Origin: Lentzea indica
GTDB taxonomy: Bacteria; Actinomycetota; Actinomycetes; Mycobacteriales; Pseudonocardiaceae
Assembly: GCF_012184385.1 (NCBI RefSeq)
Contig: NZ_VSRL01000030.1
Span: 1 to 59,077, forward strand
Reading direction: 5' to 3'
DNA length: 59,077 nt
Below are positions 1 through 59,077 of the stretch, piece after piece. The notes beneath the pieces are model-generated. The model saw only the letters and a list, made by a program, of their open reading frames with translations. It made no database searches and had not been told where the DNA came from. The translations under genes and the position numbers were made by a program. Within the stretch, counting starts at the first letter, position 1. Each line of letters starts with the position of its first letter.

Positions 1-39
1 CGCCGCTTTTGCACGCGCCTCGCGCCACGCCCGGTCTGA

Positions 40-291
40 CGTCCGAGGGGCGAGCGCGCACGGGCGGAGTCGCGCGCCCTGGCTCACCGCCGCGACCCGG
101 TCGAACGCAGCCGCGAGAAGGGCCGCCGCCGCCAGGAGGTGCTCGACAGCCTGCTGGTGCCCGGCGTGCAGGCACCGTCGTTCGCCGACTCGTGGCGCCT
201 GGTCGCCGAACTGATCCCCGTGCAGCGCGTGTGCTCGACGTGCGGCCACGTCCGAAATGAGGTGACACGCCCGGCCCATCGCGTTGCATGA
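40..291 (+). other. Possible coding remnant at left edge
   Basis: This frame is open from just after a stop at 37-39 to a TGA at 289-291 and has coding-like G/C in third codon positions. It reads as an Arg-rich stretch followed by a segment ending in C-S-T-C-G-H, a possible metal-binding pair. There is no good start codon: the first in-frame GTG is at 139 and has no clear ribosome binding site. It could be the 3' part of a gene cut by a frameshift or by the window edge. I do not recognise a family, and a spurious frame is equally possible. Confidence 0.25.
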
Positions 292-385
292 GGCCAATTA
301 CCTGCGACTTTGATGATCGGTGGTTGAACTCGGCTCAGGCTGGGAACACGGAACGAGTTTCTTGTTTCCTGCTGAAGGGGCCGAC

Positions 386-688
386 ATGCTGGAAGTGACG
401 CCGATGGCTGCTGAGGTCATCAACGAGCTGACGTCACAGTCGGATGGCACCACCGACGACGTCGGCCTGCGCTTTGCTCTGGCCGCCGAACAGAACAGCC
501 AGGCGGCCCTCGAACTGTCGCTGAGCGAACCCGTCGACGGTGACGAGGTGGTGGCGGCCCCCGCGGGCGCCAAGGTCATCATGGAACCGGCTGCCGCCCA
601 GTACCTCGAGGACAAGGTCCTCGACGTGCGTCAGGACTCCGAGGGCAACCCGGCCTTCGCCATCGCCCGCCAGGATCAGCCCACCTGA
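386..688 (+). CDS. HesB/IscA-like domain protein, cysteine-free
   Basis: A 100-residue acidic protein beginning MLEVTPMAAEVINEL, which resembles the start of the HesB/IscA iron-sulfur biosynthesis fold. The ATG at 386 is preceded by GAAGGGG at 374-380; a longer upstream frame lacks such a site. True A-type carriers use three conserved cysteines (CxnCGC near the C-terminus), and this protein has none, so an iron-sulfur carrier role is doubtful. Actinobacterial proteins of this type are usually annotated only as adhesin or HesB-like. It converges on the NlpC/P60 gene, with a strong hairpin between them. Family assignment is fairly likely; function is unknown. Confidence 0.7.
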   Translation: MLEVTPMAAEVINELTSQSDGTTDDVGLRFALAAEQNSQAALELSLSEPVDGDEVVAAPAGAKVIMEPAAAQYLEDKVLDVRQDSEGNPAFAIARQDQPT

Positions 689-694
689 CCCCGG

Positions 695-736
695 GGTGAA
701 GCAAGACCGGTGAAGCAGAACGGGTGAAGCAGAACG
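695..736 (+). repeat. Three tandem 14-bp repeats
   Basis: GGTGAAGCA followed by a variable five-base tail occurs three times at exact 14-bp spacing (starting at 695, 709 and 723). The second and third copies are nearly identical. The repeats lie in the short gap between the HesB-like stop codon and the terminator hairpin, so they are non-coding and probably a slippage product. Confidence 0.8.
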
Positions 737-769
737 CCCCCTCCCCGGACCGGAGGCCGGGAAGGGGGC
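736..769. terminator. Bidirectional hairpin terminator
   Basis: GCCCCC (736-741) pairs with GGGGGC (764-769), and CCCGG (744-748) pairs with CCGGG (757-761), leaving a short loop. It lies between two convergent genes ending at 688 and 785, the expected place for a shared terminator. There is no U-tract, which is common in actinobacteria. Confidence 0.7.
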
Positions 770-784
770 GCTTCACGAGCGACG

Positions 785-1771
785 TCAGCCCTCGACGCGA
801 CGGATGGCGCTGATCGGGCCGATCGAGTTGATGTCGGCGATCTTCACCGGCACGCCCTCGGTGGAGGCGTGGACGGCACGCACGTTGTCGATCGCCAGGG
901 CCACGTGGGACTGGCTGGAGTAGTAGACGATGATGTCGCCGGCCTTGACCTCGCCACGGCTGACGGAGCGGCCCGCGGCGGCCTGGGCGTAGCTGGTGCG
1001 GCCGATCGACACGCCCGCGAAGGCGTAGGCCTTCTGGATCAGCGACGAGCAGTCCCAGGAGTCCGGGCCGTTGGAGCCGTAGACGTAGGGCTCGCCGCGC
1101 TGGTCGAGAGCGAACTGCACGGCCTTGCCGGCGGTGCCGGGCGGGACCGAGATGTTCGACATGTCGCCGGCGTTCTTCAGCGCGTTCCTCGTGGAGGCGC
1201 TCAGCGAGTCGTACTGGGCCTTGGCCTCTTTGAGCTGCTTGTCGAGGTCGGCCTTCTTCTGCTCGACCTCTCCGAGCAGCTTCTTCGACGCCTCGGTGGC
1301 GTCGTTCGCCGACTTCGTCGCGGCGTCGGCCGCGTTGACGGCGTCGGTGAGGTTCTTCAGCGCCTCGGCGTTGTCGGCCGCGAGGATGTTGATGGCCGAC
1401 ATGCGGTTGAGGAAGTCCTGCTGCGAGTCGCTCACGAGCAGCGCGGAGATCTGGTTGAAACGCGCGCCCGAGTAGGTGGCCTCGGTGAGGACGTCGACCT
1501 GTCCGCGGAGGGACTCTTCGGCCTTCTGGGCGACCGCGAGGTCACCCTTGGCCTTGTCCAGTTCCCCCTGCTTGGCCTTCAGGTCGTCCTGGGCCTTGAG
1601 GTGGTCCTGGTTGAGCTTGGAAGCCTTCTCGGAGAGCTCGTTGTACTTCGCGAGCGCGTCAGCGGCAGAAGGCTGTGCGGTGGCCGGGGCCGTGGGGAGA
1701 GCTGCTGCGACGACCGCTGCGGTCGCCACGAACGCTCCACGCACGGTGCGGCGTGAGGGGTGCGACAACAC
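785..1771 (-). CDS. Secreted NlpC/P60 peptidoglycan hydrolase (copy A)
   Basis: A 328-residue exported cell-wall hydrolase, probably a D,L-endopeptidase cleaving stem peptides (RipA/CwlO type). The GTG at 1771 is chosen because AAAGGAGGAC lies nine bases upstream; a longer frame to 1945 has no such site. Residues 1-33 form a signal peptide (ends ATAQP), residues about 35-200 are a long Ala/Lys/Glu-rich coiled coil, and residues 212-328 are the NlpC/P60 domain. The expected Cys-His-His catalytic set is visible: C241 (SWDCSS), H289 (SQSHVA) and H301 (VHASTE). Its neighbour at 1994-2965 is a clear paralog in the same orientation, separated by a 222-bp leader. The coiled coil may block the active site until processed or bound by a partner, as known for CwlO/RipC; that is inference. 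Confidence 0.93.
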   Translation of the reverse strand: MLSHPSRRTVRGAFVATAAVVAAALPTAPATAQPSAADALAKYNELSEKASKLNQDHLKAQDDLKAKQGELDKAKGDLAVAQKAEESLRGQVDVLTEATYSGARFNQISALLVSDSQQDFLNRMSAINILAADNAEALKNLTDAVNAADAATKSANDATEASKKLLGEVEQKKADLDKQLKEAKAQYDSLSASTRNALKNAGDMSNISVPPGTAGKAVQFALDQRGEPYVYGSNGPDSWDCSSLIQKAYAFAGVSIGRTSYAQAAAGRSVSRGEVKAGDIIVYYSSQSHVALAIDNVRAVHASTEGVPVKIADINSIGPISAIRRVEG

Positions 1772-1797
1772 GTCGCGGGTCCTCCTTTGTCCTGGCA

Positions 1798-1831
1798 GCC
1801 GCCCCGCGAGAACTACTGCGGGTAAGGCGGC
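1798..1831 (-). promoter_or_regulatory. Leader hairpin upstream of NlpC copy A
   Basis: In the transcript, GCCGCC and GGCGGC (1826-1831 and 1798-1803) enclose an inner CCCGC/GCGGG stem. The hairpin ends about 15 bases before the ribosome binding site. It sits in a 222-bp leader that also holds GUUAACCCACUCGGGG and GGUGAACUGUUGGGGACC, short strings reminiscent of the c-di-AMP (ydaO) riboswitch known upstream of actinobacterial NlpC/P60 and rpf genes. I cannot fold a convincing full riboswitch by eye. Confidence 0.35.
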
Positions 1832-1993
1832 AACCTTGGCGTGTGCCCCGAGTGGGTTAACTGCTGGGCCGAAGGTCTCGGACAGGTTACGGAACGACCT
1901 TGTGTTCGTCCACCACCGGGTCCCCAACAGTTCACCGGCCAGCACGCTCTCACGGTCGCCTACGTCGGTTTATCGCGGGGTGGGAGAGAAGCG

Positions 1994-2965
1994 TCACCCG
2001 ACCACCCGGCGAATCACCGAAATGGGTCCGATCGAGTCGATGTTGGCGATTTTCACCGGCACGCCCTCAGTGGACGCGTGCACCGCGCGGGTGCCGTCCA
2101 CGGCCATGGCCACGTGCGACTGACCTGAGTAGTAGATGATGAGATCGCCCGGCGCGACCTCGCCGCGACCCACTCCGCGGCCGACCTTCGCCTGGTCGTA
2201 GGTGACACGAGGAATGGACACCCCTGCTGCCCGGTAGGCGGCCTGCATCAGCGACGAGCAGTCCCACGAGTTGGGCCCGTTCGAGCCGAACACGTACGGC
2301 TTGCCCTGCTCGCCCAGCGCGAAGTTCAGCGCCACCCCGGCCGCGCCCGCCGGTACCGACACGGAGACCTTGGGACCGGGAGCCGCCAAAGTCTGCTTCT
2401 GCGGCGCGGACAGCGACTGGTACTTGGTCCGCGCGACCGTCACCTGCTGGTCCATGGCGACCTTGCGCGTGGAGACGTCCGCGGCGAACTTCTCCGCGGC
2501 GGTTGCCGCGGTGGTCGCGTCGGTGCTCGCCTTCTTCGCGGCGGCCAGCGTGGCGTTCATCCGCGATACCGCGTCGTTCTGGTCGGCGGCGATGATGTTC
2601 ATCGCCTCCATCCGCTCCAGGAAGTCCTGCTGGGACGTCGACGTCAGAAACGCTGACAGGTTGTTGAGCCTGGCGCCCTCGAACGACGCGGTGGTCAGCA
2701 CGTCGACCTGGCCGCGATACTGCTCGGACTCGGCCAGCGCCTTCTTCTCCGCCTCGGTGGCGGCGACCACGATCGCCTTCGCCCTGGACAGGTCGCTCTG
2801 GGCCTTGAGGTGGTCCTGGCTGAGCTTCTCCGCCTCCCGCGTCAGGTCGGTGTAGGCCTTCAGCGCGTCGTCGGCGGGCTGGGCGTGCGCCGAAGGCATC
2901 GACACCACCGTCGCGGCGACTACGGCGGCCAGAGCGGTGGTCCTTGCAGCACGTCGGCCGGGCAC
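1994..2965 (-). CDS. Secreted NlpC/P60 peptidoglycan hydrolase (copy B)
   Basis: A 323-residue paralog of the hydrolase at 785-1771 with the same order: signal peptide (cleavage near AHAQP, residues 26-30), coiled coil to about 195, then an NlpC/P60 domain with C236 (SWDCSS), H284 (QSHVA) and H296 (VHASTE). The C-terminal motif EGVPVKIA..SIGPIS is shared by both copies. The GTG at 2965 follows GAGGAGG at a four-base spacing. That ribosome binding site is fully paired in a hairpin (see 2970-3004), implying translational control. The two copies look like a tandem duplication that diverged in the linker region and in the 5' leader. Confidence 0.93.
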   Translation of the reverse strand: MPGRRAARTTALAAVVAATVVSMPSAHAQPADDALKAYTDLTREAEKLSQDHLKAQSDLSRAKAIVVAATEAEKKALAESEQYRGQVDVLTTASFEGARLNNLSAFLTSTSQQDFLERMEAMNIIAADQNDAVSRMNATLAAAKKASTDATTAATAAEKFAADVSTRKVAMDQQVTVARTKYQSLSAPQKQTLAAPGPKVSVSVPAGAAGVALNFALGEQGKPYVFGSNGPNSWDCSSLMQAAYRAAGVSIPRVTYDQAKVGRGVGRGEVAPGDLIIYYSGQSHVAMAVDGTRAVHASTEGVPVKIANIDSIGPISVIRRVVG

Positions 2966-2969
2966 GCGG

Positions 2970-3004
2970 CCTCCTCAGAGAGTCGGAAACAACTTCTGAG
3001 GAGG
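2970..3004 (-). promoter_or_regulatory. Hairpin sequestering the ribosome binding site of NlpC copy B
   Basis: In the minus-strand transcript CCUCCUCAGA (3004-2995) is the exact complement of UCUGAGGAGG (2979-2970), giving a perfect 10-bp stem with a 15-base loop. The 3' arm contains the whole GAGGAGG ribosome binding site four bases before the GTG start. Such a structure would hide the site until something opens it: a ligand, protein, temperature or upstream translation. Confidence 0.7.
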
Positions 3005-3036
3005 CGTACGGCCGAACAGTCGACAGGGTTCAGCGA

Positions 3037-3354
3037 TCAGGCCGCCCGGTGTGCCTCGATCGAGGCACGGCACGCGGCGATCAGCCGGGCGGTGGCGGCG
3101 CTGCCCCCGCGCCCACAGCGGGGGCAGCGCATCGCGACATCACCGGAGAGCTCGTCGACCGCCACGCCGAGCTCGGCGTCGCAGCCGCGGCACCAGCGGT
3201 GTCGCGTGACCGGGTTGACGTGCACGGGCGACGAGACGCACTGGTGGATCCACCTGCCGTGCACGTGGCAGGTCAGGCGGTCGTCAGGCGCCAGAACGCC
3301 GTTGTTCTCCGCGTGGTCTTCCTCGACCAGTGTTGCGATGAGCGTGGCGATCAT
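3037..3354 (-). CDS. Small zinc-ribbon-like protein
   Basis: A 105-residue protein of unknown function. The ATG at 3354 follows GGAGGG at six bases; the longer frame to 3420 has no such site. Near the centre CHVHGRWIHQC suggests one metal site, and C-R-G-C ... C-P-R-C-G forms a classic two-knuckle zinc ribbon. The last part is Ala/Arg-rich and helical. It is divergent from the iron-regulated lipoprotein gene at 3486 and shares its promoter region. A role in nucleic-acid or protein binding is plausible, but nothing shows it directly. Confidence 0.65.
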   Translation of the reverse strand: MIATLIATLVEEDHAENNGVLAPDDRLTCHVHGRWIHQCVSSPVHVNPVTRHRWCRGCDAELGVAVDELSGDVAMRCPRCGRGGSAATARLIAACRASIEAHRAA

Positions 3355-3454
3355 GACGACCCTCCGATCCGGAACTTTGCCTCTACTACCTCGTCGAAGG
3401 AACGGCCTCGGAATCGACATGGGACGCCAACTTCCTCAACGCCCTCTTGATAGG

Positions 3455-3473
3455 TTAGGTAAGGCTAAACTCA
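3455..3473 (+). promoter_or_regulatory. Iron box (IdeR/DmdR1-type operator)
   Basis: TTAGGTAAGGCTAAACTCA matches the 19-bp actinobacterial iron-box consensus TTAGGTTAGGCTAACCTAA at 16 of 19 positions. It lies 12 bp upstream of the GTG start of the siderophore-binding lipoprotein, directly before its ribosome binding site (3473-3478). This predicts repression in iron-replete cells. Confidence 0.8.
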
Positions 3474-3485
3474 GGAGGTGGACAG

Positions 3486-4475
3486 GTGCGCAGGACAGTC
3501 GCCGCGGTTCTGCTGCTCGGCCTAGTGGCCGGGTGTGGCGGGAACGCTCCCACGGAGCAACAGGGCCAGTGGTCGTTCAAGGACGATCGCGGCAAGGAGG
3601 TCACCGCGCCGAAGCGGCCGGAGCGCGTCGTCGCGCAGGTGTCCGCCGCGGGTGCGCTCAAGGACTTCGGCGTCAACGTGGTCGGCACGTTCGGCCCGCT
3701 CAAGCGCGCGGACGGCAGCACCGACCCCGAGGCCGGCAGCATCGACCCGAGCCAGGTCACCGACGTCACCGGCCCCGGCTACGGTGAGATCGACTTCGAG
3801 AAGTTCGCCGCGCTGAACGCCGACCTGGTCGTCGCGGGCCACTACCCCGAGGTCACCGGGCTCTGGCACCTCACAGCCGAGTTCGAGGAGAAGGTGCTCA
3901 AGGTCGCGCCGACCGTCGGCATCGGACAGTCCAAGATCCAGCTGCCGGACGGCGTCAAGCGCTTCCGCGAGCTCGCCAAGGCGCTCGGCGGTGACGTCGA
4001 GTCGGCCAAGGTGAAGGCCGACGAGGAGGCGTTCACCAAGGCAGCGGACCGGCTCAAGGCCATCGGCGCGAAGATGAAGGCGGCGAACCAGAAGATCCAG
4101 GTCGTCGGCGCGGACCCGAAGCTCTTCTACGTCGCGGTGCCGGCCCGCAACCCCGACCTCGACTGGTACTCGAAGGAGCTCGGCCTGCCGCTGCTCACGC
4201 CGGACAAGCCAGACACCGAGGGTGGCGGCTACTTCCAGTCGCTGTCGTGGGAGAACTCCGGCACCTACAAAGAGCACGTGATCATGTGGGACACCCGCCA
4301 GCACGTGCTCGGCCCGGAGAAGATGAAGGAGGGCCACCCGGTCTTCCAGGCATTGCCCGCCGTGCAGGCCAACCGGTTCGTGGAGTGGAACGCGGTGGCC
4401 CCGCTGAGCTACGCCTCCTACGCCAAGATCATGAATAAATTGGCTGACCAGCTCGAACAGGTGTTGGCACGATGA
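3486..4475 (+). CDS. Iron-siderophore ABC transporter substrate-binding lipoprotein
   Basis: A 329-residue FecB/FepB/FhuD-type periplasmic-binding lipoprotein. The signal peptide ends in the lipobox LLGLVAGC at residues about 10-17, so the mature protein is anchored to the outer face of the membrane. The body shows the two-lobe class III pattern: KRPERVVAQ near residue 38, DLVVAGHYPE near 117, and KIQVVGADP in the second lobe. GTG at 3486 follows AGGAGG at eight bases. An iron box upstream predicts iron-dependent repression. No permease or ATPase genes follow, so it must work with a transporter encoded elsewhere. An MFS exporter starts four bases after its stop and is probably cotranscribed. 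Confidence 0.92.
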   Translation: MRRTVAAVLLLGLVAGCGGNAPTEQQGQWSFKDDRGKEVTAPKRPERVVAQVSAAGALKDFGVNVVGTFGPLKRADGSTDPEAGSIDPSQVTDVTGPGYGEIDFEKFAALNADLVVAGHYPEVTGLWHLTAEFEEKVLKVAPTVGIGQSKIQLPDGVKRFRELAKALGGDVESAKVKADEEAFTKAADRLKAIGAKMKAANQKIQVVGADPKLFYVAVPARNPDLDWYSKELGLPLLTPDKPDTEGGGYFQSLSWENSGTYKEHVIMWDTRQHVLGPEKMKEGHPVFQALPAVQANRFVEWNAVAPLSYASYAKIMNKLADQLEQVLAR

Positions 4476-4479
4476 GCGA

Positions 4480-5679
4480 GTGCTGACGCTTCTGAAGGAG
4501 AACGGCCCGTTGCGCGTGCTCGGCACCGCACGGGTCGTTTCTGTTGTGGGGGACGCGCTCAGCCTGGTCACGCTGATGGTGCACGTGCAGTCGATCCTGG
4601 GGAAGGCCATCGCGGTGGCCGCGCTGCTGCTGGTCGGCGACTTCGCGCCGTCGCTGCTCAGTCCGCTGACCGGGGTCATCAGCGACAGGTTCGACCGGCG
4701 CACCGTCATGATCGTCTGCGAGGTCGCGCAGGGCGTGCTGCTGGCGGTCATCGCGTTCACCCTGCCGCCGTTGCCGATCCTGCTCGTGCTCGTCGGTGTG
4801 CGAGCCGTGATCGGTCAGATCTTCATCCCGGCCTCGCGGGCGGCCGTGCCGAGCCTGGTCGCGCGGAAGGACCTCGGACAGGCGAACACCGTGATGGGCC
4901 TGGGTTCCAACAGCGCCGACGTGATCGGGCCGTTCCTCGCCGCCGCGCTCCTGCAGTTCATGGACACCCGAGGCGTGCTGCTCGTGGACGCCGTTTCGTT
5001 CGGTCTGTCGGCGTTGTTGTTGCTGCGGCTGCCGAAGCTGATCGTGCCGTCGGAGCAGGGGGAGACCTTGTTCACCGACGTGAAAGCCGGCCTGAGCGAG
5101 ATCTGGCGCAACCGGGCGCTGCGGATCGTCTTCCTCGGCTTCTGCGGTGTCGTCGCGTGCACCGCGATCGACGACGTGGCGCTGCTGCAGCTGACCATGG
5201 TCGTGTTCGGCGAGTCCGAGAGCGTGGCCGGAGTGGTCCTCGGTGCCGTGGGCATCGGTCTGCTCGCCGGCTACGCCTTGCTGGCCAGGGGATCGGCCAG
5301 GCTGAGCATGGTCACGTTGCTCGTCACCGGTTTCGTGATCAGCAGCGCCGGCAACCTGTTCACCGGTCTCGCGTGGGGTGTCGCGTCGGCGTTCGCGCTG
5401 CAGACCGTGCGCGGGATCGGCATCGCGGCGATGGACGTCGCGCACAGCACGTTGATCCAGCGGCTCGTGCCCGGCGATCGAACAGGCAGGGTGTTCGGCA
5501 ACTTCTACGGCGGAATCGGTGTGGCCGCGGCGGTTTCGTACATCGGCGGTGGTCTGCTGCTGGACGCCGTCGGGCCTGAGCTGACGTTCATCCTCAGCGG
5601 TGGCGCGGGTGTGCTGGTGGCGGTCTGGGTGGTTGCCGCTTCACGGGCAAGAGGTGTTGAGTGGGAATCAGCCTCTTGA
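4480..5679 (+). CDS. MFS transporter, EntS-like (probable siderophore exporter)
   Basis: A 399-residue major facilitator with about 12 membrane segments and the motif-A loop ISDRFDRRTVM at residues about 66-76. The sequence resembles the EntS/MFS_3 family, which exports enterobactin-type siderophores. GTG at 4480 begins four bases after the lipoprotein stop codon, so translation is probably coupled and iron-controlled. Coupling of a siderophore-binding lipoprotein to an efflux protein suggests uptake and export of the same or related metal chelator. No siderophore biosynthesis gene is visible in the window. The exact substrate is inference. Confidence 0.85.
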   Translation: MLTLLKENGPLRVLGTARVVSVVGDALSLVTLMVHVQSILGKAIAVAALLLVGDFAPSLLSPLTGVISDRFDRRTVMIVCEVAQGVLLAVIAFTLPPLPILLVLVGVRAVIGQIFIPASRAAVPSLVARKDLGQANTVMGLGSNSADVIGPFLAAALLQFMDTRGVLLVDAVSFGLSALLLLRLPKLIVPSEQGETLFTDVKAGLSEIWRNRALRIVFLGFCGVVACTAIDDVALLQLTMVVFGESESVAGVVLGAVGIGLLAGYALLARGSARLSMVTLLVTGFVISSAGNLFTGLAWGVASAFALQTVRGIGIAAMDVAHSTLIQRLVPGDRTGRVFGNFYGGIGVAAAVSYIGGGLLLDAVGPELTFILSGGAGVLVAVWVVAASRARGVEWESAS

Positions 5680-5691
5680 GGGGAGAAGGCG

Positions 5692-6696
5692 ATGTGGGGG
5701 AAACGCATTGCTGTTCTTGTGATTTCACTGTTGTTGACGGGATTGACCACTTCGGTCGCGCACGCCGGTACCGGGGTCGTGCCCGCGTCGACGTCCTGGG
5801 TGTCCGCTGACCGCGGCTGGGTGCTGGGCCTGGACACCCTGTGCCAGACCGCGAAGTGCCCGCAGCTCGTCCGCACGCTCGACGGCGGGACGTCGTGGAC
5901 TCGCGTGAAGACGCCGGCGCTGTCCGTGCCGGAGACGGATCGGTTGCGGGTGGTCTTCGCGAACGACGCCGCGGGCATGGTGACCGATGGCGAGCAGCTC
6001 TTCGTCACCAGCAACGGCGGCACGCGCTGGGAACCGTCGGGAATCAAGGGAACCGTTGGGGCACTGGGGTTCGACAGCTCAGGGTTCCTCGCGGTGATCT
6101 ACGACGGAACGTCCAGCAGGTTGTTCCACCGCGAGCTGTGGTTCGGCTCGTGGCAGCCGGTGCCGGGGATCGAGGTGAAGGGCCAGGCGTTCGGCGACAT
6201 CGCGGAAGGCCAGGTTTCGCTGTCGAGGTTCGGTGAGGAGAACCGGTACTGGACGCGGTCTCCGTCTGGCTGGCTGGAGGAACCCGCGCCGTGCACGGTC
6301 TTCGCGGCCACGCGGCTCGGCACGGTCGGCACCGACCGTTATGCGTTGTGCAGCTTCGATCCCGGCTTCGGGAACATGACGAAGGAGCTGCTCAGGTCTG
6401 ACGGCGGGCCCTTCAAAGTTGTCAGCGTGCCGCCGCGTGAGGGCATCACGACCGGCTTCGCGATCTCTCCTGAGGCGGCACTCGTGGCCGCGACCGGACG
6501 TGACTGGTCGTTCGTCCACCGCGGTCCCGGCGAGAAGTGGGACACGCTGCTCACGCTCGGCGGGCCGCCGTTCGAGGACCTGGCGTTCTCCGACCCGCGG
6601 CACGCCACGCTGGTGCGCGGCGGACCCGGTCAGGAGTTCGCCGAGGTCTACCGGTCCGACGACGCCGGGTTGACCTGGAAACTGGTGAGGATCTAG
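5692..6696 (+). CDS. Secreted BNR/YCF48-like beta-propeller protein
   Basis: A 334-residue exported protein with a signal peptide ending SVAHAG (residues about 19-25). The body contains repeats of the type RTLDGGTSWTRV, VTSNGGTRWEPS and YRSDDAGLTWKLV, the Asp-box/BNR signature of sialidase-like and YCF48-like propellers. No sialidase catalytic residues can be assigned, so it is more likely a scaffold or binding propeller than a glycosidase. ATG at 5692 follows GGGGAGAAGG. It is 12 bp downstream of the EntS-like exporter and may be the third gene of that operon. Function unknown. Confidence 0.8.
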   Translation: MWGKRIAVLVISLLLTGLTTSVAHAGTGVVPASTSWVSADRGWVLGLDTLCQTAKCPQLVRTLDGGTSWTRVKTPALSVPETDRLRVVFANDAAGMVTDGEQLFVTSNGGTRWEPSGIKGTVGALGFDSSGFLAVIYDGTSSRLFHRELWFGSWQPVPGIEVKGQAFGDIAEGQVSLSRFGEENRYWTRSPSGWLEEPAPCTVFAATRLGTVGTDRYALCSFDPGFGNMTKELLRSDGGPFKVVSVPPREGITTGFAISPEAALVAATGRDWSFVHRGPGEKWDTLLTLGGPPFEDLAFSDPRHATLVRGGPGQEFAEVYRSDDAGLTWKLVRI

Positions 6697-6710
6697 CTAC
6701 GCTGAAGATC

Positions 6711-7634
6711 ATGGAGCCTTACGAACACGGCATGCTCGACGTCGGGGACGGCAACCAGATCTACTGGGAAGTCGTCGGCAACCCGGACGGCAAGCCTGCC
6801 GTGTTCCTCCACGGAGGTCCGGGCGGCCCGGCGAAGGGCGCCCGCAAGGCCCTCGACCCCGAGAAGTTCAAGCTGGTGATCTTTCACCAGCGCGGCTGCG
6901 GTCAGAGCACGCCGCACGCGAGCGACCCCGCCGTGGACATGGGTCTCAACACGACCGACCACCTGATCGCCGACATGGAGAAGCTCCGCGAGCACCTCGG
7001 CATCGAGAAGTGGCTGGTGTACGGCGGATCCTGGGGTGTCACGCTCGGCATCGCCTACGCGCAACGTCACCCCGAACGCGTCACCGAGATGATCCTGATC
7101 GCGGTCACCCTCTCGTCCGCCCGTGAGCTGGATTGGCTCTACAAGGGCGTTTCCCGGTTCTTCCCGGAGGCCTGGGAGCGGTTCAGCGCGCACGTCGGCG
7201 ACGCGCCGGACGTCGTGCGCGCGTATGCGGACCTGATGGAGAACCCGGACCGCGCCGTGCGGGAGCAGGCCGCGCTCGAGTGGTGCCGGTGGGAGGACAC
7301 CGTGCTGTCGCTGGAGAGCTTCGGCAAGGCGACCGTGTTCGGCGATCGGGCGTCCGACGACATAATCGCGCTCGCGCGGATCATCGCGCACTACTACGCG
7401 AACCTGGGTTTCGTCGAGGACGGCTCGTTGCTGCGCGACGCCGGCAAGCTCGCGGGCATCCCGGCCGCGCTGATCCACGGCCGTCGTGACATGAGCTGTC
7501 CGGCGGACACGGCCCATGCGTTGGCACAGGCGTGGCCGGACGCCGAGCTGACCCTCGTGGACGACGCCGGCCACAAGGGCAGCCCCGCGTTCGTCGAGGC
7601 GATTCAAGCCGCAGTCAGGAGGTTCTCCCCATGA
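6711..7634 (+). CDS. pip: Proline iminopeptidase (alpha/beta hydrolase)
   Basis: A 307-residue cytoplasmic serine peptidase removing N-terminal proline from peptides (S33 family). The start at 6711 gives the typical N-terminus EPYEHGMLDVGDGNQIYWEV. HGGPGGP (oxyanion loop, residues about 38-44), the nucleophile elbow GGSWG near residue 106, and a late Asp/His (RRDMS and DDAGHKG) complete the catalytic triad. The length is standard for the family. Its stop overlaps the ATG of the DUF1992 gene by four bases, implying a two-gene operon. Only a weak ribosome binding site precedes the start. Confidence 0.9.
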   Translation: MEPYEHGMLDVGDGNQIYWEVVGNPDGKPAVFLHGGPGGPAKGARKALDPEKFKLVIFHQRGCGQSTPHASDPAVDMGLNTTDHLIADMEKLREHLGIEKWLVYGGSWGVTLGIAYAQRHPERVTEMILIAVTLSSARELDWLYKGVSRFFPEAWERFSAHVGDAPDVVRAYADLMENPDRAVREQAALEWCRWEDTVLSLESFGKATVFGDRASDDIIALARIIAHYYANLGFVEDGSLLRDAGKLAGIPAALIHGRRDMSCPADTAHALAQAWPDAELTLVDDAGHKGSPAFVEAIQAAVRRFSP

Positions 7635-8041
7635 CGCAACGCAAACCGCCGGGCATGGACTTCGAGTCGTGGATCGACAAGCAGATCCGCGAAGCCCAGG
7701 AACGCGGAGAGTTCGACGGCCTGCCGAGCGCGGGCAAGCCGTTGCCGGGAGCGGGCGAGCCGCTCGAAGAAGACTGGTGGATCAAGAAGAAGGTGCGGGA
7801 GGAAGAGGGCAATGCAGGGTTGCCCCCTTCCCTGGTGCTGCGCAAGCAGGCCGAGACCGCCAAGGCCCGTGCCCTGGCGGCCACGACCGACGACGAGGCG
7901 CGCGCGATCATCGGGGAGATGAACGCGAAGATCCTCGACGCACTGCGCAAACCGTTGTCGGGCCCGCCGTTGAACCTCATGCCGTTCGACGTCGAGCAGG
8001 TGGTGCGTGAGCGGAAGGGGAACTCGCGCACCGATCGGTGA
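7631..8041 (+). CDS. DUF1992 (DnaJ-homologue subfamily C28-like) protein
   Basis: A 136-residue soluble protein matching the DUF1992 family: WIDKQIREAQERGEFDGLPSAGKPL is replaced here by a very similar early segment, followed by EDWWIKKKVREE, LRKQAET and a basic C-terminus. The family has no J domain despite its name and has no established biochemical role. ATG at 7631 overlaps the pip stop (ATGA), with AGGAGG ten bases upstream. Its stop directly abuts the convergent LPMO gene with no spacer. Confidence 0.88.
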   Translation: MTQRKPPGMDFESWIDKQIREAQERGEFDGLPSAGKPLPGAGEPLEEDWWIKKKVREEEGNAGLPPSLVLRKQAETAKARALAATTDDEARAIIGEMNAKILDALRKPLSGPPLNLMPFDVEQVVRERKGNSRTDR

Positions 8042-8560
8042 TCAGCTCGCGTTGACGTCGATGCAGGAGTAGAACGCCATCGGGGTGTCGCCGATGTTCC
8101 AGATGGCGAGCACCTTGTGCCGGCCGGCCGACCCCAGGTTCACGCTGTGCGAGACGGTGGCCGGAGGCTGCTGGTTGTTGCCGCTGAACGTCGCGACCTT
8201 GCGGCCGTCGACGAAGTACTCGTAGTCACGAGTGCGGTGGCGTGCCGTGAACGTCCAGTTGAACTTCACCGTGCGGCCGACGTTCGCGACCTTCCACCCC
8301 TTGCTGTCGTTGTTGAGCACGGCGAACTGCGACAGGTTTGCGTGGCAGTTGCGCAGGCCCTTCGGGCCCTCGACGGACTGCGGTTCGTACTGGATGGCCC
8401 CGCAGTCCCTGACAGCGCCACTGGCACATTGCGCCTGACGGCTGGCAGGCGAAGACACATAGCCGTGCGCGAACGCAGTACCGGTGGGGAGAGCCACGAG
8501 GACCAACGGTGCCGCCAGAACGCCTGCCAGAGCGGCAGCAAGCCTGGGTCGATTCTTCAT
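8042..8560 (-). CDS. Secreted AA10 lytic polysaccharide monooxygenase (chitin-binding type)
   Basis: A 172-residue single-domain copper monooxygenase that oxidatively cleaves chitin or cellulose. Signal peptide residues 1-31 end AFA, leaving H32 (HGYVSSP) as the mature N-terminal histidine needed for the copper brace. The second brace histidine is H108 in TARHRTRDYEYF, and F163 in AFYSC occupies the usual axial position. Four cysteines (45, 53, 72, 166) can form two disulfides. There is no separate carbohydrate-binding module. ATG at 8558-8560 follows AAAGGAAG. A DasR-like box lies about 55 bp upstream, linking expression to N-acetylglucosamine. Chitin is the likely substrate by family and regulation; cellulose is possible. 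Confidence 0.93.
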   Translation of the reverse strand: MKNRPRLAAALAGVLAAPLVLVALPTGTAFAHGYVSSPASRQAQCASGAVRDCGAIQYEPQSVEGPKGLRNCHANLSQFAVLNNDSKGWKVANVGRTVKFNWTFTARHRTRDYEYFVDGRKVATFSGNNQQPPATVSHSVNLGSAGRHKVLAIWNIGDTPMAFYSCIDVNAS

Positions 8561-8613
8561 GTGACTTCCTTTGCCTTGATGTGCTTGCGTGCAGTTACAT
8601 CGCGGCGGCGGTT

Positions 8614-8629
8614 GAAGGTCTAGACCATA
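8614..8629 (-). promoter_or_regulatory. DasR-like operator (dre) upstream of the LPMO
   Basis: GAAGGTCTAGACCATA contains the perfect palindromic core GGTCTAGACC of the DasR-responsive element (consensus ACTGGTCTAGACCAGT; 11 of 16 matches here). It lies 54 bp upstream of the LPMO ATG. In streptomycetes DasR represses chitinolytic genes until glucosamine-6-phosphate signals amino-sugar supply. Confidence 0.65.
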
Positions 8630-8771
8630 CCGCGCGTAATCGGGAAGCCACAAGGTGTGTCGGATAGATCAGTCACGTAAGCGATCGGCGCTCAGCTTTC
8701 GGTCGCCGGCGTTTGGTGGCTGAACCGGAGGAGGCGCAAGGCCGTACGCACAGACAGGAGGTGAGGAGCCC

Positions 8772-9242
8772 ATGCGCTTCCTCGGAGTGCTGCTCGGAAT
8801 GGTGCTGCTGCTCACGGGATGTGCGGAGAAGGCGCCGCCACCTGAGAAGTTCCAGTTCACCGCGAAAACCCTGGAGGGCGCGGAGTTCCGCGGTGACAAG
8901 CTCGTCGGCCAGCCTGCCGTGCTGTGGTTCTGGACGCCCTGGTGCCCGTCGTGCAACGCCGAGGCGAAGACCGTCGCGGAGATCGCCAAGCGCCACAACA
9001 AGGTTCAGTTCGTCGGTGTCGCGGCGGAGGACCAGCTCGACGCGATGAAGAAGTTCGTGTCCGACCACGAGATGACCGGGTTTCCGCACCTGGCGGACCT
9101 CGACGGTTCGGTGTGGAAGCGGTTCGGCGTGACCGCTCAGCCCACGTTCGCGTTCGTGCGCACTGACGGCTCGGTGGAACTGCTCACCGGCGCTCCCAGC
9201 GAAGAACAGCTCGACCAGAAGGTCTCCGCATTGGTCCAGTGA
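8772..9242 (+). CDS. TlpA-like thiol-disulfide oxidoreductase lipoprotein
   Basis: A 156-residue membrane-anchored thioredoxin-fold protein. The lipobox LLLTGC ends at C17. The active site is W57-C58-P-S-C61, with the cis-Pro loop AQPTFAFV near residue 125. Such proteins reduce or oxidise thiols of exported proteins, for example during cytochrome c maturation. ATG at 8772 follows AGGAGGTGAGGAG. It is divergent from the LPMO gene across a 211-bp intergenic region. No CcdA partner is nearby. A role in folding of secreted disulfide enzymes is inference. Confidence 0.9.
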   Translation: MRFLGVLLGMVLLLTGCAEKAPPPEKFQFTAKTLEGAEFRGDKLVGQPAVLWFWTPWCPSCNAEAKTVAEIAKRHNKVQFVGVAAEDQLDAMKKFVSDHEMTGFPHLADLDGSVWKRFGVTAQPTFAFVRTDGSVELLTGAPSEEQLDQKVSALVQ

Positions 9243-9389
9243 GATCACCAGGTCCCCCAGCCGCACCATCATCTCAGGAGAAAGACCCTGCGCTGTCGGG
9301 ACCAACGCCTGGTTCGGCGTTGCGATCGGATTCGTATCGTCGGACCGGCCACGTTGCGATGCCGCGTGGCCTTGAGGAGGCAGGTGTCG

Positions 9390-9683
9390 ATGGACTACAT
9401 CCAGGTCTCGCTCGCGGACGCCATTCCGGAGCAGGCCAGGGACTACGCGTCAGCGCGAATCGGCTCGCTGGACCGGTACGCCCCGGACCGTGTCGACTTC
9501 GCGTGGGTCAACCTGACTTCGGACAAGTCCGTGATCCACGCGCACGCCAGGCTCGACCTGAAGTGGGTCGAGGTGCAGGCGTACGCGGAGGCGAACACGG
9601 TCACCGAGGTGATCGATCTGCTGCGGGAACGCATGCGGCGTCAACTCGTCTCGATGCACGACTGCGTGCCCGTGCCCAGCTGA
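9390..9683 (+). CDS. HPF/RaiA-like ribosome-associated domain protein
   Basis: A 97-residue protein with the length and alternating pattern of the N-terminal HPF/RaiA (sigma-54 modulation) domain: YIQVSLADAIPEQARDYASARIGSLDRY, a central AHARLDLK strand, and a C-terminal helix EVIDLLRERMRRQL. It lacks the C-terminal dimerisation domain of long HPF. ATG at 9390 follows GAGGAGG at nine bases. If the fold is right it would bind the small ribosomal subunit during dormancy or stress. The similarity is from pattern only, so the call is tentative. Confidence 0.6.
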   Translation: MDYIQVSLADAIPEQARDYASARIGSLDRYAPDRVDFAWVNLTSDKSVIHAHARLDLKWVEVQAYAEANTVTEVIDLLRERMRRQLVSMHDCVPVPS

Positions 9684-9687
9684 CCTC

Positions 9688-9735
9688 GGTGAACCGAACC
9701 CACCACTCGGCGGCGGACGGGTGGTGGGTTCACCG
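9688..9735 (+). terminator. Hairpin terminator
   Basis: AACCCACCAC (9697-9706) pairs perfectly with GTGGTGGGTT (9721-9730) around a 14-base loop, with partial outer pairing of GGTGAA and TTCACC. It lies just after the HPF-like stop codon and before the YCII gene. Confidence 0.65.
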
Positions 9736-9864
9736 CACCCTTTTCGCGGTTCCCCGCGCCAGGCTCGCGGCCGAGTCGTCGAGCGGATGGATCGACGGGA
9801 TCATGTCGCCATGGTTGTCGATTCCGGCGGCCCGCGTTCGTACAAGGGGCGAAAGGAGACCACC

Positions 9865-10212
9865 ATGACGCAGAAGTACCTGCTCAGCATCTACCAGCCC
9901 GACGGAGAGGTCCCTCCGCCCGAGGTGCTCGACCCGATCATGGAGAACCTGGGGAAGCTCAACGAGGAGATGCAGACCTCGGGCGCCTGGGTGTTCGCGG
10001 TCGGTCTGCACCCGCCGTCGACCGCGACCGTGCTGCGGGCCAAGGACGACGACGTGCTGATGACCGACGGCCCGTTCGTGGAGGGCAAGGAGCACATCGG
10101 CGGTTTCACGGTCATCCAGGCCGCTGATCTGGACGAGGCGCTGGAGTGGGGACGCAGGCTCGCGACCGTGCTCAGCCCGTTGTCGATCGAGGTCAGGCCG
10201 ATCGCGTTCTGA
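9865..10212 (+). CDS. YCII-related (DGPF) protein
   Basis: A 115-residue YCII-domain protein containing the diagnostic T-D-G-P-F motif (residues about 73-77) followed by [13 protein letters not shown] proteins are encoded next to ECF42-type sigma factors in many actinobacteria and are often regulated by them, although their enzymatic role is unproven. ATG at 9865 follows GAAAGGAGA. The stop TGA shares its A with the ATG of the following sigma factor gene, so both are translationally coupled. Confidence 0.9.
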
Positions 10213-11444
10213 TGATCGAGGAGATCTTCCGCGCGGAGTACGGCCGCGCGGTGTCCGTCCTGACCCGCGTTCTCGGCGACATCGACCTCGCCGAGGAGGC
10301 GGTGCAGGACGCCTTCACCACGGCCGCCGAGCAGTGGCCGGTCAAAGGCGTGCCGCCGGCTCCGGCCGGCTGGATCATCACGACCGCCCGCAACCGTGCG
10401 ATCGACAGGCTGCGCCGCGAGACCAAGGGGCACGAGAAGCACGTGCAGGCCGCACTGCTTCAACACGAGCCGGACGAGGAGGTGGGAGACGTGCCCGACG
10501 ACCGGCTGCGGCTGATCTTCACGTGCTGCCACCCGTCGCTGGCGCTGCAGGCCCAGGTCGCGTTGACGTTGAAACTCCTCGGCGGCCTGACGACGGCGGA
10601 GATCGCCAGGGCGTTCCTGGTGCCGGAACCCACGATGGCGCAACGGATCGTGCGGGCGAAGGGCAAGATCCGCGCGGCCCGCATCCCGTACCGGGTGCCG
10701 CGCGACGCCGACCTGCCAGGACGCCTCAAGGCGGTGCTCGCCGTCGTCTACCTGATCTTCAACGAGGGCTACCTGGACAGGGAGTCCCTCGAGGCGGAGG
10801 CGATCAGGCTCGGCCGGGTGCTGGCGGGGCTCATGCCGGACGAGCCCGAGGTGTGGGGGCTGCTGGCGTTGATGCTGCTCGTCGCGTCACGCCGGCGGGC
10901 ACGGCTGCGCGACGGCGAGATCGTCCTGCTCGAACACCAGGACAGGTCGGAGTGGGACGCGGGCCTGATCGCCGAGGGCCAGGACATCGTGCGCCGCTGC
11001 CTGCGCTGGAACCAGCCGGGCCCGTACCAGATCCAGGCCGCGATCAACGCCGTGCACAGCGATCCGCCGACCGACTGGCACCAGGTCGTGGCGCTCTACG
11101 ACCAGCTGATGGCGATCACGCCGAGCCCGGTCGTGGCACTGCATCGCGCGGTCGCGGTCGCGGAGGTCGAGGGTCCGGAGAAGGCGCTGCACGAGGTCGA
11201 CGCGCTCGAACTCGACCGCTACCACCTGTTCCACGCCGTCCGTGCGGATCTGTTGACGCGGCTCGGCAGAGACCCGGTCGCGGCGCTGGAGGCCGCGCTC
11301 GAACGGGCTGAGCACCCCGCCGAACGCGACCTCCTGCGCAAGCGGCTAGGTCTTGCGGCGGCGGACCAGCAGGATCACGCCGACGAGCACGATCAGCACG
11401 ACCACGATCCACAACCAGGCGGGAACGCCACCGGACTCCGATGA
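10212..11444 (+). CDS. ECF42-type RNA polymerase sigma factor with C-terminal helical extension
   Basis: A 410-residue sigma-70 factor. Region 2 is at residues about 5-70 ([29 protein letters not shown]), and region 4 at about 110-165 ([32 protein letters not shown]). A long C-terminal TPR-like extension characteristic of ECF42 follows (YNAI-like [26 protein letters not shown]). ECF42 has no anti-sigma factor; the extension is thought to regulate it. The upstream DGPF gene is its usual partner. The last 33 residues, after RKRLG, run antisense through the end of copC and form a His/Asp-rich tail ([15 protein letters not shown]), longer than the family's usual end. The stop codon near 11346 seems to have been lost. 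Confidence 0.92.
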
Positions 11445-11891
11445 CGTGGTCGACGGGGGAGCGTTGGACACCGGCGCGCTCATCGTCACGGAGGAGGTCG
11501 GGGCTTCGGACGACGTCTGCGCCGCGACGTTCATCGTGAAGGTGAACGTGCCCGTGATGACGTCACCGTCGTCGGACTGCGCGCGCCACGCAAGCGTGTG
11601 CGCACCCGCCTTGGCCGCGGCGGAGTCGACCGTCGCGGTGATCGTCTTGTCGACGGCGTGCGCCTGGGTGACCGGCCACTTGGCGCCGTCGGGTCCCGTG
11701 ATGGTGACCGCGTCGCCGTCGGGCAGGCTGATGACGCCGCTGAACGTCAGCTCGATCTGCTGGGGCGGGGTGTCGAGTGCCGCGCCGGACGCCGGACTGC
11801 TGCTCTTGAGCTCGGCGTGGGCCTGCGCGGGGACGGCCACGGCCGTCGCGGCGAGCAGTGCCAGCACGAGCATGCTGAAGTAACGCCTCAC
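11346..11891 (-). CDS. CopC-domain copper-binding membrane-anchored protein
   Basis: A 181-residue exported protein. The signal peptide ends PAQA, exposing mature [15 protein letters not shown], whose N-terminal histidine is a copper ligand in the CopC family. The beta-sandwich continues to GTFTFTMNV, followed by a Ser/Thr-rich linker, one membrane helix ([17 protein letters not shown]) and a cytoplasmic RRRKT tail. GTG at 11891 is chosen because it gives an RR-containing n-region; ATG at 11873 is possible. No copD gene is adjacent. It binds or buffers copper outside the membrane and could help supply copper enzymes such as the LPMO, but that link is inference. Its 3' end overlaps the sigma factor gene by 99 bp. 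Confidence 0.9.
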
Positions 11892-11986
11892 GTGCGCAGA
11901 GTAATGGCCCGCATGCGGTAAGGGATTCCTTATCGGATTGGACAGGGTCGTTGCCTCCCGGCAGGGTGCCGATTTCACTGACCGGC

Positions 11987-12496
11987 ATGCACGACTTCCT
12001 CCACGTGCTCTACGAGGACCACCACCACAGTCTGCTGAACTACGCGACCCGGCTGACCGGAGACCGCGCGGCCGCCGAGGACGTGGTGCAGGAGACCTTC
12101 CTGCGGGCGTGGCGGCATCCCGAATCGTTCGCCGACGGGTCGTCCGCTCGCGGCTGGCTGATCACGGTGGCGCGCAACGTCGTCATCGACAGGGCACGGG
12201 CCAGGACGGTGCGGCCGCACGAGACCGGCGAGCACGAACCGGAACCGATACCGGATCACGCGCAGCACGTCGTCGACTCGTTGGTGATGGGAACCGTGCT
12301 CGCGTCACTGTCCTATGAACACCGGCGCGTGCTCACCGAGCTCTACTACAACGGCCGCACGTACACCGAGGCTGCTGTGTGTCTGGGCGTGCCGACCGGG
12401 ACGGTGAAGTCCCGCTCGCACTACGCGTTGTGCGAGCTGCGCCGGGCGTTCCAGCTCGAACCTGGCCAGATCCTCGCACCGCGGCCGACCGGTTGA
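11987..12496 (+). CDS. ECF RNA polymerase sigma factor (SigL/SigK-like)
   Basis: A 169-residue sigma factor with region 2 (DRAAAEDVVQETFLRAWRH, GWLITVARNVVIDRARA) and region 4 (SYEHRRVLTELYYNGRTYTEAAVCLGVPTGTVKSRSHYAL). The ATG at 11987 is preferred over one at 11951 because the shorter form begins with the expected region-2 helix. It is divergent from copC. No anti-sigma gene follows (the next gene is convergent), so its regulator is elsewhere or it is controlled transcriptionally. Proximity to copC suggests an envelope or metal stress link, which is inference. Confidence 0.9.
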   Translation: MHDFLHVLYEDHHHSLLNYATRLTGDRAAAEDVVQETFLRAWRHPESFADGSSARGWLITVARNVVIDRARARTVRPHETGEHEPEPIPDHAQHVVDSLVMGTVLASLSYEHRRVLTELYYNGRTYTEAAVCLGVPTGTVKSRSHYALCELRRAFQLEPGQILAPRPTG

Positions 12497-12503
12497 GCCG
12501 CGG

Positions 12504-13682
12504 TCACGCCACCGGTTGCGGGACCCGTGGCGTGAGTTGAACCAGCGACAACGCGCACGCGAGTGCGGCGGCCACTCCGGCGGCGATCACCGGCGCGACC
12601 TGTTCGAAGTCGTACAGCAGGGTGCTCAGCATCGGCCCGATGATGAACGTCAGCCCGTAAGTGGCGTTGACCAGTCCGGCCACCAGGCCTTGGCGCTTCG
12701 GTCCGACGCCGAGCGAGGCCGCCGCGGCGAACCCGGAGACCGCCAGGCCGAGTCCGACCGCCACCACCAGGAACGCCACCGCCGCCAGCCACAACGACGT
12801 CGCAACCGCCAGAACCGCGTAGCCGGCCATCGCGATCGGCGCACCGGTGCGCATCAACCGGGCGGCAGGCCACTTCACCAGCGGCACGACCACGCCCTGC
12901 GTCATGACGAGCCCGAGGGCGGAGACGAGCAGCACGCCGCCGACAGCGAACGAAGAGGTGGTGAACTCCAGCCGTTCCCTGACCAGCAACGCGACGACGA
13001 CCTGCGCAAGTCCGAACGACAGGTACATCAGGAACCCGACGCCGAAGGCGGGCAACAGCTCCCACGGCCGCGTTTGGACCGTCTGCTGCGGACGTTCGAC
13101 GGGCGGCTTGAAGACGAGGAGGACCACGACCGCGAGCAGCAGAGCGATCACCGGCGCGAGGTACAGCGGCAACATCAGCGACACCACCGCGAGCGCGCCA
13201 CCGACCGGCGGTCCGATCACGGCGGAAAGTCCTTGCGCCGCACCGACCAGGCCGACGGCTCGAGTGCGTTCCCCTTCGCCCACCGTGACGGTGCCCGCGA
13301 CGGCGAGCGCGGCGACCGGCAGCACCGCGAGCCCGGCACTCAACAGGAAGCTGCGGAACACCAGCATGAACGTGAACGCGAGGCCGGGCGTCAGCGTTTC
13401 GTCGAGGCCGAACGTCACCGCCGCGGCGAACCCGGCCAGCCCGGCCACGCACAGGACGAGCCCGGCGATCAGCACGGCACGCAGCCCGATGGCGTCGAGA
13501 GCCAGTCCCCAGAGCGGGCTCGCCAGGGTGAACGCCACGGAGGCGATCGTGAGCACGAGCCCCAGCTGGGTCGCGGTGAGGTTGAGATCGTTGGACAGCG
13601 GCGCGAAGATCGGTGTGAGCAGCTGCTGCGCCGAATACATCACCGCCAGTGCAACCAGCACGGGCGACAAGGATCTGAGCAC
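12504..13682 (-). CDS. MFS transporter (drug/metabolite efflux type)
   Basis: A 392-residue major facilitator with about 12 hydrophobic segments. The first loop region reads SPLWGLALDAIGLR, a weak motif A, and motif C-like GLVGAAQGLSAVIGPPVGG is near residue 150, typical of drug/proton antiporters. GTG at 13682 is preceded by AGGGGG at five bases. It converges with the ECF sigma gene, leaving only seven bases between stops, and is divergent from the RsbW-like pair. Substrate unknown. Confidence 0.88.
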   Translation of the reverse strand: MLRSLSPVLVALAVMYSAQQLLTPIFAPLSNDLNLTATQLGLVLTIASVAFTLASPLWGLALDAIGLRAVLIAGLVLCVAGLAGFAAAVTFGLDETLTPGLAFTFMLVFRSFLLSAGLAVLPVAALAVAGTVTVGEGERTRAVGLVGAAQGLSAVIGPPVGGALAVVSLMLPLYLAPVIALLLAVVVLLVFKPPVERPQQTVQTRPWELLPAFGVGFLMYLSFGLAQVVVALLVRERLEFTTSSFAVGGVLLVSALGLVMTQGVVVPLVKWPAARLMRTGAPIAMAGYAVLAVATSLWLAAVAFLVVAVGLGLAVSGFAAAASLGVGPKRQGLVAGLVNATYGLTFIIGPMLSTLLYDFEQVAPVIAAGVAAALACALSLVQLTPRVPQPVA

Positions 13683-13810
13683 GCGGTTCCCCCTGGAGTT
13701 GCGGCGGCGTGATCAGATTAACCGGAGTTCAAGCTTGTGAACTCGTTGGTTTGGCGGCCGATGCAATCGGGTAACCCGCCCCCGAACTGATCAACTGACC
13801 GAGGAGCGGT

Positions 13811-14206
13811 TTGGCGCGCGACCAGGCAGCGAGGACGGGCGAGGCGGCACACCTCCCACTGGGCAGGCAGCGGCCGTCACTCGCGACCGTCCGGCGCTGG
13901 GTGCGCCTGGAGCTGATGGGCGAGAACACCGACTGCGTCGCCGACGTGCTGTTGGTGGTCAACGAACTCGTCAGCAACGCCTACCGCTACACCTCGGAAC
14001 CGTCGTTCCTGCGCGTGGTCGTGGAGAAGTCCAGGTTCCGCGTCGAGATCGCGCACGATGCCCGCGCCCACCCGCCGCTGCGCAAGGTCTCCCGTCCACA
14101 GCGGGGATATGGCCTGGTCCTGGTCGCGCGGCTGTCCGATCGCTGGGGCGTGGACAGGGCGCACGGAGGTACTGTGGTGTGGGCCGATCTTCCGAGGCGA
14201 CCGTGA
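13811..14206 (+). CDS. RsbW-like HATPase (anti-sigma regulatory type) 1
   Basis: A 131-residue GHKL ATPase. The N-box helix is VLLVVNELVSNAYRYT (residues about 45-60), and a G-box is seen in RPQRGYGLVLVARLSDRWG. These small actinobacterial RsbW/SpoIIAB-like proteins bind or phosphorylate anti-anti-sigma partners or act in light and stress signalling. It starts with TTG at 13811 after GAGGAG. A related ATPase gene follows at 14289. No STAS partner gene is in the window. Confidence 0.8.
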   Translation: MARDQAARTGEAAHLPLGRQRPSLATVRRWVRLELMGENTDCVADVLLVVNELVSNAYRYTSEPSFLRVVVEKSRFRVEIAHDARAHPPLRKVSRPQRGYGLVLVARLSDRWGVDRAHGGTVVWADLPRRP

Positions 14207-14288
14207 TTCCAGTTCGAAGGGTTTCGATTTACGCGCTCGTGGGTACGGATCCTCGTGCCTTGAACGAACAGGGCGCGGGGAGATGCTG

Positions 14289-14690
14289 ATGGGTATTGCA
14301 GGACGGTCCAGCGAACGACTGGACCTCGTCCTACCGGAGGGAATCCTGCCGCTCGCGAACGTGCGAGCGGAGGTGCGCCGCCTTCTGCTGGGGATGCACG
14401 AGAACGTGGTGGTCGACGTGATGGTCGTTGCCACGGAACTCGTGAGCAACGCCTACCACCACGCCGCCGCACCACGTCGTGCCCGAATCCTTCGCCTGCC
14501 AGAACGCGAGGTCGTGCGGGTGGAGGTCGACGACGGAACGCCCGGCCGCTTCCCGCAGCTCGGGCGGATGGGGTTCCTGGGGCGGCGGCAGCGCGGGTTG
14601 TTGCTGGTGAACGGTTTGGCGCAGGTGTGGGGTCACTACCGGTACCCCGACTCGAAGACCGTGTGGGCGGACGTGTCCTCGGTCAGATGA
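14289..14690 (+). CDS. RsbW-like HATPase (anti-sigma regulatory type) 2
   Basis: A 133-residue GHKL ATPase with N-box VMVVATELVSNAYHHA (residues about 42-57) and a degenerate glycine-rich segment RRQRGLLLVNGLAQVWG. ATG at 14289 follows GGGGAG at seven bases; an in-frame ATG at 14283 is also possible. It is a paralog of the gene at 13811 and probably cotranscribed, with a gap of about 80 bp. Its last eight bases overlap the convergent beta-lactamase gene. Loss of part of the ATP lid suggests it may bind rather than phosphorylate a partner; this is inference. Confidence 0.8.
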   Translation: MGIAGRSSERLDLVLPEGILPLANVRAEVRRLLLGMHENVVVDVMVVATELVSNAYHHAAAPRRARILRLPEREVVRVEVDDGTPGRFPQLGRMGFLGRRQRGLLLVNGLAQVWGHYRYPDSKTVWADVSSVR

Positions 14691-15573
14691 GGGTCTTGAC
14701 GACGTAGGCGGTGGCCTCGGCGATGAGAGCCTCGTCGTACTTGGCGTCCGCGGAAGACCTGCTCGACATGATCGCGATCAGGATCGGCTCCCGGCCGGGC
14801 GGCCACACGACGGCGATGTCGTTGGCCGTGCCGTAGTCGCCGGTGCCGGTCTTGCTCGCGACCTTGCTGCCCTGCGGCACGCCCGCCCGGATGCGCTTGG
14901 CTCCGGTGACCGAGCGTTCCAGCAGGTCCTTCAGGAAGTCGCGCTTCTCAGGTGGGAGGGCGTCTCCGAGCACGAGCCGCTGGTAATCCGTGCCGAGCGA
15001 GCGCGGGGTGGCGGTGTCTCGCGGGTCGCCGGGCGTCGCTTCCGTGATGGCGGGCTCGACGCGGTCCATGCGGGTCTCGTTGTCGCCGAGCTCGCGCAGG
15101 TACCTGGTGAGCTCCGCGGGGCCGCCGAGGTCGCGGAGCAGCAGGTTGCCCGCCGTGCCGTCGCTGAACCGGACCGCGGCGTCGCACAGGTCGCGGAGCT
15201 TCATGCCGGTCTGGACGTGCTGCTTGGTGATGGCCGAGCTCTTCATCAGGTCGGCCTCGGTGTAGGTGATGACGGTGTCCAGGTGCGTCATCGGGTTGCG
15301 GTGCAGAACGGCGGCCGCGGCGAGGCCCTTGAACGTCGAGCAGAAGGCGAACCGTTCGTCCGCCCTGTGCTCGATCGTGCCGACGCCGGCCGCGTAGACG
15401 CCCAGCCGTGCGTCGAACTTCTTCTCCAGCTCGAACAGCGCGTCGTGCCGTACGGGTGTTGCGCTGGTCGTCGTTGTGGTCGTTGTCGGTGCCAGGGCAG
15501 GGGGTTGGTTGGCCGCGCAGCCGGCGAGAGGGAGCAGGGCGAGCGTTTTGAGCATGGTGCGTCGAGCGGTCAC
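14683..15573 (-). CDS. Class A beta-lactamase, lipoprotein
   Basis: A 296-residue penicillinase-type serine hydrolase. Residues 4-9 RRTMLK resemble a twin-arginine motif, and a lipobox LAGC ends at C19. A Pro/Thr linker with seven threonines follows. Catalytic motifs: S79-T-F-K82, S137-D-G139 (Ambler SDN), E173 in RVEPAIT (Ambler E166), and K241-T-G243. The usual Asn after the catalytic Glu (EPxLN) is Thr177 here, an atypical change that could affect deacylation. GTG at 15573 is used; ATG at residue 7 is an alternative. It hydrolyses penams if active. No regulator is adjacent. Confidence 0.92.
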   Translation of the reverse strand: MTARRTMLKTLALLPLAGCAANQPPALAPTTTTTTTSATPVRHDALFELEKKFDARLGVYAAGVGTIEHRADERFAFCSTFKGLAAAAVLHRNPMTHLDTVITYTEADLMKSSAITKQHVQTGMKLRDLCDAAVRFSDGTAGNLLLRDLGGPAELTRYLRELGDNETRMDRVEPAITEATPGDPRDTATPRSLGTDYQRLVLGDALPPEKRDFLKDLLERSVTGAKRIRAGVPQGSKVASKTGTGDYGTANDIAVVWPPGREPILIAIMSSRSSADAKYDEALIAEATAYVVKTLI

Positions 15574-15589
15574 CCGTCCACGTTATCGA

Positions 15590-16705
15590 TCACTCCACCA
15601 GACGGATCCCCGGATGGCGCGGCCGGTCGAACAGCTTCGTGCCGCGGTGCTTGAGGTGCAGGTCGAAGAACGCGGCCACGTAGTCGTGCTGGGCCTTCAG
15701 CGCATCCCGCGGGTTGATCGTCCCGATGAGACCTGCGCGGCGTTCCGGCGTGACCTGAGCGATCTGCGGCACCGACCACTGCAGGTCGCTGAACCCGAAG
15801 TGCGCGCCGTCGTCCAGGTGCACGTCCCGCTTCCAGCCGCGCTGGTTCGGCCAGAAGTCGGCCCACGTCCGGGTCAGGCTCGTGTCCACGTGCGAGAGTT
15901 CCCGCTCGCCCATGTCACCGCCGAACAGCAGGAACGGCCGGTCCAGGCCCTTGGTGACCACCTCGCCGGGCGCGTAGGTGCCGCCGTCGCCGGTGTGCTC
16001 CATCGCGCCGTCGATGTTGATGCCCGCGTCGAACCGCCGGTCGCGCACCATCGTCTCGCCTGCCGTGTAACCGCCGAACGAGTGCCCTGCGATGCCGACC
16101 CGGCTCGTGTCGGCCCACCTGTGCAGGCCCGGCACCTTGTCGAGCACGAACCGCATGTCGGCGACCCGCGTGTCGATGACCTTTTTCATCGTTTCCGGGC
16201 TGCCGTCGGTCTGGCCGAACTCGACGCGGTTGCCGGGGAACTCCACGAGCAGGCTTTCGTACGTGTGGCTCACGGTCACCACGACATAGCCGCGGCTCGC
16301 CAGGTCGTCAGCGGTGCTCGCGTAGAACTCGCGTGGTGCCTGAAGTCCCGGTGAGAACAGCACAACAGGCCATTTGCCCGGCACTGCCGGCGCGTCCACT
16401 CGGGCCTGTCGCAGCGTGCCGGACCAGTTGACCGTCCCGGCGGGAACGTCGAGGAACGCCGGGCTGGAGAGGATCGGGTCCGCCGCCGTGGCGAAGCCCG
16501 GGGCCAGCCACGGCGCCTGCTGTCCCTTGCGCTGGGCCGGATAGCTGACGGTCACCATCAGTTCCCGGTTCTTCGACGGCTGGAACGGGTCGAGGCGCGC
16601 GGAATCGGTGAGGTGAGCGTCGAACGTGCCGACCGAGAACGGGCCGCTGAGCTGCGGCGATATCAAGGTTGACGCGGCAAGGGCAGCCGCCATCAGCAGG
16701 TGCAT
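15590..16705 (-). CDS. Secreted PAF-acetylhydrolase-like alpha/beta hydrolase
   Basis: A 371-residue exported esterase/lipase. The signal peptide covers residues about 1-18. The nucleophile elbow is GHSFGG (about residue 201), with Asp in NIDGAM or nearby and His in DGAHFGFSD. The core MVTVSYPAQRKGQ and VVLFSPGLQAPREFY matches the platelet-activating factor acetylhydrolase/dienelactone hydrolase-like family seen in actinobacteria, which act on short acyl esters or polyesters. ATG at 16705 follows AAGGGGG at nine bases. It is 16 bp downstream of nothing coding on its own strand and divergent from the sugar ABC operon. Confidence 0.85.
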   Translation of the reverse strand: MHLLMAAALAASTLISPQLSGPFSVGTFDAHLTDSARLDPFQPSKNRELMVTVSYPAQRKGQQAPWLAPGFATAADPILSSPAFLDVPAGTVNWSGTLRQARVDAPAVPGKWPVVLFSPGLQAPREFYASTADDLASRGYVVVTVSHTYESLLVEFPGNRVEFGQTDGSPETMKKVIDTRVADMRFVLDKVPGLHRWADTSRVGIAGHSFGGYTAGETMVRDRRFDAGINIDGAMEHTGDGGTYAPGEVVTKGLDRPFLLFGGDMGERELSHVDTSLTRTWADFWPNQRGWKRDVHLDDGAHFGFSDLQWSVPQIAQVTPERRAGLIGTINPRDALKAQHDYVAAFFDLHLKHRGTKLFDRPRHPGIRLVE

Positions 16706-16806
16706 TGTTGATCTACCCCCTTCGTGCGGAAGCCTTCCAGGCGCGCGCTGAGAGGGGGCTGAGAGCTTGTGGCGCCGATGATCCAGTGCCATGTTGGGAG
16801 CTGACG

Positions 16807-16818
16807 GACCAGCTGGTC
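16807..16818 (+). promoter_or_regulatory. Candidate operator of the sugar ABC operon
   Basis: GACCAGCTGGTC is a perfect 12-bp palindrome lying 22 bp before the ATG of the sugar-binding lipoprotein and within the divergent intergenic region with the esterase gene. It could bind a dimeric repressor. Not matched to a named regulator. Confidence 0.3.
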
Positions 16819-16839
16819 ATCTGGGTGGGGAGATCACGG

Positions 16840-18216
16840 ATGCGGCGAACGAAGATGTTCGGGCTGCTGGCGGTGTGCGGGTTGCTAGCGGGCTGTCTCG
16901 GTCAGACGCAGGGCGGTGATCAGGCGCGCAACGCCGACGCCAAGGAGATCACGCTGACGATCGTCGCGAACGCGGCGCTGGGCGGGAAGAACGCCCGCGG
17001 GGCGAACTGGCTGCAGAACTGGGTGATCCCGAAGTTCACCGAGCAGCAGAAGGCCAAGGGCGTCACCGCGACGATCAAGTTCGAGCAGAACGGCACCGGC
17101 GACGAGGACTTCAAGACCAAGGTCGCGCTCGACCTCAAGACCGGCGGTGGCGGCGACATCATCGAGATCGACGGCATCTGGCTGGGCGAGTTCGCGCAGG
17201 CGGGCCAGATCAAGCCTCTTGACGACGTTGTCGGCAAGACGGACTGGGACGGCTGGAACCAGATTCCCAAGGCCGTGCAGGGACTCGGCGAGTTCGACGG
17301 CAAGCGCTACGGCGTTCCGATGGGCACCGACGGGCGTGTGCTGTTCTTCAACAAGAAGCTGTTCGCGCAGGCCGGGTTGCCCGCGGACTGGCAGCCCAAG
17401 TCGTGGCAGGACGTGCTCGACGCGGGCGCGAAACTCAAAGCTCTGGGCGTGACGCCGATCCAGCTCAACGCCGGAACCGCGATGGGTGAGGCCACGACCA
17501 TGCAGGGCGTGCTGCCCGCACTCGTCGGAACCGGGAAACCCATCTACGACAACGGGAAGTGGCAAGGAGATTCGAGCAACGTCAAGGACGTGCTCGGCCT
17601 CTACCAGAAGATCTACGGCGGTGGCCTGGGCGATCCCGTGTTGCAGCAGGAGGCCAACGGCAGGCAGCGGTCGTTCACGCTGTTCAGCGAGAACAAGATC
17701 GGCATCCTGCTGGAGAGCGACTACTTCTGGCGTTCCGTCGTGGAACCGAAGAACGGCGTGGCGAAGATGGCCGATCGCGACGCGGCCGTGGGCTGGGCTC
17801 TGGTTCCCGCCAAGACTTCCGGTGCCGGGGTCGGCGGGCAGGACTTCGTGAGCATGTCCGGCGGCGGCGTGCGGGTGATCAACCCGAACACTCAGTACCC
17901 GAAGCAGGCGTGGGAGTTCATGCAGTTCCTCAACTCCGCCGAGGCCGTGAAGGAGTCGCTGGCGGGCACCGCGCAGCTCACCCAGCGCCAGGACGTGAAC
18001 GACCAGGTCCTCTCGGGTGACCCGATGCTCTCGTTCATCGCGGAGAAGGTCCTGCCGATCACCCGGTACCGGCCGGGCCTCGCCAACTACCCCAAGGTGT
18101 CGGCGGCGCTGCAGCAGGCGACCGCGGACGTGGTGTCCGGCAAGAGTCCTGACGACGTTGCTCGCGCCTACCGAGAGGCAGTGGTGAAGGCGGTCGGCGA
18201 GGAGAACGTTGGCTAG
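16840..18216 (+). CDS. Sugar ABC transporter substrate-binding lipoprotein (family 1)
   Basis: A 458-residue extracellular solute-binding lipoprotein of the maltose/oligosaccharide class. The lipobox LLAGC ends near residue 19. The mature part begins ITLTIVANAALGG and has GDIIEIDGIWLGEFAQAG and RYGVPMGTDGRVLFFNKKLF, hallmark segments of family 1 binding proteins. Late ALVPAKTSG and AWEFMQFLNSAEAV are also typical. ATG at 16840 follows GGGGAG at nine bases; a longer frame upstream is not needed. First gene of a five-gene operon (16840-21606). Ligand unknown. Confidence 0.92.
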   Translation: MRRTKMFGLLAVCGLLAGCLGQTQGGDQARNADAKEITLTIVANAALGGKNARGANWLQNWVIPKFTEQQKAKGVTATIKFEQNGTGDEDFKTKVALDLKTGGGGDIIEIDGIWLGEFAQAGQIKPLDDVVGKTDWDGWNQIPKAVQGLGEFDGKRYGVPMGTDGRVLFFNKKLFAQAGLPADWQPKSWQDVLDAGAKLKALGVTPIQLNAGTAMGEATTMQGVLPALVGTGKPIYDNGKWQGDSSNVKDVLGLYQKIYGGGLGDPVLQQEANGRQRSFTLFSENKIGILLESDYFWRSVVEPKNGVAKMADRDAAVGWALVPAKTSGAGVGGQDFVSMSGGGVRVINPNTQYPKQAWEFMQFLNSAEAVKESLAGTAQLTQRQDVNDQVLSGDPMLSFIAEKVLPITRYRPGLANYPKVSAALQQATADVVSGKSPDDVARAYREAVVKAVGEENVG

Positions 18217-19105
18217 CTCCGTGCCGGACAGTTCGGGTCTGGACAGTTCGGGTCTGGGCGTCCGGCGCGCCGTCGGGTTCGTCGCGCCGGCGCTGGTGCT
18301 GATCGGGATCTTCCTGGTCTTCCCCGCGCTGTGGACGCTCTACATCGGCATCACGAACTACCAGCTCACCGGACCCGCTGCGGCCAACCCGCGGGTCGTC
18401 GGGCTGGACAACGTGCTCGAGGCCGTCCAGGACCCGTTGTTCACCAACTCGGTGTGGCTGACGGCGTTGTTCGTGCTGTTCTCGGCGGTGATCGGGCAGA
18501 ACGTGCTCGGCTTCGCGCTGGCGTGGCTGTTGCGGTCGGCAAGCCAGTGGTTGCGGCGGACGGTCGAGGGTCTGGTGCTGCTCTCGTGGATCCTGCCCAG
18601 CACGGTCGTGGCGTTCCTGTGGTTCGCCGTCCTCAGCCGCGACACGGGCACCCTGGGGCTGCTGCTCGGCTCGCCGGAGACGTCGTGGCTGGTGCAGTAC
18701 CCGATGATCAGCCTGATCATCTTCAACATCTGGCGCGGCACGGCGTTCTCCATGCTGCTCTACACGTCGGCGCTGGCCGCAGTGCCGCCGTCGCAGCTCG
18801 AAACGGCGCGGCTGGTGGGTGCGTCGGGCTGGCAGACCGTGCGAGACGTCGTGTTCCCGCACATCCGCGGGCACGTGCTGACGAACACGCTGCTGATCAG
18901 CCTGTGGACGGCCAACGACTTCACGCCGTTCCTGCTGACGTCCGGTGGCCCGAACCACCAGTCGGAGGTGCTGCCGGTGCTGATCTACCGGCAGGCGCTG
19001 GAAAGCGGGCAGCTCGGTTACGCGTCGGCGATGTCGTTGCTGCTGCTGATCGGCAACCTGGCTGTCGCACTGGTGTACCTGCGGTTGCTGCGGAGGCGTG
19101 CATGA
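18209..19105 (+). CDS. Sugar ABC transporter permease 1 (MalF-like)
   Basis: A 298-residue inner-membrane permease with six or so helices and the EAA loop ETARLVGASGWQTVRDVVFPHI at residues about 195-216, which contacts the ATPase. TTG at 18209 overlaps the binding-protein gene by eight bases and is six bases after GGCGAGGAG; a GTG at 18221 is the alternative start. The N-terminus holds a tandem 15-bp duplication encoding DSSGL twice (18226-18255). It pairs with the permease at 19102. Confidence 0.92.
   Translation: MASSVPDSSGLDSSGLGVRRAVGFVAPALVLIGIFLVFPALWTLYIGITNYQLTGPAAANPRVVGLDNVLEAVQDPLFTNSVWLTALFVLFSAVIGQNVLGFALAWLLRSASQWLRRTVEGLVLLSWILPSTVVAFLWFAVLSRDTGTLGLLLGSPETSWLVQYPMISLIIFNIWRGTAFSMLLYTSALAAVPPSQLETARLVGASGWQTVRDVVFPHIRGHVLTNTLLISLWTANDFTPFLLTSGGPNHQSEVLPVLIYRQALESGQLGYASAMSLLLLIGNLAVALVYLRLLRRRA
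18226..18255 (+). repeat. Perfect 15-bp tandem duplication in permease N-terminus
   Basis: GGACAGTTCGGGTCT occurs twice in direct succession, adding five residues (D-S-S-G-L) in frame to the cytoplasmic N-terminus. The exact identity suggests a recent slippage event. Confidence 0.95.
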
Positions 19106-19923
19106 GTCCACTGTGGATTCTCCGCAGGATCGGCTTCTACGTGCTGATCACGGTGGTGCTGGCGTTCTTCGCGGTGCCGATGCTGTGGCTGGCTTCCGCG
19201 CCGTTCGACTCGAAGCCCGGCCTCGGGTTGCGGTGGCCGGACTGGACGTTGTCGAACGTCTCGGCGACCTTCGACCACCCGTACACGTTGTCGTCACTGG
19301 TGAACTCGTTGATCCTGTGTGCGATCGCCACGGTGGTGACGACGGTTCTGGCGGCTTTGGCGGCCTATGCGCTGTCACGGGTGCGGATTCCTGGACGGGA
19401 TCTGCTGCTGTACCTGTTGCTGTTGCTGTCGTCCGTGGTGACCGGCACGGCCGCGATGGTGCCGATCTTCGTGATGATGCTGCAGCTCGGCCTGATCAAC
19501 TCGCAGTTCGGCACGGCGCTGGTGATCGCGGGCGGCATGTTGCCCGCGGCCATCTTCATCCTCAAGGACTTCATGGACGCCGTGCCGCGCTCGTACGAGG
19601 AGTCGGCGCGGGTGTTCGGTGCCTCGCCGTGGCAGGTGCTCGGCCACGTCATGCTGCCGGTGGCACGGCCCGGTGTGGCGACCATCTTCGTCTGGGCGTT
19701 CGTCAACGCCTGGGGCAACTTCCTGCTGCCGTTCCTGCTGCTGCGCGACGTCGGTCAGCAGCCGGCGGCGGTGCTGCTGCGCACCCTGTACGACGAGGGC
19801 GGCAGCGCCAACCTGACGGTGATCCCGGTGTTCTCGTTGCTGTACTCGATCCCGGTGGTCGTGCTGTACCTGTTCGTGAACAAGCGGTACGGGTTCCGAT
19901 TCCACGGAGGCATCAAGAGCTGA
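19102..19923 (+). CDS. Sugar ABC transporter permease 2 (MalG-like)
   Basis: A 273-residue permease with six predicted helices and the EAA loop EESARVFGASPWQVLGHVMLP at residues about 170-190. The C-terminus KRYGFRFHGGIKS follows the last helix. ATG at 19102 overlaps the previous stop (ATGA), and its own stop overlaps the ATPase start, so the operon is tightly coupled. It forms a heterodimeric channel with permease 1. Confidence 0.93.
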   Translation: MSPLWILRRIGFYVLITVVLAFFAVPMLWLASAPFDSKPGLGLRWPDWTLSNVSATFDHPYTLSSLVNSLILCAIATVVTTVLAALAAYALSRVRIPGRDLLLYLLLLLSSVVTGTAAMVPIFVMMLQLGLINSQFGTALVIAGGMLPAAIFILKDFMDAVPRSYEESARVFGASPWQVLGHVMLPVARPGVATIFVWAFVNAWGNFLLPFLLLRDVGQQPAAVLLRTLYDEGGSANLTVIPVFSLLYSIPVVVLYLFVNKRYGFRFHGGIKS

Positions 19924-20906
19924 TGGCGGGCATCACGATCGCCGGTCTCTCCACCGTCTACCCCAACGGGGTGCGGGCGGTGGACTCGCTGGACGTCGAG
20001 ATCTTCGACGGCGAGCTGTTCGCCCTGCTCGGCCCGTCCGGCTGCGGCAAAACGACTTTGCTGCGCACCATCGCAGGCCTGGAAGGCGCCTCCGAGGGTG
20101 CGGTGTCGATCGGGCCGCGTGAGGTCACCCGGCTGCAGCCCGGTGACCGCCGGGTGGCGATGGTGTTCCAGGACTACGCGTTGTTCCCGCACATGACCGT
20201 GGCGGAGAACATCGCTTATCCGTTGCGGGTGCGCGGTGTCGCGAAGTCCGTGCAGCAGGAGACCGCTGTGCGCACGGCGGGCGGGCTGAGCCTCGGGGCG
20301 TTGCTGGATCGCCGCCCAGGGCAGCTTTCCGGTGGCCAGCAGCAACGGGCGGCGCTGGCCCGTGCGGTGGCCGCGTCGGCAGAGGTGCTGCTGCTGGACG
20401 AACCGTTGTCCAATCTGGACGCCCGGTTGCGGCTGGAAGCACGTACGTTCTTGAAGAAGCTGCAGCGCGAGCTGGAGCTGACGACCGTGTTCGTGACGCA
20501 CGACCAGGCCGAGGCACTGGCGCTGGCCGACCGGATCGCGGTGATGGACGCGGGCAGGATCCGGCAGCTCGGCACGCCGCGTGAGGTGTTCCAGCGGCCG
20601 GCCGACACGTTCGTGGCGAACTTCATCGGCTCGACGCCCATGAACCTGGTGCCGCGCGGAGACGTCGTCGTCGGTGTCCGGCCCGAGTACCTGACACCGG
20701 CCGCTTCGGGACTGTTCACCGGCACGGTGTCCATTGTGGAGAACCTCGGCGTCACGTCGCTGGTGACGCTGGACTGCGGCGAGGACCAGATCGGGTACGT
20801 CGTGCCCGAGGACGACGAACCCGCCATCGGCACCACGGTGACCGTGGACGCACCGCCCGCACGCGTTCTGCGCTATGACAAGGAGACCGGCCTACTCGTG
20901 AGGTGA
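19923..20906 (+). CDS. Sugar ABC transporter ATP-binding protein (UgpC/PotA-like)
   Basis: A 327-residue ATPase. Walker A GPSGCGKT at residues 37-44, Q-loop FQDYALFPH near 83, signature LSGGQQQR near 134, Walker B LLLDEP and the switch THDQAEA. A C-terminal TOBE-like domain starts about residue 240 (VVGVRPEYLTPA). Many actinobacterial sugar transporters lack a dedicated ATPase and share MsiK; here one is encoded in the operon, closer to the spermidine/glycerol-phosphate class. ATG at 19923 overlaps the permease stop. Confidence 0.93.
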   Translation: MAGITIAGLSTVYPNGVRAVDSLDVEIFDGELFALLGPSGCGKTTLLRTIAGLEGASEGAVSIGPREVTRLQPGDRRVAMVFQDYALFPHMTVAENIAYPLRVRGVAKSVQQETAVRTAGGLSLGALLDRRPGQLSGGQQQRAALARAVAASAEVLLLDEPLSNLDARLRLEARTFLKKLQRELELTTVFVTHDQAEALALADRIAVMDAGRIRQLGTPREVFQRPADTFVANFIGSTPMNLVPRGDVVVGVRPEYLTPAASGLFTGTVSIVENLGVTSLVTLDCGEDQIGYVVPEDDEPAIGTTVTVDAPPARVLRYDKETGLLVR

Positions 20907-20910
20907 ACCG

Positions 20911-21606
20911 ATGTTCCAGACCGACGGTTACGAGACGCACGGCCGCCTGCTGGCCCCGTCGAAGTTCGAGGCACTGGCCCAGCACTTCGAGCGGAAGCTG
21001 GCGGCGCTGCCGGAGGGCGAGCGTCCCGAGCACATGGACGTGCCGCACCTGACCGACCCGGCGCTGTTCGAGTGGCTGCTGGACTCGGACGTGCTGGACC
21101 TCGTCGAGTCGCTGATCGGCCCGGACATCGCGCTGTTCTCGTCGCACTTCATCTGCAAACCCGCCGGCGACGGCAAACCCGTTCCGTGGCACCAGGACGC
21201 GCACTTCTGGCGCGACAGCATCGACCCGGCGGGCGACGCGATCACCGTGTGGCTGGCGATCGACCCGTCGACGGTCGAGAACGGCTGCCTGCGCGTGATC
21301 CCCGGCAGTCATCTCGCCCCTGTCGAGCACACGGGTAACGCCGACTCGTTCTTCAACCAGGAAACGTCCGTCGACGAGTCGCGCGCCGTCGACGTGGAGC
21401 TGGAGCGGGGCGCCTGCAGCATCCACTCGGCGATGCTGGTACACGGCAGTCCGCCGAACCGCAGCACAATGCGGCGCTGCGGCTACACCATGCGGTACAT
21501 GCCGACCACTGTCCGCTTTCTCAAGTCCGGCTCGCACGAGGTCTACCTCGCGCGCGGTCGTGACCACGCGGGAAACGCCTACGCGCCGGTGCCAATGATC
21601 GGATGA
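20911..21606 (+). CDS. Phytanoyl-CoA dioxygenase-family Fe(II)/2-oxoglutarate oxygenase
   Basis: A 231-residue PhyH-family oxygenase. The iron triad is H94-x-D96 (PWHQDAHFW) and H178 (AMLVHGSPPNRS), with R184 likely to bind 2-oxoglutarate. It starts four bases after the ATPase stop with GTGAGG as ribosome binding site, so it belongs to the transport operon. It most likely hydroxylates or oxidatively cleaves the imported compound. Bacterial PhyH proteins act on phosphonates, ectoine, halogenation substrates and many small molecules, so the substrate cannot be named. It ends the operon before a hairpin. Confidence 0.9.
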   Translation: MFQTDGYETHGRLLAPSKFEALAQHFERKLAALPEGERPEHMDVPHLTDPALFEWLLDSDVLDLVESLIGPDIALFSSHFICKPAGDGKPVPWHQDAHFWRDSIDPAGDAITVWLAIDPSTVENGCLRVIPGSHLAPVEHTGNADSFFNQETSVDESRAVDVELERGACSIHSAMLVHGSPPNRSTMRRCGYTMRYMPTTVRFLKSGSHEVYLARGRDHAGNAYAPVPMIG

Positions 21607-21614
21607 CCTTCGAC

Positions 21615-21664
21615 GGTGGAGACGTCAAGTCGGTGGTCTGGTCCAGCTTGATCGATCCTCCACC
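21615..21664 (+). terminator. Candidate terminator after the sugar ABC operon
   Basis: GGTGGAG (21615-21621) pairs with CTCCACC (21658-21664), with an inner TCAAG/CTTGA stem. It lies just after the PhyH stop codon and before the next operon. There is no U-tract. Confidence 0.45.
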
Positions 21665-21698
21665 TTGACCGGTCGGTGAAGCCGGACATAGCGTACGG

Positions 21699-21710
21699 GA
21701 AAGCGCTTTC
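21699..21710 (+). promoter_or_regulatory. LacI-type operator (site 1)
   Basis: GAAAGCGCTTTC, a perfect 12-bp palindrome with the CG centre of LacI/GalR-family operators, lies 15 bp before the GTG of the NitT/TauT-type permease. Two very similar sites occur at 26231 and 29290. Confidence 0.65.
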
Positions 21711-21725
21711 GACCTAGGGAGCTTC

Positions 21726-22547
21726 GTGAAACCGGTTTCGGGGGACCGCTGGCGTGGTGTGATCGAGCGGGCGTGGCGTCCGGCCGCACTGCTCGTCGCC
21801 TGTCTCGCGATCTGGCACCTCATCACCGTCACGGGCCTCGTCGAGGCCTATCTGGTGCCGTCGCCGGGCAAGACGTTCGACCTGCTCGTGGACAAATGGT
21901 CCTACCTTTGGGGTCATACCTGGGTGACCACGTACGAGACGATCCTGGGTTTCGTCATCGCCGGCGTCCTCGGCGTCCTGATGGCCGTCGCGATGGTCTA
22001 CTCCAGGACGATCGAGAGCACGGCCTACCCGATCCTGCTGTTCGCGCAGGTCATCCCGAAGATCGCCATCGCGCCGCTGTTCGTGGTGTGGCTCGGCTTC
22101 GGCTTCGAGCCCAAGGTGATCGTGGCCGTGCTCATGGCGTTCTTCCCGGTCGTCATCTCCACGGTCACCGGTCTCAAATCGGTCGACACCGAGATGCTCG
22201 AGCTCGCGGCCACGATGGGCGGCGGCCCGGTCAAGACGTTCGTGAAGATCCGCTTCCCGGCCGCGCTCCCGCACCTGTTCGCCGGCCTGAAGGTCGCCGT
22301 GACGCTGGCCGTCACCGGTGCTGTCGTCGGTGAGTTCGTCGGCTCCAACGAGGGTCTCGGCTACGTGATCCTGCAGGCCAACGGCAACATGGACACCCCG
22401 ATGCTCTTCGCGGGCCTGATCGTCATCTCGCTCGTCGGCATCCTGCTCTTCCTCCTGCTCGACCTCGCGGAACAGCTGATGCTGCCGTGGCACGCCAGCC
22501 GGCGAGGCGCCGCCGTCACAACCCTTCTAGCGAAAGGCGGATCATGA
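21726..22547 (+). CDS. NitT/TauT-type ABC transporter permease
   Basis: A 273-residue SsuC/TauC-type permease with about six helices and an EAA-like loop ELAATMGGGPVKTFVKIRFPAALP (residues about 159-182). GTG at 21726 follows AGGGAGC. It is the first gene of an operon with a binding lipoprotein, an ATPase and a TIR protein. The family imports sulfonates, nitrate, taurine, pyrimidine precursors or similar small molecules. A LacI-like operator before it is unusual for this class and hints at carbon control. Confidence 0.9.
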   Translation: MKPVSGDRWRGVIERAWRPAALLVACLAIWHLITVTGLVEAYLVPSPGKTFDLLVDKWSYLWGHTWVTTYETILGFVIAGVLGVLMAVAMVYSRTIESTAYPILLFAQVIPKIAIAPLFVVWLGFGFEPKVIVAVLMAFFPVVISTVTGLKSVDTEMLELAATMGGGPVKTFVKIRFPAALPHLFAGLKVAVTLAVTGAVVGEFVGSNEGLGYVILQANGNMDTPMLFAGLIVISLVGILLFLLLDLAEQLMLPWHASRRGAAVTTLLAKGGS

Positions 22548-23554
22548 AGAAACTGCTCGCAGGCCTTCTCCCCGCGATGCTGGTGGTTGCCGCCTGCGGA
22601 GGCGGTGGCGGCACGTCCTCACAGGGCGGCAGCGGCGAGACCAAAGAGGTCACGCTGACTCTCAACTGGTACCCGTACGGCGAGCACGCGCCGTTCTACT
22701 ACGGGGTCAAGCAGGGGATCTTCGAGAAGCACGGCATCAAGCTGAAGATCCAGGCGGGCCAGGGCTCCGGCAAGACCGTCACGGCGACCGGCGCCGGCCA
22801 GACGGACTTCGGCTGGGCGGACACGTCCGCGCTCGCCACCGCGGTCGAGCAGGGTGTGCCTGCCAAGAGCATCGGGGTGTTCCTGCAGACTACGCCCGCG
22901 TCGGTGCAGTTCTTCACCGAGAAGAACATCAAGAAGCCGGAGGATCTCAAGGGCAAGTCCGTCGCCACGACCGCGGGTGACGCGCTGACGAAGACCTTCC
23001 CGGCGTTCCTCAAGCAGAACGGCATGCAGGAGTCCGACGTCTCCGTCCAGAACATCGACCCGGCCGGCAAGATGGCCGCGGTCATCTCCGGCCGCACCGA
23101 CGTGCTGCTCGGGTTCGCGTCCGACCAGGGGCCGACGATCAAGGAGAAGTCCGGCAAGGACGTCTCGTACCTGCGGTTCTCCGAGTTCGGGCTGAACTAC
23201 TTCAGCAACGGGCTGCTCACCAGCAAGTCCATGCTGCAGAAGGACCCCGACCTGGTGAAGAAGATGGTCACGGCGACGCAGGAGGCGTGGACGGCGGCCG
23301 AGAAGGCACCGGAGGCCGCGGCAGAGTCGATGAAGGGCGCCGCCGAGCAGCTGCCGTCGCCGGCGGTCGTGCTGGAGCAGTTCAAGACGACGCTGACGTT
23401 GCTGCACACCGATGCCACGAAGGACAAGGCGCCGGGCGTCAACACGGTGGACGACTGGAAGAAGACCATCGACACGTTCCAGAAGACCGGCATCATCAAG
23501 GAAGCGTCCGAGCCTTCGGCGTACTGGGAAGAAAGCGTTGCCCCGAAGGGATGA
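22544..23554 (+). CDS. NitT/TauT/THI5-like substrate-binding lipoprotein
   Basis: A 336-residue binding lipoprotein of the SsuA/THI5-like (NMT1) family. Lipobox VVAAC ends at about residue 18. The mature N-terminus VTLTLNWYPYGEHAPFYYGVKQGIFEKHGIKLKI matches THI5-like pyrimidine-precursor binders, and GQTDFGWAD and LKGKSVATTAGD follow. ATG at 22544 overlaps the permease stop (ATGA). Gene order permease, binding protein, ATPase is tight. The NWYP-type motif favours a thiamine-pyrimidine or aromatic ligand over sulfonates, but this is not proven. Confidence 0.9.
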   Translation: MKKLLAGLLPAMLVVAACGGGGGTSSQGGSGETKEVTLTLNWYPYGEHAPFYYGVKQGIFEKHGIKLKIQAGQGSGKTVTATGAGQTDFGWADTSALATAVEQGVPAKSIGVFLQTTPASVQFFTEKNIKKPEDLKGKSVATTAGDALTKTFPAFLKQNGMQESDVSVQNIDPAGKMAAVISGRTDVLLGFASDQGPTIKEKSGKDVSYLRFSEFGLNYFSNGLLTSKSMLQKDPDLVKKMVTATQEAWTAAEKAPEAAAESMKGAAEQLPSPAVVLEQFKTTLTLLHTDATKDKAPGVNTVDDWKKTIDTFQKTGIIKEASEPSAYWEESVAPKG

Positions 23555-24345
23555 GCGTGACTCTGGGAACCACCACCTCCGCCGTCGCGATCGACGACGT
23601 CTCCGTGCGCTTCCAGTCGAAGCGCACGGAGGTCACGGCGATCCAGCAGGTCTCGCTCGACGTCGCTCCCGGCGAGTTCGTGTCGATCGTCGGGCCGTCA
23701 GGCTGCGGCAAGTCGACCCTGTTGAAGCTGGTCTCCGGCCTGCTCAAGCCGTCTTCGGGCTCGGTGACGCTGCTCGGCGAGGAGGTCCGCGGGCCGCGGC
23801 ACGACATCGGGTTCGTGTTTCAGCGGGCGGCGTTGCTGGAGTGGCGTTCCGCGCGGCGCAACATCCTGCTGCAGGCCGAGATGCGCGGCATGAACCCGGC
23901 GGAGGCCGGTAAGCGCGCCGACGAGCTCATTGAAATGACCGGACTCTCAGGGTTCGAGAACGCCCTGCCGCACGAGCTGTCCGGTGGCATGCAGCAGCGC
24001 GTGGCGTTGTGCCGCGCGCTGCTGCATCAGCCACGCGTGCTGCTGATGGACGAGCCGTTCGGCGCGCTGGACGCGTTGACCCGCGAGCAGATGAACGTGG
24101 AGCTGCACCGGGTGTGGCGGGAGACCGGCACGACCGTGCTGCTCGTGACGCACTCGATCGCGGAGTCGGTGTACCTGGCGAACCGGGTGATCGTGCTGAC
24201 GCAACGGCCCGCAGTGGTCAAGGAGGTCATCGACGTCGACCTGCCCTCGGAGCGCGACTACTCCGAGACGATGGCCCGTCCTGCGTTCTCCTCGGTGACC
24301 GCGCACATCCGTGACCTGCTCGGAGCCGTGACAGGGCACGATTGA
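23551..24345 (+). CDS. NitT/TauT-type ABC transporter ATP-binding protein
   Basis: A 264-residue SsuB/TauB-type ATPase: Walker A GPSGCGKS at residues 48-55, FVFQRAALLEWRSARRNI after the Q-loop, signature LSGGMQQR, Walker B LLMDEPFGALDALTR and the switch VTHSIAESVYLA. The sequence LLEWRS is typical of this subfamily. ATG at 23551 overlaps the previous stop. The TIR gene begins three bases after its stop codon. Confidence 0.93.
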   Translation: MSVTLGTTTSAVAIDDVSVRFQSKRTEVTAIQQVSLDVAPGEFVSIVGPSGCGKSTLLKLVSGLLKPSSGSVTLLGEEVRGPRHDIGFVFQRAALLEWRSARRNILLQAEMRGMNPAEAGKRADELIEMTGLSGFENALPHELSGGMQQRVALCRALLHQPRVLLMDEPFGALDALTREQMNVELHRVWRETGTTVLLVTHSIAESVYLANRVIVLTQRPAVVKEVIDVDLPSERDYSETMARPAFSSVTAHIRDLLGAVTGHD

Positions 24346-24348
24346 TCG

Positions 24349-26166
24349 GTGCCGAACGTATTCGTCAGCTACTCAAGGCGGGACTTCCACGCTGCCGAGG
24401 CGCTCACCTCGGTGCTCGCCGCGTCCGGCCGAGTCAGCACCTGGCTGGACGTCGAGCACCTGCGGCCGGGCACCGACTGGGAGATCGCGATCAACGCCGC
24501 GATCGACCACGCGGACGCCCTCGTCGTCGTGGGGTCGCCCGCCGCCGTCAAATCCCAGTGGGTCACGGGGGAGTGGCAACGCGCGCTCCGCAACGGCACT
24601 CCGGTGCACGTGGCGCTGGTTCACGACACCGAACTGCCGCCGGAGCTCACGTCGGTGCACGATCTGCGCGGCAGCTTCTTCGCCGAGGCCCGCAGGCTGG
24701 TCGGCGTCATCTGGGGCCAGGTCGAGCCACGCCCCCGGCGCCGGTTCCCCCTGTCGCGGCAGATGGCTCTGCTGTGGGCGGTGCTGCTGTTCTGCACGGT
24801 GACAGCGGGCGTGGGCGCCACTCTCGGCTGGGACATCGGCCAAGTGCTCCAGCCGGTTCATGCTGGCCTGGCGCGGATCGGCTTCGCAGCGGCGCTGGCG
24901 AACGTCCTGGTCGCGGGCGGGCTGATCTACCTGATGGTGCGCCTGTTCCGGCGGACGGTGTCGCCCTCGTGGTTGCGGGAGGGGCTGGCCGCGTCGTGCC
25001 TCAGCGTGGTGTTGTCCGTGGTGGGAACGCTGATCGTGGGCGGCAGGTCCTATCTCGCAGCGGCCGGGCCGGACCCGCGGACCGACTCGGCGTGGCTCTA
25101 CCTCGCCGCGGGTGCGGCCGCCGTGTTCGGCGCGGTGCTGGTGGCGCGCTCACGCACCATCCACCTGGAGATGCCGACCGGGCTGGGCTACGACCACATT
25201 CGCGGCCGTTTCAAAGGCCATCGGGTGAGCAAGCGCCGCATGCGCCGGTTCGCCCACATGTGGGCCCTCTACCGGCCGAAGATCGACGCGTTGAAACAGG
25301 TGACCGGCGTGGGCTCCGCCGCCACCTACTGGGTGTGGTGCCATCCCGAGGACAAGCCGATCGCGAACGTGATCGCCGGAACGTGCGAGGCCGCCGGGTT
25401 CGCCAAGGACGAGGGCGATCCGCGGTGGGCGTTCGTCGTGGTGAGCACGCGGACCCCGGCCGAGGTGATCCGCAACGCGCGGGAGGTCTTCGGTGATCGT
25501 GCCGTCTTTGTGCTGGCGACGAGCCTGCACCTGGCGGAGGACGACGCGGAGCTGCGCCGTTACCAGTGGCTCGACTTCCGGGAGCAACAACCGGAGGAGC
25601 TGTACGAGTTCCTGCGCACCGCAGTCACCGGCATGCCGGGCGAGCGCGGCATGGTCACCGTGCCCACGGGCGTCGACACCTTCCGCGCGCCTCGCTACAT
25701 CACCAACTACCTGAGGTTCGGCCGCATGATGATCGGCACCGCCGCCGCGCCGCCGCTCGGGTTGATCTTAGCCGGGGACTTCGTCCGCGCGGTCCCGGTG
25801 GTGCTGGTGACCCTTCTGCTCGCCGCGTCGGTGATGAACCTGATGCGGCGGACGGCGGACCGCACCGTCACCGCGGGCGGATGGTTGATCAGAACAGTGG
25901 TGGCGTTCCTGTTGTTCATCGGCTGGCTGGTGCTGGCGCCGAACATCCAGCACATCCCGCCTGTCAACCGCGTCGGCTTCGCCGTCATCGTGGTGTGGCA
26001 GCTGTTCGGCTCCACGAAGGCGATGCTGGCGTTGTGGCTGCCGCCCGAGGAGGGGCAGAAGGTCCTGCTGGCGTCGCCACCGGTGACCCCACCGGGGTAC
26101 GCGTTCGGCGTGTCGCTGTTCTCGCTGGTGCTGGCGACCGGCTACATCTTCCTGACTCAAGCTTGA
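24349..26166 (+). CDS. Membrane-bound TIR-domain protein with second TIR-like domain
   Basis: A 605-residue protein. Residues 1-125 form a TIR domain: VFVSYSRRDFHAAEAL, TWLDVEHLRPGTDWEIAINAAI, DALVVVGSPAAVKSQWVTGEW; E45 in TDWEIAI is the likely NADase glutamate. Residues about 138-268 hold four predicted membrane helices. Residues about 322-428 look like a second, degenerate TIR-like fold (TYWVWCHPEDKPIANVIAGTCEAAGF, AFVVVSTRTPAEVI, QWLDFREQQPEELYEFL). Residues about 460-603 give five more helices. GTG at 24349 is three bases after the ATPase stop with no clear ribosome binding site, so translational coupling is likely. A transport-linked signalling or defence role is inference. Confidence 0.85.
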   Translation: MPNVFVSYSRRDFHAAEALTSVLAASGRVSTWLDVEHLRPGTDWEIAINAAIDHADALVVVGSPAAVKSQWVTGEWQRALRNGTPVHVALVHDTELPPELTSVHDLRGSFFAEARRLVGVIWGQVEPRPRRRFPLSRQMALLWAVLLFCTVTAGVGATLGWDIGQVLQPVHAGLARIGFAAALANVLVAGGLIYLMVRLFRRTVSPSWLREGLAASCLSVVLSVVGTLIVGGRSYLAAAGPDPRTDSAWLYLAAGAAAVFGAVLVARSRTIHLEMPTGLGYDHIRGRFKGHRVSKRRMRRFAHMWALYRPKIDALKQVTGVGSAATYWVWCHPEDKPIANVIAGTCEAAGFAKDEGDPRWAFVVVSTRTPAEVIRNAREVFGDRAVFVLATSLHLAEDDAELRRYQWLDFREQQPEELYEFLRTAVTGMPGERGMVTVPTGVDTFRAPRYITNYLRFGRMMIGTAAAPPLGLILAGDFVRAVPVVLVTLLLAASVMNLMRRTADRTVTAGGWLIRTVVAFLLFIGWLVLAPNIQHIPPVNRVGFAVIVVWQLFGSTKAMLALWLPPEEGQKVLLASPPVTPPGYAFGVSLFSLVLATGYIFLTQA

Positions 26167-26230
26167 CCGGGCTTGACCAGCGCACTTGTGAGGCCGAGCA
26201 CCCGTGGGTAAAGTCTGGCAAGCCGCCGCG

Positions 26231-26246
26231 TGGTAAGCGCTTTCCA
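26231..26246 (+). promoter_or_regulatory. LacI-type operator (site 2)
   Basis: TGGTAAGCGCTTTCCA, a palindrome with one mismatch, lies 23 bp before the GTG at 26270 of the first sugar dehydrogenase gene. It shares the AAGCGCTTTC core with sites 1 and 3. Confidence 0.65.
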
Positions 26247-26269
26247 AGCTGACCCACGAGGTGGTGGAT

Positions 26270-28306
26270 GTGTCCAGACGATCGTTCTCGGTCCTGTTCG
26301 CGGCACTGGCGCTCACAGCGGCTTCGTTGGTGCCACAGGCTGCCGCGCAACCCGGGCCTGTCGCTGACCCACTTCCGGCACCCGCACCGTCCGGAACGGG
26401 CGTGAAGCTGCAGGAGATCGCGCGGCTGCCGCAGTCGTCGACCACGCCCGCCGCCGGCGACAGCAGGCTCAAGCAGTACAACCGGGTCAACTACCTCGGC
26501 GAAATTCCGGACGGCTCCGGCAGGTTCTTCGTGCCGGACATGAACGGCAAGATGTACACGCTCAACCGCGACGGCAGCGGGCAGCGCACGTACCTCGACG
26601 TCCGCGCCACCATCGGCGGGAACTTCCACAACCACCAGGGACTCGGCAGCGGGTTCGGGTTCGTCGCGTTCCATCCGCAGTTCGCTTCCAACGGCAAGTT
26701 CTACACCGCGCACACCGAAGCCAAGGACGCGCTGAAGAACCGCAAGCCGGATCTTCCGTCGCCGTCCAACGCGGTGGTGCACGGCGTGATCACCGAGTGG
26801 ACCGCCACCAACCCGAAGGCCGCGACGTTCGCGGGCACGCGGCGCGAACTGCTGCGCATCGGGTTCGCCATGTACCTGCACGGTTTCCAGGAGATCGGTT
26901 TCGGCCCCGCCGACGGACTGCTGTACCTGGCGGTGGGCGACGGCGGCATCGGCTATCGCTCGGACGTGCCGCAGGACGTGAAGGTGCCGCAGGGCAAGAT
27001 CCTGCGCATCGACCCGGCGGGAACCAACAGCGGCAACAAGAAGTACGGCATCCCGCCCTCGAACCCGTTCCTGGGCAAGCCGGGCGCGCTGGCCGAGCTG
27101 TACGCGATCGGCATGCGCGACCCGTACCGGTTCAGCTGGGACTCCGGCGGCACGCACAAGATGTTCCTCGGCCACATCGGCGAGAAGGTCGTCGAGTCGG
27201 TCTACGAGGTCAAGCCCGGCGCCAATCTCGGCTGGGGGCAACGGGAAGGCCACCTGACCTACCGCCGCAACGACCCCAAGTGCCAGCTCTACCCGCTGCC
27301 CGCCGACGACGCGAAGTTCGGCTACACGTATCCGGTCGCGGGCTTCGACCACAACCGGCCCAACGGGGGTTGTGGCGACAGCGGCAACGCGTTGATCGGC
27401 GGCTTCGTCTACCGCGGCACGGCGATTCCCCAGTTGCAGGGCAAGTACGTCTACGGCGAGGGCGTGAAAGGCCTGCTGTACTACGCGGACGAGAAGGACA
27501 TGCGGGCCGGTGCGCCGATCGCGAAGACGTTCGAGCTCGCGGTGTACGACTCGGCGGGCAGGCGCACGACGATGAAGACGCTGGCCGGCAAGAGCCGCGT
27601 CGACCTGCGACTCGGCACCGACGCGGCGGGCGAGCTCTACGTGCTGGCCAAGGCGAACGGCAAGATCTGGAAGGTCACCGGCACCGTCCAGACCCTGGAG
27701 GCCTGTGACTCCGGCAGCGATGTCGTCAGCGATGTCACCGCCGCGAGGGACTGGAAGCCCGTCACGGCCTCGCGCTGGCGGTTCCCCGGCAACGAGGTGG
27801 TGCTGTCCAAGGCCGGTGCGGCGAGGCCGGGTCCGCGCAGGCCCAACGAGTACGCCGTGGTCACCAAGGGGCCGGTCTTCGGCAACGTGACCGTCGATGC
27901 CCAGGTGCGGCTGGACACGCCGGTCTCGCAGAAGGACCGCGACGTCGTGATCGTGTTCGGCCACCAGTCGGACACGCGCTTCTACTACGTGCATCTGTCG
28001 TCGGACAACAAGATCTATGCGCACAACGGGATCTTCCTCGTCGACAACGCCGACCGGCTGCGCATCGACGACCAGTGGAACGGCTCCGTCGGCGCGCCGC
28101 CCGCCGTGACGGACATGAAGTGGCACCGCGTCCGCGTCACGCACTGCGCGGACACCGGGGTGATCGCGGTGTACGTGGACGGCTCGTCGCAGCCGTTGAT
28201 GACGGCCACGAACACGGTGCTGAAGTCGGGACGTGCCGGGTTCGGCTCGTTCGACAACATCGGCCGCGTCGCCGACCTCAGGATCAGCGGGAAGGGACAG
28301 CGATGA
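26270..28306 (+). CDS. Secreted PQQ-type sugar dehydrogenase with C-terminal lectin-like domain (copy 1)
   Basis: A 678-residue exported protein. It has a Tat-like start (SRRSFSVLFAALALTAAS) and cleavage near QAAAQP. Residues about 65-475 form a GSDH/sorbosone-dehydrogenase beta-propeller: NYLGEIPDGSGRFFVPDMNGKMY, HNHQGLGSGFGFVAFHP, VPQGKILRIDPAG, YAIGMRDPYRFSWD, GANLGWGQREG, and GNALIGGFVYRG. Residues about 485-678 form a concanavalin/LamG-like beta-sandwich (FRFYY-like DTRFYYVHLSSDNKIYAHN, WHRVRVTHCADTGVIAVYVDG). GTG at 26270 is preferred over 26261 because GAGG is eight bases upstream and it matches the start of copy 2. Coupled by ATGA overlap to the LamG gene. Oxidises sugars or sugar polymers if PQQ binds; substrate and electron acceptor unknown. 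Confidence 0.88.
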   Translation: MSRRSFSVLFAALALTAASLVPQAAAQPGPVADPLPAPAPSGTGVKLQEIARLPQSSTTPAAGDSRLKQYNRVNYLGEIPDGSGRFFVPDMNGKMYTLNRDGSGQRTYLDVRATIGGNFHNHQGLGSGFGFVAFHPQFASNGKFYTAHTEAKDALKNRKPDLPSPSNAVVHGVITEWTATNPKAATFAGTRRELLRIGFAMYLHGFQEIGFGPADGLLYLAVGDGGIGYRSDVPQDVKVPQGKILRIDPAGTNSGNKKYGIPPSNPFLGKPGALAELYAIGMRDPYRFSWDSGGTHKMFLGHIGEKVVESVYEVKPGANLGWGQREGHLTYRRNDPKCQLYPLPADDAKFGYTYPVAGFDHNRPNGGCGDSGNALIGGFVYRGTAIPQLQGKYVYGEGVKGLLYYADEKDMRAGAPIAKTFELAVYDSAGRRTTMKTLAGKSRVDLRLGTDAAGELYVLAKANGKIWKVTGTVQTLEACDSGSDVVSDVTAARDWKPVTASRWRFPGNEVVLSKAGAARPGPRRPNEYAVVTKGPVFGNVTVDAQVRLDTPVSQKDRDVVIVFGHQSDTRFYYVHLSSDNKIYAHNGIFLVDNADRLRIDDQWNGSVGAPPAVTDMKWHRVRVTHCADTGVIAVYVDGSSQPLMTATNTVLKSGRAGFGSFDNIGRVADLRISGKGQR

Positions 28307-29241
28307 GGAAAGCTCTGCCGGGACTGTGCCTCGTCCTCGCGCTCGCCGCACCGGCGCAGGCCCAGCCTCCTTCGGAAGTGTTCCCCGGCATCGCGTCCGC
28401 GGTCGTCAACCACTACGACTTCGAGCACCCTTCCGCTGGTGACGCGAAGAAGGAGGACGACATCGGCCGTGCCGACTCACGCACGCCGATCTCGCTGATC
28501 AACGGCGGCGCGGCGATGCGCACGGTGGACGGCGCGTTCCCGGGCTCGAAGACATCGTTGCAGCTCAAGCAGGTGCGGCCGAACAACAAGAGCAACGACG
28601 ACTGGAAGGCCGGCGTCTACAGCTCGTCCGGCGTCGCGTCGATGAAGGCGTTCAACAAGGCGCGCGGCATGTCGATCATGACCTGGGTGAAGATCACCGG
28701 CGAGGCGCCCGCGCGGAACTCCAACTCGTCAGGCACCGGCGACTTCTACGGCGCGATCGGCATCGCGGGCGTGTTGTCCGGCGACTCCAACGGGCATGCC
28801 GCGCGCGCCCTGCTGGAGACGGAGAACCACAACGGCGCGATGCGGCTGATCGCGCTCGGCCGCCGGGTGGACGGCGGTGACAAGCAGTTCTTCGTGGCCA
28901 ACGCCGACTGGAAGACGTTGCTGCCGCCGGGGAAGTGGGTGTTCCTCGCGGGGACGTTCGACTTCGACAACGGCACGATCGGCCTCTACGTCGACGGCAA
29001 GCAGGTCGACGGTTCCTACGCGGTCAAAGGAGATCCCTGGAAGGTCATCGGAGCTCCCGAGCCCGACCTGACGTCCGCCACGAACCCGCGCGGAATCAAG
29101 GTCGGCGGCAGTCATCCGCAGAACAACCGCGAGGTCAACGCGTGCAACTGCAGGCTCGACGGACTCATGTTCCTGGACCGCGCCCTGACGGCAGACGAGG
29201 TGCGCGGACAGTACGAGTGGGTGACCAAAGGTCGGAGGTGA
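28303..29241 (+). CDS. Secreted LamG/concanavalin-like protein (copy 1)
   Basis: A 312-residue exported single-domain beta-sandwich protein. The signal peptide ends PAQAQ at about residue 21. SVVNHYDFEHP is the usual first strand of LamG_3 domains, and KWVFLAGTFDFDNGTIGLYVDGKQVDG and NACNCRLDGLMFLDRALTADEV are typical later elements. The four-base overlap with the dehydrogenase implies equal expression. It may bind the polymer that the dehydrogenase oxidises or be its partner subunit. No catalytic residues are recognised. Confidence 0.85.
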   Translation: MRKALPGLCLVLALAAPAQAQPPSEVFPGIASAVVNHYDFEHPSAGDAKKEDDIGRADSRTPISLINGGAAMRTVDGAFPGSKTSLQLKQVRPNNKSNDDWKAGVYSSSGVASMKAFNKARGMSIMTWVKITGEAPARNSNSSGTGDFYGAIGIAGVLSGDSNGHAARALLETENHNGAMRLIALGRRVDGGDKQFFVANADWKTLLPPGKWVFLAGTFDFDNGTIGLYVDGKQVDGSYAVKGDPWKVIGAPEPDLTSATNPRGIKVGGSHPQNNREVNACNCRLDGLMFLDRALTADEVRGQYEWVTKGRR

Positions 29242-29289
29242 GGGTTGTAACCACCCTATTAGCTAGGTAGATTCCGGGTGCCGCTGCAT

Positions 29290-29305
29290 TGGAAAGCGCT
29301 TTCCG
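29290..29305 (+). promoter_or_regulatory. LacI-type operator (site 3)
   Basis: TGGAAAGCGCTTTCCG, with the perfect core GGAAAGCGCTTTCC, lies 39 bp before the ATG at 29345 of the second dehydrogenase. It shares its core with sites 1 and 2. Confidence 0.7.
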
Positions 29306-29344
29306 CTGCCGTGCTGGCACGGCCTGGCCCACAGGGTGGTGGGG

Positions 29345-31405
29345 ATGTACAGACGGTTCTCTCGGCTGGCTGTCACAACATTCGTGCTCTCAGCGTTGTT
29401 CGTGCCCATCGCATCGGCTCAGCCGGATGCGCCGATCGCCGACCCGTTGCCGACGCCGGGGGCGTCCGGAATCGGCCTGGAGCTCACCGAGGTCGCGCAG
29501 CTGCCGGAGTCCAAACCGGTGCCACCGCCGACCGACGCCCGGCTGCGCCGCTACAACCGGATCAACTACCTCGGCGAGGTGCCGGACGGCTCCGGCCGGC
29601 TGTTCGTGCCGGACATGAACGGCAAGCTGTACCTGCTGGATCACGGCGTCGAGCACGCGTTCCTGGACCTGGGCGCGGCCGTCGGCCCGGACTTCCACAC
29701 CCACCGCGGCCTGGGCAGCGGTTTCGGGTTCGCGGCGTTCCACCCGAACTTCAAGCGCAACGGCAAGTTCTACACCGTGCACACCGAAACCGGTGACGCA
29801 CTCACGTCGAAGAAGCCGGATCTGCCGTCCCCGGCGAACATGCAGGTCCACGGCGTGATCACCGAGTGGACCGCCTCAGACCCTCGCGCCGACGTGTTCT
29901 CCGGGACCCGCCGCGAGATCATGCGCGTCGGCTACGCGACGTTCATCCACGGCTTCCAGGAGATCGGCTTCAACCCGACGGCCCACTGGTGGGACGAGGA
30001 CTACGGCCTGCTGTACATCGCCTCGGGCGACGGTGGCATCGGCATTTCGACGACGGTGCCGCAGGACCTGGCGCTGCCGCAGGGCAAGATCCTGCGCATC
30101 GATCCCGCTGGCAAGAACGGCGTGAACGGCCAGTACGGCATCCCGCGCTCGAACCCGTTCCTGCGCAAGGCGGGCGCACTGGGCGAGATCTACGCGTACG
30201 GCATGCGCGACCCGTACCGCTTCAGCTGGGACTCCCGCGGTGCGCACAAGATGTTCCTGGGCCACATCGGCGAGAAGGCCGTCGACTCGGTCTACGAGGT
30301 GCGCAAGGGCGCCAACCTCGGCTGGAGCGAGCGGGAGGGCCTCTGGGAGTTCCGCCGCGGTGACCCTTCGTGCGGCGTGTTCCCGCTGCCTGCTGACGAC
30401 GCGAAGCACGGCTACACCTATCCCGTCACCGCGTTCGACCACAACCGGCTCGCCTCCTCGCGTCCGTGCGCCGACAGCGGCAACGCGTTGATGGGCGGCT
30501 TCGTCTATCGCGGGTCAAAGATCCCTTCGTTGCGCGGCAAGTACATCTACGGCGAGGGTGTGAAGGGCCTCATCTACTACGCCGAGGAGCGCGAGATGCG
30601 CACCGGCAGGCCGATGGCCACGACGCGCGAAATGATGGTGTACGCCGATGGCCGGCTGACCACTCTGAAGGCTTTGGTCAACGACCCGAACCGCGTCGAC
30701 CTGAGGTTCGGCCAGGACGCTGACGGCGAGCTTTACTTGCTGGCCAAGGCGAACGGCAAGATCTGGAAGGTGACGGGCGCTCGCACCTTCGCCTCCTGTC
30801 GCTCCGGCCACGACTTCGTCCACGGTGCTTCCTCTGCCCGTTCATGGGAGCCGGTGACGCCCGCTTTGTGGCAGTTCCCAGGTCGTGAAGTCGTGCTGGC
30901 ACAACCCGGTTCCGCACGCCCCGGCCCGCGTCGGCCGTTCGAGTACGCGGTTCTGAAGAAGGGCCCGACGTTCGGTTCGGTGCAAATCGACGCTTCGGTC
31001 CGACTGGACACCCCGGTGTCCGAGTCCAACCGGGACGTGATCATCGTGTTCGGCTACAAGTCCGACACCGAGTTCTACTACGCGCATCTCTCGTCCGACA
31101 ACAAGATCTATCCGCACAACGGGATCTTCGTCGTCAACAACGCGGACCGCCTGCGGCTCGACCATCAATGGGATGCCGCACGTTCGGTCGGTGCTGCTCC
31201 TGCGGTGACTGATACCGCGTGGCATCGCGTACGGGTCAAGCACTGCGCCGATTCGGGCGAGATCGCGGTGTACGTGGACGGGTCTCCGTATCCGCTGATG
31301 ACCGCTGTGGACAAGACCTTCTCCTCGGGCCGTGTCGGCTTCGGGTCGTTCGACAACATCGGCAGGCTGCGCGACCTGCGCGTGCAGGGCAAGGGGCTCG
31401 AGTGA
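29345..31405 (+). CDS. Secreted PQQ-type sugar dehydrogenase with C-terminal lectin-like domain (copy 2)
   Basis: A 686-residue paralog of the gene at 26270, conserved along its whole length: FVPDMNGKLYLLD, HTHRGLGSGFGFAAFHP, VIHGVITEW-like GVITEWTASDP, LPQGKILRIDPAG, YAYGMRDPYRFSWD, GANLGWSEREG, and the C-terminal domain EFYYAHLSSDNKIYPHN. One insertion, NPTAHWWDEDYG near residue 220, is absent from copy 1 and lies in the propeller. ATG at 29345 corresponds exactly to the GTG start of copy 1. The pair with the following LamG gene repeats the upstream pair, so the two modules arose by tandem duplication. The differing insertion suggests different substrates. Confidence 0.88.
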   Translation: MYRRFSRLAVTTFVLSALFVPIASAQPDAPIADPLPTPGASGIGLELTEVAQLPESKPVPPPTDARLRRYNRINYLGEVPDGSGRLFVPDMNGKLYLLDHGVEHAFLDLGAAVGPDFHTHRGLGSGFGFAAFHPNFKRNGKFYTVHTETGDALTSKKPDLPSPANMQVHGVITEWTASDPRADVFSGTRREIMRVGYATFIHGFQEIGFNPTAHWWDEDYGLLYIASGDGGIGISTTVPQDLALPQGKILRIDPAGKNGVNGQYGIPRSNPFLRKAGALGEIYAYGMRDPYRFSWDSRGAHKMFLGHIGEKAVDSVYEVRKGANLGWSEREGLWEFRRGDPSCGVFPLPADDAKHGYTYPVTAFDHNRLASSRPCADSGNALMGGFVYRGSKIPSLRGKYIYGEGVKGLIYYAEEREMRTGRPMATTREMMVYADGRLTTLKALVNDPNRVDLRFGQDADGELYLLAKANGKIWKVTGARTFASCRSGHDFVHGASSARSWEPVTPALWQFPGREVVLAQPGSARPGPRRPFEYAVLKKGPTFGSVQIDASVRLDTPVSESNRDVIIVFGYKSDTEFYYAHLSSDNKIYPHNGIFVVNNADRLRLDHQWDAARSVGAAPAVTDTAWHRVRVKHCADSGEIAVYVDGSPYPLMTAVDKTFSSGRVGFGSFDNIGRLRDLRVQGKGLE

Positions 31406-32334
31406 TGAGACGACTGCTGGTACTTGGTGTTGCTCTTGCCTTCGGCGTCGGCTTGGCCGCACCCGCCCAAGCCACGTTCGGCACGGTGCTGCCGACGTTG
31501 TCCCGCAACCTGGTGTCGTACTACGACTTCGAGCACCCGGTGCGCGGCAACAAGGCCCTGGAAAAGGACAGCGGCCGTTCAGGCACCGCCCTGTCGTTGA
31601 TCAACGGCGGCGCCGACATGCGAGTGCGCGACGGTGCGTTCCGGCGCAGCCGCAACTCGTTGCAGCTCAAGCAGATCAATCCGTTGAGCGCGGGCAACGA
31701 CGACTGGAAGGCGGGCCTGTACAGCGAGACCGGAGTGCCCAGTCTGCGTGCCTTCAACGGCGCACGTCAGGCGTCGATCATGGGCTGGGTCAAGATGACG
31801 GGCCAGAACCCGGCCCCGAACTCGAACTCGGCCAACCCGAACGACCTCTACGGCGCGATCGGTCTGGCCGGCGTGCTGTCCGGCGACTCCAACGGCCACG
31901 CGGTGCGCGCGCTGCTGGAGTTGATCCAGGTCGACGGCGAGCTCAAGCTCGTCGCCCTGGCCAGGAGGATCGACGGTGGAAACTCGCAGACGTTCGCGGC
32001 GGCCGAACCCTGGCAGAAGCTGTTGCCCGATGGCGAATGGGTGTTTCTCGCGGCCACGTTCGACTTCGACACCGGCGCGATGGCGTTGTACCGCAACGGA
32101 AAGCCGTTGGCCGGCAAGTACGTCGTCGCGGGCGATCCGTGGAAGCTGGAAGGTGAACCGGAGCCGGATCTCACGTCGGCCACTGATCCGCGCGGGATCA
32201 AGATCGGTGGCAGCTACCCACAGAACAGCCGCGAGGGCAACGCCTGCAACTGCCGGATGGACAGCCTGATGTTCCTCGACCGGGTCGCGAAGCCGTGGGA
32301 GGTGCACCTCCAGTACCACTGGATGAAGGGCTAG
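31405..32334 (+). CDS. Secreted LamG/concanavalin-like protein (copy 2)
   Basis: A 309-residue paralog of the gene at 28303: signal peptide ending APAQA (residue about 22), LVSYYDFEHP, NSLQLKQINPLSAGNDDWKAGLYS, DLYGAIGLAGVLSGDSNGHA, EWVFLAATFDFDTGAMALYRNGK, NACNCRMDSLMFLDR. Its ATG shares the A of the dehydrogenase stop (TGATG); an in-frame GTG three bases earlier is also possible. Role as for copy 1. It ends before a shared terminator with the convergent esterase. Confidence 0.85.
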   Translation: MRRLLVLGVALAFGVGLAAPAQATFGTVLPTLSRNLVSYYDFEHPVRGNKALEKDSGRSGTALSLINGGADMRVRDGAFRRSRNSLQLKQINPLSAGNDDWKAGLYSETGVPSLRAFNGARQASIMGWVKMTGQNPAPNSNSANPNDLYGAIGLAGVLSGDSNGHAVRALLELIQVDGELKLVALARRIDGGNSQTFAAAEPWQKLLPDGEWVFLAATFDFDTGAMALYRNGKPLAGKYVVAGDPWKLEGEPEPDLTSATDPRGIKIGGSYPQNSREGNACNCRMDSLMFLDRVAKPWEVHLQYHWMKG

Positions 32335-32375
32335 GCGTTCAGGCGTACGTCACCGCGCAGAGCACCCGACCTGCT

Positions 32376-32410
32376 GGGGGAGCCGGCAGCACCAACGCCG
32401 GCTCTCCCTC
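32376..32410. terminator. Bidirectional hairpin terminator
   Basis: GAGCCGGC (32380-32387) pairs with GCCGGCTC (32397-32404), extended by GGG/CCC with one bulged base. It lies between the convergent LamG and SGNH genes. Confidence 0.65.
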
Positions 32411-32447
32411 CAGGTCTCTCAGCGCCTGGCGATCAGTTCGTCGGACG

Positions 32448-33623
32448 TCAGAGTGTGGCGATCTCGACCGCCTTCGCCATCGCCTCGAACCCCTTGTCAC
32501 CGGGGTGCAGGTGGTCACCCTCGTCGTAGTCGGGCCTGATCCGCTGCGGGTCCGCCGGATCCCTGATCACCGCGTCGAAGTCCACGACCGCGTCGAAGTC
32601 CTGGCTGGTGCGGATGAACGCGTTCACGGCCTGCCGCACCGCTTCCAGCTCGTCGGTGTAGCTGTTCCAGCCCTTGAACGGCGTGATCGTCGCCCCGATG
32701 ACCCGCAGTCCGCGGTCGTGCGAACGGGACGCGATCTGCTTCAACGCCGCGATGATCTTGTCGGGGTTGGTTTCGTGCGGGGTCTGCTGGATGTCGTTGA
32801 TGCCCTCGAACACGATGACCGAGCGGACGCCGGACTGGGTCAGCACGTCGCGGTTCAGGCGGGCGAGCGCGTTCGGGCCCGCCCATTGCCCGTCCAGCAG
32901 GAGCCTGTTGCCGCTGATGCCCGCGTTCAGCACGCCCAGGCGGGTGTTGACGCGGTCGGCGAGCTGGTCGGGCCAGCGGAGGTTCGCGCCCCACGTCGAG
33001 TTCGCGCCGTCGGTGATCGAGTCGCCGAGCGCGACCACGCTGCCGCGCAACGTCGACGAGCGCACGTCGACGCCCGAGACGAAGTGCCAGTTCGTGGTGC
33101 GTTCGCGGAAGGCCGCCGCGGACTCCTCCGCCGTGTGGTTGCCGTCGCGGGTGAAGTACGAGTTCTGCATGGTCAGCTGGTGGTGTGTGACAGGACCGCC
33201 CGGCGACGGGGTGTAGACGCTCACCAGCAGGTCCGAGTCGGCGGGCACGGTCAGTGCCACGCCGTCGCTGACCACGTCGGCGCCGGGAGGGGCCGTCACG
33301 GACGAAGAGCCGCCGAACGTCAGCGTGCGCATGGTGCCGGGCACCGCGAGGGGTGTGTCCGAGTCGGCCGCGCGGGCCACGGTCACCTGGCCGAACACCA
33401 CCGGGGTGCGGCCGAAGGCGTTCGACAAACGCACGCGGACTTCGCGGCCACCGGCACTGACGTGCACGATGTTGCGCACCGAGAAGTTCGGGTAGCCGTT
33501 CTCGGTTCCCGGTACGGCCGAGGACGGCGCGGCGGCCCACGTGCCGACCCATCGGGCTGGTGCGGCGTGCGCGGGAGAGGCCGCCGCCACGAGCAACGCC
33601 ACTGCCAGCAGAAAGCGCGTCAT
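32448..33623 (-). CDS. Secreted SGNH/GDSL esterase
   Basis: A 391-residue exported hydrolase. The signal peptide ends AHA|AP at residue about 20. An N-terminal beta-rich region (residues about 25-190, WVGTWAAAPSS) precedes the SGNH domain: block I GDSITDG with nucleophile S202, block II Gly in NAGISGNR, block III GIND, and block V DHLHP near residue 375. This layout matches the large actinobacterial GDSL family acting on ester-linked polysaccharides or lipids. ATG at 33623 is used; the frame is open far upstream but that stretch is antisense to real genes. Confidence 0.9.
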   Translation of the reverse strand: MTRFLLAVALLVAAASPAHAAPARWVGTWAAAPSSAVPGTENGYPNFSVRNIVHVSAGGREVRVRLSNAFGRTPVVFGQVTVARAADSDTPLAVPGTMRTLTFGGSSSVTAPPGADVVSDGVALTVPADSDLLVSVYTPSPGGPVTHHQLTMQNSYFTRDGNHTAEESAAAFRERTTNWHFVSGVDVRSSTLRGSVVALGDSITDGANSTWGANLRWPDQLADRVNTRLGVLNAGISGNRLLLDGQWAGPNALARLNRDVLTQSGVRSVIVFEGINDIQQTPHETNPDKIIAALKQIASRSHDRGLRVIGATITPFKGWNSYTDELEAVRQAVNAFIRTSQDFDAVVDFDAVIRDPADPQRIRPDYDEGDHLHPGDKGFEAMAKAVEIATL

Positions 33624-33689
33624 GCTCTCGACCTTGGCAGCGCTCTCCGGCGTTCGGTATCCGCCGATCTTCGGATCTATGCTCAACGC

Positions 33690-34220
33690 GTGTGGAACGG
33701 GGCTGAGTATCAGCGCAGGTTCGACTCGCTCGCCGAGTCGGGGATGGACGTGCACGGCGAGGCGACGTTCGTGCGCGCGTACGCGCCGAAGACCGTGCTG
33801 GACGCCGGGTGCGGCACCGGACGGGTCGCCATCGAGCTCACCAGGCACGGCATCGAGGTCGTGGGTGCGGACCGGGACGAGTCGATGCTGGCCCACGCGC
33901 GGGAACGCGCGCCCGAGATCACGTGGGTGCAGTCCGACCTGGCCGAACTCGATCTGCAACGCACGTTCGACGTCGTCGTCATGGCCGGCAACGTGCCGCT
34001 GTTCACCGAGCCCGGCACGCAGGACAAGCTCGTCGCGGGCGTGGCCAGGCACGTGGGCAAGATCCTCATCGCCGGGTTCAGCCTTGATCGCGGGTACACG
34101 GTCGAGGAGTACGACGAGCACTGCGCGCGGGCGGGGCTGAAGCTGGCCGAGCGGTTCGCGACCTGGGACCGGGACGAGTTCCGCAACGGCGACTACGCGG
34201 TGTCCGTACACATGTCCTGA
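33690..34220 (+). CDS. Class I SAM-dependent methyltransferase
   Basis: A 176-residue small methyltransferase. Motif I VLDAGCGTG at residues about 36-44 binds S-adenosylmethionine, followed by VVGADRDESML (acidic residue for ribose) and VQSDLAEL. The start GTG at 33690 gives the common N-terminus WNGAEYQRRFDSLAESG found in related actinobacterial proteins. It lacks a ribosome binding site of any strength. It is divergent from the GDSL esterase gene. Substrate unknown. Confidence 0.85.
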   Translation: MWNGAEYQRRFDSLAESGMDVHGEATFVRAYAPKTVLDAGCGTGRVAIELTRHGIEVVGADRDESMLAHARERAPEITWVQSDLAELDLQRTFDVVVMAGNVPLFTEPGTQDKLVAGVARHVGKILIAGFSLDRGYTVEEYDEHCARAGLKLAERFATWDRDEFRNGDYAVSVHMS

Positions 34221-34289
34221 TTCGGCCAGAATCCTGGTCTCGGGTCCTCCCCACGGTGTAGGTCTGGTTGATCTACCACTGGGGGATGC

Positions 34290-35987
34290 ATGCGTTTGCT
34301 GGGAGCGATCGCCGTCACCGCGCTGGTGCTGAGCGGGCAGACCGCCGTGGCGGCACCGGCGCCCGTACAACCGGATCCGTTGCTGGCCTTCCTCGAAGAT
34401 CCGGCCAAGGCCGACCTGACCACGGCGGCACGGGCGCGGGAAGCCAAGACCAAGGCACGGATCCTCAACGCCCAGGCGCCCGGCTACACCTACGCGGAAC
34501 GTGAGCCCACCTCGGCGCGTGGCCGCAACGACAGTCCCTGGACCGCCGAGTCCACAGACTTCCGCAAGCACCGCGGCGCCGTGTTCACCGGATCGCTGCT
34601 CGCCGACCCGACCATGCCGACGGTCGGTGAGTTCGCCGAGCCCAACGACACGCAGGCATCCGCGAGCGACACGGGCGTCGGCACCACCCACCGAGCGATC
34701 CGCACGACGGGCAAGATCGCGGGGCAGGATCAGGACTTCCACAGGTTGCGCGGTGCCGGACTCACGACCATCGCCACCCGCACCGACGGCAGCGACCTCG
34801 ACACCGTGCTGACGGTGTTCGACGCGGCAGGCAACGAGATCGCGGCCAACGACACGGTCGGCGTCAGCACCGACGCCGGCCTCGAGATCGAGCTCACCGC
34901 CGGTGCCGACCACTTCGTCCGCGTCACCGGCACGCAGAACACCCAAGGCACCTACGAGCTGACGCTCGCGGCCGGTGAAGGCAAGGGGGACAAGGACTTC
35001 TTCGCCGTCGACCTCAAAGCGGGCGACGTCGTCGGCACCTCCGTCACGGGTTCCGCGCGCAAGATCGTCGTGCACGACACCAGGGGCCGCGAGGTGATGG
35101 GCTCCCGGCAGGACTTCTCCGGCGTCTACCCGAAGGAGAACCCGCTGCCCGGCGGTGGCAACGCGGCCGCGGACCACCTGGCGCCGCGCGACGGTCGCTA
35201 CTACGTCGGCGTCGAGGACGGCGCCGGCCGCTACGAGCTGACGGTCAAGGCGTTCCGGCCCGGCAGCGAGAAGGCCGGTCCGCAGACGGTGTTCGTGGAC
35301 TTCAACGGCGCGCTCGTGGACACGTCGGTCTGGGGTGTGCCGGGGGAGAAGCAGTTGTCTCCGCTCTCGAAGTTCCTGGCGAACTGGGGTCTGTCCGAAA
35401 AGGACGAGAACGCGGTCGTGTCCGCCGCGGTCGGCACGATCCGGGAAAACCTGGCGCTGCACGGGAACTTCGGCGTCAAGTTGCTGAACAGCCGTGACCA
35501 CGCCGACCCGTGGGGCCAGAAGAACGTCAGCCGGCTCGTCATCGGGGGCACGATCGCCGAGTCGGGCGTGCCGACGGTGGCGATCGCGCAGTCCATCGAC
35601 CCCGGCAACTTCGGGCACGAGGAGACCGCGATGGTCCAGCTCGACCTGCTGAGCCAGCCCGCGGGTCCGTCCGTCTCGCTCAACACCTACGTCAGGGCGG
35701 ACAGCGACAAGGTCAAGTTCATCGGCCGGGCGCTGGGCAACATCGCGGCGCACGAGCTGGGGCACCTGTCCGGCTCGTGGCACCAGCACCAGTTCAACGA
35801 GCACGACACGCTGATGGACCAGGGCGGCAATCCCGCGGCGATGTTCGCGGTCGGCGCCGACGGCATCGGTGGCAACGCCGACGACACCGACATGGACTTC
35901 GGCGAGGACCACTTCGTGCCGAACGAGGGCTTCACCGGCATCGAGGACGCGGCGACGCGCACCAAATGGGGCTACAGCCGGGGTTAG
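34290..35987 (+). CDS. Secreted metzincin-like zinc metalloprotease
   Basis: A 565-residue exported protein. Signal peptide residues about 1-21 (ends VAA|AP). Residues about 110-330 contain two pre-peptidase-like beta-sandwich domains (EPNDTQASASDTGVG, FDAAGNEIAANDTVGVSTDAGLEIEL). The catalytic domain follows: H488-E-L-G-H492-L-S-G-S-W-H498 is the full HExxHxxGxxH metzincin zinc motif, and M509 in DTLMDQG is a likely Met-turn. ATG at 34290 follows CTGGGGG. It probably degrades extracellular proteins. I cannot place it in a named MEROPS family, and the N-terminal half may be a propeptide. Confidence 0.85.
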   Translation: MRLLGAIAVTALVLSGQTAVAAPAPVQPDPLLAFLEDPAKADLTTAARAREAKTKARILNAQAPGYTYAEREPTSARGRNDSPWTAESTDFRKHRGAVFTGSLLADPTMPTVGEFAEPNDTQASASDTGVGTTHRAIRTTGKIAGQDQDFHRLRGAGLTTIATRTDGSDLDTVLTVFDAAGNEIAANDTVGVSTDAGLEIELTAGADHFVRVTGTQNTQGTYELTLAAGEGKGDKDFFAVDLKAGDVVGTSVTGSARKIVVHDTRGREVMGSRQDFSGVYPKENPLPGGGNAAADHLAPRDGRYYVGVEDGAGRYELTVKAFRPGSEKAGPQTVFVDFNGALVDTSVWGVPGEKQLSPLSKFLANWGLSEKDENAVVSAAVGTIRENLALHGNFGVKLLNSRDHADPWGQKNVSRLVIGGTIAESGVPTVAIAQSIDPGNFGHEETAMVQLDLLSQPAGPSVSLNTYVRADSDKVKFIGRALGNIAAHELGHLSGSWHQHQFNEHDTLMDQGGNPAAMFAVGADGIGGNADDTDMDFGEDHFVPNEGFTGIEDAATRTKWGYSRG

Positions 35988-36030
35988 TTGAACTCGCGAT
36001 GGTTTCGGAATGGAGCAGTACGCTCGGGGG

Positions 36031-36507
36031 ATGGACAGCGCCCGGACCACGAGCGACCTGGTCGTCCAGCTCCTGCTGCTGAGCCGCGACATCGAACTGA
36101 TGGCGGCTCAGCGGCTGGAGGGGGCCGGCGCCTCCCTGCGTGCCGTGACTGTGCTGATGTGCGCCGACGAGAGTGAGAAGACGCAGGGCGAGATCGCCGA
36201 CCTCGCATGCCTGGACAAGTCCACGATGGTGCACACCGTCGACGCGCTGGAGAAGGACGGCCTGGCAACGCGCACGCCGTCGCGGACGGACCGCCGCGCG
36301 CGGGTCGTCGAAGTCACCGACGAGGGGCGCGAGCTGGTCGCGTCCACCGAGAGCGTGCTGGGTGAGCTCTACGACGAGGTGCTGGCCCGGCTGCCGGAGG
36401 CCGATCGTGAGCCCTTCCTCCGCTCGCTTTCCGCACTCGTCGCCGGCCGCTCCACAGAGCCGGTGGTGACCGCTGATCGCGCACCGCGGAGGCGCTCCGC
36501 ACGCTGA
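36031..36507 (+). CDS. MarR-family transcriptional regulator
   Basis: A 158-residue winged-helix repressor. Helix-turn-helix KTQGEIADLACLDKSTMVHTVDALEKDGLATR (residues about 50-80) and wing RTPSRTDRRARVVEVTDEG are standard. ATG at 36031 follows CTCGGGGG. Its target is unclear: the metalloprotease lies just upstream on the same strand and an unknown protein downstream. Confidence 0.9.
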   Translation: MDSARTTSDLVVQLLLLSRDIELMAAQRLEGAGASLRAVTVLMCADESEKTQGEIADLACLDKSTMVHTVDALEKDGLATRTPSRTDRRARVVEVTDEGRELVASTESVLGELYDEVLARLPEADREPFLRSLSALVAGRSTEPVVTADRAPRRRSAR

Positions 36508-36607
36508 CGGCCGGTCACGTCCACAGTGGAATGCCGGTGGTGTTCGGCGTGTCGCCACGGTCGCGACGCTACGGTGTGACCAGGCAGACCGGCGAGAGGG
36601 ACCTGGC

Positions 36608-37000
36608 GTGACGTCGTGGATCGAAGTGATCAACTATGTCCGGCTCCGGTACGAGGTGCTGGAGGAGACCGATGACTGGCTCCGCTTCCGGCTGGACACG
36701 GCGGGGGAACGGACGCAGCAGGTCTCGGTGCACCACCTGCCGGATCTGGACGGCAGCGAATGGGTGGAGATCTCCTCGCCCGTCGGACGTGCCGACGAGG
36801 TCGACCTCCTCCGCTTTCTCGAACTGGCCGGCTTGCCCGAGCTCGGCGGTGCGGCGGTCGTGGACGGCCTCGCGCTGCTCAAGCACGTGGCGCCGCTGGA
36901 GGACCTGAGCATCAGGGACGAGTTCGAGCGCCCGCTCACCCTGCTGGTCTCCCGCGCCGACGCGATGGAGCACGAGCTGACGCGGAGGGACCACTTCTAG
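36608..37000 (+). CDS. Hypothetical YbjN-like protein
   Basis: A 130-residue soluble acidic protein: MTSWIEVINYVRLRYEVLEETDDWLRF with a mixed alpha/beta pattern reminiscent of the YbjN/type III secretion chaperone-like fold. GTG at 36608 follows GAGAGGG. It has no signal peptide or membrane segment. It converges on the truncated hydrolase gene with a five-base gap. Function unknown. Confidence 0.7.
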   Translation: MTSWIEVINYVRLRYEVLEETDDWLRFRLDTAGERTQQVSVHHLPDLDGSEWVEISSPVGRADEVDLLRFLELAGLPELGGAAVVDGLALLKHVAPLEDLSIRDEFERPLTLLVSRADAMEHELTRRDHF

Positions 37001-37005
37001 CGGGG

Positions 37006-37698
37006 TCACCCGGCGGCGAGCAGCGCCCCGAGCAGTTCCTCCGGTGTCTCGAGCTGCGGCAGGTGGCCGGTGCGGGGGAGCGTGGTGAACGTCGACGACG
37101 GGATCGCGGCGGCGTAGGCCTTGCCGTACGCGGAGTCGACGATGCGGTCGCTTTCGCCCCACAACACGTGGACGGGGACGTCCACGTCGCAGAGCCGGTC
37201 GGCCAGGGCCGGGTCGGACATGGACGGGCCGGTGTAGCCGATGAGCGCCAGGACGTCCGGGCTCGGGCCCGTGCGTGCACCGGCCGGCGGTGCGGGCGCC
37301 TTGCCGGGGTCGTGCCACGAGTACGACTGGATCTCGGCGAGGGTGAAGCCGCTGATGTCGGTCATGGGGTGGCCGTCGACCTCGATGCCGATCCCGTTGA
37401 CGATCACCGCCGCGCTGACGCGAGGGCTCGCGCACAGGGCGATCTCGGCGGCCAGCCAGCCGCCGAACGAGTTGCCGATCACCGTCACGTTCGTGAGGGC
37501 GAGCTCGTCCAGCATCGTGACGTAGAGCCGGGCGAGCTCGGCGACGCCGGTCAGCCCGGCGGGTCTCGGCGTGCCGCCGAACCCGGGGTGGGTGGGCACC
37601 AGCACCCGAGAGTGGGTGCGTTCGGCCAGCAAGTCCGCGAAGGCGGTCATCGTGTGAACGCCGCCCCCGCTGGGGCTGTCGCTCGTGCAGTGGGACAC
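37006..37698 (-). pseudogene. N-terminally truncated alpha/beta hydrolase
   Basis: The frame gives 230 residues: GGGVHTMTAFADLLAERTHSRVLVPTHPGFGGTPRP, nucleophile elbow GNSFGGW, and catalytic GESDRIVDSAYG and PRTGHLPQLE. All alpha/beta hydrolases of this type have an extra 25-40 residues before this point, including strand 3 and the oxyanion HGG; only the last glycines remain. The first ten codons are antisense to the MarR remnant on the other strand. It is therefore very probably inactive, produced by a deletion that also beheaded the neighbour. Confidence 0.8.
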
Positions 37699-37993
37699 CC
37701 TGCGCCACCTGCACCGTCAGCCGGACGCCTCCCTGCACGACCTCGCGGTGCTGACCTTCCAGACCGACCAGTCCTTCGGCTCGCTGGCGGTGCGCATGGC
37801 CGAGCGCGGGCTCATCGAACGGGTCTCGGGGCCGGGCCGGGCGGTGCGTCACCGGCTCACCGATGAGGGGGCCCGGCTGCGTGCCGCGGGTCAGGACGCT
37901 GTCGACCGCGTCGTCGCGTCCTCGTTCGACGCGCTGTCGGCCGCGCAGCTCGACCAGCTGGGCGACCTCCTGGAGGCCGCTCTCGGCGACTGA
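37685..37993 (+). pseudogene. N-terminally truncated MarR-family regulator
   Basis: 102 residues: QWDTLRHLHRQPDASLHDLAVLTFQTDQSFGSLAVRMAERGLIERVSGPGRAVRHRLTDEG, a MarR winged helix, and a C-terminal dimerisation helix. The first dimerisation helix, about 35-40 residues, is missing. In-frame homology (LGLSLVQWD) reaches back to about 37670, with a stop at 37655, and no ribosome binding site is present. It lies head-to-head with the truncated hydrolase and overlaps it. The original gene pair was probably a divergent repressor/target pair. Confidence 0.8.
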
Positions 37994-38021
37994 CCGTGTT
38001 CAGCGAGGCTGTCGCAGGAAC

Positions 38022-38041
38022 CCCGGCCGTTTACGGCCGGG
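38022..38041 (+). other. IS605-type end hairpin upstream of tnpB
   Basis: CCCGGCCG (38022-38029) and CGGCCGGG (38034-38041) form a perfect 8-bp stem with a TTTA loop, followed by AGGAATGT. This is the appearance of the right-end hairpin that normally follows actinobacterial tnpB genes, yet here it precedes tnpB. It may be the left end, or the right end of an older element. Confidence 0.55.
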
Positions 38042-38163
38042 AGGAATGTGCTCTGCGGTTCCGCGGCGCCCTGGCACTGCGGGAAAGCCCGGACGCTGGG
38101 ATATGACGTCGTGGTCCGAACCCAGGCGGCTGTGTCGAACGCGTGTTCGGTATGGTCGGTCGG

Positions 38164-39317
38164 GTGAAGCTCGTCGTGCAGGTGAAGCTGCTGCCGACCG
38201 CCGAGCAGGCGGCGGCGTTGCGGTCGACTCTGCAGGCGTGCAACGACGCCGCCGATGAGGTGTCGCGGGTGGCGTTCGAGACGGGTGTGTTTCGTGAGTA
38301 TGCGCTGCGCAAGCCCACCTACGCCGCGTTGAAGGCGCGGGGTTTGGGTGCGCAGGCCGCCCAGCATGTGATCAAGAAGGTCGCGGACGCCTACGCCGCG
38401 TTGCACGCGAACATCCGCAACGGCAACCTCGGCCCTGCGGGTAGTAGGCGGCGGGTGAAGGCGGAGTCGGAACCGATCGGGTTCCGGTCTGAGGCGGCGC
38501 AGCCGTTCGATGACCGCTGCTTGTCGTGGCAGCACGACGCGGGCACGGTGTCGATCTGGACTGTTGCGGGCAGGGTGAAGCACCTGCGGTTCACGGGTTC
38601 GCCGGAGCAGCTCACGACGCTGCGGGCGTATCGGCGGGGCGAGTCGGACCTGGTGTTCCGCGACGCTATGTGGTTTCTGATCGCCACCTGCGATGTCGAG
38701 GAAAAGCCCGAGTTCGAACCGGTCGACTGGATCGGGGTGGACCGGGGCATCGTGAACCTGGCGACCACCAGCGATCTGGACAACTTCCAGGGGCGCCGGC
38801 TGCGGCGCTATCGGCGCTGGCATGCCCGCAAACGTGCCGAGTTGCAGGCCAAGCGCACCAAGTCCGCGACCCGCCGGTTGAAACGTCGCGCGAAGCGAGA
38901 AGCACGGCACGCTCATCACGTGAACCACAGGATCGCCAAGCAGATTGTGGCTGTTGCCGAACGCACCGGCCGCGGTATCGCCCTGGAAGACCTGGCGGTA
39001 TCCGTGACCGGGTCACGGTTTCCCGGCACCAGCGAGCCACACTCAACACCTGGCCGTTCCACCGGCTCGAACAGCACCTCCGCTACAAAGCGAAACGCGC
39101 CGGTGTGCCGGTGCTGCTCGTCGACGCGCGGTACACCAGCCAGAGGTGCCCGCGGTGCGGGCACACCGACCGCGCCAACCGTCCCAGCAGGGACCATTTT
39201 CACTGTCGCCGGTGCGGTCTCGCTGGACCCGCCGACGTCGTCGCCGCCGTGAACATCCGAAACCGGGCACGGTCGGTGTGGGTACACGTCAACGTGCCCG
39301 ACCCGGCAGCTGCCTGA
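38164..39317 (+). pseudogene. tnpB: tnpB (IS200/IS605 OrfB, RNA-guided nuclease) with one frameshift
   Basis: The gene starts V-KLVVQVKLLPTAEQAAAL (GTG 38164; ATG 38152 possible) and runs in frame to IALEDL at about 38993. There a single G appears lost (GACCTGGCGG instead of GACCTGGGCGG), and homology continues in the other frame: GGIRDRVTVSRHQRATLNTW, CPRCGH..CRRCG zinc finger and PADVVAAVNIRN, ending at 39317. The RuvC residues are visible as D in WIGVDRG, E in ALEDL and D in PADVV. Apart from the frameshift the protein is intact, so decay is recent. No tnpA is present. Confidence 0.9.
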
Positions 39318-39405
39318 ACAGCCATTGGTAGATGCGGCCCGCACACGCGCAGCCAGCCGTGGACGAGGAACGCAAACAACGCCCATGGGATCGAGTCCTC
39401 ATGCT

Positions 39406-39421
39406 CGGCCCTTCAGGGCCG
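39406..39421 (+). other. Candidate right-end hairpin of the tnpB element
   Basis: CGGCCC (39406-39411) TTCA GGGCCG (39416-39421) is a perfect 6-bp stem with a tetraloop, about 90 bp after the tnpB stop. Such hairpins mark the right end and the 3' part of the omega RNA. It overlaps the last codons of the convergent TetR gene. Confidence 0.45.
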
Positions 39422-39985
39422 CGTAGTTGACGACAGCAACTTCGCCGCGGCCCACGTCACCGCGTCGGCCGTCTCGGCCGGTGAGCTCGACGGTTGCATC
39501 ACGTGGCTGAGCACGTGCCGGACGACCAGATCCACCGCGATCTCGAGCTGGGGCGGCTCCAGCGGCAGCTCGTAGCTCCGCAGGCAGCGCGACACAACGG
39601 CTTTCGCCGCGTCGAGCAACCCGTCGGTGTGAGTGGTGAGCAGCGGCAGCAGTTCCGTGTTCGCTCCGTGCGTCGCGGAGACGACGGCGTGCAGCAAGGC
39701 GTTGTCCCGAGCCAGCTCCAGCACGCCGCGCACGGCGGCGTGGATCGCGGTGAGGACGTCGGCGGGGTGCTTGTCGAAGGCGTCGGTCACCACCGCGAGG
39801 AAGCGTTCGAGCTCGGCGAGCACGACGGCCTCCGCCAGCTGGGGTTTGGCACCCACCTCGTTGTAGACGGTCTGCCTGCTCACGTTCAGCTCGGCGGCCA
39901 GTCGCGACATGGTGACCGCCTGCCAGCCCTGGTCCGTGATGAGCTTGGCGGTGACCGACACGATCGCGTCGCGCAGTGCTGTCAT
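39413..39985 (-). CDS. TetR-family regulator, probable repressor of alkB
   Basis: A 190-residue repressor. The helix-turn-helix SRLAAELNVSRQTVYNEVGAKPQLAEAVV lies at residues about 27-55. ATG at 39985 shares ATGA with the alkB stop, so both genes are cotranscribed. Such AlkU/AlkX-type TetR proteins respond to fatty acids made from alkanes and repress their own operon. An inverted repeat in front of alkB is the probable operator. Its 3' end overlaps the tnpB end hairpin by a few bases, so the extreme C-terminus may have been altered by the element. Confidence 0.9.
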   Translation of the reverse strand: MTALRDAIVSVTAKLITDQGWQAVTMSRLAAELNVSRQTVYNEVGAKPQLAEAVVLAELERFLAVVTDAFDKHPADVLTAIHAAVRGVLELARDNALLHAVVSATHGANTELLPLLTTHTDGLLDAAKAVVSRCLRSYELPLEPPQLEIAVDLVVRHVLSHVMQPSSSPAETADAVTWAAAKLLSSTTRP

Positions 39986-41382
39986 GGGGCTCCGATGGCG
40001 ACGAAGTCGACCTTTTCCCGCACCCCGCAGTCCGGGCAGCACCAGGAGTCCGGCACCGCCGACCACGGCGTTCCCGCCGGGAACCCCTCGCGCGGAGCGC
40101 CGACCGCGGAGTCGTAAACGTAACCGCATCCTGGGCAACGGCCACCCTCGGCGTCGCCGCCGGGCACGACGGTGGTGTCGGGCGCCGGTGCCGAGCCGGC
40201 CGGCGCCTGCGGCAGCGGGTAGCGCGCCAGCACCTTCGCCCGTGCGGGCGGGTGGATGTTCGCCCGGCTGATGTCGCCCTCGAAGTGGACGTGCACCCGC
40301 GGATCCATGACGCGGCGCCACAACGGCGGCACCAGCGCGAGCAGGATCATGCCCGCGTAGCCGGTGGGCAGCACCGTGGACTCCTCGTAGTCCCGCAGCG
40401 TCTGGTAGCGCCGCACCGGGTTCGCGTGGTGGTCGCTGTGCCGCTGCAGGTGGTACAGCAGGACGTTCGTGGCGATGTTGTTGGAGTTCCAGCTGTGGCT
40501 GGGATTCACCCGCTCGTAGCGGACACGGCCGGGTGTCCCGACCTTCTGCCGCAGCATCCCGTAGTGCTCCATGTAGTTCACGACCTCGAGCAACGAGAAG
40601 CCGACCACGGCCTGCAACACCAGGTAGGGCAGGATTCCGAGCCCCAGCCACCAGAGCATCGCGCCCCACAGCACCGCCGACATCAGCCACGCGTTGAGCA
40701 CGTCGTTGCCGATCCGGTACGGATGACGATCACGTCGGCCGTACCTCTTCTTCTCCAGGTGCCAGGCGCTCTTCACCGACCCGGCGACCGTGCGCGGCCA
40801 GAACCGGTAGAAGCTCTCGCCGACCCGTGCGCTGGCGGGGTCCTCCGGCGTCGCGACGCGCACGTGGTGACCGCGGTTGTGCTCGATGTAGAAGTGGCCG
40901 TAGAAGCTCTGCGCCAGTGCGATCTTCGACAACCAGCGCTCGTGGCTCTCCTTCTTGTGTCCCAGCTCGTGTGCGGTGTTGATGCCGATACCGCCGATGC
41001 AGCCGATCGACACCGCGAGACCGACCTTGTCCACAACGGACAGATCGCCGGTCGCGATCACCCAGAACGCCGTCGCGAAGCCCGCGTACTGGACCGGCAG
41101 GTACAAGAACGTGATCCACCGGTAGTACCGGTCCTGCTCCAGCGCCTCGATCAGCTCGTCAGGCGGGTTCGAGCGGTCCAGGCCCGCCATCAGGTCGATG
41201 GCCGGAACGATCACCAGCACGACGATCGGCCCGGTCCACAGCCACACACCCCACCCGGTCAGCGAGTGCAGCCCCAGTGCCGCGAAGGCGAGCGACGGGA
41301 CCACCAGGCCGATCAGCCACAGGTAGCGCTTGCCGTCCTTCCACTGCTCGGTCGAACCGGGCGTGACAGTGCCTGTCATCAT
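39982..41382 (-). CDS. alkB: Alkane 1-monooxygenase fused to rubredoxin
   Basis: A 466-residue integral-membrane di-iron hydroxylase oxidising alkane terminal carbons. Six or so helices and all histidine boxes are present: HELGHK (138-143), EHNRGHH (167-173), NYMEHYG (269-275) and LQRHSDHHA (312-320). Residues 415-460 are a rubredoxin domain (CPGCGYVYD ... CPDCG), which supplies electrons in cis; this fusion is known in actinobacteria for long-chain alkane oxidation. ATG at 41382 or 41379 follows GGGAGGA. No rubredoxin reductase is nearby. TetR is coupled downstream. Confidence 0.96.
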   Translation of the reverse strand: MMTGTVTPGSTEQWKDGKRYLWLIGLVVPSLAFAALGLHSLTGWGVWLWTGPIVVLVIVPAIDLMAGLDRSNPPDELIEALEQDRYYRWITFLYLPVQYAGFATAFWVIATGDLSVVDKVGLAVSIGCIGGIGINTAHELGHKKESHERWLSKIALAQSFYGHFYIEHNRGHHVRVATPEDPASARVGESFYRFWPRTVAGSVKSAWHLEKKRYGRRDRHPYRIGNDVLNAWLMSAVLWGAMLWWLGLGILPYLVLQAVVGFSLLEVVNYMEHYGMLRQKVGTPGRVRYERVNPSHSWNSNNIATNVLLYHLQRHSDHHANPVRRYQTLRDYEESTVLPTGYAGMILLALVPPLWRRVMDPRVHVHFEGDISRANIHPPARAKVLARYPLPQAPAGSAPAPDTTVVPGGDAEGGRCPGCGYVYDSAVGAPREGFPAGTPWSAVPDSWCCPDCGVREKVDFVAIGAP

Positions 41383-41400
41383 CTCGTTCCTCCCGTCGGC

Positions 41401-41455
41401 TTTACAAAACGGTAGGAGATGTAAACCGGTTTGACAAGTAGGGGTGAGATGTAAA
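41401..41455 (-). promoter_or_regulatory. alkB promoter region with TetR-type inverted repeat
   Basis: TGTAAACCGGTTTGACA (41420-41436) is a near-perfect palindrome centred on ACCGGT, and GAGATGTAAA is repeated at 41416 and 41446, exactly 30 bp apart. TTTACA at 41401 pairs with TGTAAA. The palindrome lies about 40 bp upstream of the alkB start, a fitting position for the coupled TetR repressor. Confidence 0.6.
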
Positions 41456-41456
41456 G

Positions 41457-42281
41457 TCAGGCAGACCCGTACGCCTGAGTCGCTGCCTCGACGAAGGCTC
41501 TGGTCAGCGGGTCATCCCTCTTCCACGCGATCACGACCGGGCTGGGCGGCATGTCCGCCAGCGGCACGACCTTCAGCTCGCCCAGGTCGTGACCGAGCGG
41601 GGCCAGGCCGACGGTTCCGTTCCACAGCACGGACTGGACGCACTCCTGGACCGCGCGGACGGTCGGTCCCCTGCGGGGTTCGCCGCCGTTCCAGTAGCTC
41701 TGCCAGATCTCGTCGGTGCCTTCCGGGAACTGGAACCAGTCCCGGCCGGCGAGGTCCTGGATGGTGAGACCGTCCCGTTGTGCGAGCGGATCGTCCGCCC
41801 TGAGGACCGCGCCGACCGGGTCTCGGCGCAGGACAAGGGTTTTCAGGCCGGTCGAGTCGAACGGGCCGCGGGTCAGGGCGACGTCCACCTGGCCGGAGCG
41901 CAGGCCGCAGGTGGGATCGGTCAGGTCGGCCTCGCGGATGCGGATCTCGACGTGGGGGTGCCGGCGCCGGAACGCGGCGGCGAGTGCGGCGGCGCCGTGG
42001 TCGGCGAGGATGCCGACGGTGATGGTCGCCCGCGCGAGCTTGGCGCGGATCCGGTCGGCCTGGTCGAGCAGCGCCTGGGCCTCGTGCAGCAGGGTGTGGC
42101 CGGCGTCGGTGAGCGTGACGCCGGCGGGGGAGCGGTGGAAGAGCGTGGTGCCGAGGTCGGTCTCGAGGTGCTTGATCGCCCGGCTCAGCGGCGGCTGGCT
42201 CATGTGGAGCCGGTGCGCGGCACGGCCGAAGTGCAGCTCCTCGGCGACCGCGACGAAATAGCGAAGCGTCCGCAGCTCCAT
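41457..42281 (-). CDS. LysR-family transcriptional regulator
   Basis: A 274-residue LysR protein. N-terminal helix-turn-helix LHFGRAAHRLHMSQPPLSRAIKHLETDLGTTLFHRS at residues about 18-53, then an effector domain (ITVGILADHG). ATG at 42281 is the natural start before ELRTLRYFVAVAEE. It is divergent from the metallo-beta-lactamase gene at 42364 and likely controls it. Confidence 0.93.
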   Translation of the reverse strand: MELRTLRYFVAVAEELHFGRAAHRLHMSQPPLSRAIKHLETDLGTTLFHRSPAGVTLTDAGHTLLHEAQALLDQADRIRAKLARATITVGILADHGAAALAAAFRRRHPHVEIRIREADLTDPTCGLRSGQVDVALTRGPFDSTGLKTLVLRRDPVGAVLRADDPLAQRDGLTIQDLAGRDWFQFPEGTDEIWQSYWNGGEPRRGPTVRAVQECVQSVLWNGTVGLAPLGHDLGELKVVPLADMPPSPVVIAWKRDDPLTRAFVEAATQAYGSA

Positions 42282-42363
42282 GATCAGCCACGATACTCGT
42301 CCGGTATCGGGTGCACCGAGCCGGTCTTGGACGAACCCGGTGGTGCGGCGGTGGGGTAGGAGC

Positions 42364-43248
42364 ATGAACGTTCCTGACCCCGTCGTCCAGGTTTCCGATG
42401 CCGTCGAGATCGCCTCCGACGTCGTGGTGATTCCGAACAACCACGTCGGCCTCGTGCCCAACATCGGCGTCATCAGCGGCAGAGAGGCCGTCCTCGTGGT
42501 GGACACGGGACTGGGTGTTGCCAACGCCTCCGACGTGCTCGCGTTCGCGTCGGAGGTGGCTCGCGGGCGGCGGCTGTACCTGACGACGACGCACTTCCAC
42601 CCGGAGCACGCGTTCGGTGCGTCCGTGTTCGAGGGCTCGTACGTGGTGAACCGCGCGCAGGCCGATGACTTGGCGCGCAAGGGATCCGGTTACCTGGAGA
42701 TGTTCCGCGGGCTCGGTGGCGCGATCGCCGAACGGCTGGCGGACGTCACGATCCCCGTGCCGGACGTGGTGTTCGACGGGGTGCACTCACTCGATCTCGG
42801 CGGCCGGACCGTTGTGCTGCGGCCGACCGGGCGCGGGCACACGCTGGGAGACCAGGTGATCGAGGTGCCGGACGCGGGCGTGCTGTTCACCGGCGACCTG
42901 GCCGAGACCGGGCAGTTCGCGATCTTCCCGTGGTTCCCGCCGCACGACACCGACGTGTCCGGCATCGCGTGGATCGAGGTGATGGGCCGGTTGATCGCCG
43001 CGGAGCCTCGGGTCGTCGTGCCGGGGCACGGGACAACAGGTGGTCCGGAGGTGTTGGAGGGCGTGCGGGACTACCTGCGCGAGTTGCGGGACGAGACCTG
43101 GCGCCGGCGCGACTCGGCGATGAAGGAAGCGGACGTCGTGGCCGAGGTGCGTGCGGTGCTGGTCGAGCGGCACCCCGAGTGGGCAGGGCAGGAGTGGATC
43201 GAACGAGGGGTCGGCTGCCTGTGCGCTGAAGGACAGCCAGCTCTATAG
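42364..43248 (+). CDS. Metallo-beta-lactamase-fold hydrolase
   Basis: A 294-residue cytoplasmic MBL-fold protein. The metal motif TTTHFHPEH (residues 74-82) reads HxHxEH in place of HxHxDH; later ligands are GRGHT, FTGDLAETG and VPGHGT. The Asp-to-Glu change occurs in quinohaemoprotein amine and other MBL subfamilies and may alter metal preference. No signal peptide, so it is unlikely to be a secreted antibiotic lactamase. Probably regulated by the divergent LysR. Substrate unknown. Confidence 0.88.
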   Translation: MNVPDPVVQVSDAVEIASDVVVIPNNHVGLVPNIGVISGREAVLVVDTGLGVANASDVLAFASEVARGRRLYLTTTHFHPEHAFGASVFEGSYVVNRAQADDLARKGSGYLEMFRGLGGAIAERLADVTIPVPDVVFDGVHSLDLGGRTVVLRPTGRGHTLGDQVIEVPDAGVLFTGDLAETGQFAIFPWFPPHDTDVSGIAWIEVMGRLIAAEPRVVVPGHGTTGGPEVLEGVRDYLRELRDETWRRRDSAMKEADVVAEVRAVLVERHPEWAGQEWIERGVGCLCAEGQPAL

Positions 43249-43260
43249 ATTCAGTGTTGA

Positions 43261-43611
43261 CTAAAGATAATCCTCACCGAGGTGGGCGCGGATCACCTTC
43301 TTGGGCACGCACATCGTCCAAGCCCCGATGACGAGCTCGGTCATCTCCTCGACGTCGAGCTCGGCCATGGAGGCGTGCACCCACTGGAACCGCATGTCGG
43401 ACTGGCTCGGGAACGCGAACTTGACGGGGTCGCTCGCGACCAGGGCTTCGCGTTCCTCTCGTGGGTAGCCGAAGCCCAGCACGGTTTCGTCGCGGGAGAG
43501 GGCCGCGTAGACGATCTGGCCAACGCGGAACTTCACGCGGTCGCGGATGAGGTGTTCGGTGGTGCGTGGCAACGACAGTGCCACGGCGCGGACGTCGGCG
43601 ACGGTGACCAT
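43261..43611 (-). CDS. MmcQ/YjbR-family DNA-binding protein
   Basis: A 116-residue MmcQ/YjbR-like protein (CyaY-like fold): VRAVALSLPRTTEHL near the start, FRVGQIVYAAL, and WVHASMAELDVEEMTELVIGAWTMCVPKKVI at the end. Predicted DNA-binding domains without proven role. ATG at 43611 shares one base with the stop of the serine hydrolase gene, implying an operon. Confidence 0.9.
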   Translation of the reverse strand: MVTVADVRAVALSLPRTTEHLIRDRVKFRVGQIVYAALSRDETVLGFGYPREEREALVASDPVKFAFPSQSDMRFQWVHASMAELDVEEMTELVIGAWTMCVPKKVIRAHLGEDYL

Positions 43612-44861
43612 CAGGCAATCCTCCACGCGGCGGCGCCGTTGTGCAGGAAGTTGGCGCGGCCGTTCTCGTCGGAGCCGACCAGGGAGTGGACCCGCCGGCC
43701 GTCGGTGGTGATGATCGTGCTGTCGCCCAGGCGGACGACCTCGACGCGGTTCTCGGGCTTGCCGAGGAAGGACGCGGCGAGTTCGTTGCGCGGGCGGTAG
43801 ATCAGGAACGCTTGGTCGTCCTCGATCGTCAGGGTGATGTCGTACAGGGTGTTGCGGTAGGTGCCGCACATCCAGTCGTCAACGGGTGCGGGGTTCGAGG
43901 GCGGGACAGGTGGTGGTTCCGCCTCGATGCCTGCCTCACTGAAGATCTCGTGGGCCAGTTGCTCGCCGTTCGTGCTGTTGGTCAGCACGGCCACCGCCAG
44001 ACCAGCCGACGGGTCGACGCGCAGGAAAGCCTTCTGTCCCTTGGAGACGCCGGTGTGGCCGATGACGCCGCCGGGGTACAGCATCCAGCCGAGTCCCCAG
44101 CCGGCGACGCCGTCGCCGAAGTCCGGGACCGAGTCGAGCTGGGGCTCGCGCAGTGCCGCGAGCGCCGGGTCGGTGAGGTGCAGGCGGACGAACTCCAGCA
44201 GGTCGCGTGCGCTCATCGCGAGGTGCGAGCCGCTGGGTGCCGTGGAGAAGGCGACCGCCCACTTCTTCGTGGGCACGGACTCGACGTGACCGACCGCGGC
44301 GCGGTGCAGGATCGCCTCGTCCGCGTTGGTGGCGACGGTGCGCAGACCCAGCGGCGTGACCAGACGCTCGCGCAGCACGTCGTGGAAAGGCTTGCCGCGC
44401 AACACCTCCACGAGCCGGCCGAGCACCACGAACCCGCTGTTGGAGTAGGAGAAGACGGTGCCGGGCGGGAACCAGTGGTCCGCGTCGGCGAGGGCGGCGA
44501 CGAACTCCTCGATGGTGCCGGTGTCGGTGAAGTGGTTGCTGTCGATGCCGCCGGTGTGGGTGAGCAGGTGGCGGGCGGTCAGCGCCGAGGTGGCGGCCGG
44601 GTCGCTCAGCCGGAAACCGGGCAGGTGGTCGCGGACGGGACGGTCGAGCTCCAGAACGCCTTCGTTCACCAGCTGCTGGATCAGTGTGGCCGTCCAGATC
44701 TTGGTGATCGAGCCGATCTTGAACACCGAGTCGGTCGTGGTCTCGACCTGGGTGTGCAGGCTCAGCACGCCTGCGGCCTCGTCCTGGATCTCCCCGTTGG
44801 CCAGCACGGCGACCTGTGCTCCCGGTACCTCGTACTTCGCGATGAGCTCGCTCAACCCCAT
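43611..44861 (-). CDS. Serine hydrolase, beta-lactamase/class C-like family
   Basis: A 416-residue hydrolase. S51-I-T-K54 (SxxK) and Y-S-N (FSYSNSGF, about residue 138) are the catalytic motifs; HTG (IGHTGVSKG) replaces KTG. A C-terminal beta-rich domain starts about residue 320 (DDWMCGTYRNTLYDITL). There is no signal peptide, so it is cytoplasmic and probably an esterase or peptidase. A broken duplicate fragment lies immediately upstream (44880-45003). Confidence 0.9.
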   Translation of the reverse strand: MGLSELIAKYEVPGAQVAVLANGEIQDEAAGVLSLHTQVETTTDSVFKIGSITKIWTATLIQQLVNEGVLELDRPVRDHLPGFRLSDPAATSALTARHLLTHTGGIDSNHFTDTGTIEEFVAALADADHWFPPGTVFSYSNSGFVVLGRLVEVLRGKPFHDVLRERLVTPLGLRTVATNADEAILHRAAVGHVESVPTKKWAVAFSTAPSGSHLAMSARDLLEFVRLHLTDPALAALREPQLDSVPDFGDGVAGWGLGWMLYPGGVIGHTGVSKGQKAFLRVDPSAGLAVAVLTNSTNGEQLAHEIFSEAGIEAEPPPVPPSNPAPVDDWMCGTYRNTLYDITLTIEDDQAFLIYRPRNELAASFLGKPENRVEVVRLGDSTIITTDGRRVHSLVGSDENGRANFLHNGAAAWRIA

Positions 44862-44879
44862 CAGTCAATCCTGTAGCAC

Positions 44880-45003
44880 GCGTTGAACTTGTGGCGAGCC
44901 AGGTCGCTCAATTCGAAACCGGCAAATATGAGCGAATCGGACAATCGAGATCAAGAACGCCTTTGTTCACCAATCGTTGCCCCGAAGTCGTCCAGATCTC
45001 CCC
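44880..45003 (-). pseudogene. Fragment of a second serine hydrolase gene
   Basis: The minus strand reads EIWTTSGQRLVNKGVLDLDCPIRSYLP, matching KIWTATLIQQLVNEGVLELDRPVRDHLP of the intact gene at 43611-44861. A one-base shift then moves homology to another frame (GFELSDLA, compare GFRLSDPA), and the rest is gone. The fragment has lower G/C than its surroundings. It is a relic of a tandem duplicate. Confidence 0.8.
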
Positions 45004-45121
45004 CGTTGACCAGGCGCTATAGAGGGCTGGAGTCCAATTGAGACCGGGAATTAATACGGAACCGTGAGAGCGTGGCCACACTTCGGTGCCCTTTTCACTC
45101 GATCGGGTGAAAAGTGAGCGA

Positions 45122-45856
45122 ATGAACCTACGACGGTCCCTTCCGGCTCTCTTGCCGCTTGTGCTCGCCGCGACCTTCTTCGCGGTTGGCACGGCTGAGT
45201 CGGGGACACCGAAGCAGAGTCCCGTCAACGTCACGCCCAACGCGATCCGGTTCGATCCGCACGCGCCCAAGCTCGACGTCACGTACGGGGTCTCCGCGCT
45301 GGAGTTGAAGTACATCCGCAAGGACGCGGACAAGCCGGACGGCTGCACGACCCGCGACCACGAGGAGACGGAGGAGGCGGAGGTCGAGCCCGGATCGGGC
45401 CACGTCACCGTCGCCGGCACCCGGTACGACCTGGTGCAGTTCCACTTCCACACGCCGTCCGAGCACCAGTTCCTCGGCCGCAACACGCCGCTGGAGATGC
45501 ACCTGGTGCACCGCAGTGCGGCGGGCAAGCTGCTGGTGGTCGGCGTTCCGCTGGTCATCGGGTCACACTCCGTCGTGGACGACGTCCTGGCGAAGCTCGC
45601 GCCCGAGTGCGGTGAGCCGGTGGACATCGAGCCCGTCAACCTCAACCGGTTGCTGCCGCTCAACCACCACACGCTGCACTACACCGGCTCGCTCACCACG
45701 GCGCCGTTCACCGAGGGTGTCGAGTGGTACCTCACCGGCGAGCAGCACGTGACGGCCGCGACCATCGCGCGCTTCCAGGGGCTGTTCACCGCGGGCAACG
45801 CCCGTGCGCCGCAGCCGCTCAACGGCAGGACCTTCGTCGAGGTCCCCAGGATCTGA
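45122..45856 (+). CDS. Secreted alpha-class carbonic anhydrase
   Basis: A 244-residue exported enzyme. The signal peptide lies in residues 1-24. KQSPVNV (residues 31-37) and VQFHFHTPSEH are signature segments; zinc ligands are H108, H110 and H127 (EMHLVH). Two cysteines (C75 and the C in APECGEP) could form a disulfide. ATG at 45122 follows AAAGTGAG. It interconverts CO2 and bicarbonate outside the cell. A long hairpin follows its stop codon. Confidence 0.93.
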   Translation: MNLRRSLPALLPLVLAATFFAVGTAESGTPKQSPVNVTPNAIRFDPHAPKLDVTYGVSALELKYIRKDADKPDGCTTRDHEETEEAEVEPGSGHVTVAGTRYDLVQFHFHTPSEHQFLGRNTPLEMHLVHRSAAGKLLVVGVPLVIGSHSVVDDVLAKLAPECGEPVDIEPVNLNRLLPLNHHTLHYTGSLTTAPFTEGVEWYLTGEQHVTAATIARFQGLFTAGNARAPQPLNGRTFVEVPRI

Positions 45857-45891
45857 TCCAATTCGGCATCTGATCCACCGCGTGCTCTCTT

Positions 45892-45940
45892 GATGAGGGG
45901 AGCTTTCATCAGCCTGAGGTTGATGAAAGCTCCCCTCATC
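45892..45940 (+). terminator. Perfect 20-bp stem hairpin
   Basis: Positions 45892-45911 are the exact reverse complement of 45921-45940, with a nine-base loop (GCCTGAGGT). It lies 36 bp after the carbonic anhydrase stop and 105 bp before the next gene on the same strand. No T-tract follows. It is the longest perfect hairpin I noticed and most likely a terminator. Confidence 0.75.
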
Positions 45941-46044
45941 TCGTTCAGGCGTGATGGGCTTCACCGCGCCAGAGGCTTCTGAAGCGCGTCAGAACGACCG
46001 TAAAATCGTTCCGGTAGCTAACTAACCCGAGCCTCGGAGCAGCA

Positions 46045-47271
46045 GTGAACACCACCCGCGCCATGGCCGCTCTCGCGCTCGGCGGGTTCGGCATCGGTAC
46101 GACCGAGTTCGCGACGATGGGACTGCTGCCGCAGATCGCGGAGACCTTCCACATCCCCGACTACGAGGCGGGCCACGCCATCAGCCTCTACGCCGCCGGA
46201 GTCGTCGTCGGCGCGCCGCTGATCGCGGTGCTCGGGGCCAAGCTGCCGCGCAAGGGCATGCTGATCGGCCTGATGCTCGCGGTCGCCCTGGGCAACGGGT
46301 TGTCGGCCGCCGCTCAGGACAAGACGTTGTTGCTGGTGGCACGGTTCGTCGCCGGGCTGCCGCACGGCGCGTTCTTCGGTATCGCGGCCGTTGTCGCCGC
46401 CACGCTCGTTGCTCCCGAACGGCGCGGCACAGCGGTCGCGCGTGTCATGGTCGGACTGACCGTGGCGAACCTCGTTGGCGTACCTCTCGCAACGGCGGCA
46501 GGCCAGCAGATCGGCTGGCGCACCGCGTACCTCGCGGTCGCGGTGATCGCGGTGATCACGGCGGCGGCGATCGCGCTCTGGGTGCCGAGGCTGCAGAGGG
46601 TCGAAGGCGCGTCGATGAAGAGCGAGGTCCGCGCGTTCGGCCGCCCGACGGTGTGGTTCGCGATCTTCACCGGCATGATCGGCTTCGGCGGCATGTTCGC
46701 CGTCTACTCCTACGTCGCCCCGCTGACGACCGAGGTCGCCGGCCTGCCCGCTTCGGTCGTGCCGTGGATGCTCGCGGTGTTCGGCCTCGGCATGACGCTC
46801 GGCGCGACGTTCGGCGGCCGGTTCGTGGACCGGTCCGCGATGGGCTCGGTGTTCGGCGGCCTGATCGCGGTGTGCGTGATCCTGGTCCTTTTCGGACTGA
46901 CCGCGAGCACTCCGGTCCTCATGTTCCTCTTCCTGTTCCTGCTGGGCTTCGTCATCCAGATCCTGGCGGCCGCCCTGCAGATCCGGCTGATGGACGCCTC
47001 GCCGGACGCGCCGTCGCTCGCGTCCTCGTCCAACCACTCGTCGCTCAACGTCGCCAACGGCGCGGGCGCGTGGCTCGGCGGCCTGGCCATCGCGGCGGGC
47101 TGGGGTTACACCTCCACGGCGTGGGTGGGTGTCGGACTGTCGTTGGCGGGCCTGGCGATCGCGCTGGCGTCGGTGGTCTACGAACGGCGTGCTGTGACGC
47201 GGGAGATCACGAACCAGGAGATGGCGATGGCCAGCGCGACCAGCACCGCCGTCGAGACCCAGCCCAGGTAG
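46045..47271 (+). CDS. MFS transporter, AraJ/DHA1 type
   Basis: A 408-residue major facilitator with 12 predicted helices. GGFGIGTTEFATMGLLPQIAE at the start and ARFVAGLPHGAFFGIAAVVAATLV (residues about 98-121) are typical of AraJ-like exporters that include chloramphenicol and sugar efflux proteins. GTG at 46045 follows GGAGCAG. The last 31 codons run antisense through the end of the convergent DedA gene, giving a polar tail (TREITNQEMAMASATSTAVETQPR). Substrate unknown. Confidence 0.88.
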   Translation: MNTTRAMAALALGGFGIGTTEFATMGLLPQIAETFHIPDYEAGHAISLYAAGVVVGAPLIAVLGAKLPRKGMLIGLMLAVALGNGLSAAAQDKTLLLVARFVAGLPHGAFFGIAAVVAATLVAPERRGTAVARVMVGLTVANLVGVPLATAAGQQIGWRTAYLAVAVIAVITAAAIALWVPRLQRVEGASMKSEVRAFGRPTVWFAIFTGMIGFGGMFAVYSYVAPLTTEVAGLPASVVPWMLAVFGLGMTLGATFGGRFVDRSAMGSVFGGLIAVCVILVLFGLTASTPVLMFLFLFLLGFVIQILAAALQIRLMDASPDAPSLASSSNHSSLNVANGAGAWLGGLAIAAGWGYTSTAWVGVGLSLAGLAIALASVVYERRAVTREITNQEMAMASATSTAVETQPR

Positions 47272-47771
47272 CGGTCGACCAGCTGGTGGTTCTCGCCGAG
47301 CGCGTAGCCGGCGAGGATCAGCGCGGTGTTCCACACCAGGCTGCCCGCCGCGGTGTAGAGCGTGAACTTCGCGATCGGCATCCCGGACACCCCGGCGGGG
47401 ATGGAGATCAGGCTGCGCACGACCGGCACCATCCGGCCGGCGAACACGGCTTTGATGCCGTGCTTGTCGAACCACTCGTCGGCCTTGTCCACATCGGACA
47501 CCGTGACGAACGGCAGCCTGTCCGCGATCCGCCGCATCCGCTCCAGCCCGAGCCACGCGCCCAGGCCGTACAGCACGAGCGCGCCGGCGACCGAGCCCGC
47601 TGTGGTCCACAGGACCGCCGCGATCAGCGAGATCTTGCCCTGACCGGCGGTGAACCCGGCCAGCGGCAGGATCACCTCGCTCGGCACCGGCGGGAACACG
47701 TTCTCCAGCGCGACCGCCAGCCCCGCGCCGGGTGAGCCCAGCGTCTCCATCAGCCGAGTGATCCACTCCAT
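47178..47771 (-). CDS. DedA/SNARE-associated membrane protein
   Basis: A 197-residue DedA-family membrane protein. ENVFPPVPSEVILPLAGF (residues about 23-40) and FAGRMVPVVRSLISIPAGVSGM (about 110-131) are the re-entrant loop signatures with functional Glu and Arg. Recent work links the family to undecaprenyl phosphate or phospholipid translocation. ATG at 47771 starts a typical N-terminal amphipathic segment. It overlaps the convergent MFS gene by 94 bp. Confidence 0.93.
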   Translation of the reverse strand: MEWITRLMETLGSPGAGLAVALENVFPPVPSEVILPLAGFTAGQGKISLIAAVLWTTAGSVAGALVLYGLGAWLGLERMRRIADRLPFVTVSDVDKADEWFDKHGIKAVFAGRMVPVVRSLISIPAGVSGMPIAKFTLYTAAGSLVWNTALILAGYALGENHQLVDRYLGWVSTAVLVALAIAISWFVISRVTARRS

Positions 47772-47975
47772 GGTCGTCGAAATACCCGTTTCGCCCGGCC
47801 CCTCAACCCTCGGTGGCGCTCAAGCTCCGATGAATCTTGGCAACTTCCGTCATTCGGTGGCACTTTCGTTGACACCGCAGGCCAAGACCTCCTACCTTCG
47901 GTGACGTAAGGACATCGCTCTCCGCCGCCCGATGTGCTCCCCTGTCGTACGCCGCCAGGAAGGACGCACCGAACG

Positions 47976-48761
47976 ATGGAATCGCGCATCACCCGCAGGG
48001 CAGCCCTCACGGCCGCAGCCCTGATGCTCGTCACCGTGAGCCCCGCGGCCGCTCTCGCTCCCGCGTGGAACCCCAACCCGCAGACCGACGGCCTCAAGGC
48101 GTTCGAGGGCATCGAGGTCGACCGCGGCAACAAGTTCCCCAGCCGCAAGGGCAAGTACATCGTCGTCGAGGGCGACCACTACCGGTTCAACATCTGGAAG
48201 GACGACCGCGACACCACCGGCGGCGGCGACCGCCAGCGCACCGAGTCCAAGGGCATGGTCAGCAACGGCAGCGCCATCAAGATGAAGAACGGCGAGACGT
48301 GGGTCATCTCGTACGAGATGTACATGCCGTCCTCGCTGCACGGCACCAGCAAATTCACGCACATCTTCCAGACCAAGACGCCCAAGACCAACGGCGGCCC
48401 GTGGACGACCCTGTCGCTGAGCCGCAGCGGTAGCACCGAGACCATCCGGGCGCGCGCGTTCGCCACGTCCGGCGCACCGGACATCGCCTCCACGAACCTG
48501 GCCCCGCTGCGCGACAAGTGGGTCACCGTCGAGTGGACGATCACGCCGGGCTCCAGCGGCACGGTCGGCTTCGTGCTGCGCAACGGCACGGGGGCGAACG
48601 CTCCGATCGCGGTGCAGGGCAAGCGCTCCGGCGTCCGGATCCCGGACGAGGGCGACTACGTCCGCCCGAAGTGGGGCATCTACCGGTCCGTCGAGAGCGC
48701 GTCGTCGGACATCCTCGACACCTACATCAACTTCCGGAACTACACCGCGACGAAGAAGTAG
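47976..48761 (+). CDS. Secreted heparin-lyase-I-like polysaccharide lyase
   Basis: A 261-residue exported jelly-roll protein. A Tat-like signal (RITRRAALTAAALML) ends near AAALAP. The body GDHYRFNIWKDDRD, QRTESKG, WVISYEMYMPSSL, FTHIFQTKT and KWGIYRS matches the polysaccharide lyase (heparin lyase I-like) concanavalin fold; the K-W-G-I-Y-R near the end is characteristic. It probably cleaves or binds acidic polysaccharides. ATG at 47976 follows AGGAAGG. Confidence 0.82.
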   Translation: MESRITRRAALTAAALMLVTVSPAAALAPAWNPNPQTDGLKAFEGIEVDRGNKFPSRKGKYIVVEGDHYRFNIWKDDRDTTGGGDRQRTESKGMVSNGSAIKMKNGETWVISYEMYMPSSLHGTSKFTHIFQTKTPKTNGGPWTTLSLSRSGSTETIRARAFATSGAPDIASTNLAPLRDKWVTVEWTITPGSSGTVGFVLRNGTGANAPIAVQGKRSGVRIPDEGDYVRPKWGIYRSVESASSDILDTYINFRNYTATKK

Positions 48762-48833
48762 AAAGCGGGTCGGGTGGCTCGCTGATCGCATACAGGTCTA
48801 CCGTTGTTTGCCTTCTCTTCGTGGAGGTCAACG

Positions 48834-50186
48834 GTGCGAGGCGCGATCGCGGCGGGCCACCCGCTCACCGCACAGGCGGGCGCGGCGATGCTGCGTGCCG
48901 GTGGGAACGCCGTGGACGCGGCCGTCGCGGCGATGCTCACGTCGTGCGTCACCGAGCCGTTGCTGACCGGTCTCGGCGCCGCCGGATACATGATGATCGC
49001 ACCGGCCGGTGAAACCCCTGTGCTGCTCGACTTCTCCGCCGAGGCCCCAGGGCGCGACAGCAACGGCGACAAGGCCCCGCTCGACCCCATCATCGTCCAC
49101 TTCGGTGACGCGCAGCAGGAATTCCACGTGGGACCGTCGTCCGTGGCCGCCTACGGCATGCCCGCCGGTGCCGCGAAGGCCGCCACCTACGGCAGGGCGC
49201 CGTTGCACGAACTTGTCACCATCGCGGCGAAGCACGCCCGTGAAGGCCACCGGGTCAACCGGTACCAGGCCTACGTCACGTCGTTGCTGCTGCCGCTCGC
49301 CCACAGCGCGGGCCTCAACGCCTTCGAGGAAGGCGAGCTCCTCGTCCAGCCCGAGCTCGCCGACGCCCTCGAACGGCTCGGCAGCGACGGCGCGGCCCCG
49401 TTCTACACCGGCGACATCGCGGTCGCGATCGCCGACTCGATCACCTCGAACGGCGGCGGCCTCACCAAAGCGGACCTCGCGGCCTACGAAGTCGCGCTCA
49501 GAGAGCCGTTGCACGTGCGGCACCGTGGCCGTGACATCCACACGAACCCGCCACCCGCGGCGGGTGGCGCGCTGCTCACGCAGATGCTGGAAGCGTTGCC
49601 GGACAACCCGTCGCAGCAGGACCTCATTCGCGCGATGGCCACGCCGAAGACGCACCTGAACCGCCTCGGCTCCACCACGCACATCTCGGTTCTGGACGCC
49701 GACGGCACGGCGTGCTCGGTCACGACGACGAACGGCGCGGGCTCGGGGATCTCCATCGCCGGCGTGCACCTGAACAACATGATGGGGGAGGAGGACCTGT
49801 CACCGGACGGGTTCTTCAGCCACGCGCCGGGCGACCGGTTGCCGTCGATGATGGCGCCGACCGTGGTGACCAACCACGGCGGTGCCGAACTGGTGCTCGG
49901 CAGCGCGGGTTCCAGCCGGATCTGCGGCGCGATCCTGCAGGTGCTCGTGAACGTCCTCGACCGCGGCATGCCGGCCCAGGTCGCCGTCGACGCGCCACGC
50001 CTGCACCTCAGTGGAGATCATCTTCACGTGGAACCGGGAATCAAACCGGAAAGCGAGCTTCCGGTGACGTTCTTCCGCGCTCCGAGCATGTTCTTCGGCG
50101 GTTGCCAGGTCGTCGAAATGACCGGATCCGGGCTGCTCAGGGGTGGTGCAGATCACCGAAGGGACGGCGCGATCGTCGTTGTGTGA
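48834..50186 (+). CDS. Gamma-glutamyltransferase-family protein
   Basis: A 450-residue N-terminal-nucleophile hydrolase, shorter than classic GGT (about 550-580). GHPLTAQAGAAMLRAGGNAVDAAVAAML at the N-terminus, T281 in GSTTHISVLD is the autocleavage/nucleophile threonine, and GSGISIAGVHLNNMMGEED and LGSAGSSRI complete the site. No signal peptide, so it is cytoplasmic unlike secreted GGTs. GTG at 48834 follows GTGGAGGT. It may hydrolyse gamma-glutamyl or acyl amides; the exact substrate is unknown. Confidence 0.9.
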   Translation: MRGAIAAGHPLTAQAGAAMLRAGGNAVDAAVAAMLTSCVTEPLLTGLGAAGYMMIAPAGETPVLLDFSAEAPGRDSNGDKAPLDPIIVHFGDAQQEFHVGPSSVAAYGMPAGAAKAATYGRAPLHELVTIAAKHAREGHRVNRYQAYVTSLLLPLAHSAGLNAFEEGELLVQPELADALERLGSDGAAPFYTGDIAVAIADSITSNGGGLTKADLAAYEVALREPLHVRHRGRDIHTNPPPAAGGALLTQMLEALPDNPSQQDLIRAMATPKTHLNRLGSTTHISVLDADGTACSVTTTNGAGSGISIAGVHLNNMMGEEDLSPDGFFSHAPGDRLPSMMAPTVVTNHGGAELVLGSAGSSRICGAILQVLVNVLDRGMPAQVAVDAPRLHLSGDHLHVEPGIKPESELPVTFFRAPSMFFGGCQVVEMTGSGLLRGGADHRRDGAIVVV

Positions 50187-50218
50187 GATCTTGCCCGCAT
50201 CATGAGAAATCTGGTTTC

Positions 50219-50234
50219 CTGATTCACCAGTCAA
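50219..50234 (+). promoter_or_regulatory. Possible operator, copy 1 (CACCAGTCAA type)
   Basis: CTGATTCACCAGTCAA lies 14 bp before the GTG of the SetA-like gene and shares its last ten bases with the palindrome at 52740. Its own arms match imperfectly. It may be a weaker copy of the same regulator site. Confidence 0.35.
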
Positions 50235-50247
50235 CACGCACGATGGC

Positions 50248-51429
50248 GTGGTGACGGCACTCAGCGAGCGATCCTCCTCGCCGCTCCTTTCCCGGACGTT
50301 CCTCCAACTCTCCGTCATCAGCGTCGTCTCCGGCGTCTCGATGGCGTTCGCAATGCCGTTCAACTCGCTGTTCCTGACCTCCGAGGTCAAGGTCACGCCG
50401 GTTCAGCTGAGTGCGTTCCTGATCGCGAGCCCGCTCGCGTCCGTGCTCGCCAGCACGATCATGGGCAAGCTGTCGGACGGCCGGGTGCAACGCCGGTACC
50501 TCCTCGTCGCGGGCGGTGTCTCCGGAGCGATCGGCTACGGCCTCTTCGCCGTGCTGCGCGACTACTGGTTCCTGCTCGGCACGTCCGTGATCTTCGTGGC
50601 GATCACGTCCTCGCTGCTCCCGCAGATCTTCGCCTACGGCCGCGCGGTCTCGCGGGGACCGTCGATGATGGTCAGCGTCCTGCGCACGCTCCTGTCCGTC
50701 GCGTGGGTGGCTGGGCCGCCGCTGGCCGCGCTGATGGTCGCCGAGACCGGGTGGGTCGGGCTCTTCACCGCCACGGCGTTGCTGCAGCTCGGCGTCGCGG
50801 TGCTCGCCTTCACCCTCCCGGTCCCCGTGGCCGAGCCGGAGGAGAAGGTCGAGGAGGAGGAGACCGGGCCGTCGCGTGGCGGGATGTCGGTCGTCGCCGC
50901 GGCGTTCGTGTTCCTGCAGGGCGCGGTCGGGCTCGCGGTGAGCGGCCTGCCCCTGTTCGTCACGACCGAGCTGCACGGCACCGCGGGAGACGCCGGTCTC
51001 GCGATGGGGCTCTGCGCGGCGCTGGAGATCCCGATGATCCTGTGGTTCGGGTCGTTGGCGAACCGCATGTCGCAGCACAAGCTCGTGCTCGTGGGCGCGG
51101 TGATCGCGTTGAGCTACCACGGCCTGATGCTGTTCACCGACGCTGTCTGGCAGGTGATGGCCGCACAGCTGTTGCACGCCACCGTCATCTCGCTCGTGAT
51201 GGGTGTGGGCCTCACCTACTTCCAGAGCCTCGACCTCGGCCGCCCAGGCCACGCGTCGACGATGTTCAGCAACACCCAGATCGTCGGCGGCATGATCGCG
51301 GGCGCGCTGCTCGGCGCGTCCCAGCAGCTCGGTTTCCGCTGGGTCTACGGGTTCAGCCTGACGATGTGCGTGCTCGGGCTGGCGCTGTTGCTGGTGGCGG
51401 GCAGGGTCACTGGATCGTCGAGGCCGTGA
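50248..51429 (+). CDS. SetA/SetB-like sugar efflux MFS transporter
   Basis: A 393-residue major facilitator with about 12 helices and the loop MGKLSDGRVQRR (residues about 72-83). The overall pattern (MAFAMPFNSLFLTSEVKVTPVQLS; FSNTQIVGGMIAGALLGASQQLGFRW) resembles the SET family exporting sugars and glycosides. A charged loop EEKVEEEETG lies between halves. GTG at 50248 (or 50251) has no strong ribosome binding site. The 3' end overlaps the convergent beta-helix gene by 23 bp. Confidence 0.88.
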   Translation: MVTALSERSSSPLLSRTFLQLSVISVVSGVSMAFAMPFNSLFLTSEVKVTPVQLSAFLIASPLASVLASTIMGKLSDGRVQRRYLLVAGGVSGAIGYGLFAVLRDYWFLLGTSVIFVAITSSLLPQIFAYGRAVSRGPSMMVSVLRTLLSVAWVAGPPLAALMVAETGWVGLFTATALLQLGVAVLAFTLPVPVAEPEEKVEEEETGPSRGGMSVVAAAFVFLQGAVGLAVSGLPLFVTTELHGTAGDAGLAMGLCAALEIPMILWFGSLANRMSQHKLVLVGAVIALSYHGLMLFTDAVWQVMAAQLLHATVISLVMGVGLTYFQSLDLGRPGHASTMFSNTQIVGGMIAGALLGASQQLGFRWVYGFSLTMCVLGLALLLVAGRVTGSSRP

Positions 51430-52573
51430 CCTTCGGTTTGTCTCCCGCGCCGAGGTAGAAGATCCCCTTGATGGTCTCGAAGCCGAGGCTGGGGTTGCGG
51501 CGCAACGTGGAGCCCTCCACGGACATGCTGCCCGAGTTGTCGTTGCTGACGAAGAACACCGCGCCACCGCCCTCGTTGGCCTGGTTGTCCTCGATCAGCG
51601 AGCCCACGACCCGCAGGGTGAACGTGTTGCCGTCGTTGTAGATCGCACCACCGCTGCCGCCGCCCGGCGTGCCTCCGCGCGCCGGGTTGGCGCCACGGCC
51701 GATGGCCTTGTTGCCCTTCATCAGGCTGTTGAGCACCACCCACGACGTGCCGATGCTGCTCAACGCACCGCCGTTGGAGCACACACCGCCTTCGAACGTG
51801 CTGCTCGTGATGTACACGGGTCCGTCGCGGAACTGGTCGAGCACGCGGATCGCCGCACCGCCGAGGTCGGGGCCGGTGGCATCGCACTTGTTGCCGGAGA
51901 AGCGGGAGTTCACGACCTTGAGCCGGCCGCCGCGCACGAACAACGCGCCGCCGCCACCGCCCTCGGCCGCGTCACCGGTCGAGTTGCCGTCGGCGAGAGT
52001 GATGTTCTGGACGACCAGCGTCGGCGCGTCCTGGTCCTGGCAGTGCGAGGTCGTGATGCCCAGCGCCTTGTCGCAGGTGTTCTGATAGAGCACACGGCGT
52101 TGTCCCTGGCCGCTCAACGTGATCCGGCCGCCGCCGTCGACGACGACCTTCGCGCCGGAGTTCGTGCGGACCTTCGCGGTGGCGGCCATCGGGATGGTGA
52201 GCGGGTTCGGCCCGCAGCTGAACGTGATGATCCCGCCGGCGGCGACCGCGTCGACCACGGCCTGCGATGTGCAGCTCGCGGGCGTGCCGGTGCCGATCAC
52301 GCGGGTGGGCTTGGAGGTGTCCTCGGCGGCGGCTTCCGGTGGCACCGCGGCGGTGCCGTTGGGATTGCCGAACTTCGCCGGTGGCGGTGGAGGCGGGGGA
52401 GCGGAGGACGGCGGGGGTGCGGCGCTGCTGCTCGGCGGTGGCGTCACCACGGTCACGGTCTGCGATGGCGACGCCGTGGGTAACGACGGAGCGGCGACGG
52501 GGGAACCCTGGATCGTCGTGCCGCAGCCGGCCACGAGGGCGGCCAGCAGCACGACTACCTGTCTACCTGACAT
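51407..52573 (-). CDS. Right-handed beta-helix lipoprotein
   Basis: A 388-residue exported protein. Lipobox LAALVAGC ends at residue about 17. A Pro/Ser-rich spacer (SSAAPPPSSAPPPPPPP) follows, then a parallel beta-helix from about residue 95: repeats such as VVDGGGRITLSG, LVVQNITLADGN, LKVVNSRFSGN, VYITSSTFEGG, LRVVGSLIEDNQANEGGGAVFF. This fold occurs in pectate lyases and other polysaccharide-active proteins; no catalytic residues are assigned. ATG at 52573 places the lipobox correctly. Confidence 0.85.
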   Translation of the reverse strand: MSGRQVVVLLAALVAGCGTTIQGSPVAAPSLPTASPSQTVTVVTPPPSSSAAPPPSSAPPPPPPPAKFGNPNGTAAVPPEAAAEDTSKPTRVIGTGTPASCTSQAVVDAVAAGGIITFSCGPNPLTIPMAATAKVRTNSGAKVVVDGGGRITLSGQGQRRVLYQNTCDKALGITTSHCQDQDAPTLVVQNITLADGNSTGDAAEGGGGGALFVRGGRLKVVNSRFSGNKCDATGPDLGGAAIRVLDQFRDGPVYITSSTFEGGVCSNGGALSSIGTSWVVLNSLMKGNKAIGRGANPARGGTPGGGSGGAIYNDGNTFTLRVVGSLIEDNQANEGGGAVFFVSNDNSGSMSVEGSTLRRNPSLGFETIKGIFYLGAGDKPKVTASTIQ

Positions 52574-52739
52574 GCCGGGCACCCTAAACCTCGTGCCACA
52601 GCGGGCAAAGCACCCTCTGAAACGCCGCGAGACCAAGGCGTTTCGCAGGTGTTTCACGACCGTGACCAGGAAACCGGGACAAGATCCGGTTTTTCCGGCC
52701 CGCGGGCCCGGTGTGCGCAGGTGCGGGACGGTACTTAGC

Positions 52740-52755
52740 TTGACTCACCAGTCAA
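52740..52755. promoter_or_regulatory. Possible operator, copy 2: perfect 6-bp inverted repeat
   Basis: TTGACTCACCAGTCAA consists of TTGACT and AGTCAA arms around CACC, typical of TetR-family sites. It lies in the 334-bp divergent region between the beta-helix gene (start 52573) and the surface protein gene (start 52908), which otherwise shows no gene. Confidence 0.5.
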
Positions 52756-52907
52756 TTTTCGAGGACCCTGCTGGTCAGTCGTTGTGACGGAACGTAGACG
52801 AAACGACCGAGCGGCCTACACAGCGTGCGGTGCATTGAGTTCAAACGACACGTTCGTGAAAGAACCACGCGTTCGAGTGGCCCTGTGTCCCTGGCACACT
52901 GCGCTCC

Positions 52908-53828
52908 GTGCCCACCGAGTTCCCCGACGAACCACCGACCGAGCGCCATCTGGCGCCGGACCCAGTGTTGATGGAGGCCGCGCGCGCCAGGGGCCGCGAA
53001 CGCTGGGCCTCGGCCGGTGATCTGCCGGTGCCGGAGGAGAAGCCACCGGGCCGTCCGCTCAACCCGCGCATCGCCGCGATCGCCGCCGTGACCGCACTCC
53101 TAGTCCTCGCGGGAGTGGCGATCGTGTCCTTCGGTGGCGGGTCGGGCGACGGCGGCACGGACCTCGCGCAGCCCTCGCACAGCTACGTGCCCGGCCTGAT
53201 CACGCCGCCGGAGGCGTTGCCGGACGAGTCCTCTGCGGCGCCGTCGAACAGCATGAACCCGACGCTCGCGTCCTCCATGCTGGGCCTGATCCCGACGACG
53301 ACACCGGCCGGGCCACCGCCCGCGAACGACGGCAACCGGGCTCCCAGTGGTGCCAAGTCGTTCACGACGGGCCCCGGTTGCGGCGGCTACACCAACGTCG
53401 GCTCGTACCGCGACGGCAGGAAGGGCTGGGTCGACCACGGGGACGGCAAGTGCGGCTCGACCTTCGTGTCGATCCCGATGTCCGGCGATGCACGCCGTGA
53501 CGACAGCTCCGCGTACGGCATGTGGACGTTCGCCGCGTCGGGCACGTGCGACGTGTCGGTGCACATCCCGAACGGCAACCTCGAGGAGGTCGGGGGTAAC
53601 CCGACCGTGTACTACATCTTCGACCGCAACGGCGTCGGCGGCACCCCGATGGCGTCGTTCGCGATCAAGCAGGTCGACAAGCGCGGCCAGTGGGTCAGCG
53701 CGGGGAAGTTCAAGGCCAGCGGAAACCTCACCGTGCAGCTGCTCACCCGAGGTCAGGACTGGAACAGCTCCGGACCCACCTACGCCCATCACGCCGCGAG
53801 TGCCATCAAGGCAGACTGCACGGCGTGA
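52908..53828 (+). CDS. Single-pass cell-surface protein of unknown function
   Basis: A 306-residue type II membrane protein: a cytoplasmic N-terminus of about 54 residues (PTEFPDEPPTERHLAPDP), one helix IAAIAAVTALLVLAGVAIVSF, a Ser/Pro-rich spacer (residues about 80-155), then an extracellular domain with four cysteines (GPGCGGYTNVGSYRDG, GKCGSTF, GTCDVSV, KADCTA). It resembles adhesive or carbohydrate-binding beta-sandwich domains but no family is recognised. GTG at 52908 lacks a strong ribosome binding site. It overlaps the phosphatase start by four bases. Confidence 0.75.
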   Translation: MPTEFPDEPPTERHLAPDPVLMEAARARGRERWASAGDLPVPEEKPPGRPLNPRIAAIAAVTALLVLAGVAIVSFGGGSGDGGTDLAQPSHSYVPGLITPPEALPDESSAAPSNSMNPTLASSMLGLIPTTTPAGPPPANDGNRAPSGAKSFTTGPGCGGYTNVGSYRDGRKGWVDHGDGKCGSTFVSIPMSGDARRDDSSAYGMWTFAASGTCDVSVHIPNGNLEEVGGNPTVYYIFDRNGVGGTPMASFAIKQVDKRGQWVSAGKFKASGNLTVQLLTRGQDWNSSGPTYAHHAASAIKADCTA

Positions 53829-54355
53829 CGAGAGATTTGCATCTGGTCCGGCACGGTGAGGCGACGAAGGACGAGTCCCGGCTGACCGCACGCGGTCGAA
53901 AGCAGGCCGAGCTGCTCGCGGAACGGTTGCGCGGCACGGGTTTCGCGGCCGTTCACCACGGTCCGCTGCCTCGTGCCACCGAAACCGCGTCGATCATCGC
54001 CGGAGTGCTGCGCGTGCCGTGCAGGGTCGAGGCAGCGGCCGACGACTACGTGCCGCACTTCGTCCCTGATCACGACGAGTTCTTCGACCAGTTCCCCGAG
54101 TCGGAGCGCACTCGCGGGCCCGCCCTGGCGCATGAGGCCGAGACGCGGTTCGCGCGTCCCGGCGACGGCCCGGTGCTGGTGGTGACGCACTCGTTCCTGA
54201 TCAGCTGGCTGGTCCGGGACGCGCTGGACGCCCCGCCAGAGCGGTGGCTGACGCTGAACCACGACAACGCCGCGCTGACGGTCATCCGCTACACGACCGG
54301 CAAGTCACCGAGGCTCGTCAGGTTCAACGACAGCGGGCACCTCACCGGCCTGTGA
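53825..54355 (+). CDS. Histidine phosphatase (phosphoglycerate mutase-like)
   Basis: A 176-residue branch 2-like histidine phosphatase. The LVRHGEA motif at residues about 7-13 carries the phosphorylated His, and VVTHSFL later supplies the second His. ATE in PRATETAS is also usual. GTG at 53825 overlaps the stop of the surface-protein gene (GTGA). It hydrolyses phosphate esters; the substrate is unknown. It converges on the metallophosphoesterase gene with only three bases between stops and no terminator. Confidence 0.9.
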   Translation: MTRDLHLVRHGEATKDESRLTARGRKQAELLAERLRGTGFAAVHHGPLPRATETASIIAGVLRVPCRVEAAADDYVPHFVPDHDEFFDQFPESERTRGPALAHEAETRFARPGDGPVLVVTHSFLISWLVRDALDAPPERWLTLNHDNAALTVIRYTTGKSPRLVRFNDSGHLTGL

Positions 54356-54358
54356 GAG

Positions 54359-55513
54359 TCAGCCCGCTTTCAAGGTCAGCAGGGTGATCTCGCTCGGCGC
54401 GAACACGCGCATCGGCGGGCCCCAGAACCCGGCGCCGCGGCTGGTGTAGAGCTGGGTGCGGTCGCTGTGCCTGCTCAGGCCGGCGACGACCGGCTGCTGC
54501 AGCCGCACCAGGTAGTGGAACGGCCAGATCTGGCCGCCGTGCGTGTGCCCGGACAGCTGCAGGTCCACGCCCGCGTCGACGGCCTTGCGGATCTCCGACG
54601 GCTGGTGCGCGAGCAGCACGACCGGGGCGGTGTCATCGGCCCCGCGCAGTGCGAGGGCGAGGTCGGCGGCGTGGCCGGGCTCGCCCGAGTGGTCGGCCGT
54701 GATGTCGTCGATGCCCGCGAACACCAGGCGGGCATCGCCGCGCTCCAGCGTGTGGTGCTCGTTGTGCAGGGCCTTCCATCCCAGGCGGGTCATGAGGTCG
54801 ATCCAGCCCTGCGCGTTCGAGTAGTACTCGTGGTTGCCGGTGATGTAGAAGCGGTGCTGGGTGTTGACGTCGCCGAGCGGGGTGGCCTGTTCCAGGCGCT
54901 GCTCGGCAGTGCCGTCCGCGATGTCGCCGACGTGCACGGCGACGTCGGCGTTGAGCTTGTTGACCGCGTCGACCATTCCCCGCGACCACTTCGTGCGGTT
55001 GATGGCGCCGTAGTGGGTGTCGGTGATGACCGCTACGGTCAGTCCGTCGAACGCGGGGTCGAGGCGGGGGATGGCGACGTCCTGGCGCTTGATCCGCGGC
55101 ACGCGCATGGCCTCGTAGACGCCGTAGATCGTGACGGTGACGATGAGCACGGCGAGCAGGACCGCGATCAGGCGGGAGCGGAACGGGTTCTCGACGCCGC
55201 CCAGCGCGAGTGCGAGCCTCAGCACGTCGGTGATCAACGTCCAGACGAACGCGATCCAGACGAAACCGAGCAGGAACTGGGAGATCCGTGCGGCACGGTC
55301 GCTGTTGCGCTGGGTGAACAGCACGATCATGGCGATGGCACCGGCCGCGAAGACGATCGCGGCGATCGGGCGGACCGGGTCCGGCCACTCCGCGCTCGCC
55401 GCGAACAGGCCCTCGAACGGCACCCAGAACAGCAGCGTGGTCACCGTCAGAAGGACGAGCGTGAAGACCACGCGCCGTACCGTGATGCGGGGCCGGGCCG
55501 CGGTGGTCGTCAT
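54359..55513 (-). CDS. Membrane-anchored metallophosphoesterase
   Basis: A 384-residue YkuE/YaeI-type protein. Four predicted helices occupy residues about 14-36, 48-67, 79-104 and 114-135. The catalytic domain follows: D165-x-H167 (DTHYG), GDIAD (D197), GNHEYY (N227, H228) and GHTHGGQ. This is the complete calcineurin-like two-metal site. ATG at 55513 follows AGGAGGATGAG. Relatives hydrolyse UDP-linked sugars or phosphoesters at the envelope. It ends close to the histidine phosphatase gene. Confidence 0.92.
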   Translation of the reverse strand: MTTTAARPRITVRRVVFTLVLLTVTTLLFWVPFEGLFAASAEWPDPVRPIAAIVFAAGAIAMIVLFTQRNSDRAARISQFLLGFVWIAFVWTLITDVLRLALALGGVENPFRSRLIAVLLAVLIVTVTIYGVYEAMRVPRIKRQDVAIPRLDPAFDGLTVAVITDTHYGAINRTKWSRGMVDAVNKLNADVAVHVGDIADGTAEQRLEQATPLGDVNTQHRFYITGNHEYYSNAQGWIDLMTRLGWKALHNEHHTLERGDARLVFAGIDDITADHSGEPGHAADLALALRGADDTAPVVLLAHQPSEIRKAVDAGVDLQLSGHTHGGQIWPFHYLVRLQQPVVAGLSRHSDRTQLYTSRGAGFWGPPMRVFAPSEITLLTLKAG

Positions 55514-55543
55514 CGCTCATCCTCCTGAGTTGTCATTTCCAAT

Positions 55544-58504
55544 CTATGTCAACGCACGGATGATGGTTTGTGCGCCTGAGTTGCCGTAGACGTCCATCAC
55601 ACGTGTTCGCAGGGAAACCGGACCCGATTTCACGCTCAGCAGAACCCCGCGGTCGCCGAGCAGGACGTACGACCCTCGCTCCCACGTCTTTCCGTCGTCG
55701 TAGGACACGTCCACGGTGAGCTTCTTGGTCCGACCGGCCGTGGCGGTCTTGTCCAGGCGGAACGGGAGGTTGCCGCCGTCGCGCGCCTCGAACCGGACCG
55801 CGGTGAGAGGGAGCGGGCCGGTGCCTTCCTCCGAGTCGAACTCCCAGGCCGTCCGGACCCGGTCCGTGGCGGCTTCGAGGCGGTACCTGGCTTTGCCCGG
55901 CGGCACCTGGAAGACGCCACCGTCCGGATGCGTGAGGCCGTCGACGAGCTTGCCGTTGCGGTGGAGCTCGGTGTGGCCCTCCAGGCCCTGGTCACCCGCG
56001 ATGCCGTAGTGGCCGGGGGTCGAGTCGGACAGCAGTGCGATGTTCGCGGTGATCATGTTGCCGGTGCGCTGATGCCTTGTCGACGTGACGGCGGGGCCTC
56101 GGACGCTCTGGCTCCACTTCTCCTCGTACGCCTGGCCGTTGGCGTACTTGCGCCAGGTCTGCGCTTGCAGCACCTGCTGGTCCACGACCTGAGCCGACCA
56201 CCATTCGAGGTCGCCGGCCGAGTGGTAGTACGTCGTGTGGGTGCCGGGGAACCGGATGTCGCCGGCGGCGTCTCCCGGTGGTGGCGTGGACAGCGGGTGC
56301 TCGGTGAACGTGACCCAGTCGCCGGTGGCCGTTGGCGCGCCGATCTTGGCGGTCACCTTGGCGAAGTCGGCGTCGGCCGGTTTGGGAAGCGTTGGGGTGA
56401 CAGCGTTTTCCTTGCTGAGCGCGATCGCGCACGGGGTGGTCGTGCCGCTGCAGTTGGCGCTGCCGGGCACGTTCCTGAGGTACTGCACGGCCGTGTAGAT
56501 CATGCCCTGCGCGCTGCCGGGAACCACGTAGACCTCGTCGCCCTGGCTCGCGAACGCCGATCCGTTCGGGGTGCCGAGGCTCGTGCCGACGAGGCCGGTT
56601 CCGCCGGCACCGTTGACCGTGCCCTGGAGTCGTTGGCCTTGGCGGGCGTCCAGGGTGACTTCGGCGCCGTCCTGGCCGACCGTGACGTCCTTGGTCACGA
56701 GTGTCTGCGACGGTTCCCACGGCGGACGGCCGTCGATCGGGCTCGGTACCCAGGTGTAGATCGTGTAGCGGCCTTGCGGTATCTCGCCCTGCAGCGCGCG
56801 GCCGTTGGCGATGCCGCCCGCGTAGAGCTTCTTGTTGTCGTGGTTGGCCATTGCCACCAGGAACCCGTAGCCGCCCGTGCCGTTCGGGGAGCTTTGGCGG
56901 TCGATCGACTGCACCTTGATCTGGCCGACGGCTTGCGTGTTGCTTTGTGTCGACACAGCCGTGCGGATGACGTTGTTGTTGTCGCGCGCGGTGATCACGC
57001 CGCCTGCGCCTGGTTTCGTCGCTGTGAACGTCGCGGTCGCGGTGCTCCTGGCCGGTACCTCGATCGTGGTGCGGTCGGCTTTGACGTTGCCGGGGAGGCT
57101 GAGCGAGAGCTTGATCTTCGCGCTGCTGTCGTTGCGGTAGGTGATCGTGCCGGTGCCCAGCTTCAGCGTGGCGGGTTCGGCGGTGAGCTGCGTTTTCGTT
57201 GCCCTGTCGACGTTCACGATGCCGGTGCCCTGCTCGAACACCGTGGCGTTGATCGGATCCGCGGTGCCGGTGAGCGCGGCTTTGAGGCGGGCAGGCGACC
57301 AGTCGGGGTGCTGCCCTGCCAGGATCGCCGCCGCGCCCGTCACGTGCGGCGCCGCCATCGACGTGCCGCTGGCCAGGGTGTGCCGGTCGTTGATCGGGTA
57401 GCCCATGGACGTGCCCCGGGCACGCGCCGCCGCGATGGCGTGGCCCGGTGCGCTGATCTCCGGCTTCACGGCACCGTCCGTGCGCGGGCCGCGGCTGGAG
57501 AAGTAGCTGAGCTGGTTGTCCTTCGTGACGCTCGCGACCGCCAGCGCCGCGTCCGCCGCTGCCGGCGTGCTCACCGACTCCGCACCGCCTTCGTTGCCCG
57601 CCGCGACAACGAAGAGCGTGTTGTACTTGGCGCTCAACGAGTTCAGCTCCAGGCTCAACTCGTCGGTGCCGTCCGTCGTGTCACCGCCGAGGCTGAGGTT
57701 GACGACCTTGGCGCCCTGCTCCGCCGCCCACCGCATGCCCTCGATGACCGCCGACTCCTCGCAGGAGTACGGCCCGCACACCTTGCCGATCAGCAGGTCC
57801 GCCTCCGGTGCCGTACCCGGCTCGGGCCCCGAGCCGGCGATGATGCCCGCGACGTGCGTGCCGTGGCCGCGCTCGTCGGTGACGTCGTCCTGCTCGGTGA
57901 AGTCCTTGGTGGCCTTGATGCGGCCCTTCAGGTCGGGATGGTCCTGGTCCACTCCCGTGTCGAGGACGGCGACCTTGACGCCCTTCGCGGTGAGGCCGCG
58001 CTGCCAGGCCCTCGGTGCCTTGATCTGCCGGACGCTGTCGTGGTCGAGCGGCTTGAGGATTCGGTCAGGGCTGATCTTCGAGATGCCGGGCAGCTCGCCG
58101 GTTTGGTTCGGGGCGTCCGGGTTGATCTGGTGCCACAGACTGCCGGTGAGTTTCACGGACGTGAGCTGTTCGTCGGAGTGGCGGATGATGACCTTGCTCG
58201 TCGGCTTGGTGACGTCGAACAGCTTCGCGTCCAGCACACCGTTGATGACGAGCTGCTGCGCGTCGAACGGGATGACCGACACCTTGCCCTCGTCCACGGT
58301 CTTGAGGAACGGCATCCGCTCGCGCCCAGGAGCGGGTTTGACGACGACGTTCGGTGGTTTGCCCTGCCGGGCGACCACCTGCACGCGGTCGCCGGTGATG
58401 AGGGTGGTCTCATTTGCCGGTGGGGAGGCAACCGCCGGCGTGACCACGAGTCCTGATATCAAGACCGCGGCCGTGGCGAGCGCGCACCTGCGAAACGTTT
58501 TCAT
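55544..58504 (-). CDS. Secreted subtilisin-like serine protease (S8), large
   Basis: A 986-residue exported protease. The signal peptide ends AVAS near residue 27. A propeptide-like region (ITGDRVQVVAR) precedes the S8 domain: D182 (LDTGVD), H214 (RGHGTHVAG), N304 (AAGNEGG) and S382 (ASGTSMAAPH) give an intact triad and oxyanion Asn. The last 550 residues are beta-rich domains without clear catalytic motifs, probably binding modules. ATG at 58504 is chosen because it opens a normal signal peptide; the longer frame upstream is Arg-rich and lacks support. It is divergent from the TerB-like gene. Confidence 0.92.
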   Translation of the reverse strand: MKTFRRCALATAAVLISGLVVTPAVASPPANETTLITGDRVQVVARQGKPPNVVVKPAPGRERMPFLKTVDEGKVSVIPFDAQQLVINGVLDAKLFDVTKPTSKVIIRHSDEQLTSVKLTGSLWHQINPDAPNQTGELPGISKISPDRILKPLDHDSVRQIKAPRAWQRGLTAKGVKVAVLDTGVDQDHPDLKGRIKATKDFTEQDDVTDERGHGTHVAGIIAGSGPEPGTAPEADLLIGKVCGPYSCEESAVIEGMRWAAEQGAKVVNLSLGGDTTDGTDELSLELNSLSAKYNTLFVVAAGNEGGAESVSTPAAADAALAVASVTKDNQLSYFSSRGPRTDGAVKPEISAPGHAIAAARARGTSMGYPINDRHTLASGTSMAAPHVTGAAAILAGQHPDWSPARLKAALTGTADPINATVFEQGTGIVNVDRATKTQLTAEPATLKLGTGTITYRNDSSAKIKLSLSLPGNVKADRTTIEVPARSTATATFTATKPGAGGVITARDNNNVIRTAVSTQSNTQAVGQIKVQSIDRQSSPNGTGGYGFLVAMANHDNKKLYAGGIANGRALQGEIPQGRYTIYTWVPSPIDGRPPWEPSQTLVTKDVTVGQDGAEVTLDARQGQRLQGTVNGAGGTGLVGTSLGTPNGSAFASQGDEVYVVPGSAQGMIYTAVQYLRNVPGSANCSGTTTPCAIALSKENAVTPTLPKPADADFAKVTAKIGAPTATGDWVTFTEHPLSTPPPGDAAGDIRFPGTHTTYYHSAGDLEWWSAQVVDQQVLQAQTWRKYANGQAYEEKWSQSVRGPAVTSTRHQRTGNMITANIALLSDSTPGHYGIAGDQGLEGHTELHRNGKLVDGLTHPDGGVFQVPPGKARYRLEAATDRVRTAWEFDSEEGTGPLPLTAVRFEARDGGNLPFRLDKTATAGRTKKLTVDVSYDDGKTWERGSYVLLGDRGVLLSVKSGPVSLRTRVMDVYGNSGAQTIIRALT

Positions 58505-58593
58505 GCAGGTCACGCTTCCGGGGCTCACCGTTCCGGAACAAGTGCCGGAACGGCCACAACCGTTCACCGACGTCCCGACATAGAGTAGGGCCC

Positions 58594-58983
58594 ATGATCT
58601 TTTACACCGACGAGGAGAGCCGCACGCTGCGCACCGCCGTGTACGGCGCGATGCTGCTGGTTTCCCACGCCGACCCCGGCCCCGTGCTGGAGGAGCGGTT
58701 CGCCGGCCTGCGCGCGCTCGCGAACCTGTCGCCCGACCTGCGCGTCGTCCTGGGCGCCGCCCGCCCGTCCGTGCCCGCCGGCACCGACGAGGAGATCGAG
58801 CCGCTCGTCCTGGAAGCCCTGCGCCGCTCGATGAAGATCCTCGCGGCCCGCTCGCCGGAGGACGCGGCATCGTTCCCGCGCGCCGTGCTCGCGATCTGCC
58901 GCGAGGTCGCCGAGGCCGACGGTGTCGTGGTGGACGCCGAGGACGCGATGGTCGCCCGCATCGAGGGCGCCCTCGTCATCTAG
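58594..58983 (+). CDS. TerB-like helical protein
   Basis: A 129-residue helical protein. The C-terminal half SFPRAVLAICREVAEADGVVVDAEDAMVARIEGAL resembles the TerB-type acidic helical repeat (VAxADGxVxxxE), linked in other systems to tellurite resistance and membrane stress. The N-terminal half is unassigned. ATG at 58594 has only a weak ribosome binding site. No ter genes are adjacent. Confidence 0.65.
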   Translation: MIFYTDEESRTLRTAVYGAMLLVSHADPGPVLEERFAGLRALANLSPDLRVVLGAARPSVPAGTDEEIEPLVLEALRRSMKILAARSPEDAASFPRAVLAICREVAEADGVVVDAEDAMVARIEGALVI

Positions 58984-59002
58984 ACGAGTAAGTCCTAACT
59001 GA

Positions 59003-59077
59003 TCAGTGGTCGTAGGCGATCAGGGATCGGGTGACGGGCTGGCCGGTGGCGCGGTTGTGCCAGATCGCGGCGGTCAT
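59003..59077 (-). mobile_element. 3' end of an insertion-sequence transposase (partial)
   Basis: The last 24 residues of a minus-strand frame, ending in I-W-H-N ... R-S-L-I-A-Y-D-H, match the typical C-terminus of actinobacterial IS5/IS4-like DDE transposases. The gene continues beyond the right edge of the window. The IS end should lie in the roughly 19 bp between this stop and the TerB-like stop at 58983. Confidence 0.7.

Follow-up and report, generated by a model that had tools for sequence, protein, structure and literature searches.

Most of the bacterial TIR proteins that have been studied well are soluble NAD+ enzymes. The accessible text of one paper contrasts enzymatic TIR domains with scaffolding ones and describes some TIRs as acting as scaffolds (PMC8635717). 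Cell death caused by the prokaryotic TIR proteins AbTIR and TcpO-TIR requires the catalytic glutamate, according to the available part of the source (PMC10022894). SLATT genes occur in some conflict systems with TIR effectors in multicellular prokaryotes, as stated in the accessible sections of the respective study (PMC7159879). The locus compared here is located on a stretch of 59,077 nucleotides from the soil actinomycete Lentzea indica (contig NZ_VSRL01000030.1, hereafter the window), where a TIR gene follows the ATPase gene of a predicted NitT/TauT-type importer (Table 1). We regard it as quite possible, with somewhat less than an even chance, that the predicted membrane protein acts in biological conflict as a defence-type receptor and that its gene is a dispensable passenger, which the importer operon carries at its 3' end.

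Table 1. Coordinates of the TIR gene, its parts and the neighbouring genes in the window
Feature	Position	Strand	Details
ABC permease	21726..22547	+	BPD_transp_1; nearest named models SaoP, SsuC, TauC, each below cut-off
Substrate-binding protein	22544..23554	+	NMT1/THI5-like; SsuA-family model below cut-off
ABC ATPase	23551..24345	+	nearest named models SaoA, NtrCD, TauB, each below cut-off
Gene of the TIR-4TM-TIR-like-4TM protein	24349..26166	+	605 aa, GTG start; TIR_2 E 1.5e-21; model
N-terminal TIR domain, residues 1-122	24349..24714	+	profile
Glu45 codon	24481..24483	+	aligns to the Glu presumed to be catalytic in SARM1
First membrane block, four predicted helices, residues 137-268	24757..25152	+	prediction, model
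Second, likely degenerate TIR-like domain, residues 324-427	25318..25629	+	model
Second membrane block, 4-5 predicted helices, residues 449-604	25693..26160	+	prediction, model
3' flank of the TIR gene	26167..26260	+	palindromic GGTAAGCGCTTTCC at 26232-26245
GSDH-domain gene after the slot	26261..28306	+	boundary gene for synteny

The open reading frame of the TIR gene was confirmed to be genuine, with 605 codons in an uninterrupted frame. Its GTG start codon lies three bases 3' of the ATPase stop codon, a spacing that fits co-transcription and is in line with the coupling to the transporter claimed in the original prediction. Permease, binding protein and ATPase are linked by four-base overlaps of their reading frames. 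The palindromic stretch in the 3' flank was also found upstream of the next gene in relatives without the TIR gene. Rfam yielded no match in the window or in 12 further loci (11 importer loci from other genera and the locus of G230), so that a riboswitch for the importer substrate was rejected. A PhyH-type oxygenase is encoded at 20911-21606, between an apparent sugar-type ABC set and the importer; 19 of 22 genomes of the genus have it at the corresponding locus. At 26261-32334, a pair of one GSDH-domain and one lectin-like gene occurs twice, whereas many relatives have a single pair here; judged by eye, the slots of G245 and G241 hold remains of the other GSDH/lectin-like pair. The window also contains an OrfB_IS605 (TnpB-like) transposase frame (38143-39252, + strand, 369 aa, E 1.3e-10). 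No defence gene was recognised beside the TIR gene among the genes listed for the window, some of which were analysed with Pfam and three of their proteins with PADLOC; this counts against a defence function.

TIR_2 (PF13676) was the only Pfam family above its cut-off and matched residues 4-107 with 77.5 bits. The curated cut-off is passed and the TIR fold is present, which makes the protein a member of this family; by profile, the first domain is clearly a TIR domain, as had been predicted. The second domain, which had been predicted as TIR-like and degenerate, is likely so according to the model. It has no counterpart of the W-D...G..W stretch and features a near-invariant QWxDFR motif (residues 406-411). 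The membrane helices that had been proposed are predicted to form two blocks, each behind one of the two heads. A duplication is supported by comparison of the two protein halves with hhalign, which yielded a probability of 81% and a score of 45.4 over 122 columns, against 19.1 for the reversed control and at most 27.0 for 70 block shuffles; this alignment was seen for the longer halves only, and profile comparison of the two TIR segments alone yielded nothing. Foldseek gave no match below E 0.001 for either model. The top rows for the whole model were mostly TIR domains with a probability of 1.00, and most of the leading structural matches were confined to residues 1-125. Matches to PADLOC and NCBIfam models were limited to the TIR part and far below the named systems, which also counts against the defence reading.

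When aligned with SARM1 (E 0.014), Glu45 falls on the glutamate of the GKFEDKL stretch, which we take to be E642. The first of two protein searches returned 26 rows with E values of at most 0.001, including the window protein; 31 rows came from the second search, which was performed with an alignment. Without the window's own row and the partial proteins P0029-P0032, 26 of these 31 rows were aligned with the window protein. Addition of 10 proteins from the fetched loci to these 27 rows led to a family set of 37, with the Glu45 column covered in 35. This column contains 17 Glu, 11 Ala, 5 Ser and 2 Pro residues, while Y8 (34 of 34 covered rows) and D34, W44 and E75 (35 of 35) are invariant. P0025 and the protein of L001 are near-identical; when P0025 is omitted, Glu45 is found in 16 of 34 rows and at least three changes of the column are required on the tree. 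The 18 rows without Glu45 have a Glu at position 47 (one row) or 50 (four rows) and an Asp at position 49 (15 rows), so another acid might stand in. With E 0.001 as the limit, the window genome (G000, 10 Mb) has 22 TIR_2 matches, each of them above the cut-off. None of the other 21 has a Glu in the Glu45 column, an assignment that is unsure outside the family due to the crude alignment. Since Glu45 is kept in the window protein and in almost all of the proteins closest to it (Ser in P0006), cleavage of NAD+ by the window protein has about even odds, judged from its sequence. The original assignment of Glu45 as the NADase glutamate holds with regard to position and as a possibility for this protein; the family can do without the residue. 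The variable column likewise weakens the case for a universal NADase function of the family.

The survey of the genus comprised 24 genomes including the window genome. The importer binding protein was found in 22 of them, and the 21 importer loci other than that of the window were examined. An intact TIR gene is present in three of the 22 importer genomes (G000, G230 and G239), always between the ATPase and the GSDH gene and with its start 3-4 bp after the ATPase stop. Of the 19 loci that do not hold an intact copy, 17 have a GSDH gene ~50-780 bp after the ATPase. In G244, ~1.7 kb follow the ATPase before a lectin-domain gene, and the stretch of G247 that was examined contains no GSDH gene. 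In the sister genome G234, a remnant of 40 bp persists at the expected position and on the expected strand, with 92.5% identity to the TIR gene and a score that none of 500 shuffles reached. A 21-base match in G248, the score of which is reached by 245 of 500 shuffles when treated as a free local match, is a probable remnant; what makes it count is solely its position downstream of the ATPase stop, in register (16 of 21 bases). Assuming a single gain, the operon tree places 21 tips beneath it and calls for six losses when remnants are counted as presence; support is weak at several of its inner nodes. Occurrence in three of 22 importer genomes, with a remnant in at least one more, indicates that the gene is likely a defence-type passenger and not a part of the transporter.

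Beyond the operon, TIR-family matches were obtained in 12 of 390 genomes of the family (E 1e-15), one of 397 in the order sample (G000 only), two of 394 in the class sample (G000 and G921) and three of 392 in the Streptomyces sample (each E 1e-20). The best three candidates per genome were scored, so these counts may include misses. The match in G061 is a C-terminal piece with a 147-codon frame containing an internal stop and was omitted from the locus counts. We fetched 13 non-operon loci including L001 and mapped the TIR gene in 12 of them, in G225 and G095 by tblastn. At none of these 12 loci, which are partly dependent (three from one genus of the family, three from Streptomyces) and of which that of G095 has its downstream side off the contig, is an importer-like gene (permease, binding protein or ATPase) adjacent to the TIR gene. 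This is the outcome, homologs mostly away from ABC transporters, that the original prediction had named as its own refutation. Four loci contain an ATPase of 31-34% identity that is separated from the TIR gene by at least two genes, and one has a weak match of 49 residues. The importer loci of other genera, 14 of which were examined among 41 such genomes found, yielded no TIR gene.

A SLATT_3-SLATT_1 gene was observed upstream of the TIR gene and on the same strand at two of the 12 non-operon loci (G376 and G095). The two SLATT proteins are 57% identical, and the two TIR proteins are located on opposite sides of a deep fork in the tree. SLATT_3 was found in 12 of 13 genomes searched, with one or two matches each, and at this scarcity two chance adjacencies to the TIR gene appear unlikely. 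No SLATT match was obtained in the window or within the fetched stretches of the other ten loci, which counts against the defence reading; the SLATT_3 matches of the window genome are on other contigs. Ten neighbours from seven loci analysed with Pfam comprise the two SLATT genes and eight that are ordinary or without a match. On contig C11 of the window genome (L087, 3636-8658), a SLATT gene lies between the gene of a divergent WD40-repeat protein, which has a TIR_2 match in its N-terminal part, and that of a TPR-S protein. A gene of similar start and length is found beside the SLATT gene of G248, and the gene lists of G230, G234 and G239 have none. At the locus of G921 (L065, 10453-13490), two frames lie downstream of the TIR gene, the first of 597 aa and without a Pfam match, the second with a masked stretch.

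Comparison of three genome pairs yielded dN/dS values of 0.55-0.78 for the TIR gene, whereas the genes of permease, binding protein and ATPase have 0.08-0.29. The respective dN values are 0.30-0.54 and 0.025-0.13. The dS values are also higher (0.55-0.71 compared to 0.30-0.46), hence part of the distance may result from replacement from outside. Weak constraint may be an alternative meaning of the fast evolution. In the tree of TIR proteins (35 rows; P0017, P0025 and P0028 omitted, G095 included), the slot copies fall into three clades, the order of which matches what vertical descent along the operon tree would give. The other slot copies are more distant from the window copy than are proteins named after Nocardia, Actinosynnema and S. 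gardneri. The closest named homologues from outside Lentzea (P0004, P0006 and P0008) have no full-length copy in the genomes searched. The GC3 value of the TIR gene (0.913) equals that of its neighbours (0.877-0.929) and thus gives no sign of a recent foreign origin, which speaks against a recent transfer as judged by composition. Fast vertical evolution and transfer may both be compatible with the observed distances, and the gene is perhaps mobile as well as patchy.

The original prediction had offered two ideas, a sensor of transporter flux and a defence module parked in a stable operon. A transporter accessory that reads or regulates the NitT/TauT-type importer would be consistent with the short gap behind the ATPase in three genomes and with the predicted membrane location. 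However, an intact copy in the slot is missing from 19 of the 22 genomes of the genus that have the importer, the 14 examined importer loci of other genera yielded no TIR gene and all 12 non-operon copies are without an adjacent importer gene. As the majority of importers in the genus are not accompanied by the TIR gene, we consider a flux sensor very improbable; presence and absence within the genus and at these 14 loci of other genera rule against it, and the parked defence module is the better supported of the two ideas. The gene could also be a neutral or decaying passenger, i.e. an old and cheap insertion that evolves freely and is being lost. The clear remnant in G234, the probable one in G248, the six losses following a single gain and the high dN/dS would all agree with decay, which is nevertheless improbable, as dN/dS remains below 1 and both heads contain invariant residues in 22 aligned sequences. 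These two points indicate that selection acts in most lineages, and the uninterrupted frame of the window gene also stands against decay.

Absence of Glu45 in 18 of 35 rows, with D34, W44 and E75 invariant, would suit an actinomycete protein for membrane stress or developmental signalling that is not directed at phages, in which the TIR heads oligomerise and a scaffold relays a physiological signal. Scaffold TIRs have been described (PMC8635717, accessible text), and of the ten neighbour genes analysed with Pfam, eight either are of ordinary types or match nothing. We consider this explanation rather unlikely; a conserved physiological regulator would not be expected to occur in 12 of 390 genomes of the family, to have dN/dS values of 0.55-0.78 and to be paired with SLATT at two loci. 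The reading as a defence-type receptor draws on the architecture by profile and model, the profile match between the two halves, the position behind the ATPase, the patchy presence, the remnant, the fast evolution and the SLATT genes at two loci. Read-through transcription and translation coupling would supply such a receptor steadily, and both TIR heads would face the cytosol. A disturbance of the membrane, e.g. phage entry or lysis, could then bring the N-terminal TIR domains together, with the second head serving as a putative non-catalytic lock or docking face. With less confidence, we infer that the output might be cleavage of NAD+ in lineages that keep Glu45, including that of the window, and scaffolding or activation of a partner, such as a SLATT membrane effector, where Glu45 was lost.

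It is unlikely, but conceivable, that the protein represents a new class of bacterial membrane receptors. Such a class would consist of a duplicated TIR-4TM unit, with the active-site region in one head and a built-in lock in the other. In about half of its lineages, the enzyme would have been lost and the protein would act as a TLR-like scaffold for the opening of a SLATT pore, and the importer transcript would tie immune readiness to the nutrient state in some Lentzea. A two-headed membrane TIR protein with a presumed catalytic Glu that comes and goes between relatives would suit the study of the change from enzymatic to scaffold TIRs, as in animal receptors. A lone immune-type gene that is carried, and lost, behind an ordinary operon is outside the reach of searches for defence islands.

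Compared to known systems, the TIR gene differs from a component of a NitT/TauT importer in that it is not conserved with the importer (three of 22 genomes of the genus, none of 14 loci of other genera). Thoeris is similar at the level of the TIR domain, with weak matches to ThcB4 (30.6 bits, cut-off 220) and ThsB_TIR (16.8 bits, cut-off 21.2), but a ThsA-type effector is not adjoining and the immediate neighbours are the ABC ATPase and GSDH genes. The TIR-SAVED match in PADLOC covers only residues 3-81 (positions 15-93 of 404 in the profile), and Pfam detected no SAVED domain. In contrast to the TIR NADases SARM1 and SPARTA, for which structures have been solved, the window protein has no Pfam match to their other domains, and Glu45 is not kept across its family. 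For SPARTA, this concerns APAZ and short Argonaute, neither of which was matched, and the immediate neighbours are ABC and GSDH genes. The TIR/SLATT conflict systems, as far as the accessible text covers them (PMC7159879), resemble the two relatives with an upstream SLATT_3-SLATT_1 gene, whereas the window is without any SLATT gene. Among the genes inspected, the GTPase and regulatory core typical of these systems was not encountered. The duplicated TIR-4TM architecture was found neither in the profile libraries nor in the literature, subscription papers aside; with the same restriction, no literature was found on a TIR gene as passenger of an importer operon, on a TIR protein of Lentzea or on one in an ABC operon of Pseudonocardiaceae. 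The combination of TIR, TIR-like domain and two membrane blocks is unnamed in the Pfam, PADLOC and NCBIfam libraries searched. TIR domains, membrane anchoring and SLATT partners are each already known. The protein shares its N-terminal domain with bacterial TIR_2 (PF13676) proteins, to which it adds a likely degenerate TIR-like domain and two predicted membrane blocks.
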